Notes: generated by a model not told the origin, from the sequence alone. DNA of 64,000 nt from Deltaproteobacteria bacterium (GCA_016192705.1 JACPTQ010000053.1:62001-126000), one strand, 5' to 3'. Counted from the stretch's first letter, positions 1 through 64,000 are shown. A program made the numbers and translations.

Positions 1-2
1 TC

Positions 3-1235
3 CGCGTTGCGTCGGTCTGGTTGCCACGTTTTCGCCGGGGCCCGGTCGAAGCCATCGCGCCGCCGATTTCACTCGCGTGGATCGCGTCAACGGGCGCCGA
101 GGGCGGTGTCTCGCAGCCAACCGTTGCGGGCGACCTCATCCTCGTAGGACGCGCCGAGCGCGAGGACGTCAACTGGTCGCGCGGCGCCCTGCTCGCTTTC
201 GATCGCTCGACCGGGGAGCACCGGTGGACGTTTCACGCCGATGCATCCATCGAGTCGTCGCCGGCGGCCGACGATCGGGCCGCTTACGTGACCAGCGTTC
301 GTGGCGTCATGACCGCCGTGCGCCTTGCCGACGGAAAACCGCTGTGGAAATTCGACATGAACCACGCCTCGCGCGCGGGCCTAAAATACGATTCGCGAAT
401 CGTTTATCAGTCGCCGATTGTTGCGCCCGGTGCCGTCATCACAGGCGTACCGCAACAACTCGTTCGCTTGTCGCCCGCAAATGGCCGTCCCGACTGGTTC
501 GCGACGGCGATCGGCTCGGACCACCTCCCGAATTTTGCGCGCACCGCCGTCTCCGATCGTCGGCTGTACGTCCCAAGCTACACCGACGGACTTCATGTTC
601 TTGACCTTCTCTCAGGCGCGACGCTCTGGCGAACGGCCCGTGCCCGCATCATGGCAACACCGCTGGTCGTCGGCGAATTGGTCGTCGTCATCGACCAGAA
701 ATATGTTCGTGCGCTATCGACCCTCGATGGCCGCGAACGTTGGCGCGCGCACCTCGGGCATGGCCACCACTCGGCGGGCGCCGTCGGCCACGACGAAACC
801 GTCTTCGTACCAGACGTGCACGGGACCATCACCGCTTTCCGCGCAAAAGATGGGCGCAAGCTTTGGTCCACGCGCGTTGCGCGAAAAGCAATCGCCGACA
901 TCGCGCCTTACTTGCGTCGTGATTCTGGCACCCTCACGGCGACACCGGCGTTGTCGGGAGCCACACTCTTCGTCGGCGGTCACGACGGCGTTCTCACGGC
1001 GGTCGACACCGAAACGGGACGCGTCCTTGCGCGCCGCACCCTCGGCTCGCCGATCGTCGCTTCACCTGTGATTTCGGGCGAGATGATCTACGTTGCAACC
1101 CAGGCTGGCAGCCTCTTTGCGTTTCGTGGCACGCCGAGTGACCCCAGCCCAACGTTCGCAGCAAAAAAGAACGGGAAGAAGCGAAACGGGCCGGCCGTCC
1201 ACCGTGTCAAGCTGCCGCGTCGCCCGCGATCGTAA
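3..1235 (+). CDS. PQQ-binding-like beta-propeller repeat protein, 5' partial
   Basis: This gene is cut by the left window edge. The frame is open from base 3 with no stop, so the TTG at 21 is probably internal. The product carries repeated blades with the pattern 'AFDRSTGEHRWTF', 'VRLADGKPLWKF', 'LSTLDGRERWRA', 'FRAKDGRKLWS' and 'VDTETGRVLARR'. This is the PQQ-like/BamB-type propeller signature of alternating short strands ending in G-x-x-x-W. Such proteins are usually exported or anchored in the envelope and act as scaffolds. The missing N-terminus hides any signal peptide. The last 30 residues are Lys/Arg-rich. No dehydrogenase-specific residues are visible, so an enzymatic role is not claimed. 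Confidence 0.8.
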   Translation, partial: RVASVWLPRFRRGPVEAIAPPISLAWIASTGAEGGVSQPTVAGDLILVGRAEREDVNWSRGALLAFDRSTGEHRWTFHADASIESSPAADDRAAYVTSVRGVMTAVRLADGKPLWKFDMNHASRAGLKYDSRIVYQSPIVAPGAVITGVPQQLVRLSPANGRPDWFATAIGSDHLPNFARTAVSDRRLYVPSYTDGLHVLDLLSGATLWRTARARIMATPLVVGELVVVIDQKYVRALSTLDGRERWRAHLGHGHHSAGAVGHDETVFVPDVHGTITAFRAKDGRKLWSTRVARKAIADIAPYLRRDSGTLTATPALSGATLFVGGHDGVLTAVDTETGRVLARRTLGSPIVASPVISGEMIYVATQAGSLFAFRGTPSDPSPTFAAKKNGKKRNGPAVHRVKLPRRPRS

Positions 1236-1250
1236 ACGACTGCACCCCGT

Positions 1251-1652
1251 TTATTCGAGCGCTAGGCGCTTGATCCCAACGACCGTGTCAAATCCAGCGT
1301 CATACGTCGCGATCCGCTTGATATCGTTGTTCAACATGACGGCCGCGTGAATCGCGTCGCGCGCACCGAGGTTCGTTTTCCCGCACAAGATCGATTTCGC
1401 TCTATCGGTGTCCGCAAGAGTAACCGGCAACACGACAGGGCAAATCTGGACGAAGAGATCGTAGACGCTTTGCGCCAGGTCAAGCCTCCGCAAACCATGG
1501 TATCGATAAAGGATCTCTTGAAGAACTTCCGTGCTGGTGCAAGCGTCGATCTGTCCGGCGCGAACCTGTTCGAGAAACCGCCGTGAGGGTTCTCGATGCG
1601 CGTGTTCGCGACCGGAAACGTACATTGGGATGTTCGAGTCGATGTAGACCAT
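1251..1652 (-). CDS. PIN-domain toxin of a type II toxin-antitoxin pair
   Basis: The 133-residue product is a compact PIN domain (VapC-like RNase). It begins 'MVYIDSNIPMYV', giving the first acidic residue in the YIDSN motif. It continues with 'STEVLQE', the central 'GARDAIHAA' motif and a final 'TYDAGFD'. Together these supply the expected acidic metal-binding residues. ATG 1652 was chosen because it overlaps the stop of the upstream antitoxin gene by one base (TGATG) and places the PIN fold at the N-terminus. Longer versions add a low-complexity Arg/Ser-rich leader. The pair is expected to be co-transcribed and translationally coupled. VapC family members cleave tRNA or rRNA, but the target here is unknown. 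Confidence 0.8.
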   Translation of the reverse strand: MVYIDSNIPMYVSGREHAHREPSRRFLEQVRAGQIDACTSTEVLQEILYRYHGLRRLDLAQSVYDLFVQICPVVLPVTLADTDRAKSILCGKTNLGARDAIHAAVMLNNDIKRIATYDAGFDTVVGIKRLALE

Positions 1653-1879
1653 CAACCGCGTCCCGATTCGATCTCGGCGAGAAGCTGGTCGATATCTCCC
1701 GTCGGACCGCCAAGCGTCGCAAGCTCCTTGACGGGATCGGATCGGTCGGTTGGGCTCGCGAGAGCACGTTCGAGCGCCCGCCGAACCCACTCCCCCTTGG
1801 AAACTCGACCACGCTCAGCGGCCTTCCTCACGCGCCGGTCGAGCCCCTCCGGAATCAACACCTGCAATCTATGACTCAT
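1652..1879 (-). CDS. Ribbon-helix-helix type antitoxin
   Basis: The 75-residue protein starts 'MSHRLQVLIPEGLDRRVRKA', a ribbon-helix-helix strand-turn-helix that binds DNA as a dimer. The C-terminal part is acidic and probably wraps the cognate PIN toxin encoded directly downstream with a 1-bp overlap. ATG 1879 was preferred over an upstream in-frame start because it begins at the RHH strand and lies 6 bp below a good -10 box. RHH antitoxins normally repress their own operon. Two direct TGAGC copies spaced about 10 bp (1881-1900) overlap the predicted promoter and could be the operator. Confidence 0.75.
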   Translation of the reverse strand: MSHRLQVLIPEGLDRRVRKAAERGRVSKGEWVRRALERALASPTDRSDPVKELATLGGPTGDIDQLLAEIESGRG

Positions 1880-1885
1880 GTGAGC

Positions 1886-1914
1886 ATGATAATATGAGCT
1901 GATATACTTGTCTA
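1886..1914 (-). promoter_or_regulatory. Promoter of the first toxin-antitoxin pair (leaderless)
   Basis: On the minus strand TAGACA (1914-1909) and TATCAT (1891-1886) are separated by 17 bp. The antitoxin ATG begins 6 bp past the -10 box, so the transcript should start at or next to the start codon. No Shine-Dalgarno sequence is visible. Confidence 0.5.
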
Positions 1915-1932
1915 TCCCTGGTTGCGCGCGAA

Positions 1933-2655
1933 TCACGGGGCCGCGTAATGGATGGGATCACACGCGCCCGCTTCATTAAACCCTTTTCGCCGTAGCCGGC
2001 ACGCATCACAGCGCCCGCACGCGATTTGCTTGATGGCGCCCGGCAAGCCGCCCTTTCCCGGAATCATCACGACATCCGCAGTGACGACCGGGTCGTAACA
2101 CGAATGCGTCATCGAATAATCGACGCCGAGCCGAAGCCCCACGCGAATAATCTCAGCCTTCGTCATCTTGAGGAGAGGCGCGTGGATGCGCACGGCGCGC
2201 CCCTCGACGCCCGCCTTTGTTGCAACGCGCGCCAGCGCTTCAAACGCCGCGATGAACTCCGGGCGGCAATCGGGGTACCCCGAGTAATCGAGTGCGTTCA
2301 CGCCAATGACGATTTCGTCCGCACAAGAAACTTCGGCGAGCGCGAGCGCATACGCCAGAAAAAGCGTGTTGCGCGCGGGGACATACGTGACGGGGATTCC
2401 CGGCGCGACGCCGCCCTTCGGCACCGCGATCTCCGCCGTGAGTGCCGAACCGCCAATCGCGCGCAAGTCGGTCGCAACTTCCACGTGCCGCGCGACGCCG
2501 AGCCACGCCGCCACGCGCCGCGCCGCTTCGACTTCGCCCCCGTGCCGCTGGCCATACGACACCGTGAGCGCAAAGATCTCGCGCCCATCAGCGCGCGCCA
2601 TCGCAGCCGCCGTGGTCGAGTCGAGTCCGCCCGACAACAGAACAACGGATCTCAT
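1933..2655 (-). CDS. queC: 7-cyano-7-deazaguanine synthase QueC
   Basis: QueC converts 7-carboxy-7-deazaguanine to preQ0 using ATP and ammonia, a cytosolic step of queuosine biosynthesis. The N-terminal PP-loop '[15 protein letters not shown]' is intact. Central motifs '[16 protein letters not shown]' and '[16 protein letters not shown]' are typical of the family. The C-terminal zinc site is present as '[11 protein letters not shown]' plus upstream 'HSCYDP'. The 240-residue length is normal when ATG 2655 is used; the longer frame adds an Arg-rich leader. It lies 25 bp downstream of the IPT/VCBS lipoprotein gene on the same strand and may be read from its promoter. No other queuosine gene is present in the window. 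Confidence 0.93.
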
Positions 2656-2680
2656 GAGAAGTAACCGAACACGGCGTCTT

Positions 2681-5600
2681 TCACGGCGCCGTCGTCTGCG
2701 TGTAAAGCCGGTTCCCTTGCGTGTACGAACCGATTGCCATGTCGGGACTTCCATCGCCGTCGACGTCGCCAAACCCCGCCCCGAGCGCGTCAAACGTGAC
2801 ATCGGCGCCGCCGCCGGTCTTCGGCATGCTGTCCGCCGCCTCGACGAATGTCCCCGTGCCGTCGTTCACGAAGAGCCGCTGCGCGCGCGGCGATAACGTC
2901 CACGACCCGCTCTGCGTCGGGCAGTAACCGATCACAACCCACAGCACGTCCATATCGCCATCGCCATCGACGTCGACGATTTCGACCGACGTCGTCGCGT
3001 CTTGCCGCCCCTGCGCATCGGTGTTCGCGCCAAACGCCCCCGCGACCGCGGTGAAACTCGGGACCGTGCTGTTCTGCACGTTCCGCAAATAAGTGCGCGC
3101 CGTTCGACCGCACGTGAGGTTCGGCACAAGCAGGTCGGGCCACCCGTCGCCATTCAAATCCGCCGCCGCAAGCCCGAACATATCGCCCTCCATCGCCGCG
3201 AAATCGGGGTTCGTGCGATCGAGCGAAAAGCTGTTGTTGCCATTGTTCAACCAAAAGAAATTGAGCGACTTCGGCGTGTAGTTAACCGTGTCGACGTTTC
3301 CCGCGATGTCGTTTCGCCCGATGCGCCGAAAATCAGCCCACGCCATCTTGTGGTCGTGAATGTTTCCGTTCGCGGGCAAATCAACCTTCGTAAACGTGCC
3401 GCCGCCCTGATTCACATAGATCGCGTCGAGAAGCGCCGGCGCGCCGGTGTTCGTGATGTGCATGAGCACAATGTCGAGGTCGCCATCCCCGTCCGTGTCG
3501 ACAAACTGCGCATCGAAATCGCCGTTGCTCACCGTGTTGAAACCGACGCTGCTCTTGCTGAGCATTCCGTTCCCGACGTTGATCCACAGGCGCGACCCCG
3601 GCTCACCGCCCAAAAGCACATCGGGACCATTCACCCCGTCCACATCGCCCACATCGACGTGGTACCACGCACCGGTGTCGAGCGATTGGCGCAGCGTGAA
3701 CGTCCCCGTCCCATCGTTTGCATACACCTGCGCGGGCTGCGACCCATTGCCACTCAGCGGCCCATTCCCAGCGATCAGGTCGTTCTTTCCGGTGCGCGTT
3801 AAATCCGCAAAACGCACATGCTGTGTGGTGTAGCCGCTCGCAAACGTCGTCTTCTCTTTGAAGTGCCGGTACTTGAACTTCGCGGCCGCCATGTTTGCGC
3901 ACGATCCCGGATTGACGACGGTCACCGTCACTTCGCCAGCCGCGTGCGCGGGCGTGTTGGCAATGCGAAGCGTTGTCGAGCTCACGAAGACCGTTGTTTG
4001 CGGCACGCTATCAAAATTGATCGTCGACCCACTCACAAACGCCTCGCCCGTCACGGTGAGCCGCGTGTATCCCGTCAAAAGCCCGCCCGGTGGCGAAAAC
4101 GTCAACGGCACGCTCGTGTACGCGTTCGCAGCTGTCACGCTCTGTCCGTCCGGGTTCATGATGATAATGGCGAGCAAACCGGCCGGGAGTGCGCCCGGAC
4201 GACACGTGATTGTCGTCGAATTCACAACGTTCACCGACGCGCACGCGACGCCGCCGATCGTCACGGTCGCGCCCGCTTGAAACTCTGAACCGGTAATCGT
4301 CACCTCGAGGCAGTTCCCCTCGATCGGCCCGCGGTTCGGCGTGATGCTCGAAAACGTCGGCGGCGGAATATACGTGAAGCACCCAACGCACGTTCCCGTT
4401 CCGCCCGTCCCGATGGTGAGCGCCACATCGACCGCGCCCTTCACGTGCGCCGGCGTCGTCACATCAACCTGCGTGTCACTCACAAACGCCAGCGACGTCC
4501 CAAGCACGCCGTCGAACCGCACTTCCGACACCCCGGTAAACCGTTGCCCCGCAAGGGTCACGCGCGTGCCACCGGCCGTCGGCCCGCTGTTCGGCGTCAC
4601 CGTCGTCACAACCGGCGCGAGATAATACTCATACGCATTTGTCTTCGTCCCAGAACGCCCATCCGGCGCGGGATTCGTCACCGTCACGTTCACAAAACCC
4701 GCCGATCCGCGAGCCGGCGTCGTCACAACGATCGTCGTCAAGTCCGGGCTCACGCTCATCACAACCGCCGGCGTCCCACCAAACGTCACGCTCGCGCCCG
4801 CCAAAAAATTCTTTCCGACAATCGTCACCATTTGCCCGCCACTCGTCGGTCCGCGCGACGGCGTCACACTCGTGATCGAGGGCGGCCCCACAAAATAAAA
4901 CCCGTTGACGAGCGTATCCGACTGGCCGTCGGCGTTTTCAACGCGGACATTTTCATACCCTTCGATGTGCGCGGGCGTCATCGTCGTGATTTGGGTCGAC
5001 GTCACCCACACCGTCGTCGGCGCGAGAAGTGGTCCAAAGTAAACCTTCACACCTGGCCGAAACCCAGTCCCCGTGAGCGTTATAGCGGTTCCGCCGCTGT
5101 CTGGTCCGCGATCGGGCGCGATCGAAACGAGATCCGGTGGCGGAACGTATTCGTACGCGCCGCGCGAGCACCCCTCTCCAGAATCGAGGTTTCGCACGCA
5201 GACGTCGACAAACCCAGCGGTCGCCGGCGGCACCGTGCCAGAAATTGTTTTCCCGTCACTTGCGATGGTGACGGAGGTTGCGAACTTGTCGCCAACCTGC
5301 AGCGTCGCGCCCGGATAGAAGTTGCGTCCAGTGACCGTGATGACCGTCCCCCCGGCGGTTGGGCCACTCACCGGCAAAACCGCGGTTATTACAGGTGCCG
5401 GCGTGTAGGTGAACGCACCCACAAGCGTGTGGCGCCCTTCGCGTGTGTCGGGATTCGCGCGCGGGCACGCGAGGTTCCCCATGCCGGCGCGCGACGGGTT
5501 AACGATCGTGACGTCGACGACGCCTTCCGTCCCGGGCGGCGTGTAAACCGTGATTTGGCCGTCGGCGCCAATCGCGAGTTCGTTCGCCTCATTCGCGCCG

Positions 5601-6121
5601 AAATAAATCCGAGACCCCGCGCGAAAATCGCTTCCAACGAGGCGAACTCTCGTGCGACCCGACGACGGGCCTTTCACCGGGTAAAGGTCGAGGAGGCGCG
5701 GCTTCGATGGATAGGTGCCGACGTCAAAACAAAAGCGCGTCGTTGGCGCGCCGTCCGGGTGGCGAACCTCGTTGCCGTCCGCGTCCTTTGCGAAGACGTA
5801 GTAGTCGACGCGGTTGCCGCGCTGGAGCCCGCCGATTTCGGTCGAATAATCGCCGTTACCAACGGGCGCGAGCGCAACGGTCGCGTCTTGGCCGAGCGCG
5901 ACGCGGTAACGCATGTAGACGCCATTTACGGCGTTGTTGTCACGCACCGATGTCGTGATGGTGTATGGGCCAAGCGGGTTATCGGTTTCGCTCGCCTCTG
6001 TCGTGTCGAAGATGATGGGCGATGTGGCGTCGGTACATCCGACGGCGCAAAGGACGGAAACGACGGCGAAAAAAGCGCGGAACTTCTTATCTTCATTGAT
6101 GATCGAGCATGGTGAGAGCAT
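2681..6121 (-). CDS. Large lipoprotein with seven IPT/TIG domains and VCBS/FG-GAP repeats
   Basis: The 1146-residue protein has a short signal peptide ending 'CAVGC' (predicted lipidated Cys29). After about 100 residues come seven IPT/TIG immunoglobulin-like units, roughly residues 140-770. Each opens with a version of 'P-x-G-P-x-x-G-G-T-x-V-T-I-x-G-x-x-F', for example '[16 protein letters not shown]'. The C-terminal third holds VCBS/FG-GAP repeats with calcium-loop motifs '[11 protein letters not shown]', '[11 protein letters not shown]' and '[11 protein letters not shown]', suggesting a beta-propeller. The architecture indicates a surface or outer-membrane-anchored adhesion or scaffold protein, with no catalytic motif seen. 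The start is supported by a perfect TATAAT box 7 bp upstream. Confidence 0.88.
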
Positions 6122-6128
6122 TCCTTAC

Positions 6129-6157
6129 ATTATAAGGGGTGGAATTCCGCATCGCAA
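6129..6157 (-). promoter_or_regulatory. Promoter of the IPT/VCBS lipoprotein gene (leaderless)
   Basis: TTGCGA (6157-6152) and a perfect TATAAT (6134-6129) are separated by 17 bp on the minus strand. The ATG at 6121 lies 7 bp below the -10 box. The AGGA next to the ATG is too close to act as a ribosome binding site, so leaderless translation is likely. Confidence 0.55.
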
Positions 6158-6164
6158 CCGCGGG

Positions 6165-7592
6165 TCAGCTGCGGAGCCGCTTCAACACCAGGTCGTTCAC
6201 GATCGCCGGATTCGCCTTGCCGCGCGTCGCCTTCATCACTTGCCCCACGAAAAATGACAGCAGCTTTTCTTTCCCAGCGCGATAGGCCGCGACCTCATTC
6301 GGATTCGCGGAGAGAACCGCGTCCACGGCCGCCTCAATCGCGCCCGCATCGCTCGTTTGCGCGAGACCGCGCTCGCGAACGATCGCCTCGGGATCACCTT
6401 CGCCCGCGTCAACCAGCAGAGCAAACACCTCGCGCCTCGCCGCAATGGAGATGGTTCCAGCGTCAACCATTTGAAGAAGCTGGGCGATCTTCGCGGCCGG
6501 CACGCGCGCGACGACATCCGCCGCTCCCCGATCATTCGCAACGCGCAGCCAGTCGGTCCGCAAAAATCCGGCGGCCCGCCGTCCGTCACCCGCGTATGCG
6601 CGCATAACGACGTCGAAAAACTCGGCGACAACGCGGTCGGCCGTGAGAACCACTGCGTCGGCCTCCGAAATCCCATACTCCACAAGGAATCGCGAGCGAC
6701 GCGCGGCTGGAAGCTCGGGCAACGTGCGGCGCACGTCGTCAATCGATGCGTCAGCGATGTCGAGCGGCAACAGGTCGGGGTCCGGAAAATATCTATAGTC
6801 GTGCGCTTCTTCTTTTCCGCGCATCGACTGCGTGATGCCGCGATCGCTGTCAAAGAGACGCGTCTCTTGGACAACGGAACCGCCGGACAGAACGACATCG
6901 ACTTGCCGCGCGATCTCGTAAGCGATCGCCTTCTCAACGAAACGAAACGAGTTAACGTTCTTGATCTCCGCGCGCGTCCCAAGCTCCCGCGCGCCCGCGC
7001 GCCGAACCGAAACGTTGGCGTCGCATCGAAACGACCCCTCCTCCATGTTGCCGTCGCAAACGCCGAGGTAAACGACGATGTCGCGAAGCGCGCGAAGGTA
7101 AACGCCCGCTTCTTCGGGCGTTGAAAGGTCTGGCTCACTCACAATCTCGAGAAGCGGCACGCCGGCGCGATTAAGGTCGACGGAGCTTCCGGCCGCGTCG
7201 TGAACGCACTTCCCCGCGTCCTCCTCCATGTGGATGCGACGAAGCCGCACAACTTTTCCGGCGACGTCGAGTCGCCCCCCCTCACAAATCGGCTCCTCAT
7301 ATTGGGAAATCTGGTACCCCTTCGGGAGGTCGGGGTAAAAATAATTCTTGCGAGCGAATCGGTTTTTCTTGCGAATTGTGCAGCCGACCGCAAGCCCCAG
7401 TCGAATCGCGAATTCAACCGCGCGCCGACTCAAGACGGGGAGCGCACCCGGGAGCCCGAGACAGACCGGGCACGTGTGGTGATTCGGCGGCGCTCCGAAC
7501 GTGGTCGAGCAGCCACAAAAGAGTTTCGACGCCGTGAGAAGCTGCGCGTGAACCTCAAGCCCAATGACCGCTTCGAAATCTGCACGCGTCAT
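6165..7592 (-). CDS. gatB: Asp-tRNA(Asn)/Glu-tRNA(Gln) amidotransferase subunit B
   Basis: GatB is the tRNA-binding kinase subunit of GatCAB, which phosphorylates mischarged Glu/Asp on tRNA and amidates it. The 475-residue length is normal. Family motifs are '[14 protein letters not shown]', '[13 protein letters not shown]', '[18 protein letters not shown]', 'EDAGKCVH' and 'RCDANVSVR'. The C-terminal YqeY-like tail ends '...[13 protein letters not shown]'. ATG 7592 overlaps the gatA stop by 4 bp (ATGA), so gatC-gatA-gatB form one translationally coupled operon. The upstream in-frame extension lacks family similarity and was discarded. Confidence 0.97.
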
Positions 7593-9076
7593 GCGGTCTC
7601 CGGGTGCGGTGGGACGCGCGTGCGCCACGCCTCGCTCTGTTCATAGGCGTGCGCGACCGACAAAATGCGCTCCTCGGCGAACGCGGGGCCGAGGATCTGC
7701 AGTCCGATTGGAAGATTCTCGGACGTGAATCCGCACGGCACCGAGACGCCACAATTCCCCGCGAGGTTGCACGACACCGTGTAGATGTCGGCGAGGTACA
7801 TTTGAAGCGGGTCGGCGACTTTCGCACCGAGCTTCCACGCGGCCGTCGGCGATGTCGGCGTTGCGATGACGTCGACCTCGCGAAACGCGGCGTCAAAGTC
7901 TCGCTGAATGAGCGCGCGCACCTTTTGTGCCTTGAGGTAGTACGCGTCGTAATAGCCCGACGAAAGCGCGAACGTCCCGAGCATGATTCGCCGCTTGACC
8001 TCGTCGCCAAAGCCGCGCTCGCGTGTCGCGGTATATTGTTCGCGGAGCGCGAGAGCGCCGCCATCCGCGCGGGCCGCGCGAAAACCAAATCGAATGCCGT
8101 CGTAGCGAGCGAGATTTGAAGACGCCTCGGCGGTTGCGATGAGGTAGTAACAACCGAGCGCGTAGGGCGTGTGCGGAAGTGAAACGTCGTGAATTGTCGC
8201 ACCCAAGTCTTTGAGGCGACCGAGGGCGCCACGAACGGCGCGCTCAACTTCGGCGTCGATCCCTTCGACGAAATACTCGCGCGGAACGCCGACGCGCACT
8301 CCCTTCAATGTGGTGCGAAGGTTGTGGCTGTAGTGAGGAACGGGAGCATCGACGCTGGTTGAGTCAAGCGGGTCATGGCCAGCGATGACCGTGAGAAGCT
8401 CCGCGACGTCGCGAACGGCGCGAGCAAACGGGCCGACCTGATCGAGTGAGGAGGCGAACGCGACGAGACCGTAGCGCGAAACGCGGCCATAAGTCGGCTT
8501 TAGGCCGACGACACCAGCGAGCGACGCGGGCTGACGAATCGAACCGCCGGTGTCGCTCCCGAGCGACGCCGCGCACATGTTCGCAGCCACCGCGACCGCG
8601 GAACCGCCCGACGAGCCACCCGGAACACGCGTCGTGTCCCATGGGTTTCGCGCGACGCGATACGCCGAGTTTTCGTTCGACGAACCCATCGCGAATTCGT
8701 CGCAGTTCGTTTTTCCGATGAGCACAGCGCCGGCCGCGCGAAGGCGCGCGATGACCGTGGCGTCGTAAGGCGGAATGAACCCGTCGAGAATGCGCGACCC
8801 ACACGTCGTCGGAAGCCCGCGCGTGACGATGACGTCTTTCACCGCAATGGGCACGCCAGCCAAATCGCCCGGTCGCTCGCCGCGAGCAAGGACCGCGTCG
8901 ATTCGCTCGGCATCGCGCCCTGCGCCCTCGGCATCGACGTGCAAGAATGCCCCGAGTTCCACGTCGCGCGTTTCGATTGCGCGAAGCGCTTCGTCGCAAA
9001 CATCACGCGCCCTGCGATCGCCGCATGCGATGGCGTCGCGCGTTTCGATGAGCCCCATCGGATATCGCGCGGTCAT
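7589..9076 (-). CDS. gatA: Asp-tRNA(Asn)/Glu-tRNA(Gln) amidotransferase subunit A
   Basis: GatA is the amidase subunit that releases ammonia from glutamine for GatB. The 495-residue protein has the amidase-signature catalytic triad: Lys in 'IAVKDVIVT', cis-Ser in the '[13 protein letters not shown]' loop, and nucleophilic Ser in '[13 protein letters not shown]'. Conserved '[18 protein letters not shown]' and '[11 protein letters not shown]' segments follow. The ATG overlaps the gatC stop by 4 bp, and the gatA stop overlaps the gatB start by 4 bp. The usual housekeeping use is indirect charging of Gln and/or Asn tRNA. Confidence 0.97.
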
Positions 9077-9366
9077 TCGCCCGCCAAAATGGGCGGCACG
9101 CGAAAGGCCGTCTCGTCGCGTGCGGGCGCGTTGGCCAGCGCTTCATCGGGCGGAAGCGACGGTCGCGTTGAATCGTCGCGCATCGGCGCCGAAATCGGAA
9201 CCGCGTGAGAAAGCGGTTCGACGCCTGACGTATCGATCGCATCGAGGTCCGCGACGTAGTCGAGAATCTGCGAAAGTTGCTCGCGATACCTATCGACCTC
9301 GTCCGCGCTGAGCTCAAGTCGCGCAAGCGATGCCACGTGAAGAACTTGTTCCCGCGTTAGTTTCAC
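9073..9366 (-). CDS. gatC: Asp-tRNA(Asn)/Glu-tRNA(Gln) amidotransferase subunit C
   Basis: The 97-residue protein matches GatC, the belt subunit that stabilises the GatA-GatB complex. It has N-terminal '[17 protein letters not shown]' and the '[19 protein letters not shown]' helix, followed by '[12 protein letters not shown]' and a tail ending in '[10 protein letters not shown]'. The start is GTG 9366. A TAGACT box ends 6 bp above it, so the operon may be leaderless. The arsR-like gene is divergent; the 135 bp between the two genes carries the operators described separately. Confidence 0.93.
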
Positions 9367-9372
9367 GACGAA

Positions 9373-9402
9373 AGTCTATCGCACGCCCATCCGAAATTGC
9401 AG
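9373..9402 (-). promoter_or_regulatory. Possible gatCAB promoter (leaderless)
   Basis: TAGACT (9378-9373) lies 6 bp above GTG 9366 on the minus strand. A weak -35 (CTGCAA, 9402-9397) is 18 bp further up. The boxes are less convincing than the others in this window, but the spacing to the start codon follows the same pattern. Confidence 0.3.
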
Positions 9403-9412
9403 CGCGACTTTT

Positions 9413-9434
9413 TATTTAAGCATCCACTTAAATA
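9413..9434. promoter_or_regulatory. ArsR-type operator, copy 1 (upstream of -35)
   Basis: This is a perfect 8-bp inverted repeat TATTTAAG-N6-CTTAAATA. It sits just upstream of the -35 box of the arsR-like gene, and its architecture matches copy 2 exactly. It is the probable binding site of the downstream ArsR-family repressor. Confidence 0.6.
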
Positions 9435-9438
9435 TTTC

Positions 9439-9467
9439 TTGACACGAGGGCGCATCCGCGATATTTA
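9439..9467 (+). promoter_or_regulatory. Promoter of the arsR-SDR operon
   Basis: A consensus TTGACA (9439-9444) is followed after 17 bp by TATTTA (9462-9467). The -10 box is part of operator copy 2, so repressor binding would block RNA polymerase directly. A leader of about 27 bp with a weak AGG motif precedes ATG 9501. Confidence 0.6.
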
Positions 9468-9483
9468 AATAGTTGCTTAATTA
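9462..9483. promoter_or_regulatory. ArsR-type operator, copy 2 (covers the -10 box)
   Basis: TATTTAAA-N6-CTTAATTA repeats the layout of copy 1 with two half-site changes and starts exactly 49 bp downstream of it. It overlaps the -10 element of the operon promoter, which fits autorepression. Confidence 0.55.
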
Positions 9484-9500
9484 TTTACGAGGTAAACACC

Positions 9501-9827
9501 ATGCGCGGCCAAATCGGAAAAGTTTTTCTCGCGATCGCCGACCCGACGCGGCGCAAAATCCTCGACATGCTTCGCGAAGGCGAGCGCTCCGCGGGCGACC
9601 TCGCAAGCGTGTTTCAGATGTCGAAACCCGCCGTTTCGCATCACCTCGCGACGCTCAAGGCCGCGAACCTCGCGACCGAGCGACGCGAAGGGCAACGCAT
9701 CATCTACTCCCTCGTTGAAGGGTCGCTCCTTGAGACGTGGGACAACTTCTTGGCAAGGTTCTGTTCGCACACGCTAGACAACCGCAAGAAACAAAAGGAA
9801 AAACGGTCGGCCCGCAAAAGGGCCTAA
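9501..9827 (+). CDS. ArsR/SmtB-family winged-helix transcriptional regulator
   Basis: The 108-residue protein has the compact ArsR winged-helix fold: 'AIADPTRRKILDML' (helices 1-2), 'RSAGDLASVFQMSKPAVSHHLATLK' split across the recognition helix, and the wing 'TERREGQRIIYSLV'. The usual metal-binding ELCVCDL motif is absent; the equivalent region reads 'GERSAGDLA'. It therefore resembles the SdpR-like autorepressor branch rather than a metal sensor. It is the first gene of a two-gene operon with an SDR oxidoreductase 12 bp downstream, and two matched operators flank its promoter. The C-terminal tail is Lys/Arg-rich. Confidence 0.88.
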   Translation: MRGQIGKVFLAIADPTRRKILDMLREGERSAGDLASVFQMSKPAVSHHLATLKAANLATERREGQRIIYSLVEGSLLETWDNFLARFCSHTLDNRKKQKEKRSARKRA

Positions 9828-9839
9828 AGGAGAGTAAAC

Positions 9840-10865
9840 ATGAAAGTTCTATTGACGGGTGGTTCAGGATTCTTGGGTTCTCACATCGCACGCGAGCTAA
9901 CCGCCGCGGGGCATTCCGCACGACTTCTCCTTCGCGAAGGGAGTAAGCGCGACGGGCTCGTGGGGCTCACGTACGAGACGGCTCTCGGCGACATCCTCGA
10001 TCGCGCATCGCTTGACCGCGCGATGGACGGAGTCGACGCGGTGATACACACGGCCGGGCTCGTGAGCTTTCGCCGCAAAGCGAAGGCCGATCTCTTCCGT
10101 GTCAACGTCGACGGCACGCGCAACGTCCTCGCGGCCGCCCAGGCGCGTGGGATCCGCGTCGTGCACACCTCGTCGATTGCCGCGATCGGTGCAACCGAAT
10201 CCCCCAGCGTCCTGAACGAGGAGTCACCCTGGACGATCGGCGACTACGGCATCCACTACATCAACTCGAAGCGCCGCGGTGAAGAAGTCGTGCGCGAATT
10301 CGCTGAGCAGGGCGTTAACGCCGTCATCGTGAATCCTGGCACCATCCTCGGTCCCGGCGATGTGTACCTCACGAGCTCGCGCTTTGTGCTCGAATACCTG
10401 CGCGGTCGCAACACGTTCTATCCGGGCGGCGGCACATCGTTTTGCGATGTTCGCGAAGTTGCGCGCGCGCACGTCACGGCGCTCACGAAAGGCCGCACGG
10501 GCGAGCGTTACATTCTCGCCGGTCAAAACGTGACATATCGTGAAGCGCTCCAAACGTTTCACGCGCTCTCCGGCGCCCAGCGCCCGCGTCGGCTCCCCAA
10601 AGCGCTTGGTTTCGTCGCGGCCTTCTTCTGCGAAGCGGCGGCGCTTGTCGCTCGCCATCCGCTCGAGGATGTGACGTTCCCGTTCATTCGCTTCTCGTTC
10701 CTTTACCAGGCGTACGACGTCTCAAAAGCAGCCCGCGAGCTCGACTACGTCGTTCGCCCATTCGAAGAAACCGTGCGCGACACCATCCTCGACCATTTGA
10801 AACGCGGGCTGGCCAAGCCCACGACCCCGACGCTCCGCGCCTATCTCGAGCCGCAACCCAACTGA
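9840..10865 (+). CDS. NAD(P)-dependent epimerase/dehydratase-like SDR oxidoreductase
   Basis: The 341-residue extended SDR has an N-terminal Rossmann motif 'LLTGGSGFLGSHIAREL', 'VDAVIHTAGLVSF', and catalytic Tyr/Lys in 'YGIHYINSKRRGEE'. The overall pattern resembles dihydroflavonol-4-reductase/3-beta-hydroxysteroid dehydrogenase-like family members. The substrate cannot be told from sequence. A good SD (AAAGGAGAG) precedes ATG 9840, and the gap to the arsR-like gene is 12 bp, so its expression should follow that repressor. The pair may respond to a small organic ligand or to redox stress; this is inference. Confidence 0.88.
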   Translation: MKVLLTGGSGFLGSHIARELTAAGHSARLLLREGSKRDGLVGLTYETALGDILDRASLDRAMDGVDAVIHTAGLVSFRRKAKADLFRVNVDGTRNVLAAAQARGIRVVHTSSIAAIGATESPSVLNEESPWTIGDYGIHYINSKRRGEEVVREFAEQGVNAVIVNPGTILGPGDVYLTSSRFVLEYLRGRNTFYPGGGTSFCDVREVARAHVTALTKGRTGERYILAGQNVTYREALQTFHALSGAQRPRRLPKALGFVAAFFCEAAALVARHPLEDVTFPFIRFSFLYQAYDVSKAARELDYVVRPFEETVRDTILDHLKRGLAKPTTPTLRAYLEPQPN

Positions 10866-10974
10866 CGTGCGTTTCTTGGCGAGCCACCGGGTGGCGACAG
10901 TCGTCCTCGCACGTAAACTTTTCGATCGCGTCTCTGCTTTTCGCGGTTTCCGCGTGCAAAACAAGTCTCTCACC

Positions 10975-11003
10975 TTGACGTCCTCCGGCATCGCAATTAA
11001 AAG
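10975..11003 (+). promoter_or_regulatory. Candidate promoter of the TPP-enzyme/SDR pair
   Basis: TTGACG (10975-10980) and TAAAAG (10998-11003) are separated by 17 bp in the 204-bp gap before ATG 11070. No other structure was seen there apart from a short GCCAC/GTGGC hairpin at 10883-10895, which lacks a T-run. Confidence 0.4.
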
Positions 11004-11069
11004 CGGGGCCGTGAAATCAGCGCGAATACCGACCAACAAAACTCAGCAAGACAACCTCGTGGTGAAAAA

Positions 11070-12890
11070 ATGATGCGCGTCGCGGACTACATCGCCAAAT
11101 TCCTTTACGACCACGGTGTTCGCCAAGTCTTCCTCATCACGGGCGGTGGCGCGATGCACCTCAACGACGCGTTCGGGCGCCAACCTGGGCTTTCGTACAC
11201 GTGCAACCACCACGAGCAGGCGTGCGCGATTGCCGCCGAAGGGTACTACCGCGCATCGGGCCGAATGGCGGCCGTGCAGGTGACGAGCGGACCGGGCGGC
11301 ACAAACACGTTGACCGGTGTTTACGGCCAATGGACCGACTCGATTCCCGCCCTTTACATCTCGGGACAAGTGAAACAAGAAACGACGGTCGAATGCTGCC
11401 GGGAGCTCGGACTTCGGCAACTCGGCGACCAAGAGGCAACAATCGTCGACATCGTTCGACCGGTCACGAAGTACGCCGCCATCGTGAAATCGGCGCGCTC
11501 CATTCGCGCGCATCTCGAGAAGGCGTTCCACGAGGCGACTACGGGACGCATGGGTCCGGTTTGGCTCGACGTGCCGCTCGACATCCAGGGCGCACCGATA
11601 GCCGACGCAGCAGCGCTTCCGGGGTTTCATGCCGCATCGGGGACGTTTGATCGGGGTGCCATGAACGAGCGCGTCGAAGATCTCGTCGCTGCGCTCGCTA
11701 AAAGCCAACGCCCCGTCATCGTCGCGGGACACGGGGTTCGGCTTGCGCACGCCGAGTCCGAGCTCGCCGCCGTTATCGACCGACTCAAGATTCCCGTCAT
11801 CTGCTCGCTTAACGGGTACGACCTCGTCCCGACCGACCACCCCTCGTTTATCGGCCGCCCGGGAACCATCGGCACACGCGCTGGGAATTTCGCGCTCCAA
11901 AACGCCGACCTTCTCCTTTGCCTCGGGACCCGCAACAACATTCGCCAGGTGAGCTACACGTGGGGCGCTTTCGCGCGCGCAGCTTTGAAAGTGGTTGTCG
12001 ACATCGACGCGGCCGAACTCAACAAGCCAACGGTTCGGCCCGACCTCGCCATTCACGCCGATGCTGGCGATTTTTTGCGCGCGCTGCTGGGCCGACTCGA
12101 TGGCGTCAGCTTTCCCGCATGGGGCGGCTGGCTCGAGTGGTGTCAGGCGCGGCGAAACCGCTACCCCGTGCTTCGTGACCAGCCACAGCACGACGGGCGC
12201 GTCCATCCGTATGTTTTCATCGACACGTTAACCCGCGCGCTTCCCGAAGGCGCCACGCTCGTTTCGGGCGACGGCACCGCGAGCGTTGCGCTGTTCCAGG
12301 CGGGATTCGTCAAGCGAGGACAACGCGTGTTCTGCAATTCGGGGTGTGCGGCGATGGGGTACGATCTACCAGCCGCTATCGGTGCGGCCGTCGCGCTTGG
12401 CGGACGCGATGTCGTTTGCCTCGCGGGCGATGGAAGTCTTCAGCTCAACATTCAAGAGCTGCAGACCGTCGCGCACCATCGCTTACCGATCAAGTTGTTC
12501 GTTTTGTCGAATCAGGGATATCAGTCGATTCGCCAAACACAAGAGACGTATTTCGGGAAGTTCGTCGGCTGCAGCGAGGAGAGCGGATTGTCGTTCCCCA
12601 ACATCGAGCGCCTCGCAACGGCGTATGGCCTGCCGACCGCGGTGATTGAACGACCCGAAAAACTCGACGATCAAGTGCGTGCGGTGTTGTCGCGTCCCGG
12701 CCCGGTCGTTTGCGATGTGCGACTCGACGTCGACTACCTGTTCAACCCAAAGCTGTCGTCGGAACGAAAGCCCGATGGGCGCATGGTTTCAAAGCCGCTT
12801 GAGGATCTATCGCCACTCTTGCCGCGCGATGAATTTGCGACCAACATGCTCATTCCCCCGTGGGAACCGGGTAACGAAGTCCCCAAATGA
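11070..12890 (+). CDS. Thiamine-pyrophosphate-dependent enzyme, acetolactate-synthase-like
   Basis: The 606-residue protein has the three-domain layout of the acetolactate synthase/benzoylformate decarboxylase family. The N-terminal PYR domain has the activating Glu in 'CNHHEQACAIAAEGY'. A central Rossmann-like domain contains 'RPVIVAGHGVR'. The C-terminal PP domain has the TPP/Mg motif 'GDGSLQLNIQELQTV...NQGYQSIR'. The following SDR gene overlaps by 4 bp. Similar enzymes linked to SDRs are found in surface-sugar gene clusters, but no glycosyltransferase lies nearby, so the true reaction stays open. Classical acetolactate synthase is unlikely because no small regulatory subunit is present. 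Confidence 0.85.
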   Translation: MMRVADYIAKFLYDHGVRQVFLITGGGAMHLNDAFGRQPGLSYTCNHHEQACAIAAEGYYRASGRMAAVQVTSGPGGTNTLTGVYGQWTDSIPALYISGQVKQETTVECCRELGLRQLGDQEATIVDIVRPVTKYAAIVKSARSIRAHLEKAFHEATTGRMGPVWLDVPLDIQGAPIADAAALPGFHAASGTFDRGAMNERVEDLVAALAKSQRPVIVAGHGVRLAHAESELAAVIDRLKIPVICSLNGYDLVPTDHPSFIGRPGTIGTRAGNFALQNADLLLCLGTRNNIRQVSYTWGAFARAALKVVVDIDAAELNKPTVRPDLAIHADAGDFLRALLGRLDGVSFPAWGGWLEWCQARRNRYPVLRDQPQHDGRVHPYVFIDTLTRALPEGATLVSGDGTASVALFQAGFVKRGQRVFCNSGCAAMGYDLPAAIGAAVALGGRDVVCLAGDGSLQLNIQELQTVAHHRLPIKLFVLSNQGYQSIRQTQETYFGKFVGCSEESGLSFPNIERLATAYGLPTAVIERPEKLDDQVRAVLSRPGPVVCDVRLDVDYLFNPKLSSERKPDGRMVSKPLEDLSPLLPRDEFATNMLIPPWEPGNEVPK

Positions 12891-13555
12891 AAGGCCGAAC
12901 GGCACTCGTTACAGGCGGTTCCCGCGGGATCGGCGCGGCCATAGCCGGGGTCTTTGAACGCAACGGGGCGCGGGTCATCGCGCCGACGCGCGAGCAGCTC
13001 GACCTCGCGTCTGACACGTCGATCGATGACTACATCGAGTCGCTGAGGGAGCCGGTCGACATTCTTGTTAACAACGCAGGCATCAATCGCCTCGGCGCGT
13101 TGGACGAAATCGGCCACGACGATTTTCGTGAAGTGTTGCAAATCAACCTGATGTCCGCGCTCCGATTGATTCGCGGAATCGCCCGCGGGATGCAGAGCCG
13201 GCGCTACGGGCGCATTGTGAACGTGAGCTCTGTGTGGGCTTTCGTTTCGCGGCTCAGGCGGATCACTTACGCGGCGAGTAAAGCAGGGCTCGACGGACTG
13301 ACGCGCGCGGTCGCCCTCGAGCTCGCACCCAACGGCATACTCGTTAACAGCGTTGCGCCAGGGTACGTCGACACCGAGCTGACTCGAAAAAACAACGCGC
13401 CCGAAGAGATCGCCGTTTTTAAATCGCAAATTCCTGTGGGGCGCCTTGCGGCTCCAGAGGAGATTGCGGAGGCTGTCGCGTTCTTATGTTCAGCGCGAAA
13501 TACGTACATGACCGGGCAAACGCTCATCGTCGATGGCGGGTATGTCTGCAAATAA
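12887..13555 (+). CDS. Short-chain dehydrogenase/reductase
   Basis: The 222-residue classical SDR has the cofactor motif 'TGGSRGIGAAIAG', 'NNAG', the catalytic Ser in 'VNVSSVWAF', and the catalytic 'YAASK' with 'NSVAPGYVDTELT'. It closely resembles FabG-type reductases. The start codon overlaps the stop of the TPP enzyme (ATGA), implying coupled translation and a shared pathway, perhaps reducing the keto product of the TPP enzyme. It is convergent with the EamA permease 15 bp downstream; no terminator hairpin is visible between them. Confidence 0.88.
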   Translation: MKGRTALVTGGSRGIGAAIAGVFERNGARVIAPTREQLDLASDTSIDDYIESLREPVDILVNNAGINRLGALDEIGHDDFREVLQINLMSALRLIRGIARGMQSRRYGRIVNVSSVWAFVSRLRRITYAASKAGLDGLTRAVALELAPNGILVNSVAPGYVDTELTRKNNAPEEIAVFKSQIPVGRLAAPEEIAEAVAFLCSARNTYMTGQTLIVDGGYVCK

Positions 13556-13570
13556 TCTTTGATCGAATCG

Positions 13571-14446
13571 TCAACCGGCCCGATTGCCCTCGAAACCGAT
13601 TCGTGCGCGGCGCCCAATAATCCCGGACGCGAGCGCAACCCCCGCGAGGATGACAGCTGCCGCAAGGAGGGTTCGCACCGTGATGGGTGAGTCGCGAAAC
13701 ACCCACGCGGCGAAAGAACCGATGACGGGCTGAAGGAGCACATAAACCGCCACGACCGACGCCGTCACTGTCTTGAGTGCGTAGGCGTTGAGCCAGAATC
13801 CCACGATCGTTGGCCCAACAAGAATATACGCCAGTGAGGCCCACGCCCAGACGGGGAGCGAAGTCCACGCGACATCAAGAACCGCCGGCGCCGTGAAGGG
13901 AAGCGCCTCGATCGCACCAAAGATGTACGCCCAGGCGACCACCGGCAGCGCGCCGAGCCGCGCGATGAGTGGGCGCGAGAACACGAGGTACGCGCTATAG
14001 AACGGTGAGTTGCACAGAAGCAAAAGGCTCCCGACGGTTTCGGTATTCGAAAAATCGAGTCTCTCTGCGCGAACAAGCACCGCGGCCCCGAGGAAGGCGA
14101 CGACGATGCCAATGACTTGTGCGCGTCGCGGCCGCTCGTGTCGAAACGCGGTCGAGATGATGAGCGTTGAGACTGGAATAATGACCGCAAGAATCGCGGC
14201 GTTCACGGGGCCTGCGCGGAGCAGTCCCTCGGCAAAAAAAATCTGGTTGAGCGCAATTCCCGATAGCCCAAGAAGGGCAAGGGCGAGCAAGTCGCGCGCG
14301 GCGGGAAGCGGACGCGTCAACACACCCGCGAACACCAGAAGAATGGGGGCACCCAGGAGCATTCGAAAACCAACGAGGGCGAGAGGGCTCATCTTGTGGA
14401 GAACGGCGTCGCCAAAGACTGGGAACAGTCCAAACACGAGCTGCAC
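13571..14446 (-). CDS. EamA/DMT-family permease
   Basis: The 291-residue hydrophobic protein has about ten predicted transmembrane helices arranged as two EamA repeats, for example 'PLALVGFRMLLGAPILLVFA' in the first half and 'GPTIVGFWLNAYALKTVTAS' in the second. The end 'VLLQPVIGSFAAWVFRDSPI' is typical of the drug/metabolite transporter superfamily. It probably exports a small metabolite at the inner membrane. Start GTG 14446 is uncertain: the frame remains open for about 15 codons upstream without an ATG, and the first helix may begin slightly earlier. Confidence 0.85.
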   Translation of the reverse strand: MQLVFGLFPVFGDAVLHKMSPLALVGFRMLLGAPILLVFAGVLTRPLPAARDLLALALLGLSGIALNQIFFAEGLLRAGPVNAAILAVIIPVSTLIISTAFRHERPRRAQVIGIVVAFLGAAVLVRAERLDFSNTETVGSLLLLCNSPFYSAYLVFSRPLIARLGALPVVAWAYIFGAIEALPFTAPAVLDVAWTSLPVWAWASLAYILVGPTIVGFWLNAYALKTVTASVVAVYVLLQPVIGSFAAWVFRDSPITVRTLLAAAVILAGVALASGIIGRRARIGFEGNRAG

Positions 14447-14499
14447 GCCAACCAGCGCGATGTGGTCGAGGACCGGTCGGCTGTGGGCGCGATCTAAAA

Positions 14500-14997
14500 C
14501 TAGACGGACCAGACAGAGAGGAGCTTCTCTTTGAAGGTCGCAAACTCCTCGCGAACTTCGGGGCGCTTCACAAGCTCCATGACTTTCGCATTCACCGCCG
14601 TCAAGCGTGCGTGGAGCGTGTACGCGAGCGTGCGGTACATTTTGTAACAGATGAGATCGTCACCATCGAGGAGGCGCGTAAACTCTTGCCGCGACAGGCG
14701 CCTGAGCTCAACCGCATCAACAGCGTACGCCGACGCGCTTCGCGGCTCCTCAGCGAGCAGGCTCATCTCGCCGAAAATCTCGCCATCGCCCAGCGTCGCA
14801 ATTTCGCGCTCGGCGCCGCCCCCGTCCTTCTTTCGAATCGACACGCGGCCCCTCTGTACAATGTACAGCGCATCGCCCGGGTCGCCGTCCGCGAAAATCT
14901 TCTGACCGGCCGCGACTTTGAGCGACGACGTCCGCGTCCAAAGCTCCTCACGCTCGGCCGGGCTGAGATGTCTAAAGATTGGCGCTTCTTTCGTCAT
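14500..14997 (-). CDS. Cyclic-nucleotide-binding-domain protein
   Basis: The 165-residue protein is a single cNMP-binding beta-roll. It contains 'GDPGDALYIVQRGRVSI' and the phosphate-binding cassette 'FGEMSLLAEEPRSASAYA', whose Glu and Arg fit nucleotide contact. There is no C-terminal helix-turn-helix, only a helical tail, so it is a signalling or interaction module rather than a Crp-type regulator. ATG 14997 follows a strong GAGGGAGG Shine-Dalgarno; the longer frame was rejected. The stop of the glutamate dehydrogenase gene is 13 bp upstream, so the two may be co-transcribed. Confidence 0.87.
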   Translation of the reverse strand: MTKEAPIFRHLSPAEREELWTRTSSLKVAAGQKIFADGDPGDALYIVQRGRVSIRKKDGGGAEREIATLGDGEIFGEMSLLAEEPRSASAYAVDAVELRRLSRQEFTRLLDGDDLICYKMYRTLAYTLHARLTAVNAKVMELVKRPEVREEFATFKEKLLSVWSV

Positions 14998-15010
14998 TGC
15001 GTTTCCTCCC

Positions 15011-16243
15011 TCAAAGCCCTCGCAAAACCGTTGCCTTTCCGACACGCCCGATCGCCACGATGAACGCCGCCGTCCGAAGCGATACTTTACGCTCAGTCGC
15101 AATCCGATGCACCCTGGCAAACGAATCCCGCATAATGCGATCGAGCTCGCCGTTCACCTTCTCTTCGTCCCACGTAAAGTTCTGAAGGTTCTGCACCCAC
15201 TCAAAATACGACACCGTCACGCCCCCCGCGTTCGCGTAAATGTCCGGCACCACCGGGATTCCACGCTTCTCAAAGACTTCGTCCGCCTCGGGTGTCGTCG
15301 GCCCATTCGCCGCTTCGACGATAACCTTCGCCCGCACGTCGCCCGCATTCGCCTTTGTGAGCACACCGCCCAGCGCCGCCGGCACCAGCACATCGCACTC
15401 CAGCGTCAACAGTTTCTCATTCGCGATCGTTTCGCCATCACCGCATCCCTTGAGCGACCCGCGATTCTTTTTCGCGTACTCAACGAGCTTCGGCACATCG
15501 AGCCCGCGCGCGTTCCAATATCCGCCGTCGACATCCGACACCGCGATCACCTTGCCGCCCGCCTCGTGGACGAGCCGCGCCGTGTGTAGCCCCACGTTCC
15601 CAAATCCCTGGATGACAAACGTCGAATCCGCGATCTTCCTTCCCACCGTTTTCAAAAACTCTTCCGTCGCAACGCGCACGCCGCGTCCCGTCGCCGCTTC
15701 GCGCCCCTTTGACCCGAACAGGTCGACTGGCTTTCCCGTCACGACCGCCGGCGAAAACCCGTGGTACTTCGAGTATTGGTCCATGATCCACGCCATCACC
15801 TGCGGATTCGTGTTGACGTCGGGCGCCGGAATGTCGATCTGCGGCCCGATCACGTCGTGGATGCTGTCGATGAATTTTCGCGTGAGCGCCTGCAACTCTT
15901 TTTCCGAGAGCTTTCGTGGGTCGACCGAAATCCCGCCCTTCGCCCCACCATACGGAAGATTCACAACCGCCGTCTTCCACGTCATCAGCGACGCGAGCGA
16001 CTTCACTTCATCTGGGTTGACCTCGGGGTGAAACCGAAGCCCACCCTTCATCGGCCCGCGCGAATTGTCGTGCTGCACGCGATACCCGAGAAACACCCCC
16101 ACTTCCCCGTTGTCGAGCTCAATCGCAACCTGCGCCTTCACCTCGCGCACGGGCTCCATCAAGAGCCGCTCGATCCGCTGCCCGATGTCCATGATCCGCG
16201 CGGCCTTCAGGAAATAATGGTTGGTGTCTTCAGCGGCGTTCAT
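15011..16243 (-). CDS. Glu/Leu/Phe/Val dehydrogenase family protein (glutamate dehydrogenase)
   Basis: The 410-residue enzyme catalyses NAD(P)-dependent oxidative deamination of an amino acid, most likely glutamate. The substrate loop 'RGPMKGGLRFHP', catalytic Lys in 'LPYGGAKGGI' and Asp in 'IPAPDVNT' are intact. The nucleotide-binding Rossmann motif is 'VIQGFGNVGLHTA' and the C-terminal family motif is 'ANAGGVTVSYFEWVQN'. ATG 16243 overlaps the stop of the PHP gene by 4 bp (ATGA), indicating translational coupling with an RGG-rich PHP protein, which is an unusual partner. Cofactor preference was not resolved. Confidence 0.95.
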   Translation of the reverse strand: MNAAEDTNHYFLKAARIMDIGQRIERLLMEPVREVKAQVAIELDNGEVGVFLGYRVQHDNSRGPMKGGLRFHPEVNPDEVKSLASLMTWKTAVVNLPYGGAKGGISVDPRKLSEKELQALTRKFIDSIHDVIGPQIDIPAPDVNTNPQVMAWIMDQYSKYHGFSPAVVTGKPVDLFGSKGREAATGRGVRVATEEFLKTVGRKIADSTFVIQGFGNVGLHTARLVHEAGGKVIAVSDVDGGYWNARGLDVPKLVEYAKKNRGSLKGCGDGETIANEKLLTLECDVLVPAALGGVLTKANAGDVRAKVIVEAANGPTTPEADEVFEKRGIPVVPDIYANAGGVTVSYFEWVQNLQNFTWDEEKVNGELDRIMRDSFARVHRIATERKVSLRTAAFIVAIGRVGKATVLRGL

Positions 16244-17541
16244 CGATTCCCCTTCCCATCGTGTTCGTCTTCCTCGACGTCCTTCGGCAGGCCTTCCCAC
16301 TTCGGCTTCGGCGGCTCGCGATCGCCCGAACTCCCGCGTCCACTCCCACCGCCGCCGCCCCCGCCGCGCCCACGGTTCCCACGACCACTTCCGCGCGTCC
16401 GGTCGCCCGGCGCCGCCTTCAAGAGATTCCCAAACTCATCGCGCACCTCGCCGCGCGCCGTTCCCTCGCGTCCGCTGTTTCGCGCATCCCACACATCGTA
16501 ACGAAGCCCCTGACGATCGACGTCTTCATGCGAAGGCGGAAGTTTTGACCACGGCCGAAGCTCGGTCTGCGATGTCGGCCGCCCGTCCGCGCCGACACCC
16601 GTGTAAACAGGCAACGGCTCGTCATCGCCGGGAATCGCGACGTTGCCAACATTGTCGTCGACAAACGCAGGCGCACGGTCGCCGTTGTGAGTCCACCGGT
16701 CTCGATCGCGCCCGCGCCCACCGCCGCCACCACCACCGCCTCGGCCACGGCCGCCACCACGCCCACCATATCGCCCATCGCGATCATCTCGACGCCCGCG
16801 GTCACGTCCCCCGCGCCCGCGCCCACCGCCGCCATCGCGCCGCCGCGAATCCCCGCGCCGCCCACGAAAAGAGCGCGGCTCGCGATCCGGCCCGTTCACA
16901 ACACCGCCCACCTCAACCGCCCACGTCTCGCCGCCCTTCACGGCCTGAATGAGCTCGGACTCGCTCGAAACCGCCGCCTTAAACAGCGTCACGGCTCCAC
17001 CCACTTCACCTGCCGCGAGCGCCCCACTTCCGCCCACCCGCGACAACTCGAGATTGACCGCCGCCTCAAGCGCCAGCGTGTTCTCTTCCGGCTTGAGCCG
17101 CCCATTCACAACTTCGACCGCATCGACGCCCGACAGCGCAAAGAGGAAATCGCCCAGCGGATATTTCGCCTCGCGCGCGTACGGGTGCGCCGCGATGACA
17201 AGCCCGCCTAGAGCCGCGAACCACTTCGTCACGGCCGCCGCCGCGGGAACTTCGTCCGCGCCCTTCCACCCCGCATTCGCGAGCGCGTTCGGGTCTGGCA
17301 AGAAGCACAAAAAATGTCCGCGGTCGGTTTCGACCTCGACCCCCACGAGCGCCGTCACGCCCTCCTCGCGACCGAGAGCCCGCAGCTCGTCAACATACGC
17401 CGCGGTCACGTTCACCCCACGGTCCGTAAAACAAATCGCCCCGAGACCAAGCGCCTTGGCTCGCTGCAGCGCCTCGCGCGCCGACAAAGTTGCCCCTTCA
17501 GTTGCCGTCGAATGGCAATGCACATCAACTAACACTCGCAT
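16240..17541 (-). CDS. PHP-like metal hydrolase domain with RGG-rich low-complexity tail
   Basis: The first 215 or so residues form a PHP-type fold: 'VDVHCHSTATEG' (HxH motif), 'AICFTDRGVNVTAAY', 'VIAAHPYARE' and 'VEVVNGRLK'. The second motif reads TDRG where TDH is usual, so one metal ligand may be missing. The remaining half is low complexity: one Arg/Gly/Asp-rich block, a spacer with 'DVWDARNSGREG', and a second Gly/Arg block, both with RGG-like units. RGG boxes typically bind RNA and can drive condensate formation. The gene is coupled to the dehydrogenase downstream. SD AGAGGG precedes ATG 17541. Confidence 0.75.
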   Translation of the reverse strand: MRVLVDVHCHSTATEGATLSAREALQRAKALGLGAICFTDRGVNVTAAYVDELRALGREEGVTALVGVEVETDRGHFLCFLPDPNALANAGWKGADEVPAAAAVTKWFAALGGLVIAAHPYAREAKYPLGDFLFALSGVDAVEVVNGRLKPEENTLALEAAVNLELSRVGGSGALAAGEVGGAVTLFKAAVSSESELIQAVKGGETWAVEVGGVVNGPDREPRSFRGRRGDSRRRDGGGGRGRGGRDRGRRDDRDGRYGGRGGGRGRGGGGGGGGRGRDRDRWTHNGDRAPAFVDDNVGNVAIPGDDEPLPVYTGVGADGRPTSQTELRPWSKLPPSHEDVDRQGLRYDVWDARNSGREGTARGEVRDEFGNLLKAAPGDRTRGSGRGNRGRGGGGGGGSGRGSSGDREPPKPKWEGLPKDVEEDEHDGKGNR

Positions 17542-17597
17542 ACCCTCTTTCTTTAATGCTCAGGCGCGCGCCGGAAGAGAAGACGTCTTCGCAGTGC

Positions 17598-17792
17598 TTA
17601 CGCCTCTTGGTAAAAGATCGTGATGGTCAAACAATGAAACTCGCGATCGGAACTCTGGGTCACGACCTTTTCGACGATGCGAAACCCCGGATTCTGCCGA
17701 ATCCAGCGCGTCACAACGTCGCCCAGTTCCTCGCGTTCCTTGGCCTTTGTGGCCGAGAAAACCCTGACTCCCGAAACCCTTTCTCCACCCAC
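17598..17792 (-). CDS. Small conserved-looking protein of unknown function
   Basis: A 64-residue product starts at GTG 17792 after a GGGGGAGGA Shine-Dalgarno. After a short leader it reads 'VRVFSATKAKEREELGDVV' and ends 'SDREFHCLTITIFYQEA', a coherent alpha/beta pattern with codon use like its neighbours. It lies 56 bp upstream of the PHP gene on the same strand. I do not recognise the family. A longer in-frame version starting near 17930 would add a hydrophobic leader, but without support. Confidence 0.5.
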   Translation of the reverse strand: MGGERVSGVRVFSATKAKEREELGDVVTRWIRQNPGFRIVEKVVTQSSDREFHCLTITIFYQEA

Positions 17793-17988
17793 TCCGCTAT
17801 CCTCCCCCTGCGAAGCCGATACCCAAAGCGATTTGGCTTGAGACGTGCGGCTTCTGGCATGAGTTACGAAAAACCGAATTAAAAGTAGCCCAGCGCCGTC
17901 AACAATGTCAACAACATCGCTCGCCAACAAAACGATTGACGATTTACGTCGCCATCACCATAATAATTGTTTCTCGAGAGGCAGCAGC

Positions 17989-18765
17989 GTGAACGACCAA
18001 CGACGAGAAAAGAAGAAAACGAGATCTGGGCGCATTGCGTGGGCGGTTGCGGTTGGGCTTCTGGGATTCGTAATCGGGTGCGACGGCAGCGGAGCGCCAG
18101 CCCAAGGCGCGGGCGATGCGAGCGTTCCCCCAACAACGGGCATCGACGCAGGCGCACCGGTTGACGCGGGACTACCTTTCGTGTCGAGCGGATGCCCGGC
18201 GCCGCGCGGGGTTACGCCAAGTGACGCACCATCGGGATATCTGCCCGCACAAACAGTCGGCCTCATTCGCGCGATCGACGGCGACACAGCCGAGTTCGGG
18301 ACGCAGACCATTCCATCGCAGAAAGTTCGGTTCCTCTTCGTCGATACCGAGGAATCGTACGGCCCCGAAACAACAACGTTCGGCCAAGAGTCGGGCGCGC
18401 GCATCCGCGATTACTTGAGCGGCGCGGGGACCATCGTTATTCGCGTTCGCGAAGATCGCTCACACCCCGGGCAGCCTAACCTCGACCCTTACGACCGCTG
18501 GCTCTCGCTCGTCTTCGTCGACGGCGACTTATTCGAAACGCGGATTATCCGCGAGGGGCTCTCTGCGTATTACACGCAGTTCGGATGCGCTCCCGAGCCC
18601 GTCCACTCGGCGCTCCTTTACGCGGAAGCCGAGGCGCGCGCGAACAAGCGTGGAATTTGGCGTGACGGGCACCCAACCGACTATCGCCGCGTTTTCGAGC
18701 GATGGATCGGCTCGTCGACTTGCCGGCCCAACCCATACGAAAACGAACCGTACTGTCGCCGCTGA
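17989..18765 (+). CDS. Staphylococcal-nuclease-like (TNase) lipoprotein
   Basis: The 258-residue protein begins with a basic segment, a hydrophobic stretch and a lipobox 'GFVIGC', then an Ala/Gly/Asp-rich linker typical of the other lipoproteins here. The C-terminal domain is an SNase fold: 'IRAIDGDTAEF' (metal Asp), 'KVRFLFVDTEES' (catalytic Arg, Asp and Glu), 'YDRWLSLVFVDG' (second catalytic Arg), then 'AEARANKRGIW'. All key catalytic positions appear intact, so calcium-dependent extracellular or periplasmic DNase/RNase activity is likely. GTG 17989 was chosen for its GAGAGGCAGC SD and because it begins just before the signal peptide. A nutrient-scavenging or predatory role would be plausible. 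Confidence 0.85.
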   Translation: MNDQRREKKKTRSGRIAWAVAVGLLGFVIGCDGSGAPAQGAGDASVPPTTGIDAGAPVDAGLPFVSSGCPAPRGVTPSDAPSGYLPAQTVGLIRAIDGDTAEFGTQTIPSQKVRFLFVDTEESYGPETTTFGQESGARIRDYLSGAGTIVIRVREDRSHPGQPNLDPYDRWLSLVFVDGDLFETRIIREGLSAYYTQFGCAPEPVHSALLYAEAEARANKRGIWRDGHPTDYRRVFERWIGSSTCRPNPYENEPYCRR

Positions 18766-18817
18766 TCCCGCGATAAGGGCCCATCTGCTGCGTAATCCGG
18801 CGGTTTAGAGGTCGACG

Positions 18818-19033
18818 TTAGACCTTGACGACTTTCGTCACCTTGAAAATGGGTCCCGACATCCCGAACGACACCGCGGTGCGGTCAACGTCGCCTTCGA
18901 TTTCAAGCGGGGCGCCGTCTTTGAGCGCATCGGCGGGCGCACCCGCGAGCTGATAACGTTTGCCGCCGTCGGCCTCGAAAACCCAAAGCCCGCCTTCGAT
19001 CGGCGAGCGTCGCACCGTCCCTTTGAGCTTCAC
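18818..19033 (-). CDS. Small beta-rich protein of unknown function
   Basis: The 71-residue product from GTG 19033 reads 'VKLKGTVRRSPIEGGLWVF', 'KRYQLAGAPADALKDGAPL' and 'FGMSGPIFKVTKVVKV', which looks like a small OB-like beta barrel. It starts one base after the stop of the subtilase gene on the same strand, so it is probably translated with it. A possible role is as a cofactor or inhibitor of the protease, but this rests only on position. Confidence 0.65.
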   Translation of the reverse strand: MKLKGTVRRSPIEGGLWVFEADGGKRYQLAGAPADALKDGAPLEIEGDVDRTAVSFGMSGPIFKVTKVVKV

Positions 19034-19034
19034 G

Positions 19035-20771
19035 TCAGTCTTTCCTCCACACGAAATACGCGACAACGAGCGATATGAGCGCGCCCAAAACGAGCCACGC
19101 GATACCGAGGATTTTCCCCGGTATCCAAAGGACATCGATCGTTCCCGACGCGGCGGTCACGGCGAGGTTCGCGGCTACGCCGACCGCAAGCCCAACGAGC
19201 AGGCCGCGTGCGCGCGGGACCGAGTAAAGAAGCCCGACGAAAAGCACGACGGCGAGCGGGCTGTGGGCGAGCGCGTTTCCATAACCGTCGGCGCCAAGAA
19301 ACGCCATGTCCCAGTCGGGAAGGCCGCGCATCACGAAATCGGCGAGCGGGAAATCGGGCGGCACGCCAACATAAGGAAGGAAGAAGAGACCGCTCGACGC
19401 GACGACGGCACCGCCGAAGGCGCCCGCGCTCAGATGAAAGCCGGCCGATTGTTTTCGCCGCAGCCAAAAGTACAGAACGAGAAGCGCGACGAGCCCGGCG
19501 CCGAGCTTTATGAGACCAAGCGTAAAGCCCGCCCCCTTCACCGCGCCGTAGACGTCGAGTTGCCCCGCGCCGAAGCGCGCCTTGTCGCCACGCGGTTTTG
19601 CGGCGCCTTTTAGAATCGTCTCGACCTTGTCAGGGTCCGTCACGCCTTGCGAGACCACAAGCGCCGCCGCCGCCGCGACGTGCGGTGCCGCCATTGATGT
19701 CCCCATGTAGACTTGAAAATCGTCCTCGGCGGCGTTGCCGCGAACGATTGTATTTTGCAAGATGCCGTCGAGCATCCCGTCTTCATTCGTGTCGAAGCGC
19801 GTGTCGCCGCCCGGCGCCGCGATGTCGATCCCTTCGCCGAAATTCGAGTAAAACGCGAGGTCGCCGCGCGAATCGAGCGCCGAGACGCCAATCACGTGGT
19901 CGTGCCGCGCCGGCCAATTCGCGCCCTCTTCGCCGTCGTTTCCGGCCGCCGCCACCACAACGACGCCCTTCTTGTACGCATACGCGATCGCGCGTCGTTC
20001 CTGGTCGCTCTTAAAGTGCGACCCGAGGCTCATGTTGATGACGCGCGCACCGTGGTCGGCCGCGTAACGGATCGCCGCGACGACGTTTGCACTCGTTCCC
20101 ATGCCGAACCGGTCGAGCACCTTGAGCGGCATTATTTTAACCTTGGGCGCGATCCCCGCGACGCCGTGCGCATTGTTCGTTGTCTGCGCGATCGTCCCCG
20201 CGACGTGCGTTCCGTGCCCGTGGTCGTCGGTCGCGTCTTTTTTCTTGTCGACGAAGTTCCAGCCGTCGACGCACTTCGTTCCCTTTAAGTCCGACACGCG
20301 ACACGCGACGCCCGTGTCGATGACCGCAACCACGACACCCGCGCCCGTTGCGACGTCCCACGCCTCGGGCATGCGCACCATCTGCATGTTCCACTGGTGT
20401 TTGTAAAGCGGGTCGTTCGGCGTCATCGTCGCGAAGACGTAGTGGTTCGGCTCGCTCGACTCGACCGCTGGGTCTGCCGCGAACTTCGCGGCAAATGCTG
20501 CTGGGTCAGCGATCCCCGCGACGCGGTAAATCCGCTCGGGCAAAGCGAACGGGCTCGCCGGCTCAAGTTTCACGCCAAAGCGCGCCGCGAACGCAACAAC
20601 CTCAGTCTCCGGCACGTCGTTCTTCAAGTCGACGATCACTTCGCCCGGCACAAATCCGCGCGCCGTCGAATACGACTTTTTGTTCAGGAGCGCCTTGTAC
20701 TTAAACGACGCCTGCGCAAATGCCGACGACGCGCCAAACAGAACGAGGGTTGCCGCAACAAACGCCTTCAT
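19035..20771 (-). CDS. Subtilisin-family (S8) serine protease with C-terminal membrane domain
   Basis: The 578-residue protein starts with a signal peptide 'MKAFVAATLVLFGASSAFA' and an inhibitor-like prodomain to about residue 110. The S8 catalytic domain follows: Asp152 in 'VIDTGVA', His186 in 'DDHGHGTHVAG', oxyanion Asn278 in 'AAGNDGEEG', and Ser359 in 'GTSMAAPHVAA'. After about residue 410 there are five or six hydrophobic segments separated by short loops, so the protease is anchored in the inner membrane with its catalytic domain outside. S8 proteases with multi-span tails are uncommon. ATG 20771 was chosen because the signal peptide begins there and a TATCAT box lies 7 bp above. Confidence 0.93.
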   Translation of the reverse strand: MKAFVAATLVLFGASSAFAQASFKYKALLNKKSYSTARGFVPGEVIVDLKNDVPETEVVAFAARFGVKLEPASPFALPERIYRVAGIADPAAFAAKFAADPAVESSEPNHYVFATMTPNDPLYKHQWNMQMVRMPEAWDVATGAGVVVAVIDTGVACRVSDLKGTKCVDGWNFVDKKKDATDDHGHGTHVAGTIAQTTNNAHGVAGIAPKVKIMPLKVLDRFGMGTSANVVAAIRYAADHGARVINMSLGSHFKSDQERRAIAYAYKKGVVVVAAAGNDGEEGANWPARHDHVIGVSALDSRGDLAFYSNFGEGIDIAAPGGDTRFDTNEDGMLDGILQNTIVRGNAAEDDFQVYMGTSMAAPHVAAAAALVVSQGVTDPDKVETILKGAAKPRGDKARFGAGQLDVYGAVKGAGFTLGLIKLGAGLVALLVLYFWLRRKQSAGFHLSAGAFGGAVVASSGLFFLPYVGVPPDFPLADFVMRGLPDWDMAFLGADGYGNALAHSPLAVVLFVGLLYSVPRARGLLVGLAVGVAANLAVTAASGTIDVLWIPGKILGIAWLVLGALISLVVAYFVWRKD

Positions 20772-20835
20772 GTGAAAGATGATACCCCTTTTCTCGTCCA
20801 CATTCTCCATTTCGGTGAACTTTGCGAGCGACGCG

Positions 20836-20862
20836 GGAACTTTCGTGCCGCGAGTTTCGTCC
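20836..20862 (+). promoter_or_regulatory. ECF-type promoter, copy A
   Basis: GGAACT (20836-20841), 16 bp, then CGTCC (20858-20862) matches the classical ECF -35 GGAAC and -10 CGTC elements. The same two boxes with the same 16-bp spacing occur before sigma copy B, although the flanking sequence has diverged. Autoregulation by the encoded sigma factor is likely. Confidence 0.6.
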
Positions 20863-20897
20863 TGTCATTATGTAAGGATAAGAAATGGACCGTTGTC

Positions 20898-21428
20898 TTG
20901 ACGCGCGATGAATTCTCAGAGTTGGCGCTCGCCTGTTTGGGTGAGGTGACCGCGTTCGCTCGCCGCCTAACGCCTGGCGGCGCCGACGCCGACGACTTGA
21001 TCCAATCGACGTACGAGCGCGCCTTCGCGACGTGGTCGACCCTGCGTGAACGACGCGCGTGTCGTGCCTGGCTGTTTCAAATCGCCCGCCACCTTCACTT
21101 CGATAGGCTGCGCGCCGTGAAAGCCCGCCCCGAGCTCCGACTGATTGACGATGACGACGCGATCCCCGCCGTCGCCACGATGGCTGCCGATGCCATCGAG
21201 CGGCTCGACGCGCGCGAGATCAACGCGGCGCTTTCGCATCTCGACGAAGCCCAACGCGAAGCCGTGCTCCTTTGCGACCTCTGGGGGTTTGCGTACGACG
21301 AGATCGCCGCCATCACGAGTGTCCCCATCGGAACCGTGCGCTCACGCATCGCGCGCGGGCGGGCGCGCTTGGCGGCGCTTCTCGGGAATGCCGCGTCCGC
21401 CGAACAATCTGAGAGGAGGCGCCCATGA
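20898..21428 (+). CDS. ECF-family RNA polymerase sigma factor, copy A
   Basis: The 176-residue sigma-70-like protein contains region 2 ('GGADADDLIQSTYERAFATW', then 'AWLFQIARHLHFDRL') and region 4 ('LSHLDEAQREAVLLCDLWG', 'YDEIAAITSVPIGTVRSRIA'). It has no regions 1 or 3, as expected of an ECF factor. TTG 20898 is used by analogy with copy B; the frame stays open upstream inside a region with no family similarity. The first 155 residues differ from copy B at only about seven positions, while the last 20 diverge. The anti-sigma gene overlaps by 4 bp. It may cross-activate the copy B efflux operon. Confidence 0.9.
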   Translation: MTRDEFSELALACLGEVTAFARRLTPGGADADDLIQSTYERAFATWSTLRERRACRAWLFQIARHLHFDRLRAVKARPELRLIDDDDAIPAVATMAADAIERLDAREINAALSHLDEAQREAVLLCDLWGFAYDEIAAITSVPIGTVRSRIARGRARLAALLGNAASAEQSERRRP

Positions 21429-22147
21429 CGTGCGACCTGCACCGAGCGGATCTCTCGGCCCACATCGATGGTGCGCTCTCGCCGGGCGAACGCGTGGCGC
21501 TCGACGAACATATCGCCGCCTGCGCCGCGTGTCGCACCGATTTCGCATCGCTCCGCGCCGTGAAACATGCGGTGGGGCGCTTGTCGAGCCGCGAAGAGCC
21601 GCCGGGCGCCGTGCGTGCGCGTGTCGAAGCGCTTCGATTTTCGCCGCCACGCATTCGTCGCCACCGCGTTGCATGGTCCGTTGCGGCGGGCCTCGTTCTC
21701 GCCGCCGGTGCCAGCGTCGCGTTCATCGTGACATCCCGCGACTCCAGTCTCACGGGCGAATTGGCCGACATCCTCGTCGCCGATCACTTGAAATCGGTGC
21801 CCGAAGCGAAGCCGGTCGAGGTGGCGTCAAGCGACTTGCGCGTCGTCGCGAAGTTCTTCGCAGGGAAGACGCCGTTCGAGCCCGTCGTCCCCGCGCTGCC
21901 CGGCGCCGCGCTTGTCGGTGGCCGCCTCTGCAAAATCGAGGGGCGTCACGTTGAACTCCTCTTTTACCGCGCCCTCGGCGAAACGCTCTCACTCTTCGTC
22001 GCCGATCGCCCACTCGCCGCGAGCGATTGCCGCGCGGCCAAGGGCCACACCGTCTGCGGCACAACCCGCGGCGCGCACACGCTGCTCCTCGTCGGCCAGC
22101 GCCCCCGCGCCGAACTTCGCGCACTTCTCGACGGGGCCTCGCTTTGA
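21425..22147 (+). CDS. Anti-sigma factor, zinc-finger type, copy A
   Basis: The 240-residue protein has an N-terminal zinc-binding anti-sigma domain with 'CDLHRADLSAHIDG' and the H-x3-C-x2-C motif 'HIAACAAC'. One transmembrane helix follows at about residues 80-100 ('WSVAAGLVLAAGASVAFIV'), then a roughly 135-residue periplasmic sensor domain ending 'RAELRALLDGASL'. It should hold the sigma factor at the membrane until a periplasmic signal arrives. It has the same length as copy B. The last four bases overlap a relic of the RND pump start (TTGA), showing this copy once preceded a pump too. Confidence 0.88.
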   Translation: MTCDLHRADLSAHIDGALSPGERVALDEHIAACAACRTDFASLRAVKHAVGRLSSREEPPGAVRARVEALRFSPPRIRRHRVAWSVAAGLVLAAGASVAFIVTSRDSSLTGELADILVADHLKSVPEAKPVEVASSDLRVVAKFFAGKTPFEPVVPALPGAALVGGRLCKIEGRHVELLFYRALGETLSLFVADRPLAASDCRAAKGHTVCGTTRGAHTLLLVGQRPRAELRALLDGASL

Positions 22148-22174
22148 AACTTCCGCGCCTCGCGCTCGCAAACC
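22144..22174 (+). pseudogene. Relic of the RND pump gene start
   Basis: These bases correspond to 30231-30261: TTG start overlapping the anti-sigma stop, then codons for 'LKLPRLALANP', nearly the same as the first 11 residues of the intact pump. The similarity ends abruptly and the frame stops about 17 codons later. The rest of the pump operon is missing, so this is a deletion or replacement breakpoint. Confidence 0.75.
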
Positions 22175-22201
22175 CGTTAATCAGCCCGGCCGATCAATCA
22201 C

Positions 22202-22231
22202 TTGACATAGGCCGAGCACGCGATCAGTAAT
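22202..22231 (+). promoter_or_regulatory. Candidate promoter of the 304-residue unknown gene
   Basis: A consensus TTGACA (22202-22207) is followed after 18 bp by AGTAAT (22226-22231). It lies in the new sequence just after the pump relic and 38 bp before ATG 22269. Confidence 0.45.
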
Positions 22232-22268
22232 CCGCCCGTCCACGACTCAAACACAAGGAGGAAAAACA

Positions 22269-23183
22269 ATGCCAAGCGAAACAAAGTCAAACGAATCGAA
22301 AGGCCGCGACCAAGCAGCGCAGAGCCCGCCGCTCGGCGCTGAGGAGACGACGCGCTTCGTGGCGCTTCGCGCGACGCACGCGCGGTATCTTTCAGACCGC
22401 ACGCTCGTCGAACGCGGCGAACAGGTTGCGACCCTCGACATCTGCGCCGCAACGCGGAACCTCGTCGGTGAAGTCCGCCGTCACGCCGCGCTGCCACCGC
22501 TTCTCGCGAAACTCGGGTTTGACGACGCTCGGCTCGACGAGATCGTGGCCGGCGCCGACCACCTTGAGACGTCGTATCGCGCGACGAACAGCCTGACGAT
22601 CGATGTTTCCGAGACGTCGGCAAAGGTGCGCGTGATCACCGCGAAGCTCAAGGTGATTCGCGAGCAGATTGCCACGGCGACGGAAAACGCGCTTCCAATG
22701 GTCTACGCGGTTCCGGTCGCGCGCGCCGCGGTGCCGAGCGGCGGCCGTCCGGCGGAGCTCGCGAAGTCGGTCGAGAAGATGGTCGCGACGGTGCGCGAGG
22801 TGCCCGCGGAAAACCCGGAGTACCCTGGCGCCAATTTCCACGCCGCTCTTGAAAACTATGGCGCTGGCAGCGCGGTTTTGGGCGAGGCGATGACGCTTGC
22901 GGGGGCGCTTGTCACCGCCGCGGCGGAACGCGATGCGACGCACCGTGCGGCATCGGGGCCAACCGCCGGCCGCTTTGACCTATATGACGGGGTTCTGTTC
23001 GAGGCTGGAAAGCGACTCGGCCGCGCGGCGAAGGTTGCGGCGCGACAGGCGGGCGAAGGCTCGCTTCGCATCTCTCTGCGCGACGAGCTGAACAGGGTTG
23101 CACGCGCTCGTGGGCGCGGGCCCGCGATCGATGTCGCGCCGCCTGTAGTCGCGACGCCGCCGACCGCGCCGATTCCTCGGTAA
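22269..23183 (+). CDS. Unknown mostly helical protein
   Basis: The 304-residue protein follows a perfect AAGGAGG Shine-Dalgarno and has its own candidate promoter. It is predicted mainly alpha-helical, for example 'TRFVALRATHARYLSDRT' and 'SETSAKVRVITAKLKVIREQ', with no signal peptide. It ends in a Pro/Thr-rich tail just before a hexamer-repeat tract. I do not recognise the family. It occupies the place where copy B has its RND pump, so it either arrived with the rearrangement or became the new neighbour of the orphaned sigma pair. Confidence 0.7.
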   Translation: MPSETKSNESKGRDQAAQSPPLGAEETTRFVALRATHARYLSDRTLVERGEQVATLDICAATRNLVGEVRRHAALPPLLAKLGFDDARLDEIVAGADHLETSYRATNSLTIDVSETSAKVRVITAKLKVIREQIATATENALPMVYAVPVARAAVPSGGRPAELAKSVEKMVATVREVPAENPEYPGANFHAALENYGAGSAVLGEAMTLAGALVTAAAERDATHRAASGPTAGRFDLYDGVLFEAGKRLGRAAKVAARQAGEGSLRISLRDELNRVARARGRGPAIDVAPPVVATPPTAPIPR

Positions 23184-23185
23184 CC

Positions 23186-23330
23186 GCACCCGCAACGGCT
23201 CCCGCTTCCGTTCGTGCTCTTTCTCGTCGTCGTGCCCGTGCTCGTACTTGTTTTCGGTTCACGCGGATGGCGAACGAGTACATGCATGCGCACGTTTTAC
23301 GAGCACGAGCACGAGCACGACGACGACGAC
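23186..23330. repeat. Composite simple repeat with inverted arms between convergent genes
   Basis: This gap starts with a GCnnCC-type hexamer tract and continues with a CGTCGT/GTGCTC tract (arm at about 23225-23246). After a spacer of about 50 bp comes the opposite-strand version, three GAGCAC units followed by CGA triplets (23298-23330). The arms could pair into a long hairpin between the 3' ends of two convergent frames. A related composite tract lies at 52841-52930. Confidence 0.6.
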
Positions 23331-23347
23331 GGAATAGCGGATGCGAT

Positions 23348-24436
23348 TTACCGAGGCTCAACTGACACCGCCGATTCGGCCGGCGCCCCGCGGGCACGCC
23401 GAAAGCGCGCAGCGATTTTCGCGGCCCAGAGGGTCGTCACGGGGAGCACGATGAGGGTGAGTAACGCCGACGAGATGGTGCCGAAGACGACGACCACGGC
23501 GATGGGGCGCTGAGTCTCGCTGCCGATGGCGTTTGAGAGTGCGGCCGGCAAGAGCCCAAGCGATGCGAGAAGCGCCGTCATAAGCACCGCGCGCAGGCGC
23601 TCGAGCGCGCCAACCTCGACCGCCTTTTCGAGCGGTTCGCCCGCGGCGTGGCGCTGCTTGATCGCGGCGACGACGAGGACGCCGTTTAAGACGGACTGCC
23701 CGAGAAGCGCGATGAATCCGACCGCTGCCGACACCGACAGCGTCATGCCGAAAAGCGCGAGGGCGAGCACGCCGCCGACGAGCGCGAAGGGGACGTTGAG
23801 GAGAACGATGAGCGCATCGCCGACGGCGCCGAGCGTCGAGAAGAGGAGAAAAAATGTGATGAGGAGCGACAGCGGGATGACGAGGCGCAGGCGCGCCATC
23901 GCGCGTTCTTGGCTTTCGAATTCGCCACCCCAGTTCATTTCGTAGCCGGCGGGGAGCTTGACGGCGCCATCGACTTTAGAGCGCGCTTCGGCGACGAACG
24001 AGCCCAAATCGCGGTTGCGCACGTTCATGCGGATGCTGACGTAGCAGCGTCCGTTTTCGCGCGTGATCGCGGCGCGGCCAGTTTCGGCGCGGATTTCAGC
24101 GACGGCGGCGAGCGGGATGACCGACCCATCGGCGAGAGGAAGCATGAGGCGGCGAATGGAGAACGCGTCTTCGCGCGACGACGACGGGAAGGGGACGCGG
24201 ATGTCGAACTTTGTTTCGCCGTCCCAAAAGTCGGACACGGTGTGGCCGCCGAGCGCGGTTTCGACGAAGTTTTGGACGTCGGCGAGGTCGAGGTCGTAGC
24301 GGGCGAGTGCGTCGCGCTTCAAGTGGACGGCGATTTGCGGGACTTGCGCCGATTTGACGATCCCGAGATCGGCGACACCGGCGACGGTCGCGATGACCGC
24401 TTTCGCTTTGTCGGCGGTCGCTTGGAGCTGGTGCAT
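23348..24436 (-). pseudogene. Truncated heavy-metal RND efflux gene (CusA/CzcA-like C-terminus)
   Basis: The 362 codons match only the last third of an HME-type RND permease: the porter segment ('KRDALARYDLDLADVQNFV', 'GGHTVSDFWDG') and the final six transmembrane helices ('LLITFFLLFSTLGAVGDALI', 'GFIALLGQSVLNGVLVV'). About 690 N-terminal residues are absent. Upstream of the first ATG the frame runs into TAG within about 12 codons. No adaptor or outer-membrane gene accompanies it. Without the first transmembrane half it cannot be a working pump. Its family differs from the intact pump at 30231, so it is not the missing part of copy A. It is probably a second relic at the island edge. Confidence 0.8.
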
Positions 24437-24515
24437 TTCGAAGTATCCCGCTCCGCTCGCCTATCCGCCAAACATAGAGAGGTTACGCTTCTTTTTTCTT
24501 AATGAGCATGAGCGG

Positions 24516-25046
24516 TCATCGCGAATGGTTACGACTTGGGGCAAGCGCCCGTCTGGCATTCTCCGCTACCTTCCGCAGCTCGTCCACGACAGGTTTGAGC
24601 GAGCATTCATCGCCCGCGAAAGTTACGGCCCACTTGGTGGTGTCGAAGTTCCGCAGATGGTCGCCAGGGTCGAGCCCCGAGATCATCCCCGTCGGGCCGA
24701 CGTTAGAATCCACGAAGTTCTTGCGATGCGATGACGTTGCCCATTGCTCTAATCGCTCATCGAAATGCTCGAAATGGTTTCGGAGGGTCCGTGGATTGAG
24801 CGGCGATAAATCGGGTACGCCGAGGCAAGTCCTCAGATCGCCTCCGCGCTTGAGCATTTCGGGTCGTGATGGCCAAAACAACTTCGAGACGTTACCGACC
24901 GCTATGAGGAGCGACTGAATAGAGTACCAGATTCGGTCCTTGTCTCCCGACGTGATCGCTTTTTTCAAATCAGCTGCCGCAACGAGTCCGAATCGCGCCT
25001 GCCGTTCAACCTCAGTTTGGAAGATCCGAAGAAGCATCTCGTCCAT
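24516..25046 (-). CDS. HEPN-like helical protein of the accessory island
   Basis: The 176-residue product starts at ATG 25046 after a GGAGGTGAG Shine-Dalgarno. It is mainly helical and contains 'RTLRNHFEHFDERLEQWA', in which R-N-H-F-E-H fits the R-x4-6-H motif of HEPN ribonucleases. The earlier segment 'IWYSIQSLLIAVGNVSKLFW' looks like a core HEPN helix. HEPN proteins often act as toxins or effectors in defence and TA systems. The gene is divergent from the small leaderless gene, and the base composition around it is less GC-rich than the surroundings. The upstream in-frame extension to 25190 was discarded. Family assignment is by motif only. Confidence 0.6.
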   Translation of the reverse strand: MDEMLLRIFQTEVERQARFGLVAAADLKKAITSGDKDRIWYSIQSLLIAVGNVSKLFWPSRPEMLKRGGDLRTCLGVPDLSPLNPRTLRNHFEHFDERLEQWATSSHRKNFVDSNVGPTGMISGLDPGDHLRNFDTTKWAVTFAGDECSLKPVVDELRKVAENARRALAPSRNHSR

Positions 25047-25279
25047 TCGCTCACCTCCAGGAGTGAGCCTAGCGTGAATTGGTAAGAGAGTTACTGTCAA
25101 GATTTGTATCGGATCGGCGGCACCCGTAGGTCTCGAATCCGCTACTGCGGGCCAGTTCCCAATCGTCTCAGAATCTCTTCTCTCACTCACGCCCCTTGCG
25201 GAATATTCACACCGTTTCCCCTTTACATGCGTTTATAGAATGCAGCAGGCAGGCTAAGACTGCTTTATGCGTTATAGGC

Positions 25280-25308
25280 TTGACAGGCGGCGTCTTTGCT
25301 TTTAAGAT
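25280..25308 (+). promoter_or_regulatory. Strong promoter of the accessory island, leaderless
   Basis: TTGACA (25280-25285), a 17-bp spacer and TAAGAT (25303-25308) form a near-consensus promoter. ATG 25315 begins 6 bp after the -10 box, so transcription should start at the A of the start codon. It is the best promoter in the island. Confidence 0.65.
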
Positions 25309-25314
25309 GGTTTT

Positions 25315-25716
25315 ATGGTCGATGACGAAAGAATCCGGATGTCGTTTATTTGGGGACCTGTCGAGATCACGATTTCGGGTCCCTCGACGCTTGTGGACCG
25401 AGCGATGAGCGGCGCGCGAGCAGCGCTAAGTGGAGCACCAGATGAAAAGACAGGTGAATTTAGGCAATCCGATTCAATCGACCCGAAACGGCAACAGCTA
25501 CGTGCGTTGCAAGTCCTGAAGGACCTTTGTGACCAGGTAGGTGGTGAAGGACCGCTTGGGACCCAAATTCGCGGCAAAGACCCTGGTGCCTTTGCGATCA
25601 TCAAACGCGAACTAAAAAATGAAGAACTCGTTGAAATGACCGGGACAAGAAAATGGGCACGCTATAGGCTTTCGGCACTAGGAAAGGAGGTGCTTACATC
25701 GGGCGAAAAAAAGTGA
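25315..25716 (+). CDS. Small island protein with winged-helix-like C-terminus
   Basis: The 133-residue protein has a beta-rich N-terminus ('MSFIWGPVEITISGPSTLVD') and a charged middle. The C-terminal 70 residues resemble a winged helix: 'RQQLRALQVLKDLCDQVG', then 'AFAIIKRELKNEELVEMTGT', then 'RKWARYRLSALGKEVL'. It may be the regulator or DNA-recognition part of the island. Its mRNA is predicted to be leaderless. I do not recognise the family. Confidence 0.6.
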   Translation: MVDDERIRMSFIWGPVEITISGPSTLVDRAMSGARAALSGAPDEKTGEFRQSDSIDPKRQQLRALQVLKDLCDQVGGEGPLGTQIRGKDPGAFAIIKRELKNEELVEMTGTRKWARYRLSALGKEVLTSGEKK

Positions 25717-25740
25717 CGGCCGTGCGCTAACACGACCGTC
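25715..25740 (+). terminator. Hairpin at the end of the small island gene
   Basis: A 10-bp stem with one mismatch (GACGGCCGTG/CACGACCGTC) and a 6-base loop overlaps the stop codon. There is no T-run, so it may be a weak or factor-assisted terminator. A second perfect hairpin (CGCGGT-AA-ACCGCG) follows at 25768-25781. The rest of the 196-bp gap up to the nuclease gene holds a TATAGA box at 25893-25898 but no clear -35. Confidence 0.4.
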
Positions 25741-25911
25741 GTTGAACCACCGCCTCGGGAGCGTTCACGCGGTAAACCGCGCAGGTTCAGGAGCTATTGT
25801 ACCGCTCTTGCGCCCGATCGGCAAGCCGCTCGCCCGCTTTTTGAAACAACCCTAAAAGAACGGAATAGAGCTATTTGTTGTATTGCGAGTTTTATAGAAA
25901 GGATAAAGAAA

Positions 25912-27162
25912 ATGAGATTGATCAAAGAGATTTGTGGAGATTTTATTAAGTTTGAAAACGATTCGATTCTTGAAGATCCGGGAACTGCACGACAACTAAT
26001 TCTTCAACCGGAGGAGAAGCGGGATGACTTTTTTAGGCGGCTCGTAGGACTTGGGCGGGATGTCTTCGTATTCGCGCGGGATCGAAACGACGGGGAAATT
26101 TTGAAGGGTGTCGTTCGCGAAGTGGAGGACTGTTGCCAGCGGATCCCGCGGGACGTCGCAGAGAAACTGATTTCGATTCTCGGTCAAAAGGGTGAGGGCC
26201 CCCTTTCTGAAGTTACGTCAACTGTCGATCGGGTCCGTGCGGTTTTGGAAAAAGTTCTTGGAGATGTTCAGGGAACGTTCGCAAATGAGCTCGATCCGCG
26301 CGGCGATAAGTCGACATTGGGCCGCGCGCTTCTCGGCGTGCGGAACCTGCTGGACGCGGAAAGAGTGGATTCGGTGCAGCAACGTGTGCAGCGTGAGATT
26401 GAGTCGATATCGAAGTCGGATGGTCGTCTAAGCACGGCTGTTCGCGAGTCCGTTCGGGACGAAATGCGGGTGCTGGCCGAGAGGATAGGCGAGATCGAAA
26501 AAACGCTTCTCCACGAAGCGGGAGTCAGAGAAACCGTGAATTCGACGACTTTGAAAGGAAAGTCTTTTGAAGAGCGTGTCGTCGATGAACTCCAACCGTT
26601 CGCAAAAATGACCGGCGCACAGATAACCCATGTTGGGGGAGACAACCGGCCCGGCGACGTCTTGGTGGAAAACAAAGCGGGTTGCAACCGGTCGGTCAAA
26701 ATTGTGATTGAAGCGAAGGATCGTACGGCTCCGTTCGGCCGGAAGGCGATTTCTGAAATCCTGGATAATGCCATTCGAGAACGAAACGCAACGGCGGCAA
26801 TCTACGTGTCGCCTGGTATCGAAGGATTGGCCAGGGAAATTGGAGATTGGGCCGAAGGAGTTGTCGGCGAGGCTCCATGGGTCGCAACAACGCAGCAGTT
26901 CCTGCAGATCGCGGTGCGATTTGTCGTCGCTCAGGCTCAACAGCAGGGCGGCCGAATGGCCGACCCGTCAGTTCTTCGTCCACAGCTTGCCCGCCTTCGC
27001 TTGGCGCTTCGCGGGGTCAGTGAAATGAGGAAAAAGATTACCGCCATTCATGATGGCGCGAATGGAATCGAAGAACAGATCACACTCTTAAAGGATGGCG
27101 CTGAAACTGCGCTGTCCGAAATGGAAAAAGCTATTGAAACGCATAAGGAGGAAGTGAAATGA
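25912..27162 (+). CDS. Coiled-coil protein with PD-(D/E)XK nuclease domain (DUF2130-like layout)
   Basis: The 416-residue protein has a helical N-terminal half (about residues 65-205) with coiled-coil heptads, then a compact nuclease-like domain. This domain has 'GKSFEERVVDEL' (Glu220/221), 'DNRPGDVLVE' (Asp249) and 'VKIVIEAKD' (Glu267-x-Lys269), which together fit the E...GD...ExK active site of restriction-type nucleases. A second helical segment (residues 355-416) closes the protein. The arrangement recalls DUF2130 proteins. The RadA-like gene overlaps by 4 bp, so nuclease and ATPase are made together and probably act on one DNA substrate. SD is AAGGA; ATG 25912. Confidence 0.78.
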   Translation: MRLIKEICGDFIKFENDSILEDPGTARQLILQPEEKRDDFFRRLVGLGRDVFVFARDRNDGEILKGVVREVEDCCQRIPRDVAEKLISILGQKGEGPLSEVTSTVDRVRAVLEKVLGDVQGTFANELDPRGDKSTLGRALLGVRNLLDAERVDSVQQRVQREIESISKSDGRLSTAVRESVRDEMRVLAERIGEIEKTLLHEAGVRETVNSTTLKGKSFEERVVDELQPFAKMTGAQITHVGGDNRPGDVLVENKAGCNRSVKIVIEAKDRTAPFGRKAISEILDNAIRERNATAAIYVSPGIEGLAREIGDWAEGVVGEAPWVATTQQFLQIAVRFVVAQAQQQGGRMADPSVLRPQLARLRLALRGVSEMRKKITAIHDGANGIEEQITLLKDGAETALSEMEKAIETHKEEVK

Positions 27163-28475
27163 AGAAACTTTGTGAAATCCCGTATGAGGAGTCAAAGCCC
27201 CTGGAAATCAACGACCCAAGGTGGGTTCAAACCATCACCGCTCCGGGCCTAGTGCCGGGAGGCGTTTATCTCTTGGCAGGACCGCCCGGTGCCGGAAAAA
27301 CAACCGCCGCTGCACAAGTAGCGATCGGTGCTGCGACGGCTGGTTACGACGTGTTGTTCGTCGCGACTGAACAACGCGCGGAGACCATTGCATCGTACTT
27401 TCGAAGAATTGCTGTGACCGCCGACGCTCTCGGCGGGCTGGGCCGAATTCGGATTGACGATTCGATCAATGACATCGCAGAGCTTCCTGCGTTCCTGAAA
27501 GGTGCTGCGCTCGGGGCCGATACCGCAACCAATCTGAAACTGGTGGTGGTTGATTCCATCCAAGGGCGGGGACTCTCCGCGGTCGCAACCAAGACCTACT
27601 CCGCACTCTTTGAATTCACCGCGGACGCAAGAAGGCGCGGCCTCGTTGTCCTCCTTTTGGCGCACGTAACAAAGCGGGGTTCGATTGCGGGCCCCAAGGC
27701 CCTTGAGCACGACGTCGATTGCGTCATCACGATGCGGAACGCATTCGGGCTTCGGCCGGTTTTCGTCTCCAAGAATCGATTTGGCGCAACTCATCCGGAA
27801 CCAACTGTGTTGGCAGTTGACGAGTCGGGCGCGCTCTTCGAATCGAAGCTTCAAACAGCACAGGCCGCCGTGGCCGCAGGTTTGACGGGTTTAGGATTGG
27901 AGCGGGCCGAATGTCAGACGGCGGTGTCGATTCCGAAGTTTGGCCAATCCGCCAGGTTGAACGCTCCTTTCCTTCCATCGAAAAAGATCCAGCAAATCCT
28001 CTCGGTTCTCTCGCAAATCGATGGCGTCGACCTGTCCGACCTGTCGTACGATGTTAATTGTCTGATGCCGCAGCGGCATCAATATCGCGGTGAGTTGGAC
28101 CTTGCTCTCGCGGTCTCCATGCTCGCCTCATATGCGCGTTTACCGGTTCCCGCTGATGCGCTGTTCGTGGGCGAACTAGATTTGGCGGCGCAAATTCGAG
28201 AACCAAGCGATGCGTGCAAACAGATGTTGGTCGAAGCTCTTCGGGACACGCGAAATCATGATTTGCAGAGGGTTTTCCTATCGGAACGTTGCGCGCAGTT
28301 GATTCGCGAAGAACTTCGAAACGTAAGCGATCCGTCCCCGAGACCAACGACTTGCATTGTTGGCGTTCAAAACCTTGTTGAAGTTGTCGCGAAGCTCTGG
28401 CCTGGAATCGTGGGTCCACTGGGGCGAGAGGCCACCGCGAGCGGCCCCGAGCGCGAAAAGAACGAGGCCGCCTAA
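27159..28475 (+). CDS. RadA-like RecA-family ATPase with Lon-like C-terminal domain
   Basis: The 438-residue protein carries Walker A 'GPPGAGKTT' (residues 41-49), Walker B 'LKLVVVDSIQ' (127-136) and the RadA-specific segment 'HVTKRGSIAGPKALEHDVD'. The hallmark 'KNRFG' is at 205-209. The C-terminal half fits the Lon-protease-like domain of RadA ('RHQYRGELDLALAVSMLASY', 'DALFVGELDLAAQIRE'). The N-terminal C4 zinc finger of housekeeping RadA/Sms is missing; only one Cys lies in the first 30 residues. RadA promotes branch migration in recombination. This paralogue is coupled to a nuclease gene by a 4-bp overlap and a strong AAGGAGG site, pointing to a dedicated DNA-processing or defence role. 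Confidence 0.85.
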   Translation: MKKLCEIPYEESKPLEINDPRWVQTITAPGLVPGGVYLLAGPPGAGKTTAAAQVAIGAATAGYDVLFVATEQRAETIASYFRRIAVTADALGGLGRIRIDDSINDIAELPAFLKGAALGADTATNLKLVVVDSIQGRGLSAVATKTYSALFEFTADARRRGLVVLLLAHVTKRGSIAGPKALEHDVDCVITMRNAFGLRPVFVSKNRFGATHPEPTVLAVDESGALFESKLQTAQAAVAAGLTGLGLERAECQTAVSIPKFGQSARLNAPFLPSKKIQQILSVLSQIDGVDLSDLSYDVNCLMPQRHQYRGELDLALAVSMLASYARLPVPADALFVGELDLAAQIREPSDACKQMLVEALRDTRNHDLQRVFLSERCAQLIREELRNVSDPSPRPTTCIVGVQNLVEVVAKLWPGIVGPLGREATASGPEREKNEAA

Positions 28476-28636
28476 CAGGTTTCAGATTCTCCCGTTTGCC
28501 AGAATTTATTACCATCCCAATCCGCCCGCCGAAAAACAACCTCTTCTGTTGTGAGCGCCGGTAAGAACGTAGACGGCAAAACACGGCGACGAAAGTCCGA
28601 AAACCGAAGTCCGCTCGCGCGTAATCCGGAGCCGCG

Positions 28637-28955
28637 GAATGGCTTGTTGGCGCCGCGGATCGGCTGATCGAGCGCGCGGACCAGCTAGTCGCCAGTGAAA
28701 ATCGGCTAATCAGGGACATAGATCGGCCAAATCGCGATAAAGATTGGCTCATCGGCGCTGCGGAGCGCATTTTTTGGATGCGGAACCCGATGTTTCGCCG
28801 ATGGATCGCGAGCTTTTGGATGTTTTACGGGTCTTTTTCGACGCAGACCGGCTGTTTTTGGATGCAGAGGCCAACAATTTGCCTGTGGGTCGCGATTTTG
28901 TGGAGGCGCAGCATGTCAGTGACCTGGCGGAACTTTCGGGCGCTCGTTTTCGTCC
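28637..28955 (+). repeat. Decayed 21-bp tandem (heptad-coding) repeat
   Basis: A GATCGGCTnATC-like core recurs at exact 21-bp steps (28637, 28658, 28679, 28700, 28721, 28742). In frame it gives heptads DRLIERA, DQLVASE, NRLIRDI, DRPNRDK, DWLIGAA. Beyond 28763 the periodicity continues, but the heptad sense shifts frame (RELLDVL, RVFFDAD, RLFLDAE). An in-frame stop occurs one unit upstream of the first copy. It looks like the remains of a coiled-coil repeat gene. Bases 28476-28636 hold a short ACAAC/GTTGT hairpin and no gene that I can support. Confidence 0.6.
28929..28955 (+). promoter_or_regulatory. ECF-type promoter, copy B
   Basis: GGAACT (28929-28934), 16 bp, CGTCC (28951-28955) repeats the boxes and spacing of copy A. 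It drives the sigma/anti-sigma/RND operon and probably responds to both sigma copies. Confidence 0.6.
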
Positions 28956-28984
28956 TATTCTATTGAAGGGAAGGGATCTCGTTT

Positions 28985-29515
28985 TTGACGCGCGATGAAT
29001 TCGCAGATTTGGCGCTCGCCTGCTTGGGCGAGGTGACCGCGTTCGCTCGCCGCCTAACGCCTGGTGGCGCCGACGCCGACGACTTGATCCAGTCGACGTA
29101 CGAGCGCGCCTTCGCGACGTGGTCGACCCTGCGTGAGCGACGCGCGTGTCGTGCCTGGCTGTTTCAAATCGCCCGCCACCTTCACGTCGATAGGTTGCGC
29201 GCAGTGAAAGCCCGCCCCGAGCTCCGACTGATTGACGATGACGACGCGATCCCCGCCGTCGCCACGATGGCCGCCGATGCCATCGAGCGTCTCGACGCGC
29301 GCGAGATCGACGCGGCGCTTTCGCATCTCGACGAGGCCCAACGCGAAGCTGTGCTCCTTTGCGACGTCTGGGGTTTTGCGTACGACGAGATCGCCGGCAT
29401 CACGGGCGTTCCCATCGGAACCGTGCGCTCGCGAATTGCGCGCGGGCGTGTCGCGATCGCCGGTTGGCTCGCCGATGCCGCGTCGGCCGATGGGAAGGGG
29501 AGGAGGCGCCCATGA
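28985..29515 (+). CDS. ECF-family RNA polymerase sigma factor, copy B
   Basis: This 176-residue ECF factor has the same region 2 and region 4 motifs as copy A ('DADDLIQSTYERAFATW', 'YDEIAGITGVPIGTVRSRIA'). It starts at TTG 28985, with AAGGGA 8 bp upstream. It opens a five-gene operon in which every junction overlaps by 1-4 bp: sigma, anti-sigma, RND permease, adaptor, outer-membrane factor. The likely role is to induce the pump when the membrane anti-sigma partner senses envelope stress or a toxic compound. The C-terminal 20 residues differ from copy A. Confidence 0.92.
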   Translation: MTRDEFADLALACLGEVTAFARRLTPGGADADDLIQSTYERAFATWSTLRERRACRAWLFQIARHLHVDRLRAVKARPELRLIDDDDAIPAVATMAADAIERLDAREIDAALSHLDEAQREAVLLCDVWGFAYDEIAGITGVPIGTVRSRIARGRVAIAGWLADAASADGKGRRRP

Positions 29516-30234
29516 CGTGCGACGTTTGTCGGATCGACCTGTCGAGCCACGTCGATGGCGTGCTGGGCGCCGATGAACGCGCGGCCCTCGACGAACACCT
29601 CGCGTCGTGCGCGACCTGTCGCGGCGTCTTTGAATCGCTTCGCGCCGTGAAACACGCGGTGGGACGCCTGCCAAGTCGCGACGAGCCACCGGGCGCCGTG
29701 CGCGCGCGTGTCGAGGCGCTTCGGTTTTCGCCGCCACGCATTCGTCGCCACCGCGTTGCGTGGTCCGTTGCGGCGGGTCTCGTTCTCGCCGTGGGTGTCA
29801 GCGTCACACTCATGGTGACGTCCCGCGATACTCGCATTGCGCCCGAGCTCGCCGACCTTCTCGTCGCCGACCATTTGAAATCGGTGCCCGAAGCGAAGCC
29901 GGTCGAGGTGGCGTCGAGCGATTCGCGTGTCATCGCGAAGTTCTTCGCCGGACGCACGCCGTTTGCACCCATCGTCCCGGCGCTTCCAGGCGCCTCGCTC
30001 GTCGGTGGCCGCGTCTGCAAGATCGCCGGGCGCCACGTCGAACTTCTTTTTTACCGCGCCCACGAAACGACGCTCTCGCTTTTCGTCTCCGACCAGCCAC
30101 TCGCCAGAGCCGATTGCCGCGCGGCGAAAAGCCACACCGTCTGCGCCGCGACCCGCGGCGCGCACACGCTCGTCCTCGTCGGCCAGCGCCCCCGCGCCGA
30201 ACTTCGCGCGCTCCTTGACGGTGCGTCGCTTTGA
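29512..30234 (+). CDS. Anti-sigma factor, zinc-finger type, copy B
   Basis: The 240-residue membrane anti-sigma factor has 'CDVCRIDLSSHVDG' and H-x3-C-x2-C as 'HLASCATC', one transmembrane helix ('WSVAAGLVLAVGVSVTLMV') and a periplasmic sensor domain. Its N-terminus has an extra Cys compared with copy A (CDVC against CDLH), which may alter zinc binding. ATG 29512 overlaps the sigma stop by 4 bp; the longer upstream frame is discarded. Its stop overlaps the TTG start of the RND gene. Confidence 0.9.
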   Translation: MTCDVCRIDLSSHVDGVLGADERAALDEHLASCATCRGVFESLRAVKHAVGRLPSRDEPPGAVRARVEALRFSPPRIRRHRVAWSVAAGLVLAVGVSVTLMVTSRDTRIAPELADLLVADHLKSVPEAKPVEVASSDSRVIAKFFAGRTPFAPIVPALPGASLVGGRVCKIAGRHVELLFYRAHETTLSLFVSDQPLARADCRAAKSHTVCAATRGAHTLVLVGQRPRAELRALLDGASL

Positions 30235-33200
30235 GACTCCCGCGCCTCGCGCTCGCAAACCCTTACCTCGTCGTCGTTTCCGCGATCGCCCTCTGTCTCA
30301 TCGGCGCCATCGCCATTTCGAAAACGCCCGCCGACATTCTCCCGAAGTTCAAAACGCCCGCCGTCCAAATCCTCACGCTCTACCCCGGCATGCCCGCCGA
30401 CATCGTCGAACGCGACATGACGAACCGCCTCGAACGCTGGACCGGCCAAGCGAACGGCATCTCCCGCCAAGAGTCGCGCTCGATGATCGGCGTCTCGATC
30501 GTGCGCGATTTTTTTCGCCCCGACATCGACCCCAACACCGCGCTCTCGCAAGTCGCCGCGCTCGCGACCAGCGACCTCTACTACTTGCCGCCCGGCACCG
30601 CACCGCCGATGGTCATGCCGTTCGACCCGACCGCGCCGATCCCCGTCGCGCTCCTCGCCGTTTCGAGCGCCGACAAGGGCGAAAAAGAACTTTACGACAT
30701 TGCCTATTTTCAGCTTCGCAACCTGCTGCAAGGCATCCCCGGCGCCATCGCACCCGCGGTCTACGGCGGCAAGCTCCGCCGCATCCTCGCCTACTTGAAG
30801 CGCGACGAAATGTACGCGCGCGGCCTCTCGCCCATGGACGTCGTCCAGGCGATCAAAGCGCACAACGTCCTCATCCCGACCGGCAACGCGAAGATCGGCG
30901 GCATCGATTACCAAGTCGAGGCGAACGGCATGTTGCCGACGGTCGCCGAAATGAACGACATCCCGGTCCGCACGAAAAACGGCGCGACGGTCTTTGCGCG
31001 CGATGTCGCGTCGGTCGAGGATTCGGCGCAGATCCAATCGAACGTCGTGCGCGTGAACGGCCGCCGCCAAGTCTACATCCCGATCTATCGCCAGCCCGGC
31101 GCGAATACCCTCGAAGTCGTCGACGGCATTCGCCGCGAAATCGGGCTTCTGCTCGCGCGGTTACCGCCCGGCATCAACCTCGACATCGTGTTCGATCAGT
31201 CGACGTTCGTTCGAACATCCATCAAGAGCCTCGCCGTCGAAATGATCGCGGGCGGCCTTCTCGCGGCGCTGATGGTCCTCCTTTTCTTGGGCAGCTTTCG
31301 ATCCACCGCCGTCGTGTTCATGTCGATTCCGCTGTCGCTCGTCGCCGCGTTCATTGGCCTCTACGCAACCGGCAACACCGTGAACGCGATGACGCTCGGC
31401 GGGCTCGCGCTCGCGGTCGGGCGACTCGTCGACGACTCAATCGTCGTGCTCGAAAACACCGTGCGCCACCTCGGCATGGGAAAGCCCGTCGCAACAGCGG
31501 CGCTCGATGCCGCGTCCGAAGTGGGCGCGCCGGTCCTCGTTGCAACGGTCGCAACGGTCGCGGTGTTTTTTCCGGTCGTGTTTTTGAGCGGCATGGGGCA
31601 ATTCCTTTTTTCGCCGCTCGCGCTCGCGGTCGGCTTCGCGATGGCCGCAAGCTACGTCATCTCGATGACGCTCGTTCCCGCGTTCGCCGTGCGTTTCCTC
31701 GCACACGCGGGTGAACGCGAAAGTCGACTCGCGCGCTTGAGCGACGCACTCGGCGCCGCCTTTGGCCGCTTGCTCGCGCGCCTCTTGCGATTCCGCTGGG
31801 CGCTCATCCTCGTCGGCGCGGGCGGCTTTGGCGCGTCGCTCTTGCTTTACCCGGCGATCGGCAAAGAGCTGATGCCCGAGAGCGACTCGGGACAGTTCAC
31901 CGTGCTCGTGCGGGCGCCGACGGGAACGCGCATCGAACGCACCGAAGAAGTCATCGCGGCGATCGAGTCCGAGATTCGTCGCGCCGTCCCCGAGGGCGAG
32001 TTGCAAATGCTCATCTCGAACATCGGCGTCCTTTACGATTGGCCCGCCGCCTACACGCCGAACGCCGGCCCCGGCGACGCTTTCATCCAGGTCGAGCTCG
32101 CGAAAGGTCGCACGCGAAAAGTTCGCGAAGTCGTGGCGACGCTGCGACGCGACCTTCCCGCGCGATTCGCGGGCGTCGAATTCTCGTTTGAGACCGGCGG
32201 CATGATCACCGCGGCGCTCAACATGGGCCTGCCCGCACCGATCAACATTCAAGTCGAAGGCAACGACCTCCCCCAGCTCCACAAGCTCGCACGCGAAATT
32301 GCCGCGCGTGTGCGCACCGTGCCCGGTGCCGTCGACGTGCGCGTCGGAGAGCGAATCGACTACCCGATGCTCGCACTCGACTTGGAGCGGGCCCGCGTCG
32401 CGCGGCTCGGGCTCACGACGCAAGAGGTCGTCAAGAACGTCGTCACGACGATCAACTCGAGCGTCAACTTCGACCCGTCGTTTTGGATCGACCACAAAAG
32501 CGGAAACCATTACTTCCTCGGCGCGCAGTACCGCGAGCGCGACGTCGAGGATTTTTCGTCGCTCGAATCGATTCCGCTCACGGGGCGCGCGCAAGAAAAA
32601 CCGGTCACGCTCGGCAACATCGCGGCCATCAAGCGCGGCGAGGCGCCAAGCGAAGTGCGCCACGTGAACATCCGGCGTATCGTGAATGTCTTTGCGAACG
32701 CGAGCGGCCGCGACATCGGCGGCGTCGCGGGCGACATCGAGCGGGTGATCGCGCAGGTGAAGCCGCCCGACGGATATCGCGTTCACATGCGCGGCGAAGT
32801 GCAAAGCATGAACGACTCGTTTCGCGACCTCGGCTTTGGATTCCTCCTCGCGACCGCGCTCATTTACTTGCTTCTTGTCGCGCAGTTCAAATCGTTCGTC
32901 GACCCGTTCATCATCCTCATCGCCGTGCCGCTCGGCCTCGCGGGCGTGCTCGTGACGCTCGTCGTGACAAACACGACTCTGAACGTCGAATCGTTCATGG
33001 GCATCATCTTCATGGTCGGCATCAGCGTGTCGAACAGCGTCCTCCTCGTCGACTTCGCGAATCGCGAGCGCGCCGCCGGGCGCTCGTCGCTTGAAGCCGC
33101 GGCGTCAGCAGGTCGCGTTCGGTTGCGGCCGATCTTGATGACGTCGATCGCGGCGATGCTTGGGCTTCTGCCGATGGCGCTTGAAATCGGCGAAGGCGCC

Positions 33201-33314
33201 GAGACGAACGGCCCGCTTGGGCGCGCGGTGATCGGCGGCCTCCTCGCGTCGACGCTCCTCGTCCTCTTTGTTGTGCCGGCTCTTTACGTGGTGATGAAAC
33301 GGAGGGCGTCATGA
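30231..33314 (+). CDS. RND-family efflux permease, inner-membrane pump
   Basis: The 1027-residue protein has the full RND layout: a first helix at residues 12-30, a large periplasmic porter domain, six helices including the TM4 Asp-Asp motif 'GRLVDDSIVVLEN' near residue 400, and a repeat of this half. The TM10 segment reads 'GISVSNSVLLVDFAN' without the Lys used in AcrB proton relay, as in some other RND branches. It should use the proton gradient to expel drugs, lipids or metals through the adaptor and outer-membrane factor encoded next. The start is TTG 30231, overlapping the anti-sigma stop. The substrate is unknown. Confidence 0.95.
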   Translation: MRLPRLALANPYLVVVSAIALCLIGAIAISKTPADILPKFKTPAVQILTLYPGMPADIVERDMTNRLERWTGQANGISRQESRSMIGVSIVRDFFRPDIDPNTALSQVAALATSDLYYLPPGTAPPMVMPFDPTAPIPVALLAVSSADKGEKELYDIAYFQLRNLLQGIPGAIAPAVYGGKLRRILAYLKRDEMYARGLSPMDVVQAIKAHNVLIPTGNAKIGGIDYQVEANGMLPTVAEMNDIPVRTKNGATVFARDVASVEDSAQIQSNVVRVNGRRQVYIPIYRQPGANTLEVVDGIRREIGLLLARLPPGINLDIVFDQSTFVRTSIKSLAVEMIAGGLLAALMVLLFLGSFRSTAVVFMSIPLSLVAAFIGLYATGNTVNAMTLGGLALAVGRLVDDSIVVLENTVRHLGMGKPVATAALDAASEVGAPVLVATVATVAVFFPVVFLSGMGQFLFSPLALAVGFAMAASYVISMTLVPAFAVRFLAHAGERESRLARLSDALGAAFGRLLARLLRFRWALILVGAGGFGASLLLYPAIGKELMPESDSGQFTVLVRAPTGTRIERTEEVIAAIESEIRRAVPEGELQMLISNIGVLYDWPAAYTPNAGPGDAFIQVELAKGRTRKVREVVATLRRDLPARFAGVEFSFETGGMITAALNMGLPAPINIQVEGNDLPQLHKLAREIAARVRTVPGAVDVRVGERIDYPMLALDLERARVARLGLTTQEVVKNVVTTINSSVNFDPSFWIDHKSGNHYFLGAQYRERDVEDFSSLESIPLTGRAQEKPVTLGNIAAIKRGEAPSEVRHVNIRRIVNVFANASGRDIGGVAGDIERVIAQVKPPDGYRVHMRGEVQSMNDSFRDLGFGFLLATALIYLLLVAQFKSFVDPFIILIAVPLGLAGVLVTLVVTNTTLNVESFMGIIFMVGISVSNSVLLVDFANRERAAGRSSLEAAASAGRVRLRPILMTSIAAMLGLLPMALEIGEGAETNGPLGRAVIGGLLASTLLVLFVVPALYVVMKRRAS

Positions 33315-34438
33315 AACTTCATTTCACTTTGCAGTGCGTCGCGAACTGTCTCTTGTTTGTTTTCGCGGCATGCACCGAAAGCCGCTCAGCGACGCAAGAA
33401 GTAGCGCCCGCGCCAAAGCTAGAAAGCGCGATCGTGAAGGTTGTGCGCCCACGCGTCGAGACGCTTCGCCGCGTCGTGCAGATTCCGAGCACCGTCGAGC
33501 CATTTGCGCGCGTCGCGATTCAATCGCGCGTTTCGGGCGTCGTCGCGGAAGTCCGCGTCGATCGGGGCGACCGCGTGAAGAAAGGGCAGGTCGTCGCGCG
33601 CATCTCGGTGCCCGAAATGCCGACGGAGGTTCTGCGCACCCACGCAGCCGTGAAGGTTGCGGAAGCTGAAGTGAAGCGCGATGAGCTCCAGTCGAATCGT
33701 TTGACCGCCGCCGCTCGCGCCAACCGCGAGGCGATTGCACCACAGCGCGTTGAGGCCGCCCAGGCCGCGCTCGCCGTGAGCCGAGCACGTCTCGCCGCAC
33801 GCCGCGCGGACGTCGCCTACATCGAAGGACTTGCGCGCGACACGGTTCTTCGGGCGCCGTTCGATGGCGTCGTGACAAATCGCTGGGTCGACCCTGGCGC
33901 AGCCCTGCAGGCCGGTAGCGGAGTGCGCGGAGCGTCGTCGCCGCTCCTCGTCGTCGAGAACCAAGACAAGCTCCGCGTCGTTGTCGATGTCGCTGAGGCC
34001 GATGTGCCGGCGATTCGCCTCGCGATGCCGGTTTCGCTTTCGGTTCGCGCCGACCCAGGGCGCGTCATCAAGGGCGCGGTGTCACGAACGGCTTCGGCGC
34101 TCGATCCCGCGACGCGAACGATGCGCGTCGAAATCGACCTCCCGAATCACGAGCGGCGACTCGTCGTGGGAATGGATCTTCTCGCGACCATCGATCTCGG
34201 CGAACGCCCGAGTGCGCTCACGCTCCCGGCCGAGGCGGTACGGCGCGACTCCCGCGGGACTTACGTTTGGCTCATCGGCGATGGGCGCGCCGTGCGACGC
34301 GACGTCGGCGTCGGCATCGACACGGGGCCGCGACTCGAAATCCGAACGGGCCTTCGCGCAGGCGACGCCGTCGTGCTCTGGGGCCACGCTCTCCTCGAGG
34401 AGGGACAACCGGTTCGCGCCGAGGAAACGAAGCCGTGA
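33311..34438 (+). CDS. RND efflux periplasmic adaptor (membrane fusion protein), lipoprotein
   Basis: The 375-residue protein begins with a signal peptide and lipobox 'VFAAC', so it is inner-membrane-anchored. It then shows the adaptor order: a barrel-sandwich half ('FARVAIQSRVSGVVAEVRVD' and 'VLRAPFDGVVTNRWVDPGAA'), an alpha-hairpin rich in Ala/Arg between them, and beta-barrel and membrane-proximal domains ('PVSLSVRADPGRVIKGAVS'). It links the pump to the TolC-like channel. ATG 33311 overlaps the pump stop by 4 bp. Confidence 0.93.
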   Translation: MKLHFTLQCVANCLLFVFAACTESRSATQEVAPAPKLESAIVKVVRPRVETLRRVVQIPSTVEPFARVAIQSRVSGVVAEVRVDRGDRVKKGQVVARISVPEMPTEVLRTHAAVKVAEAEVKRDELQSNRLTAAARANREAIAPQRVEAAQAALAVSRARLAARRADVAYIEGLARDTVLRAPFDGVVTNRWVDPGAALQAGSGVRGASSPLLVVENQDKLRVVVDVAEADVPAIRLAMPVSLSVRADPGRVIKGAVSRTASALDPATRTMRVEIDLPNHERRLVVGMDLLATIDLGERPSALTLPAEAVRRDSRGTYVWLIGDGRAVRRDVGVGIDTGPRLEIRTGLRAGDAVVLWGHALLEEGQPVRAEETKP

Positions 34439-35799
34439 TGGCCGCACCTGCACCCGCCACCGCTCCCGCCTCAGCTACTTCTTCCTTCTTCTTGTCAATT
34501 CTCTTCTCTGTGTTTCCGCGCTCTGTGAGTTCTGTGGCTCTCGTGGTGCATGTTCTCTTTTCATTTCCTTCCGACGCCGCAACGATCACCCTCGAAGCCG
34601 CCATCGCTCGCGCACAGAACCATCCCAAAGCCCGTGCGGCGGCCGTTCGGGCGCGGGCCGCGGCGTTCGACGCGAAGGCGCAACGTGGCGCTTACTATCC
34701 CGAGGTCGATGTCGCGACGACCGCGAGCGCCGGCTTCTCGGGATCGAGTGGCGGGCTTGGTATCACAGGGATGAACAACTCGCCCGCGCGGCAGTATTTC
34801 GGCGCGGCGATCGAGCTGCGCCAGAACATCTGGGACTTTGGGCGAACGCTCGGCCGGGTTCGAGCCGCGGTCCGTTCGACTGAGCGCGCGGAAGCGGAGT
34901 CGTTTGTGATTCGCGACGACTTGGCGCTTGAAGTCACGCGCCGGTACTTCGAAGCTCTCGCGGCCGATGCCGTCGTCGACGCCGCCAAGGAGCGCATTGT
35001 CGCAACAACTCAGCTTTACGATCAGAGCGTGTCCCTCGCCGACTCGGGAATGCGCCCGCGCGCGGAGGTCGCCTTAGCTGAGCTCGACCGCGCCGCCGCG
35101 CGATCGCTTCTCGTCGAAGCAGCCGCGGAGGCACACGCCGCAAAAGCGCGTCTCGCGGCCCTCATTGGCGCCGACGTGGCGAACCCGCCAACACCGACAC
35201 CGCGCGCCGTTCTGCTCGCCGCGCCGCCCTCAGTCGCCGCGCTCTTACCAAAAACCGCGAACCGTCCCGAGATCGCTGCTGCCCGCACCGCGATTGAAGA
35301 GGCCCGTGCCCGCACAGCGGCCGCCCGCGCCGAACATTTGCCTCGACTCGTCGCAACCGGCAGCCTCGGTTACGCGCACCCGCCCGACGGCAAAGACCCC
35401 GGCTTCTGGGCGGTCGGCATCGGCCTCGTCTGGCCGCTCTTTCGCGGGTTCGCCGACGCGAATCGCATCAAGGCCGCCGCGCTCCGTGTCGACGAAGCGA
35501 CGCACCACCTACGTGACCGCGAAGACGACGTTCGACTCGAACTCGTGCTTGCTCACCAGCGCGTCCGCGCAGCGCTCGACCTCGCCCGCGTCACCGCCGA
35601 CGAACTCACGCGCGCCGAACTCGCCACGGCAGCCACCCGCGCGACCTTCGCCGCCGGCCTCCTCCCGTACGGCGACGTCGCCCGCGCCTCGCTCGCTGTC
35701 ACCGCCGCCCGCGCCCGCCTCGCCGCCGCCCGCTTCCGATACGCCATCGCCCGCGCCGAACTCGCACGCGCCGCGGGGCTTTCGCCCATCCTTGAATGA
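34438..35799 (+). CDS. TolC-family outer-membrane efflux protein
   Basis: The 453-residue protein has two TolC repeats of long helices plus strands, with motifs 'ITLEAAIARAQNHPKARAA', 'AIELRQNIWDFGRTLGRV' and 'GIGLVWPLFRGFADANRI'. ATG 34438 overlaps the adaptor stop by one base (TGATG). The first 50 codons are unusual: an Ala/Pro/Thr hexamer-coded stretch and then a Ser/Val/Phe-rich hydrophobic stretch coded by a CTCTGTG-like repeat. Mature sequence would start near 'SDAATITLE'. It completes the tripartite pump. Confidence 0.92.
   Translation: MAAPAPATAPASATSSFFLSILFSVFPRSVSSVALVVHVLFSFPSDAATITLEAAIARAQNHPKARAAAVRARAAAFDAKAQRGAYYPEVDVATTASAGFSGSSGGLGITGMNNSPARQYFGAAIELRQNIWDFGRTLGRVRAAVRSTERAEAESFVIRDDLALEVTRRYFEALAADAVVDAAKERIVATTQLYDQSVSLADSGMRPRAEVALAELDRAAARSLLVEAAAEAHAAKARLAALIGADVANPPTPTPRAVLLAAPPSVAALLPKTANRPEIAAARTAIEEARARTAAARAEHLPRLVATGSLGYAHPPDGKDPGFWAVGIGLVWPLFRGFADANRIKAAALRVDEATHHLRDREDDVRLELVLAHQRVRAALDLARVTADELTRAELATAATRATFAAGLLPYGDVARASLAVTAARARLAAARFRYAIARAELARAAGLSPILE
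34441..34560 (+). repeat. Repeat tracts coding the signal peptide of the TolC-like gene
   Basis: Bases 34441-34476 form a degenerate GCnnCC hexamer tract. Bases 34498-34560 form a CTCTGTG-rich tract similar to the one at 50837-50902. Together they encode the whole N-terminal leader of the channel protein. Confidence 0.55.
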
Positions 35800-35839
35800 A
35801 GGCTCCCCCGCTGCCGCGCGCCATCAGCGAATTACCAGC

Positions 35840-36226
35840 TTATCGCCCGCGCCGAGACCCACGCGTTTTTTGCGTCGCCATCTTCTTTGCGTGCGGCTTT
35901 TTTTCCGGGAGCGTCGCAACGAACGACGACGCCCAGGCGATCCATTTGTCGAGCGCGTCGTCGGCACGATACCCGGCCGGTGCGACAAACACATACCCGC
36001 GCATCGGCTTTCCCGTGAAGTCCATCGTGCGCGCACCCTTTTCGTCGAGCGCCTCGTCGTGCCGCGCGGGTCCCACGCGCACCATCAGTTCGTCCTTCAC
36101 GATCCCCACGAACATCTTCCCGTCAAGCATGTACGCAACGCCGCCAAACATCTCTTTCGACGTCACGCCGCGCCGTCCCAAAAGCCGCTCCCGCAACCGC
36201 TCCGCTAACTTTTCGTCGTAGCTCAT
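35840..36226 (-). CDS. TfoX N-terminal domain protein
   Basis: The 128-residue protein resembles the TfoX_N family: 'MSYDEKLAERLRERL', 'VTSKEMFGGVAYMLDGKMFVG' split over two strands, 'MVRVGPARHDEAL' and 'MRGYVFVAPAGY'. The C-terminal 35 residues are Lys/Arg-rich. Single TfoX_N proteins are widespread and their function is unresolved; full TfoX regulates competence. The ATG overlaps the stop of the PBP gene by 4 bp, so it is co-translated with it. Confidence 0.88.
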   Translation of the reverse strand: MSYDEKLAERLRERLLGRRGVTSKEMFGGVAYMLDGKMFVGIVKDELMVRVGPARHDEALDEKGARTMDFTGKPMRGYVFVAPAGYRADDALDKWIAWASSFVATLPEKKPHAKKMATQKTRGSRRGR

Positions 36227-38652
36227 TGAAACGTCTCATCGCGCTCAAGCGTCGCCTTCGTGATTTCGCCCGGCATTGCCGCGACCTCCGCAGGCGCAGT
36301 CCCCGGAATGAACGGCTCGCGCGCCGCGCCCGGAAACCCAACGGGGGCCCGCTTCCCCTCGCCCGGCACGACATTCACGAACTCGACGTTCGCCGGCGCC
36401 CCAAAATCGCGCTTCGGCCGCACCTCGTACACCTTCTTCATGAACGCCTGCCAAATCGGTATCGCGTCATGCCCACCCGTCGCACGCCCGCCGATCTTTC
36501 GATGGTCGTCGTACCCAACCCACACGCCCGCAACGAGGTCGCGCGTGTAACCCACAAACCAAATGTCGCGGTGGTCCGACGTCGTTCCCGTTTTCCCCGC
36601 GACCGCCGCACCGAGCGCACGCAACCGACCCGCCGTCCCGGCTGGATGTTCAACAGGCGCGCGCAAAAGGCTCGTCATCACAAACGCCTCTGCGGGTGAG
36701 AGCACCGTCTCCGCCGCAACCGCTTCCTTCGTGCGATAGAAGGACGGCTCTGCGCGCACACCGCCCGCGGCGAACGTCGCGAACGCGTTCGTGAGTTCGA
36801 GCGGCGTCACTTCACCGGCGCCAAGCGCAATCGAGCGGTATCGCGGGAGCTCGCTCTTCACGCCCAAACGCCGCGCCATATCGAGCACCGATTCGACGCC
36901 GATCCGCTCTATGATCCGCGCCGAAACCGAGTTGTCGCTTCGCGCGAGCGCCTCGCGCACGGGAATCGCCCCGCGCGACTGCCCGTCGTAATTTTTCACC
37001 GCCCAAAAATCGGTCGTCCCCGGCACACCAAATTGATACGGCGCCGACACAACCTGATCCGCGAGCGTCAGCTTCTTCCCGACAATCGCCGCCGCATAAA
37101 GAATTGGCTTGAACGCGCTTCCCGGTTGCCGCTTCGCTTGCAGCGCGCGATTGAACTTGCTCGCGTCCCAATTCTGCCCGCCGACCATCGCGACAACTTC
37201 GCGCGTCGAAGGGTCGATCGCGACGAACGCCCCCTCGATTTCAGGCACCTGCTCAAGCGCGAGCCGAATCTCAGCCGCGCCCAAGTTTTCGACGCGCACA
37301 CGCACGACGTCGCCGACCGACAAAACATCGCCCGCCACATGGGGCGACTTGCTTCGGCCGCGCACCACAACGGGCTTCGCCCATTTCAGATCGGCGAGCG
37401 CGATGACGCCCTTTGCGATCCCGAGGTCGACCGTCACTTTATCCTTCGCAACCGCCGACACGATCCCGCGCACGCCCGCACCAGGCCTCAAAACCGCCTG
37501 CTCTTTTTTCAACTCCGAAACGAGCTTCGCCCGCGCCGCACCATCGACTTGCGCCTCCGGCCCGCGATACCCGAAGCGCCGATCGATCGCTGCGAGTCCG
37601 TTCGCAACCGCCGCGACCGCCGCGCGCTGCAACGCCGGGTCGAGCGCCGTCACAACGCGCATCCCGCTTCGATAGAGGTCGGCTCCGTAACGCGCCTCGA
37701 GATCGAGCCGCACCGCTTCGACAAAATGCGGCGCCGCCTTTTCCAACCCGTCCGCCGCCGGTCGCGCCAAAACAAGCGCCTGCCCCTTCGCCGCCTCAAA
37801 CGATCCGGCGTCGTATGTCCCGCGCAGTTTCCCGTCCTCATGAGCCTTCGCCATGCGTCGCAGCGTTTCGCCCTGCTTCGCGCGCGCGAGTTTCAAATTC
37901 GCCACCGGCGAAAATCGGTCGGGCGACGGCAGCATCGCCGCGAGCATCGCCGCCTCGGCCATCGACACCTGCGAAATCTCCTTCCCGAAAAGATGCCGCG
38001 CCGCCGCCGCAACGCCGTACCGCCCGTGCCCCCAATAGACCTCATTCAAGTAGACCGTCAGAATCTCTTCCTTCGAAAAATTCTGTTCGAGGCGGAGCGC
38101 GAGCAGCACCTCTTTCACTTTTCGCTCGAGACTCTTCTCCTTCGACAAGACCAAGTTCTTGACAACCTGCTGCGTGATCGTCGACCCGCCCTGCCTCATC
38201 TTCCCGTGCCACACGTTGACCGCAAACGCGCGCAGCATCCCGAAGTAGTTCAAGCCCTCGTGCGTCCAAAACCCCGCGTCCTCACTCGCGACGATCGCAT
38301 CGACGACCACCGTCGGGATCGCCTTCCACGCGACGACCGTCCGGCGCTCGTTTTTATAAAGTTCGGCGAGCGGCGACCCATCGCGCGCAACCACGCGCAC
38401 CGTCTGTTCGGGGCGATACTCGTGCAGCGATTTGTACGGCGGCAGATCGCGCCCGTAATAAAGAAAGATGCCGCCAATCCCGAGCGCACCGAGCGTCGGC
38501 CCGAGGAGCATCAAAAACAGAAACCACCTTAAGAGCCGCCACTTTTTCTTCGGTTTCTCGCTCCGTCCCTCGCGCGAATGCGCGTCGCGCCTCGGCCGTT
38601 CCGGCATCTCGTCGCGGATTTCCTCGTCTTTTTCGTAGCGCTTCATACTCAT
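36223..38652 (-). CDS. Class A penicillin-binding protein (PBP1A family)
   Basis: The protein of about 809 residues polymerises and crosslinks peptidoglycan. A basic cytoplasmic tail and one membrane helix ('FLFLMLLGPTLGALGIGGIF') precede the GT51 glycosyltransferase with catalytic Glu in 'VASEDAGFWTHEGL' and 'RQGGSTITQQVVKNL'. The transpeptidase has SxxK as 'PGSAFKPILY', SxN as 'RSDNSVSARI', and KTGT as 'VAGKTGTTSD'. An OB-like insert lies between the two. ATG 38652 is preferred; ATG 38646 is two codons later. The TfoX-like gene follows with a 4-bp overlap. Confidence 0.94.
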   Translation of the reverse strand: MSMKRYEKDEEIRDEMPERPRRDAHSREGRSEKPKKKWRLLRWFLFLMLLGPTLGALGIGGIFLYYGRDLPPYKSLHEYRPEQTVRVVARDGSPLAELYKNERRTVVAWKAIPTVVVDAIVASEDAGFWTHEGLNYFGMLRAFAVNVWHGKMRQGGSTITQQVVKNLVLSKEKSLERKVKEVLLALRLEQNFSKEEILTVYLNEVYWGHGRYGVAAAARHLFGKEISQVSMAEAAMLAAMLPSPDRFSPVANLKLARAKQGETLRRMAKAHEDGKLRGTYDAGSFEAAKGQALVLARPAADGLEKAAPHFVEAVRLDLEARYGADLYRSGMRVVTALDPALQRAAVAAVANGLAAIDRRFGYRGPEAQVDGAARAKLVSELKKEQAVLRPGAGVRGIVSAVAKDKVTVDLGIAKGVIALADLKWAKPVVVRGRSKSPHVAGDVLSVGDVVRVRVENLGAAEIRLALEQVPEIEGAFVAIDPSTREVVAMVGGQNWDASKFNRALQAKRQPGSAFKPILYAAAIVGKKLTLADQVVSAPYQFGVPGTTDFWAVKNYDGQSRGAIPVREALARSDNSVSARIIERIGVESVLDMARRLGVKSELPRYRSIALGAGEVTPLELTNAFATFAAGGVRAEPSFYRTKEAVAAETVLSPAEAFVMTSLLRAPVEHPAGTAGRLRALGAAVAGKTGTTSDHRDIWFVGYTRDLVAGVWVGYDDHRKIGGRATGGHDAIPIWQAFMKKVYEVRPKRDFGAPANVEFVNVVPGEGKRAPVGFPGAAREPFIPGTAPAEVAAMPGEITKATLERDETFQ

Positions 38653-38843
38653 ACCGACGGCCGATCCTACGGCCGGATCTCTTGCCAAGGCAAATTAACA
38701 TCACGGTGTCGCACGCAGGCCACACCGAATGCTGCGTGCTCGCCTCACGCATTAACAAAACCCGCAAGTTTGTTATCGCGCGCGGTTGAATTCACGGCAC
38801 GGCAGTTGCGTAACGCGATGGCAGTTCACGAACGGGAGGGACG

Positions 38844-39314
38844 ATGAAAGTTCGATCGACAGTATTGGTACTTGCGTTTTTATCACTCTTTGCCGCGCGC
38901 GAGTCACCAGCGAAATCGGAGCCAGCCTTAGATGGATTGGCCAAAGGCATTGATCAGATTGTCGCCCTAACCTTATTTGGTACCCTCGGCGGCCTAGCCC
39001 TCGTTTCGGTGGTGGGCAACTCGGTCCACATCGCGAAAGGCGAGCGCCCGCGCGAGGAGTGGCTCGCGATCGGGTACGTCAGTGCGGCGTTCAGCGGGGT
39101 CGCGGCCGGCATCTCTGCAGGGACTCTTAAGGAAAACGCCGCCCTGGTTTCTGGTATTCACATCGGCCTCGCGGTGCTCGGTCTCACGACAACGATTTGG
39201 TCGCACGCGCTTCCAAAGCGCAAAGTGCCGTCGGTGTCCATCCAGCCGACGATCATCCCCGGCGCGCACGGTCAACCCGCGTTCGGCCTCGCCCTCACGT
39301 TGCCCGCGTTCTGA
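38844..39314 (+). CDS. Exported or membrane protein of unknown function
   Basis: The 156-residue protein starts after GGGAGGG with a signal-like segment 'VLVLAFLSLFAARESPA'. Three hydrophobic stretches follow ('IVALTLFGTLGGLALVSVVG', 'AIGYVSAAFSGVAAGISAG', 'IHIGLAVLGLTTTIWSH'). It ends 'GLALTLPAF' like a final beta strand. I do not recognise the family; a small inner-membrane protein is the simplest reading. Confidence 0.65.
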   Translation: MKVRSTVLVLAFLSLFAARESPAKSEPALDGLAKGIDQIVALTLFGTLGGLALVSVVGNSVHIAKGERPREEWLAIGYVSAAFSGVAAGISAGTLKENAALVSGIHIGLAVLGLTTTIWSHALPKRKVPSVSIQPTIIPGAHGQPAFGLALTLPAF

Positions 39315-39364
39315 CGTCCGCCGAACCGCGCGCGACGACTCCGAGTCGCATTTCTTCGCCGTCA

Positions 39365-39796
39365 TCAGCGGGGCGACGGCATCACACGAAAACCGTCAAG
39401 CTCTGCCGCCATCCCGAGTTTTCGATCCAGCGTGCAAAAAACACGCGACGCGGGCGCCCCACCGGCCCAAACAATCGCCGCGCCGAGTTGCAGGGCGTCG
39501 GCCGCTCGGAGCGGGTGAGTTCGCAAAAGCCTCAGCGCCACCGCTGATACAGATGGCACGTCATCGACGATCGCGCACTCTTGGAACAACTCCAGCGATA
39601 ATTCTTGTGCGCGAAGGGCCTTCGCTTGTGTGAGCTCTCCCGTCCTAACCAGCCGGAAAAAAGCCGAGACGACTTCCACGGGCGACAGCGCCCAAACGAC
39701 GATCTCGGGATCCGACTCCCGCCAACCCTCGGCGGCTTTCGAGAGCGGCTGTCTCACGACGAGCGGAACGATCGCCGAGCTGTCCCAGAACCTCAA
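39365..39796 (-). CDS. PIN-domain toxin, second toxin-antitoxin pair
   Basis: The 143-residue PIN protein starts 'MRFWDSSAIVPLV' (first Asp) and contains 'SPVEVVSAFFRL' (Glu), 'RAADALQLGAAI' (Asp) and 'CTLDRKLGMAAE' (Asp). This completes the acidic cluster of a VapC-like ribonuclease. ATG 39796 overlaps the antitoxin stop by 4 bp. It is not closely similar to the PIN protein at 1251. Confidence 0.85.
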   Translation of the reverse strand: MRFWDSSAIVPLVVRQPLSKAAEGWRESDPEIVVWALSPVEVVSAFFRLVRTGELTQAKALRAQELSLELFQECAIVDDVPSVSAVALRLLRTHPLRAADALQLGAAIVWAGGAPASRVFCTLDRKLGMAAELDGFRVMPSPR

Positions 39797-40101
39797 CGAC
39801 CGTCTTCCCGCTCGTCAAGAAGCGCCTTCACCACGTCAGGCTTCAGCTTGGGTCGCGTCGCCAACCATGTCTTCCACCGCTTCTCGTTCCATTTCGCCTT
39901 TGGACGTCGCATCGTGCCGTTGCGATACAGTTCCTCGAGCCGTCGCTCCTCGTTGTCCGGAAGAGCGGCCGGGTTGCGAACCGGGTCGATCCGCGCGATC
40001 ACCCGATCGCGGTCAAGAATTAAGACGGGTTCGCCGCTTCGAACGTGGCGCAAATACCGACTCAGCTCGTTTTTCAGTTTCCCGATTTTCGCTGAAATCA
40101 T
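39793..40101 (-). CDS. Phd/YefM-type antitoxin
   Basis: The 102-residue protein begins 'MISAKIGKLKNELSRYLRHV' and continues 'GEPVLILDRDRVIARIDP'. This is the Phd/YefM fold, which binds operator DNA through its N-terminus and neutralises the toxin with the C-terminal tail. ATG 40101 was chosen over a start 10 codons upstream because it begins the conserved fold and sits 6 bp below the -10 box. Confidence 0.85.
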   Translation of the reverse strand: MISAKIGKLKNELSRYLRHVRSGEPVLILDRDRVIARIDPVRNPAALPDNEERRLEELYRNGTMRRPKAKWNEKRWKTWLATRPKLKPDVVKALLDEREDGR

Positions 40102-40107
40102 AGCTTC

Positions 40108-40136
40108 ATTGTAGCTACGAAATATAGTCATATCAA
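40108..40136 (-). promoter_or_regulatory. Promoter of the second toxin-antitoxin pair (leaderless)
   Basis: TTGATA (40136-40131), 17 bp, TACAAT (40113-40108) on the minus strand is a strong promoter. The antitoxin ATG begins 6 bp past the -10 box. A GTAGCTAC palindrome overlaps the -10 box and may be part of the operator. Confidence 0.6.
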
Positions 40137-40225
40137 GACTTAAGATGTTCTCCGTCGAACTTCCCGCGCACTCCCCGATGCGACGGAGATAATCGCTCCG
40201 ACCGGCCTTCCAAATCGTTGGCCTG

Positions 40226-40234
40226 TGCTACGCT
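40226..40234 (+). promoter_or_regulatory. Extended -10 of the RDD operon (leaderless)
   Basis: TG-C-TACGCT is an extended -10 element, and GTG 40241 starts 6 bp after it. No clear -35 is seen, which is acceptable for extended -10 promoters. Confidence 0.4.
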
Positions 40235-40240
40235 CCTTGC

Positions 40241-41080
40241 GTGACCTGGGACGAAACCCATCGCGTTGAAACCCCCGAAAACGTCGACTTCGAGTATCGT
40301 CTCGCGGGGATCGGCACGCGCTTCGGCGCCGCGGCGCTCGACACGCTCATTCAAGCGGCGATCCTCATCGCCATCCTGCTCCTCATCACGGCGGCGATTC
40401 CGTCGCTTGGCGGCTCACACGCGTTGTTCGACCCACGCGGCTGGGACGAGGCCGCAGGGTGGGTGATTGCGGTTTACCTCATTATCGTGTTCCTCGTGAT
40501 GTGGGGGTATTACGTTTTTTTCGAAACCGTCATGCGCGGTCAAACGCCGGGAAAGCGCGCGGTCGGCCTTCGCGTCGTTAAGCGGAACGGCACGCCCATT
40601 CATTTCGGCGACTCGATTGTGCGTAACCTCGTCCGGTTCGTCGATTTCATGCCCGTCCTCTATGGAATCGGCATCATCACGATGATCGCGACGCGCCGAT
40701 CGCAGCGGCTCGGCGACCTTGCGGCCGATACCGTCGTCGTGATCGAGGGGCGCCGCGAGTCGTTCACCGCGAACCTCGAGGCGGCCGTCGAAGCCGCCGT
40801 GGTGACGAAATCCGTTCCGCCGCACGATCCGGCAACAGCGGGGGCCAATTCGGCGGCACCCGCAGCGGCCGTCGCGCTCGACAATCGCACGCTCGAACTC
40901 CTTGACCGCTACTTCGAGAGACGCTGGACGCTCGAGCCGACCGCGCAGGTCACGCTCGCAAGCCGCATCGCATCCCCACTGCGCGAGCGAGTCACCGAAC
41001 TTTCAGCCAAACACGCCGACGACGACGCGTTTCTTGAGGCGCTTTACGCGGCAGCCCGTGGCGCATCCCCTGAGGGTTAG
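40241..41080 (+). CDS. RDD-family membrane protein
   Basis: The 279-residue protein has an RDD domain with 'YRLAGIGTRFGAAALDTLIQ' and 'GQTPGKRAVGLRVVKRNG', and transmembrane helices in between. A cytoplasmic C-terminal half follows with an Ala/Val-rich linker and a helix bundle. RDD proteins are often next to SpoIIM/DUF95 genes, exactly as here. A role in membrane or ion homeostasis has been suggested for some family members. The start is GTG 40241. Confidence 0.88.
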   Translation: MTWDETHRVETPENVDFEYRLAGIGTRFGAAALDTLIQAAILIAILLLITAAIPSLGGSHALFDPRGWDEAAGWVIAVYLIIVFLVMWGYYVFFETVMRGQTPGKRAVGLRVVKRNGTPIHFGDSIVRNLVRFVDFMPVLYGIGIITMIATRRSQRLGDLAADTVVVIEGRRESFTANLEAAVEAAVVTKSVPPHDPATAGANSAAPAAAVALDNRTLELLDRYFERRWTLEPTAQVTLASRIASPLRERVTELSAKHADDDAFLEALYAAARGASPEG

Positions 41081-41081
41081 C

Positions 41082-42056
41082 ATGCAGGACCCGCTCTTCA
41101 AGAAGAAGTATGGACCCACGTGGGTCGCGCTTTCGCGCCTCGCGGATCGCGTCGATCGCAACGGCGCCGCGTCGCTCAACCCCGCTGACACCGAAGAACT
41201 GTCGCGGCTCTACCGCGCGTCAACGGCGCACCTCGCGCGCGCACGCACCTACAAACTTTCAACCGACACGCTGCGTCTCTTGAACGGCCTCATCGCTCGT
41301 GTCCACGCGCAAATCTACGCGGGCGGCGCCGGGCAAGCTCGACGTGCGGCGCGTTTCTTGTTGGAGGGCCTTCCGCGCCTCGTTCGCAAATCGATGCGGT
41401 TCATCCTGTTCGCCATCGTCATCGACATCGTCCCGGGAATCATCACGTACTTCTGGGTGAAATCGGACATGGAGAACGCAAAAAAAATCGTCCCGGCCAG
41501 TTGGGTTCAAAACGCTGAACACTTTGCGAAAGGGTTTGACCGCGACCCGAGCGGTAAGTCGGCGCTCATGACCGCCTTTTATGTGTCGAACAACTCGGGC
41601 GTCGCGTTTAAGGCTTTCGCGACCGGCATCACATTTGGCGTCGGCACCGCGGTCGTCATGATTTCGAACGGCTTCATTCTGGGCGCGTCGGTCGCCATCG
41701 TTGACGACGTTGGCGCAACGGCAAACTTCGTCGCGTTTGTGTCGAGTCACGGGGCGATCGAAATTTTCGGAATCTACATGGCGGCCGGAGCGGGGTTCAT
41801 GCTTGGGCTCGCACTGATTCGGCCCGGCCGGTTGACGCGCAAAGAAGCGCTTGCCCTTGCGGCGAAGGACGGCATCGGCCTCGTCGTGGGCGCGGCGATG
41901 ATGATGGGCGTTGCGGCGCTGCTCGAAGGATTCGTGTCGCCCTCGACGCTCCCCAATGCGGCGAAGTATGGAATCGGCCTTACGAACTTCTTGCTGGTCG
42001 TCATCTATTTTGGTTTCGCGGGGAGAGAGAAGAGCCGAGATGCGCGTCAGGATTGA
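41082..42056 (+). CDS. SpoIIM/DUF95-like integral membrane protein
   Basis: The 324-residue protein has a cytoplasmic helical N-terminus ('LSRLYRASTAHLARARTY') and then five or so membrane helices, including 'FILFAIVIDIVPGIITYFWV' and 'IEIFGIYMAAGAGFMLGLAL'. The segment 'NNSGVAFKAFATGITFGVGT' fits the stage II sporulation protein M family, which is common in non-sporulating bacteria next to RDD genes. ATG 41082 follows GAGGG and lies one base after the RDD stop. Confidence 0.85.
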   Translation: MQDPLFKKKYGPTWVALSRLADRVDRNGAASLNPADTEELSRLYRASTAHLARARTYKLSTDTLRLLNGLIARVHAQIYAGGAGQARRAARFLLEGLPRLVRKSMRFILFAIVIDIVPGIITYFWVKSDMENAKKIVPASWVQNAEHFAKGFDRDPSGKSALMTAFYVSNNSGVAFKAFATGITFGVGTAVVMISNGFILGASVAIVDDVGATANFVAFVSSHGAIEIFGIYMAAGAGFMLGLALIRPGRLTRKEALALAAKDGIGLVVGAAMMMGVAALLEGFVSPSTLPNAAKYGIGLTNFLLVVIYFGFAGREKSRDARQD

Positions 42057-42762
42057 AATCGTGGTGTTTGCGATCGCGCTCGTCGCGGTCGTTGTTTATA
42101 AGGCGGTGCGCTGGGACGATGTCGCGTGGATTGCGCCTGAGGCCGACCCGGCGCGTGGGGGCGTCGGAAAGGCGCGGGCTGGAATCGGCGCGGAAGCGAC
42201 GGGCGCGGGTCTGGGGAATGAAGGCGACGGGCCGAAGACCGAGGAGTATCCGCCTGGAAAAAAGGCGCCGCGATTCGCGCTGCCGACGGAAAAGGGGACG
42301 CTCGTGACGCTTGAGTCGCTCCGCGGACGCGTCGTGATGTACAACGTTTTCGCGACGTGGTGCGAGCCGTGCATGGAGGAGCTGCCATTCGTTGAGGAGT
42401 TGCAGCGGCGGCTTGGGCCGAAGGGGTTCACCGCGGTCTTGGCCAGCTGGAATAAGAACGCAGCGGAGCTTCGTGAGAAGTGGAAACCCGACGCGACGCC
42501 CGTGACGCTTGTGTTTGATTCGGACAAGTCGGTCGGGGCGCGGTTTGGAACGTCGAAGGTGCCCGAGGCGTACCTCATCGACAAAGAGGGGAACGTGCGC
42601 TGGAAGTTCACGCACGCGCGGCGCTGGACGGACGACAAGTACGTCGCGATCGTCGAAAAGCTGCTGCTCGAGGGTAAGGCCGCGCCCGCGCCCGCGCCCC
42701 CAACCGCAACCGCGCCTGCACCCGCAACTGCTCCCGCGCGCTATCGTGGTTCGCTTCCGTGA
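42040..42762 (+). CDS. TlpA/ResA-like membrane-anchored thioredoxin
   Basis: The 240-residue protein has an N-terminal membrane anchor ('IEIVVFAIALVAVVVYKAV'), a linker, and a TlpA-type thioredoxin domain with redox motif W-C-E-P-C in 'FATWCEPCMEELP' and cis-Pro segment 'TSKVPEAYLIDKEG'. It should reduce or isomerise thiols of periplasmic proteins, for example cytochrome c. It overlaps the preceding gene by 17 bp. The last 25 residues are an Ala/Pro/Thr tail coded by a GCnnCC hexamer tract and look like a recent addition. Confidence 0.9.
   Translation: MRVRIEIVVFAIALVAVVVYKAVRWDDVAWIAPEADPARGGVGKARAGIGAEATGAGLGNEGDGPKTEEYPPGKKAPRFALPTEKGTLVTLESLRGRVVMYNVFATWCEPCMEELPFVEELQRRLGPKGFTAVLASWNKNAAELREKWKPDATPVTLVFDSDKSVGARFGTSKVPEAYLIDKEGNVRWKFTHARRWTDDKYVAIVEKLLLEGKAAPAPAPPTATAPAPATAPARYRGSLP
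42681..42743 (+). repeat. GCnnCC hexamer tract at the 3' end of the TlpA-like gene
   Basis: About ten degenerate hexamers (CCGCGC, CCGCAA, CCGCAC and CTGCTC types) code the Ala-Pro/Ala-Thr tail of the thioredoxin-like protein and end about 20 bp before its stop. Confidence 0.55.
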
Positions 42763-44480
42763 GCCTCTTTCGCCGCGCGATTGCGGCCGCCGCGCGCCAC
42801 AAGCTCCCGCTCTTCCTCGTATTGATTTGGAGCTACTTCCTTCAATGGCACCCCGCATACCCCAACCCCAACGAAGTCGTGCGCCTTTACCTCACGCGCG
42901 CCATCGTCGACGACGGGACGTTCGCGATCGACGGCCAAATGCGCCGCTTTGGCGACGTCGAAGACAAGTCTCAACACAAGGGGCGCTTCCACAACGATAA
43001 AGCCGTCGGCCTTTCGTTCCTCGCAGTCCCCATCTATCTCGTGCTGAAACTGTTCGACAAGGACCCTCCGATGGCAACGCTCCGCCACGCAACATGGCTC
43101 GCGCTCGTCATCCTTCCGAGCCTCTTCCTCCTTTTTGCGCTGCGCCGCACGCTCAGACGCCACTTAGCCATGTCACCGATATGGGGCGACGCACTTCTCA
43201 CAACCTACGCCCTCGGCACGCTCGCCTTCACCTTCTCAACGCTCGTCTTCGGTCACCAGCCAACCGCCGTCTTCCTCTTCCTCGCCTTTTTCGTCGTCAC
43301 GCAAATCCGCGCGGGCGAACGCACCCCACGTGCCGCACTCCTCGCAGGCGCATTGGGCGGCATCGCGGTCATGCTCGAATACACGTCGTTTCCGCCGTTC
43401 GTCATCATCTTCGCGCTCGCGACGGTCCGCCGCAACATCTGGCTCTACGCGCTTGGCGCCGCGCCCGCGTTTGCCCTCATCATGATCCACAACGCCATCG
43501 CCTTCGACAGCCCGTTCACAACCGGCTACTCGAGGCTCGCCGTCGAATCGTTCCGCGCCGTCCACGCAACCGGCCTCATCGGCGTTTCAACGCCCAAATG
43601 GGAAGCATTCGCCGGCAGCTTCTTCGAGCCCGCGCGCGGGCTTTTCTTTTATTCGCCGTTCTTACTCCTCGCGATCCCGGGTTTCGTCCTCCTTTTTCGC
43701 CGACGCGAGATGCGCGCCGAAGGAATTGTCTGCACCGCGATCTTCATCTTTTACGCCTACTTCATCTCGTCGTTCGGATATTGGCAATCGGGAGGCAGCG
43801 TTGGCCCGCGCCACCTAACGCCACTCGTCCCGTTCCTCATTGTTCCTGTCGCCGCGACACTTCGATGGATCGCAACACGTGCCGTTCCCGCTCTTCGCGC
43901 AGCGCTCGCCGCACCCGTCTTCGCGCTTTTCGCCATCGGCATTCTCACGGTTGTTCTCACGTCAATCCCGTGGCCGTACCCTGCGTTCGGCTTCACGAAC
44001 CCGCTCACGCAAGTCGGACTCCTGTTCTGGCGCCAAGGGTACTTGCCACCAAGCCTCGGAACAGCCGTTGGCCTCGACCAAGGGACCGCCGCATTCTTGT
44101 TTTTCGTTCTGCTTGCGATCGCGCTCGCGATCGTTCTTCACGCGCTTCGCGAAAACCTCACGACGCGGACGGGATTAGCGGCTGGTGTCGCGGCCGCCGC
44201 GATCGGTATCCTCGGATTCGCCGCCTACACAAACCTGAATCCGCGCCCCGAAGAAACCGCCGCGCGCACGAACCACGCGCTCGCAAGCATCGTGCGCCTC
44301 GTCGATAAAGATCGCGCCGGTTACCGGTCTCCCGACGCACGCCGCGCGAACGCAAACCTCGCCCGCGGCCCCGATTCCGCATCCGAACAGCTCGTCGGCG
44401 AAGTTCACGCGCAGAACGGCCAGTGGCAAGAGGCGCTTAAGCGATACCTTCGGGCCGCGCAGACAGCCGCGGTCCGATAA
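42759..44480 (+). CDS. Multi-span membrane protein, GT-C-like, with TPR-like C-terminus
   Basis: The 573-residue protein has about ten to twelve membrane helices. An early extracytoplasmic loop ('YPNPNEVVRLYLTRAIVDDG', 'FHNDKAVGLSFLAVPIYL') resembles GT-C glycosyltransferases of the ArnT/PMT kind. The last 50 residues are a TPR-like helix pair ('EVHAQNGQWQEALKRYLRAA'). It could transfer a lipid-linked sugar to an envelope acceptor, but no clear catalytic pair is assigned. GTG 42759 overlaps the previous stop by 4 bp (GTGA). Confidence 0.75.
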   Translation: MSLFRRAIAAAARHKLPLFLVLIWSYFLQWHPAYPNPNEVVRLYLTRAIVDDGTFAIDGQMRRFGDVEDKSQHKGRFHNDKAVGLSFLAVPIYLVLKLFDKDPPMATLRHATWLALVILPSLFLLFALRRTLRRHLAMSPIWGDALLTTYALGTLAFTFSTLVFGHQPTAVFLFLAFFVVTQIRAGERTPRAALLAGALGGIAVMLEYTSFPPFVIIFALATVRRNIWLYALGAAPAFALIMIHNAIAFDSPFTTGYSRLAVESFRAVHATGLIGVSTPKWEAFAGSFFEPARGLFFYSPFLLLAIPGFVLLFRRREMRAEGIVCTAIFIFYAYFISSFGYWQSGGSVGPRHLTPLVPFLIVPVAATLRWIATRAVPALRAALAAPVFALFAIGILTVVLTSIPWPYPAFGFTNPLTQVGLLFWRQGYLPPSLGTAVGLDQGTAAFLFFVLLAIALAIVLHALRENLTTRTGLAAGVAAAAIGILGFAAYTNLNPRPEETAARTNHALASIVRLVDKDRAGYRSPDARRANANLARGPDSASEQLVGEVHAQNGQWQEALKRYLRAAQTAAVR

Positions 44481-44521
44481 GTCGCCCCGCGTTCCCGCTC
44501 CTTCTGATCGTCACAGCGAAG

Positions 44522-44530
44522 TGCTACATT
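44522..44530 (+). promoter_or_regulatory. Extended -10 of the RCC1 lipoprotein gene (leaderless)
   Basis: TG-C-TACATT ends 7 bp before GTG 44538. It is closely similar to the element in front of the RDD operon (TG-C-TACGCT). Confidence 0.4.
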
Positions 44531-44537
44531 TTTGTCT

Positions 44538-46445
44538 GTGAAGCGGAAACCGATTCCCTCTTGGTTCTTCGCATTCTGCGTCGCGGCGGTCGCCTGCTCA
44601 AAGTCAGTCGATACGTCTCGCTCCATTGAAATACGACATCAACTTCCGGTCGGATTCTCAGCTGATCTCAGAAGCGCCGTGGCTCAAGTCCACACGATTC
44701 TCGATGAACCGCCGGACGCTGGCTCGCTCTACGCCGCCGCCCGCGCCCCCATAACGGCCACGAACGACGACGGGATTCCCTATTCATTCGAAGTCACCGA
44801 CGTCGACAGCGACGCGCGCTTCGAGGGCAAGGTGAGCGCGCTCGCGAATCCATTCGCGGTGCAGCTTTCCTGGTCGCTTCTCTTGACGGGCGATGCGTTG
44901 GGTGCGGGATTCTATGTTCGCGGCAAGATTTACCGAAACAACGCGGGCAACCTCGAGCTCATCGCGGAAGCGGTCGCGACGCAATCGGACGCCGCCGCGC
45001 CAATTCAATTCGGTGGCGGTGCAAAAATCGTCACTCTCAACTACGTCTGCGCGCAAGGCGTGTCGTGCACAGGCGACTCGGACGCGGGAACGGATGCGGG
45101 GGCGGGCGCCGACGCGGGTGCGGGTGCGGATGCGGGTGCGGATGCAGGAGCGGACGGCGGCCCGGACGCGGGCCTATCGAACGACGCGGGGAGCGATGGA
45201 GGGGGGAGCGAAGCGGACGCGGGGGACGGCGCGGGGAGCGACGGTGGCGTTGACGCCGGGCCCGACGCAGGTCCCGACGCTGGGATCGCCTATCGCCCGG
45301 CGATGCCCCGTCGAATCGCCGCAGGAAACAACGTAACGTGCGCCTTCAACTCCGATGGCGGCGCTTACTGCTGGGGCTCAAATAACTTCACAGCGCTCGG
45401 GTACGGCGACGCCGGCTCGGACCAGTCTTCACCAGGCACGGTTGTCGATACCACCGGCACGGGTCAGCTTGGCGACGTTCTCGCGATTGCGGCCGGAAAC
45501 CATGGCTGCGCGCGACGCGACGCGGGAACGCTCGTCTGTTGGGGGCGCGGAACCTACGGCGAGCTCGGGATCGATGCCGGCTCGTCGCGTTCAAGCCCCG
45601 TCACGGTTCTTAATGAATCCTCGACGGGTTCTCTGCTCGGGGTCGTTGCGTTCGAGACCGGAGACAACCACACTTGCGCGATTGTCTCAGGTGGGGGCGT
45701 TCGGTGCTGGGGATGGGGCACCGGCGGTGTTCTCGGCGAGAACCAAGCAGGGCCTGACCGATTCACTCCCGTCGTCGTGGTCAGCGAGGACGGTGGGGGC
45801 GAACTCATGAACGCCGTTTCGATAGCGCTCGGGAGCTTTCACACGTGCGTTGTGCAAGACGGTGGCACCGCACTCTGCTGGGGAGACAACAGCAGTGGCC
45901 AGTGCGGGAACCTCGCGCCCGGGAGCGGCCTCCAGTTTCCGTCGGTTGTTCAGAATATCAGCGGAATCGCCGTGGTCGCCGGCGGATACCGCCACACTTG
46001 CGCGCTCATCGCGGACGGCGGGGCGGTCTATTGCTTTGGTCAAGGGACGCAGGGCCAAATCGGTCACGGTTACTTCTTGGATACTGCCATTCCAACCGCA
46101 GTCGTGGGACTCTCGAACGCTATCACCGTGACGGCCGGCTCCGCTCATAGCTGCGCGCTCATCGCGGACGGAACGGTACGTTGTTGGGGCGCCAACGCGA
46201 ACGGGGAGCTTGGGGACGGAATGTTTGATGGCGGCGATAAGATGAATACGCCCGTTACCGTGGTGTGGGATGCCGGCGACCCACTCAGCGGTGTCGTCGG
46301 GATCACCGCGGGCGCAAATCACACGTGCGCCGAGCTCGACGCGGGGGGCTTCGTCTGTTGGGGTATCAACTCGTCCGGCCAATGCGGTATTGGAAATACG
46401 GCGTCCCCACAACGCCATCCGTTCCCCGTGGTCGGATTCCCGTAA
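44538..46445 (+). CDS. RCC1-repeat lipoprotein with Asp/Ala/Gly-rich linker
   Basis: The 635-residue protein begins with a signal peptide and lipobox 'AVAC', then a beta-rich domain of about 160 residues. A low-complexity linker rich in Asp, Ala and Gly (residues about 185-250) follows. Seven RCC1-like blades complete it, each with a version of 'AGxNHTCAxxxGGxVxCWG' such as 'TGDNHTCAIVSGGGVRCWG'. Seven blades predict a closed propeller on the cell surface. The linker is coded by hexamer repeats (about 45079-45290), like other tracts in the window. Start GTG 44538 follows an extended -10; the TTG two codons earlier is less likely. Confidence 0.88.
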   Translation: MKRKPIPSWFFAFCVAAVACSKSVDTSRSIEIRHQLPVGFSADLRSAVAQVHTILDEPPDAGSLYAAARAPITATNDDGIPYSFEVTDVDSDARFEGKVSALANPFAVQLSWSLLLTGDALGAGFYVRGKIYRNNAGNLELIAEAVATQSDAAAPIQFGGGAKIVTLNYVCAQGVSCTGDSDAGTDAGAGADAGAGADAGADAGADGGPDAGLSNDAGSDGGGSEADAGDGAGSDGGVDAGPDAGPDAGIAYRPAMPRRIAAGNNVTCAFNSDGGAYCWGSNNFTALGYGDAGSDQSSPGTVVDTTGTGQLGDVLAIAAGNHGCARRDAGTLVCWGRGTYGELGIDAGSSRSSPVTVLNESSTGSLLGVVAFETGDNHTCAIVSGGGVRCWGWGTGGVLGENQAGPDRFTPVVVVSEDGGGELMNAVSIALGSFHTCVVQDGGTALCWGDNSSGQCGNLAPGSGLQFPSVVQNISGIAVVAGGYRHTCALIADGGAVYCFGQGTQGQIGHGYFLDTAIPTAVVGLSNAITVTAGSAHSCALIADGTVRCWGANANGELGDGMFDGGDKMNTPVTVVWDAGDPLSGVVGITAGANHTCAELDAGGFVCWGINSSGQCGIGNTASPQRHPFPVVGFP

Positions 46446-46478
46446 GGCCAAGAGACCGACCCGCTCGCCGACGCCTCT

Positions 46479-46898
46479 TCACTCGGCCGTCACGGCGGTC
46501 TCGAGCGCGCGCCGATCCGGGCCAACGTGCCGCGCGACCACGGTGCGTTTTCCAAGCGTAAGCGCAACACGACCAACGTAATTAAAGACAGTGCGGCTCT
46601 TGATCGAGCTGTTTAGGACCCGCCAAATGGTTAGCTCAACGACCAACGCGTCGCCGCCCTGCGGATCGACGCGTGCGCCGACCGACGTCGAGAAATCCCC
46701 TGAACGCGCCTCAATTTTTGATGAGCCGCCGTCGCCGCGGAGGGACAAGACCAGCTGTTCGCGTGTCACCGCACGCTCGCCATCCTGTTCAACGAGGTCA
46801 ACTTTCACGGAGCGGATTCTGTCAGAGCGCGTTTCGGATGCGAACGCGGTGCCGGTAACAAGCAATACAAGAAAAGGTACAAGTCGAATTGACATCAT
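46479..46898 (-). CDS. Exported small beta-rich protein, unknown
   Basis: The 139-residue protein has a signal peptide 'SIRLVPFLVLLVTGTAFA' and a beta-sheet domain with 'VTREQLVLSLRGDGGSSKIE' and 'DALVVELTIWRVLNSSIKSR'. ATG 46898 follows GGAGG at good distance; an adjacent ATG is one codon later. It is probably periplasmic, and I do not recognise the family. Confidence 0.7.
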   Translation of the reverse strand: MMSIRLVPFLVLLVTGTAFASETRSDRIRSVKVDLVEQDGERAVTREQLVLSLRGDGGSSKIEARSGDFSTSVGARVDPQGGDALVVELTIWRVLNSSIKSRTVFNYVGRVALTLGKRTVVARHVGPDRRALETAVTAE

Positions 46899-46960
46899 GG
46901 TGAGTCCTCCAGCGGCTCCTGACGCGCGGAGATGAAATTCGATCTGATACGATCCGATCC

Positions 46961-47122
46961 GTGCGAATTCACGTCGTCTCCGCGGAGCCCTCGCGGTACT
47001 CATCGGTCATCGGCGCACACGCCGGCGGTCGACTCTCCGTCTCGCTCGACGACGCGCTCCAAGATTCAACGCTCGCAGATTCCGAACGTCACCGCGTGGC
47101 CAAGCGTTTCTCGAATCGGTGA
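46961..47122 (+). CDS. Possible short gene in the 339-bp gap, low confidence
   Basis: A 53-codon frame from GTG 46961 reads 'VRIHVVSAEPSRYSSVIGAH' and 'ADSERHRVAKRFSNR'. The stop overlaps a second short frame (GTG 47119, 'VKNARLFKPFDRRDLRAAIR'). Together they look like one small basic protein broken by a frameshift, or two coupled peptides. Nothing else is visible between 46899 and 47236 except the near-repeat GATCTGATAC/GATCCGATCC at 46941-46960. Confidence 0.3.
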   Translation: MRIHVVSAEPSRYSSVIGAHAGGRLSVSLDDALQDSTLADSERHRVAKRFSNR

Positions 47123-47236
47123 AGAATGCGCGTCTCTTCAAACCGTTCGACCGAAGGGACCTCCGTGCGGCCATTCGTGTCGTCATAGGATGACGCGGTT
47201 TCGGGTGCGAGCGCGTGAGCACAAACGCGCGCCGAA

Positions 47237-49228
47237 TCATTCGGGTGGTTTCGATTTGAGCGCGCCGAGCGCTTCCATTGCGGCTTGCGCGACAGTCGGT
47301 TCCCGATGCTTCCGAAGAATCTCAAGCAACCGTCGCGCGCCGGGTGTCGCGAGTCGTGCAAGCGACCGCGTCGAAGCCGCGAGAAACTCCGCGGAAGGCT
47401 GCGGTCGCCGAAAGAGTCGCCGCGTCCACGCCGTTCGATCAATTATCTGCGCAAAAACTTTTTCGACCCGCTCGGGCGAACTCAGCCCCAGGGCGATCGC
47501 GCGCTCGATCATGCGGAGCGCCACCCGCGGCGCATCTCCCTCCAAATCAGCGCGTTCGAGAATCTCCATCGCCAATGAAATCGCCTCGCCCATCGCGGCC
47601 CCAGTCTCCGCGGACAGGAGGAGCGCGTGGCCTGAAACAGCGTTTTCGGGATCGCGGAGGGCGCGCGCAATCGCCGCCGCCGAACGCGTCGGGTCCGCAA
47701 TCGCAAAGGCTGACAGTGCATCTCGCCGAACACGCGCCGAGGGGTGATTCAAGAGTCCGCCCACAACGGGCGCTGCCTCGGGACCAAGCCGCTGCGTCGC
47801 AATCCCAATAAGAAGCAGAAGTCCCTCCTCGTCGGCGCGCGCACGCGAAATCTCCCAGAGCGCCGCCTCCGGGCCATGACGCCGCAACTCCGATAGGACG
47901 AAGATCGCGTTCTGCCGGGCTCTCCCGCGCTTGACCGCGACAAAAGAAGCCACGTGACCCGCCGCGCTCTCGCGCCCAATCTCGAGCATAAGAACCACGA
48001 GATCGCGCGCGACGACGTCCCTCGGGAGCTCGTCGATCATTTTTTCGACCGCCGCAAGATCGAGGGCGCGCTCGATCGCTGCGGGGTCGGCCGCGCGCAA
48101 GCGCGACAACGCGATAAACGCTGGCCCGAACTCGTGCTCGGTGATGGCCAGCCCGACCGTCTTCTCAAACAGCCGCGATTCTGAAGGCGCGTTGGGCGGC
48201 GGTGTCGCGATTCGGGTTGCGAGCGCGCCAAGCCAACTCTCTGCGAGGAGCCACTCGCGAAGACTGACGGGAAGCCGCTCGAAATCGACGACCGACCGCA
48301 AGCACATTTCGCGCAACAACGCATCGCCCTCGGGCGTCGTCGCCACGCCCAGAAGCCGCTCCGCAAGGGCGCGCAACGTCGCGAGAAGCCTCTCGCTGTC
48401 TTGCTCCCCCTTTGCTCCTCGCTCCTCTTCGAGGAGAATTTGGCCGATTCCCAGAATCGCCGTTTGCGGCAGGCCGTCGAGAAAAATCTCGAGGATGGGG
48501 CGGTCTGTGAGCTCGCCGAAAGACGCGAGGCGCGCGTCGACGAGCGGCGCGCAGTCGAGAAGATGTCGGAGGATGGGAAGATTCGACGCGAGTGGCCGCA
48601 AGATGTCGCGCACGATCTGAACGTGGAGATTTCGGCGCTCGTCGCCGGTGGCGCGGTGAAGGATTGGAATGGCGCGGAAATCGCGGGTGAGCCGCGCGAG
48701 GGCGAGCCGCACCTGCCAGGGCAGATGCGTGTCGCCCGGCAATCGATCAGAATCGATGACGATCGAGATGTGGTGAACTCCTTTTTCGGCGAGGCTTCGA
48801 ATGATCCGCTCTCCTTCATCAAGAGCAGACAGCCCCTCTGGTTCACCGAGCAGGTCGAGGAGCGCGGAGAATTCGTCGGGAGAAATCCCTTGGTGGAGCG
48901 CGAGCGAAACAATCGCACGGCGCGCAAACAGGTCGAGAAGGTACGGTCCATAAAGCGACCACGCACCAACCGAGAGGAGCCGCCGAATCTCGGTTCGCTC
49001 GGCGTTCGGACCGTCCACGTAAATCTCGGGCGCCTCGCGCCCTTGCGTCGCCCCGACAACGTACGCGATCTCGGGAACATCGTTGAGCAAGTGAACGAGA
49101 ACCGCGAACAGTCCTTCGCGGGCGCGCGCGAAAAGGGGATGCCCCGGCGTGTAATAGCCCGAACGATTCAGCGCCCGAATGAAAGCGCTCGTGAACTCCT
49201 CGACGGGACTTGGCGTTGCGCTCTCGAT
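47237..49228 (-). CDS. HEAT-repeat protein, apparently starting at ATC
   Basis: The 663-residue soluble protein is helical. Its C-terminal half contains HEAT-like repeats ('GLLNHPSARVRRDALSAFAI', 'PGARRLLEILRKHREPTVAQ'). The coding pattern reaches back to ATC 49228 ('IESATPSPVEEFTSAF...YYTPGHPLF'). No ATG, GTG or TTG occurs in frame between the preceding stop (49241-49243) and TTG 49090. A perfect GGAGG lies 7 bp before the ATC. TTG 49090 would remove 46 coherent residues. The gene is the last of the moaD-to-HEAT operon and probably works with its PilO/PilP-like and ATPase neighbours; role unknown. Confidence 0.75.
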   Translation of the reverse strand: MESATPSPVEEFTSAFIRALNRSGYYTPGHPLFARAREGLFAVLVHLLNDVPEIAYVVGATQGREAPEIYVDGPNAERTEIRRLLSVGAWSLYGPYLLDLFARRAIVSLALHQGISPDEFSALLDLLGEPEGLSALDEGERIIRSLAEKGVHHISIVIDSDRLPGDTHLPWQVRLALARLTRDFRAIPILHRATGDERRNLHVQIVRDILRPLASNLPILRHLLDCAPLVDARLASFGELTDRPILEIFLDGLPQTAILGIGQILLEEERGAKGEQDSERLLATLRALAERLLGVATTPEGDALLREMCLRSVVDFERLPVSLREWLLAESWLGALATRIATPPPNAPSESRLFEKTVGLAITEHEFGPAFIALSRLRAADPAAIERALDLAAVEKMIDELPRDVVARDLVVLMLEIGRESAAGHVASFVAVKRGRARQNAIFVLSELRRHGPEAALWEISRARADEEGLLLLIGIATQRLGPEAAPVVGGLLNHPSARVRRDALSAFAIADPTRSAAAIARALRDPENAVSGHALLLSAETGAAMGEAISLAMEILERADLEGDAPRVALRMIERAIALGLSSPERVEKVFAQIIDRTAWTRRLFRRPQPSAEFLAASTRSLARLATPGARRLLEILRKHREPTVAQAAMEALGALKSKPPE

Positions 49229-49240
49229 GGCACGCCCTCC

Positions 49241-50902
49241 TTACCGCGTAACAGGTTTCACATCCATGCGGTGTCGGCCCCACGACGTGAGACCGTCCAC
49301 CACCTCACGCGTCACGACGATGACGTGATCGATGCCGATGGTTCCAACGACGCCGTTCGGTCCAATCGACGACCCGATCCGCGCCGTGTGCGATTTCCCC
49401 GTCGGGTCATAGATCATTGCCTGCGCGGGAACGCCGGGGCTCGACACGACGCCGCCAAGCCGCAAGTCCGCGAGCGCGTAACGTTCGAGGGGCGGCTTCC
49501 CTTCGGTCCCCGGAAGCGATTCGGCTTCACCCGGGCCCGTACGAAACGGATCGCGAACTTCGCGGCGATCGGGGAGTGGGCGCGGGCGCTCGGGCGCAAC
49601 GGGGCGCGCGCGAAACGTCGCGATGGTGACGCCGGTGCCACCCAGCTTAAGGAACCCCTCGCTGAGTTGCGTCGCTTCGGTCCATTCGTTTGATGCCTGA
49701 AGCGATTCGAGGGTGCGCGTGAGGTCCAGCGGGTCTCTGGCCGCGGCGCGCAGGCGCACGCGATCGCCGCTCACCTCGAGGCCTTCGATGTGCGCGCGCC
49801 GACTGACGAGGCCCGAGAGCGCGGCGAGGGCGTGGCCAACGAACGTCTTCAAGCCGGTCGTGCGACGGTATTCGGTCTGAAGGCGTATCAGTTCTTCGCG
49901 GCGCGCCTGAAGAACATCGAGTGACGACGTCGGTGTGAACTTCGGGTTCAGAATCGCGGGCCGCACCGCGGATTCGCGGCCGAGTGCGCGACGGTGGCTG
50001 TACGCAACGACAATCGCATCGCCGGACGCGGCGGCATCGGCACCGACTTGTTGAGCGCGGGTCAGGTTGAGCGCTTTCACCACCACGGGGCGATTCCAGC
50101 GCGCGATGAGGTCCAGCCATTCGATGAACGCGTGAAATGCGCCGCGCAATCGGATGGTCGCTGGGTCGGCGACGAAGCGCTCGTCACTCGAACGAGGTCG
50201 CGGCTCGACGCCAACGACCGTGAGACCGGCTCGTTTCGCGAACAGGAACAGCTCGCGCTTGATCTCGTCAAATCGCGCCTCCGCCGCAAACGGCGCGGAG
50301 AGGGTCTCGACTTCGCGGCGGGCCGATTCGATCTCGGCGGCCATGGCCCGAACGCGTGTAAACAGCTCACGCTCAAGTTGTGACGTGGCGTAGAGGCGGG
50401 ACTCCAGCGTCGCAAGGGAAGAGCCGACTTCGCGCGCTTGGCGATGCGCCGTTTCGCCGAAACGCTTGAGGAGGTCCGCGGACGACGCACGCGACCCGCG
50501 AAAACCCAACAGCTCATCGCGCACCTCGGCACAATCGGCGAGCGATGCTGGGACCTCGGCGCCACCGGCAACGGCGCGAATCACGGGGACCAGCTCCGGC
50601 GCGGCATCGACCGCGTAAAGCCAAAGCGCACGCGTCTTCTGCTTCGCGACCACCGCAAGAGCTTGCGCCTTTGCGTCGCGTGCAAGCGCCTCGAGCGGTC
50701 CTGGGCCATACGACAGACTCTCTTCGCCGCGACGCGCGACCTCGGCGTCAACCGCCTTGGCTCGGTCGCCGATGGCGCGACAGTTCTCGCCGACGCGACG
50801 CGCCACGTCGTCGGGTGATTCGCTGGGCGCGCGGCAGGAAGAAAAGAGAAGAGAAACCACAGAGACACAGAGGCATGGAGGCCGGAAAAGAGAGACGCTC
50901 AC
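49241..50902 (-). CDS. PilO/PilP-like lipoprotein
   Basis: The 553-residue protein starts with a lipoprotein signal whose lipobox is 'LLFSSC'. A coiled-coil region follows ('TSQLERELFTRVRAMAAEIE'), then PilO/GspM-like segments ('LRGAFHAFIEWLDLIARWNR'). The C-terminal domain is PilP-like ('PLERYALADLRLGGVVSSPG', 'AMIYDPTGKSHTARIGSSIG'). Pilus assembly normally uses separate PilN, PilO and PilP proteins, so this looks like a merged alignment-complex protein. GTG 50902 overlaps the ATPase stop by 4 bp (GTGA). No pilin or PilMQ genes are visible here. The signal peptide is coded by a CTCTGTG repeat tract. Confidence 0.72.
   Translation of the reverse strand: MSVSLFRPPCLCVSVVSLLFSSCRAPSESPDDVARRVGENCRAIGDRAKAVDAEVARRGEESLSYGPGPLEALARDAKAQALAVVAKQKTRALWLYAVDAAPELVPVIRAVAGGAEVPASLADCAEVRDELLGFRGSRASSADLLKRFGETAHRQAREVGSSLATLESRLYATSQLERELFTRVRAMAAEIESARREVETLSAPFAAEARFDEIKRELFLFAKRAGLTVVGVEPRPRSSDERFVADPATIRLRGAFHAFIEWLDLIARWNRPVVVKALNLTRAQQVGADAAASGDAIVVAYSHRRALGRESAVRPAILNPKFTPTSSLDVLQARREELIRLQTEYRRTTGLKTFVGHALAALSGLVSRRAHIEGLEVSGDRVRLRAAARDPLDLTRTLESLQASNEWTEATQLSEGFLKLGGTGVTIATFRARPVAPERPRPLPDRREVRDPFRTGPGEAESLPGTEGKPPLERYALADLRLGGVVSSPGVPAQAMIYDPTGKSHTARIGSSIGPNGVVGTIGIDHVIVVTREVVDGLTSWGRHRMDVKPVTR
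50837..50902 (-). repeat. CTCTGTG-type repeat coding a lipoprotein signal peptide
   Basis: Read on the minus strand the tract contains CCTCTGTGTCTCTGTGG and TTCTCTTCTC. It codes the hydrophobic core of the PilO/PilP-like lipoprotein signal. A similar tract begins the TolC-like gene at 34498-34560. Confidence 0.55.
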
Positions 50903-52407
50903 GGCTCGCCGCCGCGGGAGGCCTTCACGGCGCGCGTGTCGGCCCAACGCTTGATCTGCTTGATGCGCTCCGCCATCGTTGTCGACAGCGGCACCATGCG
51001 CGACGTCGCCTTGTACAGGTCCGACATATCGAGCGCGCGACGTTGCCCATACGCCTCGTAAATCCCACTGACAACGCACTGCTCAATCTCCGCGCCGCTC
51101 CACCCCATGGTCGTTTGCGCGAGCGACAAGATTTCGAGTCCCCGCGGATCGATCCCGCGTTTCGCGAGGTGCACCGCAAAAATCTCCTGGCGCTCATCGA
51201 GCGTCGGCAGGTCGACGAAAAAAATCTCGTCGAAGCGCCCCTTGCGAAGCAGCTCGGGCGGCAATGCGTCGATCTCGTTCGCCGTCGCTGCGACAAACAC
51301 AAACGACTTCTTTTCCTGCATCCACGTCAAAAACGTCGAAAAAATCCGCGTATCGGCGCCGCCCCCCGCGCGCCCCGTTCCAACAATCGCGGTCTCAATC
51401 TCATCAACCCACAAGATCGACGGCGCAACCGACTCCGCCGTTCTGACCGCCGTCCCGAGCGCAGCCTCCGGCGTCCCAGCCGCGCCGCTAAACACAAGGT
51501 TCATGTCGAGCCGCAAAAGTGGCATATGCCACGCGGCCGCAATCGCTTGCACGCACAAACTTTTTCCGCATCCACTGATGCCCGTGAAGAGCACCCCCTT
51601 CGGCATCGGCAGCCCCGCGTTCCGCGCCTCACTCGAAAAATAATGCTCGCGGAGCTTCAGCCACTCCTTCAAATTCTCAAGCCCACCCAGCTCCTCGTAC
51701 CGCACGTGCGACGAAATGAAATCGAGAATCCCCGACTTTCGCACGATTTGACGCTTCTCTTCTTGCAGGAGGTCGCTCGACCCCATGTCGATCTGCTTTC
51801 GACTCATGAAAAGCCGCGTGAGCGCCGACCGCACTTCGTCTGCCGTCAACCCCGCGAGGCTCTTCAAAAACTCCGCGCGCTCATCATCGTTCATGGCGAT
51901 TGTCGCTTTCGGGAAGGCCACGGCGACGCTGTGAAAAATCTCGTCGATTTCGACGAGCGTCGGAAGCGCGAAGTCCACCACCGCGACGTCCTTTTCCACA
52001 TCGGGCGGCAACACGAGGCGCGGGCCCACCAAGAAAATCGTTTTGTAGACGGCCTTCAGCGCCTGGTAGATGTCGCGAAGTCGTCGCACGACGCGCGCAT
52101 CCCCAAAGTGCGCATGCAAATCCTTAAACGCGTAGAGCGCACTGCCCTTCCGACTCAGCACGTGATCCAGCGCCGCGAGCGGCTCGCGCGTCTCGGGGTC
52201 TTCTACGCCTTCGAGCGATACGCCCTCCGTCACGCTCCACGTGAAAAACGGCACGGGACTCGCGAACGCCTTCGCCGCGACGTCGCGCAGCGTGTCGAGA
52301 ACGCGCTCCTCTTCCCACGACACGACGTACACAATCGACACCTTTGCCGCAATCAGGCGCCGCAACATCTCGTAATTCGACTGTCGCTCTGCGCTCAGCG
52401 AGGCCAT
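50899..52407 (-). CDS. AAA+ ATPase, Ycf46-like
   Basis: The 502-residue protein has an N-terminal regulatory domain ('RLIAAKVSIVYVVSWEEERV') and a C-terminal AAA+ module. This module has Walker A 'GVLFTGISGCGKSLCVQAI', Walker B 'ILWVDEIETAI', sensor/second-region 'FVFVAATANEIDALPPELLR' and Arg-finger-like 'KGRFDEIFFVDLP'. The order and motifs match the Ycf46 family, which lacks protease domains; its substrates are poorly known. It is translated with the PilO/PilP-like gene and follows moaE by 3 bp. Confidence 0.9.
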   Translation of the reverse strand: MASLSAERQSNYEMLRRLIAAKVSIVYVVSWEEERVLDTLRDVAAKAFASPVPFFTWSVTEGVSLEGVEDPETREPLAALDHVLSRKGSALYAFKDLHAHFGDARVVRRLRDIYQALKAVYKTIFLVGPRLVLPPDVEKDVAVVDFALPTLVEIDEIFHSVAVAFPKATIAMNDDERAEFLKSLAGLTADEVRSALTRLFMSRKQIDMGSSDLLQEEKRQIVRKSGILDFISSHVRYEELGGLENLKEWLKLREHYFSSEARNAGLPMPKGVLFTGISGCGKSLCVQAIAAAWHMPLLRLDMNLVFSGAAGTPEAALGTAVRTAESVAPSILWVDEIETAIVGTGRAGGGADTRIFSTFLTWMQEKKSFVFVAATANEIDALPPELLRKGRFDEIFFVDLPTLDERQEIFAVHLAKRGIDPRGLEILSLAQTTMGWSGAEIEQCVVSGIYEAYGQRRALDMSDLYKATSRMVPLSTTMAERIKQIKRWADTRAVKASRGGEP

Positions 52408-52410
52408 CGC

Positions 52411-52830
52411 TTAAGGTTTACACCCGACCCAGTGGGTTCCGTCGGGCCCCGTTTCGCGCTTCCAGATCGGCACCGTTTCCTTCAAATGATCGATCGCAAA
52501 CGCGCACGCCTCAAACGCCTCACGACGATGCGGCGCCGCAACCGCAATAACGACGGCGACATCCCCAACGGCGAGCGCGCCCACGCGATGCCGCAGCGCC
52601 ACGCGAACGCCCGGCCACCGCGCCTTCACCGTCTCAACGACTTCCGCGAGCTTCGCCGCCGCCATCTCGGGGTACGCCTCGTAATCGAGCCGCGTCACGG
52701 CGTGCCCCTCGTTTTCATCGCGCACGCGGCCCGTGAACGTCACAACCGCCCCTAGGCCCGCCGCCGCGACCTCCCGCTCCACCGCTTCGGCGTGTATTTC
52801 TTCACTCGTGATTCTGCTCACCGCGTCCAT
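52411..52830 (-). CDS. moaE: Molybdopterin synthase catalytic subunit MoaE
   Basis: MoaE joins thiocarboxylated MoaD to precursor Z to make molybdopterin. The 139-residue protein has 'VVTFTGRVRDENEG', 'RLDYEAYPEMAAAKL', 'RHRVGALAVGDVAVVIAV', 'HRREAFEACAFAIDHLKETV' and catalytic Lys in 'PIWKRE'. ATG 52830 is the true start by family length; the frame upstream is only hexamer-repeat sequence. MoaD lies 109 bp upstream, with the repeat tract in between. Confidence 0.93.
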   Translation of the reverse strand: MDAVSRITSEEIHAEAVEREVAAAGLGAVVTFTGRVRDENEGHAVTRLDYEAYPEMAAAKLAEVVETVKARWPGVRVALRHRVGALAVGDVAVVIAVAAPHRREAFEACAFAIDHLKETVPIWKRETGPDGTHWVGCKP

Positions 52831-52840
52831 TTGATCCGCT

Positions 52841-52930
52841 TCCGCAACCGCAACCGCAACCGCTCCCGCAACCGCAACCGCTCCCGTACTCGTACTGGTA
52901 CTCGTTGTCGTGCTCGTGCTCGTATTCGTG
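52841..52930 (-). repeat. Composite hexamer tract between moaD and moaE
   Basis: On the plus strand about seven CCGCAA/CCGCTC-type hexamers run into a tract of GTACTC/GTGCTC units. This is the same order as the left part of the 23186-23330 element. It lies directly after the moaD stop region and before the moaE start. Confidence 0.6.
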
Positions 52931-52939
52931 CTCGCTTCT

Positions 52940-53197
52940 TCACCAGATCCCGCTTCCCCCCGCAATCGGCGGAATCAGCGCCGCCTCATCGCCATCCCGC
53001 AACACAAGATCTTTTTTTGCGTATTCGCGATTGACCGACACCACGATGCGCGGCATGAGCGCCGCCAGCGTCGGGTACTTCGCCGCCATCGCCTCGCGAA
53101 ACGCCGCGACGGTCGCCCCGTCCACGACGTCCCACGTCTCCTCGTCGAGCCCGGTCTTTTCGCGAACCACCGCGAAGTATCGTACGCGCACCTTCAC
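52940..53197 (-). CDS. moaD: Molybdopterin synthase sulfur-carrier subunit MoaD with C-terminal extension
   Basis: The 85-residue ubiquitin-like protein has 'VRVRYFAVVREKTGLDEETW' and 'VSVNREYAKKDLVLRDGDEA', ending 'LIPPIAGGSGIW'. MoaD normally ends at Gly-Gly, which is adenylated by MoeB. Here four residues (SGIW) follow the diglycine because the stop lies 12 bp later, near the start of the repeat tract. The protein would need trimming, or works poorly. GTG 53197 starts 6 bp below a TTGACT/TACGGT promoter. It heads the operon with moaE, AAA+ ATPase, PilO/PilP-like and HEAT genes. Confidence 0.88.
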   Translation of the reverse strand: MKVRVRYFAVVREKTGLDEETWDVVDGATVAAFREAMAAKYPTLAALMPRIVVSVNREYAKKDLVLRDGDEAALIPPIAGGSGIW

Positions 53198-53203
53198 GCC
53201 TCA

Positions 53204-53232
53204 ACCGTACGAGCGCGCCCGAGCGGAGTCAA
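53204..53232 (-). promoter_or_regulatory. Promoter of the moaD operon (leaderless)
   Basis: TTGACT (53232-53227), 17 bp, TACGGT (53209-53204) on the minus strand, then 6 bp to GTG 53197. It is back-to-back with the promoter of the plus-strand lipoprotein gene. Confidence 0.5.
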
Positions 53233-53239
53233 GAAACCG

Positions 53240-53268
53240 TTGACGATTCCCATCGATTTCTGTACTCT
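53240..53268 (+). promoter_or_regulatory. Promoter of the IPT/CBM9-like lipoprotein gene
   Basis: TTGACG (53240-53245), 17 bp, TACTCT (53263-53268). Transcription from here gives a leader of about 30 bp with a GGAGG site before ATG 53305, so this gene is led normally, unlike its divergent neighbour. Confidence 0.5.
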
Positions 53269-53304
53269 GCGCGGTTCTTAAAAGGCCGTCGGAGGGTTTT
53301 CAAC

Positions 53305-56124
53305 ATGAAAAGCCGAATCACCTCGATCATCGGGACCGCGCTCGCCTTTGCGTGTGCAACGGGCAGCGGCGAAAAGCCAAGTGGCGACGGGAACGCGCTT
53401 TGCGCGAAACCGACCTTTGTAAAGCCAAGCGGCCACGCGAGCGTGTTGTTCGAGATCGACGCGACGGCAATTCAGGGCCCAACGACGACGAACGCACGCC
53501 CCGCGTTTCGGCGATACGCGGATGGCGACATGCAGTGGAAGGGGTCGCTCATTTACGACGCGCGCACGAACGTCGCGACGTACGATTCGTCGTGGGCCGC
53601 CGAGCGCGGGCCGTATCCGCCGATGTACGACGACGGGCCGATCTGCGAGGGCGGGCACGAGGCGCCGGACGCCGTGAAGGGAGACGGAAAGTTTTCGGTC
53701 GAAGTTTACGTGAAGCCGGGCGACGCGGACCAAGTGTTCGAGTATGGCGCGGTGAACGAATTCGGTAATTGGATTTGGGAGGGGGCGAACGGGACGTTCA
53801 CGATTAGGGCGAAATCGACCGATGCGGTGACGGCGTCGGGATACAAGTTTCACGTTTATGGGCAGTACAACTTGAAGGTCACGCTCGACACAGCCACGAT
53901 GCACGCCGATTTCAAGCCGTTCGACCCGACGACGCAGACGGTGTGGCTGAAGGGTTCGATGAACTCGTGGACGCCGGTGCAGCTGCGCGACGACGGGCTA
54001 AAGGGCGACGAACGCGCGGGCGACGGGGTCTACACGTATGAGCACCGTGCGAATTTGGGCGCGCACGACGGGATGCTGTACGACGGGCAGCACGCGCAGT
54101 TTACGTTTGTGTTCAACAGCGCCGAAGGGACGGAGTACAAGGCGGCGGCGAACGGGCTCACGGAAGGCGTCAAGGCGTACGTCGATTACCCGACGCCGGG
54201 GACGTGGCGCGAAGTGCCGATTGCGTTAGAGCGCGAGAGCCGCGGGCGCGCGCAGAACACGACGGTCGTGGTTGGAAATGGCGCGGGCGGCGGTGGTGGA
54301 GGCGGAGGCGGGATTGACGGCGGCGCCCCGGGAACGCCTGAAGTCTTGCTCGTCGAGCCGGCGCTTGGGGCGACGACAGGTGGTACAGCGGTCGTCGTCA
54401 CCGGGATGCGGTTCGCGACGGGCGCGACGGTGACGTTTGGCGGCGCGGCGGCGACGGAAGTTGTTGTCGTGAGCGAGACCGAGATTCGCGCGAAGACGCC
54501 ATCGCACGCGGCGGGCGCCGTCGATGTGGTCGTGGAGAATCCGGGCGGGCAGAAGGGGACCTATGCGAGTGGCTTTTCGTTCACGGGGTCGCTTGCGGTG
54601 ACGAGCCTCACGCCCGATCGCGGGTCGCCGGCCGGCGGAACGACGGTAACAATTGCGGGCGCAGGTTTCGAAGACGGCGTCACGGTGAAGTTTGGCGACG
54701 CACCCGCGGTTGATGTGCAGCGACGGAGCGCAACCGAAATCGTTTGCAAAACGCCCGCGCACGCGCTCGGGGGCGTCGACGTTGTCGTGAAGAACCCGGA
54801 CAACGCGAGCGCGCAAAAGCGGTTTACGTATGCGGCCGCCGTCGGATGGGCGACGATTCAACATCCGGCGTCGCTGAGCGTCACGGTCGGCGCGCAAAGC
54901 GACTACCTTTATGGTCGCGTCTACGTTGACGGCGTCACCGCGGGTGCTGGGCGCGGGCTCGGCGTCAAAGCGCAAGCCGGGTTTGGCGACGTTGGAACGA
55001 CGCCCGACGCCACGTGGACGTGGGTCGACGCCGAGTGGAACGCTGACTTCGGAAATAACGACGAATACCGCGCGCGCTTAGCGCCACAGAACGCCGGCGC
55101 GTTCGACGTCGCGTTTCGCTTCTCAGCCGACGATGGCGCGACGTGGGAGGTCGCGGACCGCGACGGAACGACGAACGGCTGGAGCTCCGCGCAGGCGATC
55201 AAAATGACGGTCTACGGGATGAACGCGTTTGGAATCACCAGCGTCACGCCCGACTTCGGCACGGTGAGTGGAACGACGAACGTGACGATCCGAGGAAACG
55301 CTTTTCAGCAAAACATGTCGGTGACGTTTGGTGGCACCCCCGCGACGAACATTGTCGTCGTGAGTGCAACAGAACTGACAGCGACAGCGCCAAAGCGCGC
55401 GGCGGGCCGCGTCGCCGTCGAAATCAAAGACGTCGCGAACAATCTAACCGCGACGAAGGCCGACGGGTTCGCGTACGTCGCGAAAATTGCCAGCGCGCCG
55501 ACAATTGACGGAGCCCTTGCCGATTGGCCGGCCGATTTCCTCGTCGCGTCGCAAAATGCCGCATGCGCCGGAAGCTGGGGTGCCTCGAACACGCTCGCCG
55601 ATCTTTACTTCGCCTACGACGACACCAACCTTTACATCGGCATCCGCGGGAAAACCGAGACCGCAACGTCAAACCACAACGCGATCGTCGCGTACCTCGA
55701 CACCGACTACGCAAGCGGCCAAGGTCGCCTCCTTTCCGATTTGACCGACAACAACGGTTTGCTCGATTCGCACATTTCAGGATCGTTCGCGTTCAGCGAC
55801 GCAGACTTCCGACCCGACTACGCGGTTGCGACGCGCGACATGGCTGCTGTTGCGGCCGACGCGTGCTCCGATAGCGCGGGCCTTCGCGGGTTTGCGAACC
55901 CAGCCGACTTCGCTTGGATCTGTACGGGCGTCGTGGTCGCGACGGGCGTCAACGCCGTTGAGATCAAGATTCCGCGCGCGCAAGTCAATCCAACAGCGCG
56001 TGGTGCGCTTTCGGTTTTGCTTACGAATTCAGACGGATCGGCCTACAGCAACGAGCTGCTTCCAGCACGACCGGGCGCAACTTGTACGAGCAACGCGCCC
56101 GTTTTCGCGTTCGACCTTCGCTAA
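53305..56124 (+). CDS. Multidomain lipoprotein: glycan-binding-like, three IPT/TIG, CBM9-like
   Basis: The 939-residue protein has a signal peptide ending in 'FAC' and a long N-terminal beta region. Part of this region resembles a starch/glycogen-binding E-set ('TVWLKGSMNSWTPVQLRDDG', 'ERAGDGVYTYEHRANL'). A Gly-rich linker of about ten Gly is followed by IPT/TIG units ('GATTGGTAVVVTGMRF', 'RGSPAGGTTVTIAGAGF', 'GTVSGTTNVTIRGNAF'). The C-terminal domain starting 'APTIDGALADWPADFLV' fits the CBM9/DOMON-like fold. It is probably a surface carbohydrate-binding protein. SD GGAGG precedes ATG 53305. Confidence 0.85.
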   Translation: MKSRITSIIGTALAFACATGSGEKPSGDGNALCAKPTFVKPSGHASVLFEIDATAIQGPTTTNARPAFRRYADGDMQWKGSLIYDARTNVATYDSSWAAERGPYPPMYDDGPICEGGHEAPDAVKGDGKFSVEVYVKPGDADQVFEYGAVNEFGNWIWEGANGTFTIRAKSTDAVTASGYKFHVYGQYNLKVTLDTATMHADFKPFDPTTQTVWLKGSMNSWTPVQLRDDGLKGDERAGDGVYTYEHRANLGAHDGMLYDGQHAQFTFVFNSAEGTEYKAAANGLTEGVKAYVDYPTPGTWREVPIALERESRGRAQNTTVVVGNGAGGGGGGGGGIDGGAPGTPEVLLVEPALGATTGGTAVVVTGMRFATGATVTFGGAAATEVVVVSETEIRAKTPSHAAGAVDVVVENPGGQKGTYASGFSFTGSLAVTSLTPDRGSPAGGTTVTIAGAGFEDGVTVKFGDAPAVDVQRRSATEIVCKTPAHALGGVDVVVKNPDNASAQKRFTYAAAVGWATIQHPASLSVTVGAQSDYLYGRVYVDGVTAGAGRGLGVKAQAGFGDVGTTPDATWTWVDAEWNADFGNNDEYRARLAPQNAGAFDVAFRFSADDGATWEVADRDGTTNGWSSAQAIKMTVYGMNAFGITSVTPDFGTVSGTTNVTIRGNAFQQNMSVTFGGTPATNIVVVSATELTATAPKRAAGRVAVEIKDVANNLTATKADGFAYVAKIASAPTIDGALADWPADFLVASQNAACAGSWGASNTLADLYFAYDDTNLYIGIRGKTETATSNHNAIVAYLDTDYASGQGRLLSDLTDNNGLLDSHISGSFAFSDADFRPDYAVATRDMAAVAADACSDSAGLRGFANPADFAWICTGVVVATGVNAVEIKIPRAQVNPTARGALSVLLTNSDGSAYSNELLPARPGATCTSNAPVFAFDLR

Positions 56125-56201
56125 CCGACCTTCTATTCACGTTGAATAAATCAGACGGGCTCACCGTCTATCCCTGTATCGAAACCCGAGGAGGGGTATC
56201 C

Positions 56202-57665
56202 GTGAAGAACCGATTGATCTTGTTCGTTTTTCCGTCAGTTCTGGCCACTTCGTCCGCGTTTGCGTGGAACGAGCTATCGCACGAAAAGATTACGAAGCTT
56301 GCGACGATGCGCCTCGGCTGGCTCGACGCGTACGGGGCCGTCGAGTACCGGCCGATCAAGGAGTTCGTTGACGCGCTGCGTTTTGATCTCGCGAAATCAC
56401 CGCTTCCTGTCGCGGCGCCGGAAAAATTCAATTTTCGCAAGTGGGGGCTTTTGCGTTGGGACGAGGCGACGGCTAAATCGAAGCAATCGAAATACATCGG
56501 CGCGACGACGTCGGTCAGCCCGAAGGAACTGCGTGAATTCATCCAACACTTGCTGCTCGGACCGCGCTTCAAACTCGCACCGCGTCTTGGTGAGACGGTC
56601 GGTGGAAAAGTCGACGCGCGAAAAATCCTCGAGCGTTACGCCTCGGAGCCCGATGCCAACATGGATAAGGGGCTCGATGCGTCGTGGCACCAAAGCCTCA
56701 TGGGCGGCACCGACGTGAACGTCACGTCGTCACAAGGGTTTCGGCACATGTCGTTCCTTTACAATTTTCTCGGCGAACCGGGCGATCGCGCGCAGCTTTT
56801 TTACGACCTCGCGCTGAAGGCGTTCAAACTTGGATTCCCGTATTGGGGTTTCCGCTTTCTTGCGTGGACGTTTCACTATGTAGAAGACCTGACGATGCCG
56901 TTCCACGCGGCGATGATCCCGTCGCTTTCGCTCATTCGGATTAAGGGGACGCTCTTCGGCAACGACCCGGGTGCGGGCGGGGCCGACCCCGCGGCGCTGA
57001 CGGCGAACGACATTTCATTCGACCCGGCTGGTGGCTCTGCAGTCGGGGCGAACGAGACCGCGATTGCGACGGCCGTGAAGGCGCAGAAGAACGGTTTTGG
57101 AAAAATGAAAGAGGTCTACATTCGTATTAATTCGAACTACCACTCGCTCGTCGAACGGTGGCTCGACGAAGTTTTTGTTTACGATCGCTGCAAGCGGGGC
57201 GCGAACGCGGACCGTGCGTGCCTTAAGATCATGTCGGCGCCGGTCGGCGACGAGGGCGACATCGGCGAATGGCCGGGCCTGCGTCTCGGCGGGTACGTTC
57301 GAGAAGTCGCGCTAGAACGCGCCGATGACGCGAGGTCGGACGCGGGCGATTTTGCGAAGGCCGCGATCGTTTTCTTCACGAAGAAGTTCATGACACCGCC
57401 ACCCGGAAAACCACTCACGGAGATCGAGGGCGTACAGGACGCGGGCGGCAATGCGGTGCCGATGGGCGCCTTCTACGATAGGCTCGGGAACAACGTCGAC
57501 GCGGATGCGCGGCTGCGCGGCGTGCCGAAAGACACGACCGAGTCGTACGCGAAACGAATGGAAGCGCTCGCGACGATTTGGCGCATCGCGAATGGCGAAT
57601 TCAAGCGGGCCGGGCAAGCGGTGCGACGCGTGATGAAGGAAGTGAAGAAGGCGCTCGGCAAGTAG
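56202..57665 (+). CDS. Predicted exported zinc-dependent phospholipase C/P1-nuclease-like protein
   Basis: The 487-residue protein has a signal peptide ending 'SSAFA' immediately before 'WNELSHEKITKLA'. Zinc PLC and S1/P1 nucleases require a mature N-terminal Trp whose amino group binds zinc, with His about five residues on. Both are present. Later 'ASWHQSLMGG', 'FRHMSFLYNFLGEPGDRA', 'FLAWTFHYVEDLTMPFHA' and 'NSNYHSLVERWLDEV' supply further His/Asp ligands in the right order (H-x3-D-x3-P-x-H). It should hydrolyse phosphodiesters outside the cytoplasm, either lipid or nucleic acid. GTG 56202 follows GAGGAGGGG. Longer frames start before the signal peptide. Confidence 0.72.
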   Translation: MKNRLILFVFPSVLATSSAFAWNELSHEKITKLATMRLGWLDAYGAVEYRPIKEFVDALRFDLAKSPLPVAAPEKFNFRKWGLLRWDEATAKSKQSKYIGATTSVSPKELREFIQHLLLGPRFKLAPRLGETVGGKVDARKILERYASEPDANMDKGLDASWHQSLMGGTDVNVTSSQGFRHMSFLYNFLGEPGDRAQLFYDLALKAFKLGFPYWGFRFLAWTFHYVEDLTMPFHAAMIPSLSLIRIKGTLFGNDPGAGGADPAALTANDISFDPAGGSAVGANETAIATAVKAQKNGFGKMKEVYIRINSNYHSLVERWLDEVFVYDRCKRGANADRACLKIMSAPVGDEGDIGEWPGLRLGGYVREVALERADDARSDAGDFAKAAIVFFTKKFMTPPPGKPLTEIEGVQDAGGNAVPMGAFYDRLGNNVDADARLRGVPKDTTESYAKRMEALATIWRIANGEFKRAGQAVRRVMKEVKKALGK

Positions 57666-57669
57666 CGCG

Positions 57670-58503
57670 CTACAACACGAGCCCGACGGCGGCGCTGAAC
57701 GCGAGCGGGAAATAGTTGACCGGCGAGCGGTTGACGGGAATCCAGAACATCCCGCGAAAGCGAAGTCGTTCAACCGCAATTTCGGCACCGGCGCCAAGGA
57801 TCGGCATCGGCTCGCCGTGCGTCAACGTAGAGCTCGTCGAAACGTTGGGATCGAAACCGACGTTTTCGATGGTGCTCGCAACGGCAAACGACAGAAAGGG
57901 CGACACGACGCCAAAATCCCATGCGAGCGCGCCCGCGATCGCGTAGTCAAAGAATTGTTCGCGGCCCGTTGACTTGAGGTTGTAGGTCACGGACGAATAA
58001 GTGTAGTCGTTCGTGCAGGTCTGGCATTCCCATACAGCGTAAGCGATTGAGCGCGACGCGCCCTCAATGGCGACGCCGCCCCGAAGCCCCTTCGCGAGCT
58101 TTCCGCCCGCACGAATGGAAAAACCGGCACCAAAAAGGTCGCCGCCATTCGGCAGCGGCGGCACTCCCACGGCCGACGGCGACTTATTGAACCACGGCGC
58201 CCACTGAAAGAGGACGCCCAGATCGATCCAGCCGCCAAATCCATAGCGAAGCGCAACTTCGTACTGCGTGTTCGGCGCGTATAACCCGGCGTCGCCAATC
58301 TTCGGCGATGGGTCCTTGACGACGCCGATAACGACCGGGTTTGCCGCAAGCGAAATCTCCGCGCGGCCAGCCGGAAGTGGCTTCCCGCTGAAAACGGGCG
58401 GTGCCGGCGTCGGAACGAAGGCACTTCGCCGCGTCACGGTGTTCGGCGCGCAACCCACAAGTTCAGCGAGAAGGAGCACCGTGAAAATCGCGCGTGGGTA
58501 CAT
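57670..58503 (-). CDS. Outer-membrane barrel-like lipoprotein, unknown
   Basis: The 277-residue protein starts with a lipoprotein signal, lipobox 'ELVGC'. It then shows alternating amphipathic strands such as 'YEVALRYGFGGWIDLGVLFQ', 'FSIRAGGKLAKGLRGGVAIE' and the C-terminal 'FPLAFSAAVGLVL', a pattern of small outer-membrane barrels. It is convergent with the PLC/P1-like gene 4 bp away. I do not recognise the family. Confidence 0.72.
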   Translation of the reverse strand: MYPRAIFTVLLLAELVGCAPNTVTRRSAFVPTPAPPVFSGKPLPAGRAEISLAANPVVIGVVKDPSPKIGDAGLYAPNTQYEVALRYGFGGWIDLGVLFQWAPWFNKSPSAVGVPPLPNGGDLFGAGFSIRAGGKLAKGLRGGVAIEGASRSIAYAVWECQTCTNDYTYSSVTYNLKSTGREQFFDYAIAGALAWDFGVVSPFLSFAVASTIENVGFDPNVSTSSTLTHGEPMPILGAGAEIAVERLRFRGMFWIPVNRSPVNYFPLAFSAAVGLVL

Positions 58504-58509
58504 GGATTG

Positions 58510-58538
58510 CTTCTACTCGACGGGGATACGACCTTCAA
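58510..58538 (-). promoter_or_regulatory. Promoter of the barrel-like lipoprotein gene (leaderless)
   Basis: TTGAAG (58538-58533), 17 bp, TAGAAG (58515-58510), then 6 bp to ATG 58503 on the minus strand. No Shine-Dalgarno is present. Confidence 0.4.
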
Positions 58539-58614
58539 TGCCCGTGTATTCCCGAATCGGTGGCCGGGATCACGGGCGCCTCGATCGCCTTCGATGCGGT
58601 CATTTCGGCACAGC

Positions 58615-59712
58615 TCACACGACGACGTGAATCGCAGCGGCCTTGATCGCGGCGACGACGTCGGCGCCCACGACAACACCGAGAGCTTGAACAGACTCAG
58701 CGGTCAGCGCGGCGACGATCGACGGTCCACCGTCGGCGACCGCAATCGCAACAAACGTAACGCCGCCTTGGCCCGCGGCGACCGAGGTCACGCGCGCGGG
58801 AAATCGGTTGCGAATGCTCCCGTGAATCTCATCGACGCTTTTCGCGAGCACAACCGACTCCCCACGAAAACACGCGGCGACGTCCTCTGAAGCGGGTCGC
58901 TTGCCAACACAGTCCAAAACGACGCCCGCTGCGATCTCGACGCGTTCGTGTCCCGCATGGGGTTCAAGGAGGCGCCCGTCGACGATGTTCTCGAAGCCGG
59001 CCCAACGAGCCGCTGCGCGCGTGTGTGGGTGCTCAAGGAGCCTCGCGGGATCGCCTTCCTGTGCGATCTGCCCAGCTTCAAGCACCACAATTCGCGTCGC
59101 GATCGCCGCTGCCTCGGCGCGGTCGTGCGTCACGAAAACAACGGTCGCACCTAATCCGCCTAACATCGCAGCGAATTCTCGGACAAGACCAACACGCGTT
59201 GGTTCGTCCAATCGCGCGAACGGCTCATCGAGAAAAAGGATTTCGGGACGCGTCGCAAACGCCCGCGCGAGACTCACGCGCGCCGCCTCACCCGCAGAAA
59301 GGGTTGATGCTGATTGGCGAAGCGGAACGCGGAGGCCCGCCGTCTCAACGGCCGTCGCGACTCGTGCGCGCCTTTCCCGCATCGACACGCTGCGAAACGC
59401 AAGTGGGAGCGCGATGTTCCGCTCGACGCTCGCGTCGATGAGATTCGGCGTCGTTGCGACATACGCCATTCGTCGGCGCGCCGCGACGCGTTCACTTTCG
59501 GATGCCGCCACCTTTTCGCCCACACGAACGACGCCGAACGTTGGCGACGCAACCAGCGCGAGGACTTCGAGCAGTGTCGTTTTCCCAGCGCCGTTGCCGC
59601 CGACGATGGCGACCCGTTCGCCGCGCGCAACGTCGAATCGCCCGACGTCGAGAATGCGTCGCCCCGCACGTTCCACCAGAACTCCTTCCGCGGAAATGAC
59701 CGTGTCGCTCAC
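58615..59712 (-). CDS. Tungstate/molybdate-type ABC transporter ATP-binding protein
   Basis: The 365-residue ATPase has Walker A 'GGNGAGKTTLLE', signature 'LSAGEAARVSLARA', Walker B 'EILFLDEPFARLD' and H-loop 'VFVTHDRAEA'. The C-terminal 120 residues carry a Mop/TOBE-like oxyanion-binding domain ('RNRFPARVTSVAAGQGGVTF', 'ADVVAAIKAAAIHVVV'), as in ModC. The Mop domain probably senses intracellular tungstate or molybdate. The ATG overlaps the stop of the binding-protein/permease fusion by 4 bp, and the two genes make a complete importer. Confidence 0.92.
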   Translation of the reverse strand: MSDTVISAEGVLVERAGRRILDVGRFDVARGERVAIVGGNGAGKTTLLEVLALVASPTFGVVRVGEKVAASESERVAARRRMAYVATTPNLIDASVERNIALPLAFRSVSMRERRARVATAVETAGLRVPLRQSASTLSAGEAARVSLARAFATRPEILFLDEPFARLDEPTRVGLVREFAAMLGGLGATVVFVTHDRAEAAAIATRIVVLEAGQIAQEGDPARLLEHPHTRAAARWAGFENIVDGRLLEPHAGHERVEIAAGVVLDCVGKRPASEDVAACFRGESVVLAKSVDEIHGSIRNRFPARVTSVAAGQGGVTFVAIAVADGGPSIVAALTAESVQALGVVVGADVVAAIKAAAIHVVV

Positions 59713-61256
59713 GCGTGCTCCCGTTTTGGCGAAAGAAGCGCAGCGACGAAACTCACGATGAGCGCGAACACCAAAAGAACAATCCCGAGCGCTATCGCCA
59801 CATCGAAATCGCCGCGCCCCATCTCCATGACCGTCGCGGTGGTGAGGATGCGGGTTTCGCCGAGAATGTTGCCACCAACGATGATCGACGCGCCAACTTC
59901 AGTCAGGGCACGCGCGAGCGCTGCAAACACCGCGACGATGAGCGCCCGACGTGCCTCGAAAACAAGCGTCGCAAAGAGTTGCGCGCGCGTTGCCCCGAGC
60001 GCGACGATTTGACGCGCGAGCGCGCCCGGCACCGCATCAATGGCGGTTGTCGCGAGCGTCGCCGCTATTGGGAATGCAAGCATCGCCTGCGCGAGCACCA
60101 TCGCCCCGGGTGTATAGAGAAGGTCGGCACCGCCGAGCGGCCCGGTTCGCCAAAACAAAACGCCGATGACGAGCCCCGCAACGACCGGTGGCACCGCCAT
60201 CCCCGCGCGCAAGACCGCCCGCACGAGCCCATTCATCCGCCCGCGCCCGCGCGCAAGCGCAATCCCAACTGGAATTCCCGCGAGCACCGCGAACAACGTC
60301 GCGAGGAGCGCGACCTTCACCGTAAGCGCGATGATTCGCCACACCTCGCGGTCGCCCGAAAAAATGAGCGCGAACGCCTTCGCCGCGCCCTCCCAAATCA
60401 GCGCAAACCCCGTCGCTCCCGGGTCGCCGATTTCCGCACCGGCACCCGCGCCTGCGCCCGCATCCGCGCCCGCGTTCTTAAAGAGTGGCTTTCCAAATTT
60501 GTCTGCGCCAAAGCCAGCAATGATCCCCTGGACCTCTGACGACGTAACAAAATCGGCGAACGCTCGCGCGCCCTCCGCGTTCACCGCCTTATGCCGCGCG
60601 GGATTCACACGGATCACGTGGTAGACATTCAAGAGAAGCGGATCGCCCAGAACGAGCACGTCGAGCGCGAGATGCTTCACATGCGCGATAAACGTCGACG
60701 AATCGGTGAGCGTGTACGCCGCGCGCTGCGATGCAATCGCGAGCGTCTTTCCCATTCCGCTTCCCGTCTCGACATACGCCGCGCCGCGCTCCGGCATAGC
60801 CCCCACGCGCTTCCAAAGGTCTTGCTCAAGCACGTGCGTTCCCGACCGATCGCCGCGCGAAACAAACACCGCGCCCTTTTTTGAAATCGCCGCGAACGCC
60901 TCCACCGGGCCCTTCCCGCGCACCGCCGCCGGATCGGCCTTCGGCCCCACGATCCAAAACTCGTTCGCCATCACGAGCTGCCGATCAACGCCAAACCCCG
61001 CCGCAACGAACTCGTTCTCGAGTTTCGGCGCATGCGCGATGAGCACATCCGCTTCGCCCCGTCGCCCAAGCGCGAGCGCCTGCCCCGTCCCAACGGCGAT
61101 TGGCTTCAGCCGCCGCCCCGTCCGCTGCTCGAAAAGCGGCCCCAGCACGTCGAGAAGCCCCGTGTCCCCGACACTCGTCGTCGTCGATAGGATGACCGGC
61201 GCCGCATTCGACGCCGCCACCGCCAGAGTCACCGACATCGCGATCGCCGCGCTCAT
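59709..61256 (-). CDS. Fused tungstate-type binding protein and ABC permease (TupA-TupB-like)
   Basis: The 515-residue protein joins two normally separate subunits. Residues 1-270 are a TupA-like binding protein: signal or anchor 'AIAMSVTLAVAASNAAP', oxyanion motif 'ILSTTTSVGDTGLLD', 'VSRGDRSGTHVLEQDLW' and 'FADFVTSSEVQGIIAGFG'. Residues 285-515 are a TupB/ModB-type permease of five helices with the ATPase-contact loop 'IVALGATRAQLFATLVFEAR'. The linker 'AGADAGAGAGAGA' is coded by a hexamer tract. If the N-terminal helix is uncleaved, the binding domain is tethered to its channel outside the membrane. It probably imports tungstate or molybdate for the cofactor made by MoaD/MoaE. Confidence 0.9.
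   Translation of the reverse strand: MSAAIAMSVTLAVAASNAAPVILSTTTSVGDTGLLDVLGPLFEQRTGRRLKPIAVGTGQALALGRRGEADVLIAHAPKLENEFVAAGFGVDRQLVMANEFWIVGPKADPAAVRGKGPVEAFAAISKKGAVFVSRGDRSGTHVLEQDLWKRVGAMPERGAAYVETGSGMGKTLAIASQRAAYTLTDSSTFIAHVKHLALDVLVLGDPLLLNVYHVIRVNPARHKAVNAEGARAFADFVTSSEVQGIIAGFGADKFGKPLFKNAGADAGAGAGAGAEIGDPGATGFALIWEGAAKAFALIFSGDREVWRIIALTVKVALLATLFAVLAGIPVGIALARGRGRMNGLVRAVLRAGMAVPPVVAGLVIGVLFWRTGPLGGADLLYTPGAMVLAQAMLAFPIAATLATTAIDAVPGALARQIVALGATRAQLFATLVFEARRALIVAVFAALARALTEVGASIIVGGNILGETRILTTATVMEMGRGDFDVAIALGIVLLVFALIVSFVAALLSPKREHA
60430..60479 (-). repeat. GCnnCC hexamer tract coding the TupA-TupB linker
   Basis: About eight degenerate hexamers lie exactly between the binding-protein and permease parts of the fusion gene. 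This fits fusion by repeat expansion across a former gene junction. Confidence 0.55.
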
Positions 61257-61427
61257 CCGCGCTCACTCATAACGCGCCCGAGACGCAGGGTTCAACTTCG
61301 CAACGCCGCGGTTCGTGTCCGCGCCGCATCGCGCTGCGACGCGCCGTGTCGCAATTTGGGCACCGCTCCCGGGACGTCCGTTGATCGATGCTCGATCCTC
61401 GCTTCTACTTCGACCGTCGTGCCAGAC

Positions 61428-62822
61428 ATGCCGCCCATTCCGTGCCCGACCGCAGCCCGCCGCGCCCCGCGCGCACCGGGCCCGCGAGGCAACTGGCTCC
61501 TCGGCAGCCTCTTCCCGTTTCGCAAGAACCCCGTCCGCTTTCTCGTCGACCTCCACGCCGCGTCCGGCGACGTCGCGCGCTTTCGCATCGGCCCGCAAAC
61601 CGTCCACGTCGTTTCGCACCCGCGCGACCTACGCCACGTCCTCCAAGACCACGCGAAAGACTACACGCGCACCACGCACGGCTACGCCCTCCTCCGCGTC
61701 TTTCTTGGCAACGGCCTCCTCACGAGCGACGGCGAAGGCTGGCGCCGCAAGCGCCGCCTCGCGCAACCGTCATTCCACCGCGACGCCCTGGCTAGTTTTT
61801 TGAGACTCATGGCGCGCGCGGCAAACGATCTTTGCGACACGTGGGCAACTGCCACGGCACGTGGCGAGACGATCGACGCCTCGGCTGCGATGGTCCGCAT
61901 CACGCTCCGCGTCGCAAGCGAAGCACTCCTCAGCACCGACTTGACCGAAGCGTCGTCCGAAATTGGGAGCGCCCTCACCACCTGCTTCGCCGAAGTCGCC
62001 CGCCGCTTCACCGGCATCGATTGGCCCCTTGCCGTGCCGACTGCGCGCAATCGACGCTACCGCCGCGCCATCGCGACGCTCAACGCCCTCGTGACCACTC
62101 TCGTCGCCGAACGCCGCCGCTCGCCCGACACGCGCCCCGATCTCCTCAGCATGCTCATCGCAGCGCGTGACACCGACACCGGCGATGCGCTCTCGAACGC
62201 CGAAATCGTCGACGAGGTCAAAACGATTCTCCTCGCCGGCCACGAGACGACTGCGCACGCCCTCGCCTGGGCGTTTTACGTGGTCGCTCGACACCCCGAA
62301 GTCTGGACAACGCTGCACGCCGAAGCCACGTCGGCTCTCGGTTCCGCGTCGCCTCACAACATCGACCTTGCTCACCTCGCCGCCTTGCCCTTCGCGCGCG
62401 CAACCCTCGAAGAGACGATGCGACTCTATCCGCCGATTTGGGCAACCGAACGCCGCGCCGAAGCGGACGACGTCATCGGCGGCTTCCACATTCCGCGCGG
62501 AAGCAACGTCATCGTGAGTCCTTACGTCACGCATCGCCACGCGGAATTCTGGCCCGACGCCACGCGCTTCGATCCCGCGCGCTTTCTCGCACCCGCGAAA
62601 GCGACGATCGATCGGTTCGCCTATCTTCCTTTCAGCAGTGGCCCGCACCAGTGCATCGGCAACAGCTTCGCACTCATGGAAGCGACGACAATCCTCGCAA
62701 GCGTGGCCGCGCGTTTTCGCTGGCGCCTCGTCCCCGACGCCGAAATCCCGCCGGTCGCCGTCGTGACGCTTCGCCCGCGCCGGCCGATTCAGCTCGCGCT
62801 TGCCGCCGCGCACGTATCGTAG
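61428..62822 (+). CDS. Cytochrome P450
   Basis: The 464-residue heme monooxygenase shows the C-helix 'GEGWRRKRRLAQPSFH', I-helix oxygen motif 'LLAGHETTAHALAW', ExxR in 'LEETMRLYPPIW' and the heme-ligand loop 'FSSGPHQCIGNSFA' with axial Cys. The family pattern resembles the CYP4/CYP102-like bacterial type acting on hydrophobic chains. The substrate is unknown, and no ferredoxin or reductase gene lies nearby. ATG 61428 is preferred because the conserved 'PGPRGNWLLGSLFPF' follows closely; a TTG at 61356 would extend the N-terminus by 24 residues. It is divergent from the tungstate importer. Confidence 0.95.
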   Translation: MPPIPCPTAARRAPRAPGPRGNWLLGSLFPFRKNPVRFLVDLHAASGDVARFRIGPQTVHVVSHPRDLRHVLQDHAKDYTRTTHGYALLRVFLGNGLLTSDGEGWRRKRRLAQPSFHRDALASFLRLMARAANDLCDTWATATARGETIDASAAMVRITLRVASEALLSTDLTEASSEIGSALTTCFAEVARRFTGIDWPLAVPTARNRRYRRAIATLNALVTTLVAERRRSPDTRPDLLSMLIAARDTDTGDALSNAEIVDEVKTILLAGHETTAHALAWAFYVVARHPEVWTTLHAEATSALGSASPHNIDLAHLAALPFARATLEETMRLYPPIWATERRAEADDVIGGFHIPRGSNVIVSPYVTHRHAEFWPDATRFDPARFLAPAKATIDRFAYLPFSSGPHQCIGNSFALMEATTILASVAARFRWRLVPDAEIPPVAVVTLRPRRPIQLALAAAHVS

Positions 62823-62836
62823 TGGATTCCGCGCCG

Positions 62837-64000
62837 TTACTCGCCAAACGCGATCGCGCCGATGTCGATGACTTCCTGTTTGTTTTCGAGGCGCATCGTG
62901 ATCGATTTGCGTTTTTCGTTCTTGCGGCCGAAGTTCGTGATGACCGTCGCCTGAATCGTCGTGCCGCCCGTGAGCGTCACCTGGTTCGACCCGTAGTAGT
63001 TCACTTGGATCTTGTACGTGCCGGGCATTGCGCGACGCACGGTGTACTCCTCGGGGCCGTATCCCTGTGTTAAGTCATGCGACATGCGCCCGCCAATCGT
63101 CGTTCGGTTGTGACTGTAGTCGCACTTTTCGTTCGACGGCTCAGTGACCCACAAGTCCATGTCGGTTAAGTCGGTGTGCCACGTGAGCAAGATGCGCACG
63201 TCGGCGTCGAGGTTCTTAACGAGTCGCTCGTCGAGCGGATTCCGAACGTCGATCTCCGCGCGCGTCGCCGCAACGAGAATCGCGTTCGCCTCGCTCACGG
63301 CGATCGTCTCAATCTCCGGGAATCGCCCGTCCCACTCGCGGACGACGACATCATTCAAAAGCGCAAGCGCCCGATTCGCGTCGGTCCGCCGTTCGGCCAC
63401 GTCGCGCTTCTTATCGCCCGCGCGTTTCGCAAGCACCAGCGCCAAGTCGCGGTAGCTCTGCGGCTCCTCGGGACGCATCGCCAAAACCTGCGTGAACAAG
63501 TCGATCGCAAGCGCCGCGGCGCCGATCTGCTCGGCCTTGTGCGCGATGATGCGAAGGAGGAGCGGGTTCTCGAGTTTCAACTCCGCGATGTTCGTGAGGA
63601 CGCGAAGCCCGAGCCGACGGTCTTTGCGCACAAAAAAGAACTCCGCGCAATCGAGATAGAACGCCGGGCTCGCGACGTACTTCTCACGCTCGCGCAAGTA
63701 AACGTCGTACGCGTCGCCCTTCTCGGCCGCTTTCATCGCCTTCAAATACGGGGTCTCGGGGTCCCACGCTTTAACCGTGATGTCGGCCTTCGCGCGCGCA
63801 CCGCCACGCCCCGCGGCGTCCTTGTCCTTTTGATCTTCCAACTTTGCTTCGACGCGCTCGTCCCTACGTGGCGGTCGCGCCACAACGCTCGGCGCCGGCC
63901 GCGCCGAATCAAACACCGCGCTTCCCCCTCGCCCACGCGCCCCCATGATCGCCATCGCCGCCTCGCCCTTTTTCTTCTCCGCGTCCCGATACCGAAAGTT
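62837..64000 (-). CDS. DUF2135-like protein with TPR-like repeats, 5' partial
   Basis: The frame stays open to the window edge, so the N-terminus is missing. After a low-complexity Arg/Gly/Ala stretch come helical TPR-like repeats ('VYLREREKYVASPAFYLDCA', 'AIDLFTQVLAMRPEEPQSYR'). The C-terminal domain reads 'ILLTWHTDLTDMDLWVTEPS', 'YTVRRAMPGTYKIQVNYYGS' and 'KSITMRLENKQEVIDIGAI'. This fits DUF2135 (YfaP-like), often found at the end of VIT/VWA proteins in related bacteria. An upstream VIT/VWA part is likely but not visible here. Confidence 0.8.
   Translation of the reverse strand, partial: NFRYRDAEKKKGEAAMAIMGARGRGGSAVFDSARPAPSVVARPPRRDERVEAKLEDQKDKDAAGRGGARAKADITVKAWDPETPYLKAMKAAEKGDAYDVYLREREKYVASPAFYLDCAEFFFVRKDRRLGLRVLTNIAELKLENPLLLRIIAHKAEQIGAAALAIDLFTQVLAMRPEEPQSYRDLALVLAKRAGDKKRDVAERRTDANRALALLNDVVVREWDGRFPEIETIAVSEANAILVAATRAEIDVRNPLDERLVKNLDADVRILLTWHTDLTDMDLWVTEPSNEKCDYSHNRTTIGGRMSHDLTQGYGPEEYTVRRAMPGTYKIQVNYYGSNQVTLTGGTTIQATVITNFGRKNEKRKSITMRLENKQEVIDIGAIAFGE

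Follow-up and report, generated by a model that had tools for sequence, protein, structure and literature searches.

A low-GC island in a deltaproteobacterial genome carries a predicted nuclease gene that overlaps a RadA-like ATPase gene, a candidate defence pair

Pairs of a nuclease and a motor make up a large class of phage defences, in which the motor sets what is sensed. The combination of a nuclease with a ring ATPase is an established defence design (PMC12198126; PMC12278908). In Hachiman, a helicase senses the state of the DNA and unleashes the nuclease (PMC12278908), and complex formation is required for the activity of HerA-DUF4297 (PMC12198126). RadA proteins act as motors in branch migration (PMC11612176). 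A RadA-type motor paired with a nuclease was not found in any defence catalogue, and a literature search on RadA in defence returned nothing relevant. Here, we describe a stretch of deltaproteobacterial DNA in which the gene for a RadA-like ATPase overlaps that of a predicted nuclease.

The window analysed is a 64-kb stretch of a genome assembly of 88 contigs, in which no 16S gene was detected, and 195 genomes from the same phylum were used for comparison. An earlier, sequence-only reading had pointed to four genes of unusual type lying together in DNA less GC-rich than its flanks, inserted between two copies of a duplicated cassette. The island and its borders comprise the following features.

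20891..22179, plus strand: sigma/anti-sigma direct repeat, left copy, from repeat comparison
23348..24436, minus strand: RND efflux gene fragment with its N-terminal two thirds missing, at the left edge of the island
24475..28980, no strand: low-GC island, 54.6% GC versus 63.2% in the flanks
28980..30265, plus strand: sigma/anti-sigma direct repeat, right copy, 86% identical to the left copy

All four open reading frames appear in the ORF listing and are intact, and the gene types named earlier are supported. The GC content of 24475-28980 is 0.546, versus 63.2±1.5% elsewhere in the 64-kb window when taken in 4-kb stretches. These other stretches span 0.606-0.669, which places the island far outside chance. 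GC3 is 0.49–0.60 for the four island genes versus 0.75–0.83 for neighbour genes. This break in GC and GC3 makes a foreign origin of the island well supported. The placement between duplicated cassettes holds only in part. The island does lie between the two 1.3-kb sigma/anti-sigma copies, but only the right one is touched, its start (28980) forming the right edge of the island. The left copy is separated from the island by 2.3 kb of host-like DNA ending in the RND pump gene, of which residues 2-333 of the remaining fragment correspond to model positions 683-1015 in a profile match. At the other end, 28480-28980 is apparently non-coding and contains a degenerate repeat. No tRNA gene was found in the 64-kb window and no Rfam element in its 20–34 kb portion. 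Within the island, none of the genes was recognisable as an integrase, transposase or replication gene, and no further defence gene was identified in the window outside it.

Two of the island genes are directly coupled.

25912..27162, plus strand: predicted PD-(D/E)XK nuclease of 416 aa bearing helical/coiled-coil arms, from motifs, a weak profile match and a structure model
27144..27150, plus strand: Shine-Dalgarno sequence AAGGAGG for the RadA-like gene, within the nuclease gene
27159..28475, plus strand: ATPase of the RadA/Sms family, 438 aa, lacking the C4 zinc finger, from profile, motifs and alignment

The 4-bp overlap behind a strong Shine-Dalgarno sequence, as first described, is confirmed: the nuclease stop and the RadA-like start overlap by exactly ATGA. 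This arrangement implies coupled translation, and to judge from the sequence, co-expression of the two genes is very likely.

The RadA-like call was also right. Its best family is TIGR00416 (1.4e-33), which it matches with 116.4 bits versus an NCBIfam equivalog cut-off of 403. The protein keeps the Walker A motif (GPPGAGKTT), E71 at the catalytic-glutamate position, the Walker B motif (VVVDSIQ), D132, and K205-N-R-F-G. ATPase activity of the pneumococcal RadA requires the Walker A lysine as well as the lysine and arginine of KNRFG (PMC11612176). A Lon-like C-terminal domain is indicated by a ChlI/Lon match at 310-360 and by an alignment to 5lkm that extends up to residue 356, and the protein has an extra C-terminal tail. 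Only ~30 residues precede the ATPase core and no zinc finger is present, whereas the comparison RadAs carry Cys4; the zinc-finger domain of RadA is crucial for its partnership with RecA (PMC5512693). The protein is 27-30% identical to bona fide RadA, and its branch in a small tree measures 2.2 substitutions per site. A housekeeping RadA, 30% identical to the island protein, is encoded elsewhere in the same genome, and the island copy is therefore not needed for repair. No close counterpart was found among the 195 same-phylum genomes, the best being 36% identical and carrying the zinc finger, and no closer relatives were found in viral contigs. The RadA-like proteins on viral contigs are mostly short ATPase cores without a zinc finger, none of them near an island-type nuclease. 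Reduction of RadA is therefore not unique to the island.

The assignment of the upstream gene to the PD-(D/E)XK superfamily is carried by core motifs and predicted topology. The acidic helix residue, GD, and ExK on a beta-sheet core that mark these enzymes correspond to E220, D249 (in G248-D249) and E267-A-K269. The Mrr_cat profile, by contrast, matches weakly and below cut-off (E 0.02), and no Pfam model scores above cut-off. In the AF2 model, the core (219–345) has the order helix-three strands-helix-strand (abbbab) with pLDDT mostly 65–88; outside the core the model is of low confidence (mean pLDDT 55.7), with poorly modelled helical arms. Foldseek gave no significant match (best E=0.06). 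Its top list consists mostly of PD-(D/E)XK enzymes, including Hjc, EcoT38I, VRR_NUC, NucS-like, DdmD and SPARDA entries, and the first is a Holliday junction resolvase. A RusA-like phage family also matches weakly. Motifs and model together fit a predicted PD-(D/E)XK nuclease with a family of its own. A kinship with RmuC that appeared convincing by eye was rejected, as hhalign probabilities were 0.1-3% against 11 RmuC sequences.

Full-length relatives of the nuclease, with 27–34% identity, occur on Nostoc plasmids and chromosomes, and more distant ones occur in five same-phylum genomes; no closer relatives were found in viral contigs. E220, G248-D249 and E267 are aligned throughout the Nostoc family. 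The position of K269 is lysine in the same-phylum relatives and arginine in Nostoc (EAR), which makes cleavage by the Nostoc proteins uncertain. On Nostoc chromosomes, the gene lies downstream of a small HTH gene and often also of a 103-aa gene. Most of these chromosomal relatives adjoin TnsB/TnsC/TniQ genes (V-K-type elements), type I-B Cas genes (Cas6/Cas8/Cas7/Cas5), type I R-M genes (HsdM/HsdS/HsdR), or PtuA-like and HNH genes. Some adjoin R-M or Cas genes with no Tns genes within the stretch fetched. On Nostoc plasmids, two relatives are found downstream of an ATPase gene, one of which was confirmed as DUF87/HerA-type. Four of the distant same-phylum relatives adjoin long HsdR-like genes (one HsdR confirmed by profile, REase_I 6e-274), and two same-phylum relatives adjoin a sigma-54 activator gene, confirmed by profile in one case. 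Because its members adjoin Tn7-like/CAST, type I R-M, Cas and Septu-like genes, the nuclease family is defence- and transposon-associated. The earlier reading is supported in that relatives of the nuclease have defence-type neighbourhoods.

The HEPN gene and the remaining small gene occupy the left part of the island.

24516..25046, minus strand: HEPN-type predicted RNase gene, 176 aa, from ORF, Shine-Dalgarno sequence, motif and structure model
25280..25308, plus strand: sigma-70-like promoter (TTGACA-17-TAAGAT) upstream of the wHTH-like gene, matching at 10/12 positions
25315..25716, plus strand: small wHTH-like protein, 133 aa, an orphan, from the ORF, with the wHTH recognised by eye

The HEPN frame is open upstream to GTG 25190, the start listed originally, but starting there would add 48 residues that are disordered in the structure model. 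ATG 25046 is preceded by a GGAGG Shine-Dalgarno sequence, is the start used in nearly all relatives, and is probably the true one. The HEPN assignment itself is supported by its motif. Most HEPN RNases are defined by Rx4-6H in which R is followed by a polar residue (PMC3710099), and the island protein has R137-N-H-F-E-H142 (residues counted from GTG 25190). R[ND]xxEH is the best-conserved block, with R, E, H and the next D-E invariant in 13 aligned members; a Rubrobacter relative has lost the motif. The predicted structure is a helical bundle (four-helix model, pLDDT 81) with no significant PDB match, and no Pfam, NCBIfam, PHROG or PADLOC model matches the protein. Relatives are plasmid-borne in Rubrobacter, Alteromonas and others, and also come from 13 viral contigs of IMG/VR and from phages of Gordonia and Glutamicibacter; the gene is solitary in every prophage and plasmid context inspected. 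On this evidence, the HEPN gene is best read as encoding a predicted RNase of prophage type that is separate from the nuclease pair. The small wHTH-like protein has no relative among protein families, plasmids or viral contigs. Its promoter, initially regarded as near-consensus, does match at the positions given, but with 2 matches versus 1.2±1.1 in shuffles, it is unremarkable. It also ends 6 nt upstream of the ATG, so the gene would either lack a leader or begin translation at a Met further downstream. The small gene may be a local regulator.

That the island is not a named system is upheld by PADLOC: the HEPN, wHTH and nuclease proteins have no match and correspond to no known-system component, and the RadA-like protein gives weak generic ATPase matches only. 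Co-occurrence gives a different result from that anticipated for a joint system of nuclease, RadA and HEPN effector. In ~40 loci with nuclease or HEPN relatives, no other member of the gene set is present, so the relatives never share a locus. For the four-gene set, this is the outcome that the earlier reading had named as refuting. No RadA partner gene was found next to the nuclease relatives, and the nuclease-bearing Nostoc genomes contain no second RadA (one RadA match in eight of nine, zero in the ninth). The nuclease–RadA operon is a single-genome observation, unusual and so far unreplicated. For this pair, the non-co-occurrence seen so far is weak evidence because close relatives of the island nuclease are absent from the collections searched.

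We tentatively read the island, with a little less than even confidence, as a set of acquired anti-mobile-element modules. Its core would be the nuclease–RadA-motor pair, with the HEPN gene separate and the wHTH gene perhaps a regulator. This reading is favoured by the composition break, the overlap and its Shine-Dalgarno sequence, the kept RadA catalytic residues, the missing zinc finger, the nuclease core motifs, the defence-type neighbours of the nuclease relatives, and the precedent for nuclease and ring-ATPase designs. It is weakened by the failure to find the pair at any other locus, the lack of a PADLOC system match or of another defence gene in the window, the low-confidence nuclease model outside the core, and the Nostoc EAR. 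A narrower proposal, which we consider rather unlikely as stated, is a two-component immune system whose RadA-family branch-migration ATPase, no longer tied to RecA once its zinc finger was lost, guides the nuclease to the phage replication or recombination intermediates that it recognises. Under the main reading, the ATPase would assemble a hexameric ring on DNA and sense, or translocate along, DNA that is branched, replicating or abnormal in another way. The motor would then localise or activate the co-translated nuclease, and the coiled-coil-armed enzyme would cut the DNA engaged by the ring. The HEPN predicted RNase may act independently via abortive infection. Hachiman (PMC12278908) and HerA–DUF4297 (PMC12198126) operate along these general lines, and for the island pair we infer the hexamer, complex formation, the trigger, activation by the motor, and anti-phage protection.

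An alternative that we judge somewhat unlikely is a chance scrapyard of mobile-element genes, in which the nuclease and RadA-like genes share an operon with no dedicated pair function and the HEPN and wHTH genes are passengers. The absence of a common locus among relatives, the stand-alone HEPN gene, the broken RND gene at the left and the apparently non-coding, repeat-bearing right end are all consistent with such debris. However, all four frames are intact, the ATGA overlap and Shine-Dalgarno sequence appear selected, and the catalytic motifs of the RadA-like protein have been kept despite its great divergence. The pair could also serve a mobile element in recombination or replication rather than defence, with a branch-migration motor and a junction-cutting nuclease acting in integration, resolution or repair. 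The known activity of RadA, the Holliday junction resolvase at the head of the Foldseek list, the weak RusA-like match, the TnsC/TniQ genes beside several Nostoc relatives, and the zinc-finger-less RadA-like proteins on phage contigs point this way. We nevertheless find this role distinctly unlikely, given an island in which no integrase, transposase or replication gene is recognised, a Nostoc gene that also adjoins R-M or Cas genes with Tns genes absent from the fetched stretch, and the missing zinc finger for RecA partnership. A single four-gene defence system of nuclease, RadA, HEPN effector and regulator, suggested by adjacency and a common foreign base composition, is not supported and very improbable, because no two of the genes co-occur in the ~40 related loci, HEPN relatives are single genes on prophages and plasmids, and the HEPN gene is divergent with a 195-bp gap between the wHTH-like and nuclease genes.

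The island is real, foreign and defence-flavoured, and may act in defence. If the nuclease–motor reading is true, the RadA ancestry of the motor would suggest that branched DNA or D-loops serve as its substrate and trigger; no description of such a defence trigger was found in the literature searched. Two unnamed families also emerge from the analysis: nucleases found repeatedly in Nostoc CAST/Tn7-like transposons, with R-M, CRISPR and Septu-like genes as neighbours, and prophage HEPN proteins marked by the signature R[ND]xxEH. Each family is separately a testable defence candidate.

Compared with known families, the HEPN protein shares with HEPN RNases of prophages an R[ND]xxxH motif, set in a predicted helical bundle, and prophage carriage of its relatives; it differs in being unmatched by family models and in having no significant PDB fold match. 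The nuclease has in common with Mrr_cat/Hjc-type nucleases the E...GD...ExK core, the predicted topology, and the weak Mrr_cat match, with Hjc, EcoT38I and VRR_NUC among its top, non-significant structural matches, but carries long helical arms to either side of its core and forms a separate family. The RadA-like protein shares the ATPase core, KNRFG and Lon-like domain with RadA/Sms (TIGR00416), from which it differs by its lack of a zinc finger, sub-cut-off score, very long branch, C-terminal tail, and status as a second copy. At the level of systems, the two-gene layout of nuclease and DNA motor is that of Hachiman (HamAB). However, HamA is DUF1837 and HamB another helicase type, the island motor is a RadA/RecA-fold ring ATPase, and the PADLOC Hachiman models match neither island protein. 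Relative to HerA-DUF4297 and Sir2-HerA, the motor is RadA rather than HerA and the nuclease, with no Pfam match, is not DUF4297, but the combination of a nuclease-type effector with a ring-forming ATPase is common to all.

The island lies between the two copies, 86% identical, of a direct repeat of a sigma/anti-sigma gene pair. The left copy ends shortly inside the adjoining RND gene, which is whole at the right copy. The island's low-GC tail contains a second direct repeat, a degenerate one, made of two 50-nt copies that are spaced 84 nt apart and share 72% identity. A hairpin of 11 pairs, with a T-run on the minus strand, separates the small gene from the nuclease gene; no gene that it could terminate is obvious on that strand.

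20891-22179 and 28980-30265, sigma/anti-sigma pair, direct repeat
28771-28904, degenerate direct repeat
25715-25740, minus strand, hairpin with T-run

A HEPN family without a name, in which R[ND]xxEH is invariant, is scattered across IMG/VR viral contigs (loci L076-L088), mostly close to contig ends. RadA-like ATPase cores of ~249-284 aa are also encoded on viral contigs (loci L090, L092-L097); these have KNRFG but lack the zinc finger, and their length would not accommodate a complete Lon-like domain.

Distant nuclease relatives of 560-600 aa in same-phylum genomes (loci L037-L040) adjoin long HsdR-like genes, and at two of these four loci (L037 and L039) a sigma-54 activator gene is adjacent as well. 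This arrangement is possibly a regulated restriction module.

The nuclease family occurs repeatedly in Tn7-like/CAST elements of Nostoc (loci L008, L010-L013, L015, L016, L019, L020, L074), of which it may be a regular accessory. A small HTH gene is conserved immediately 5' of these relatives, many of which also have a 103-aa gene there, while the cargo varies, including V-K, I-B Cas, type I R-M, and Septu-like systems. In every aligned Nostoc relative (alignment A2), the catalytic ExK lysine is replaced by arginine (EAR/EVR), whereas the window nuclease and same-phylum members keep the lysine.
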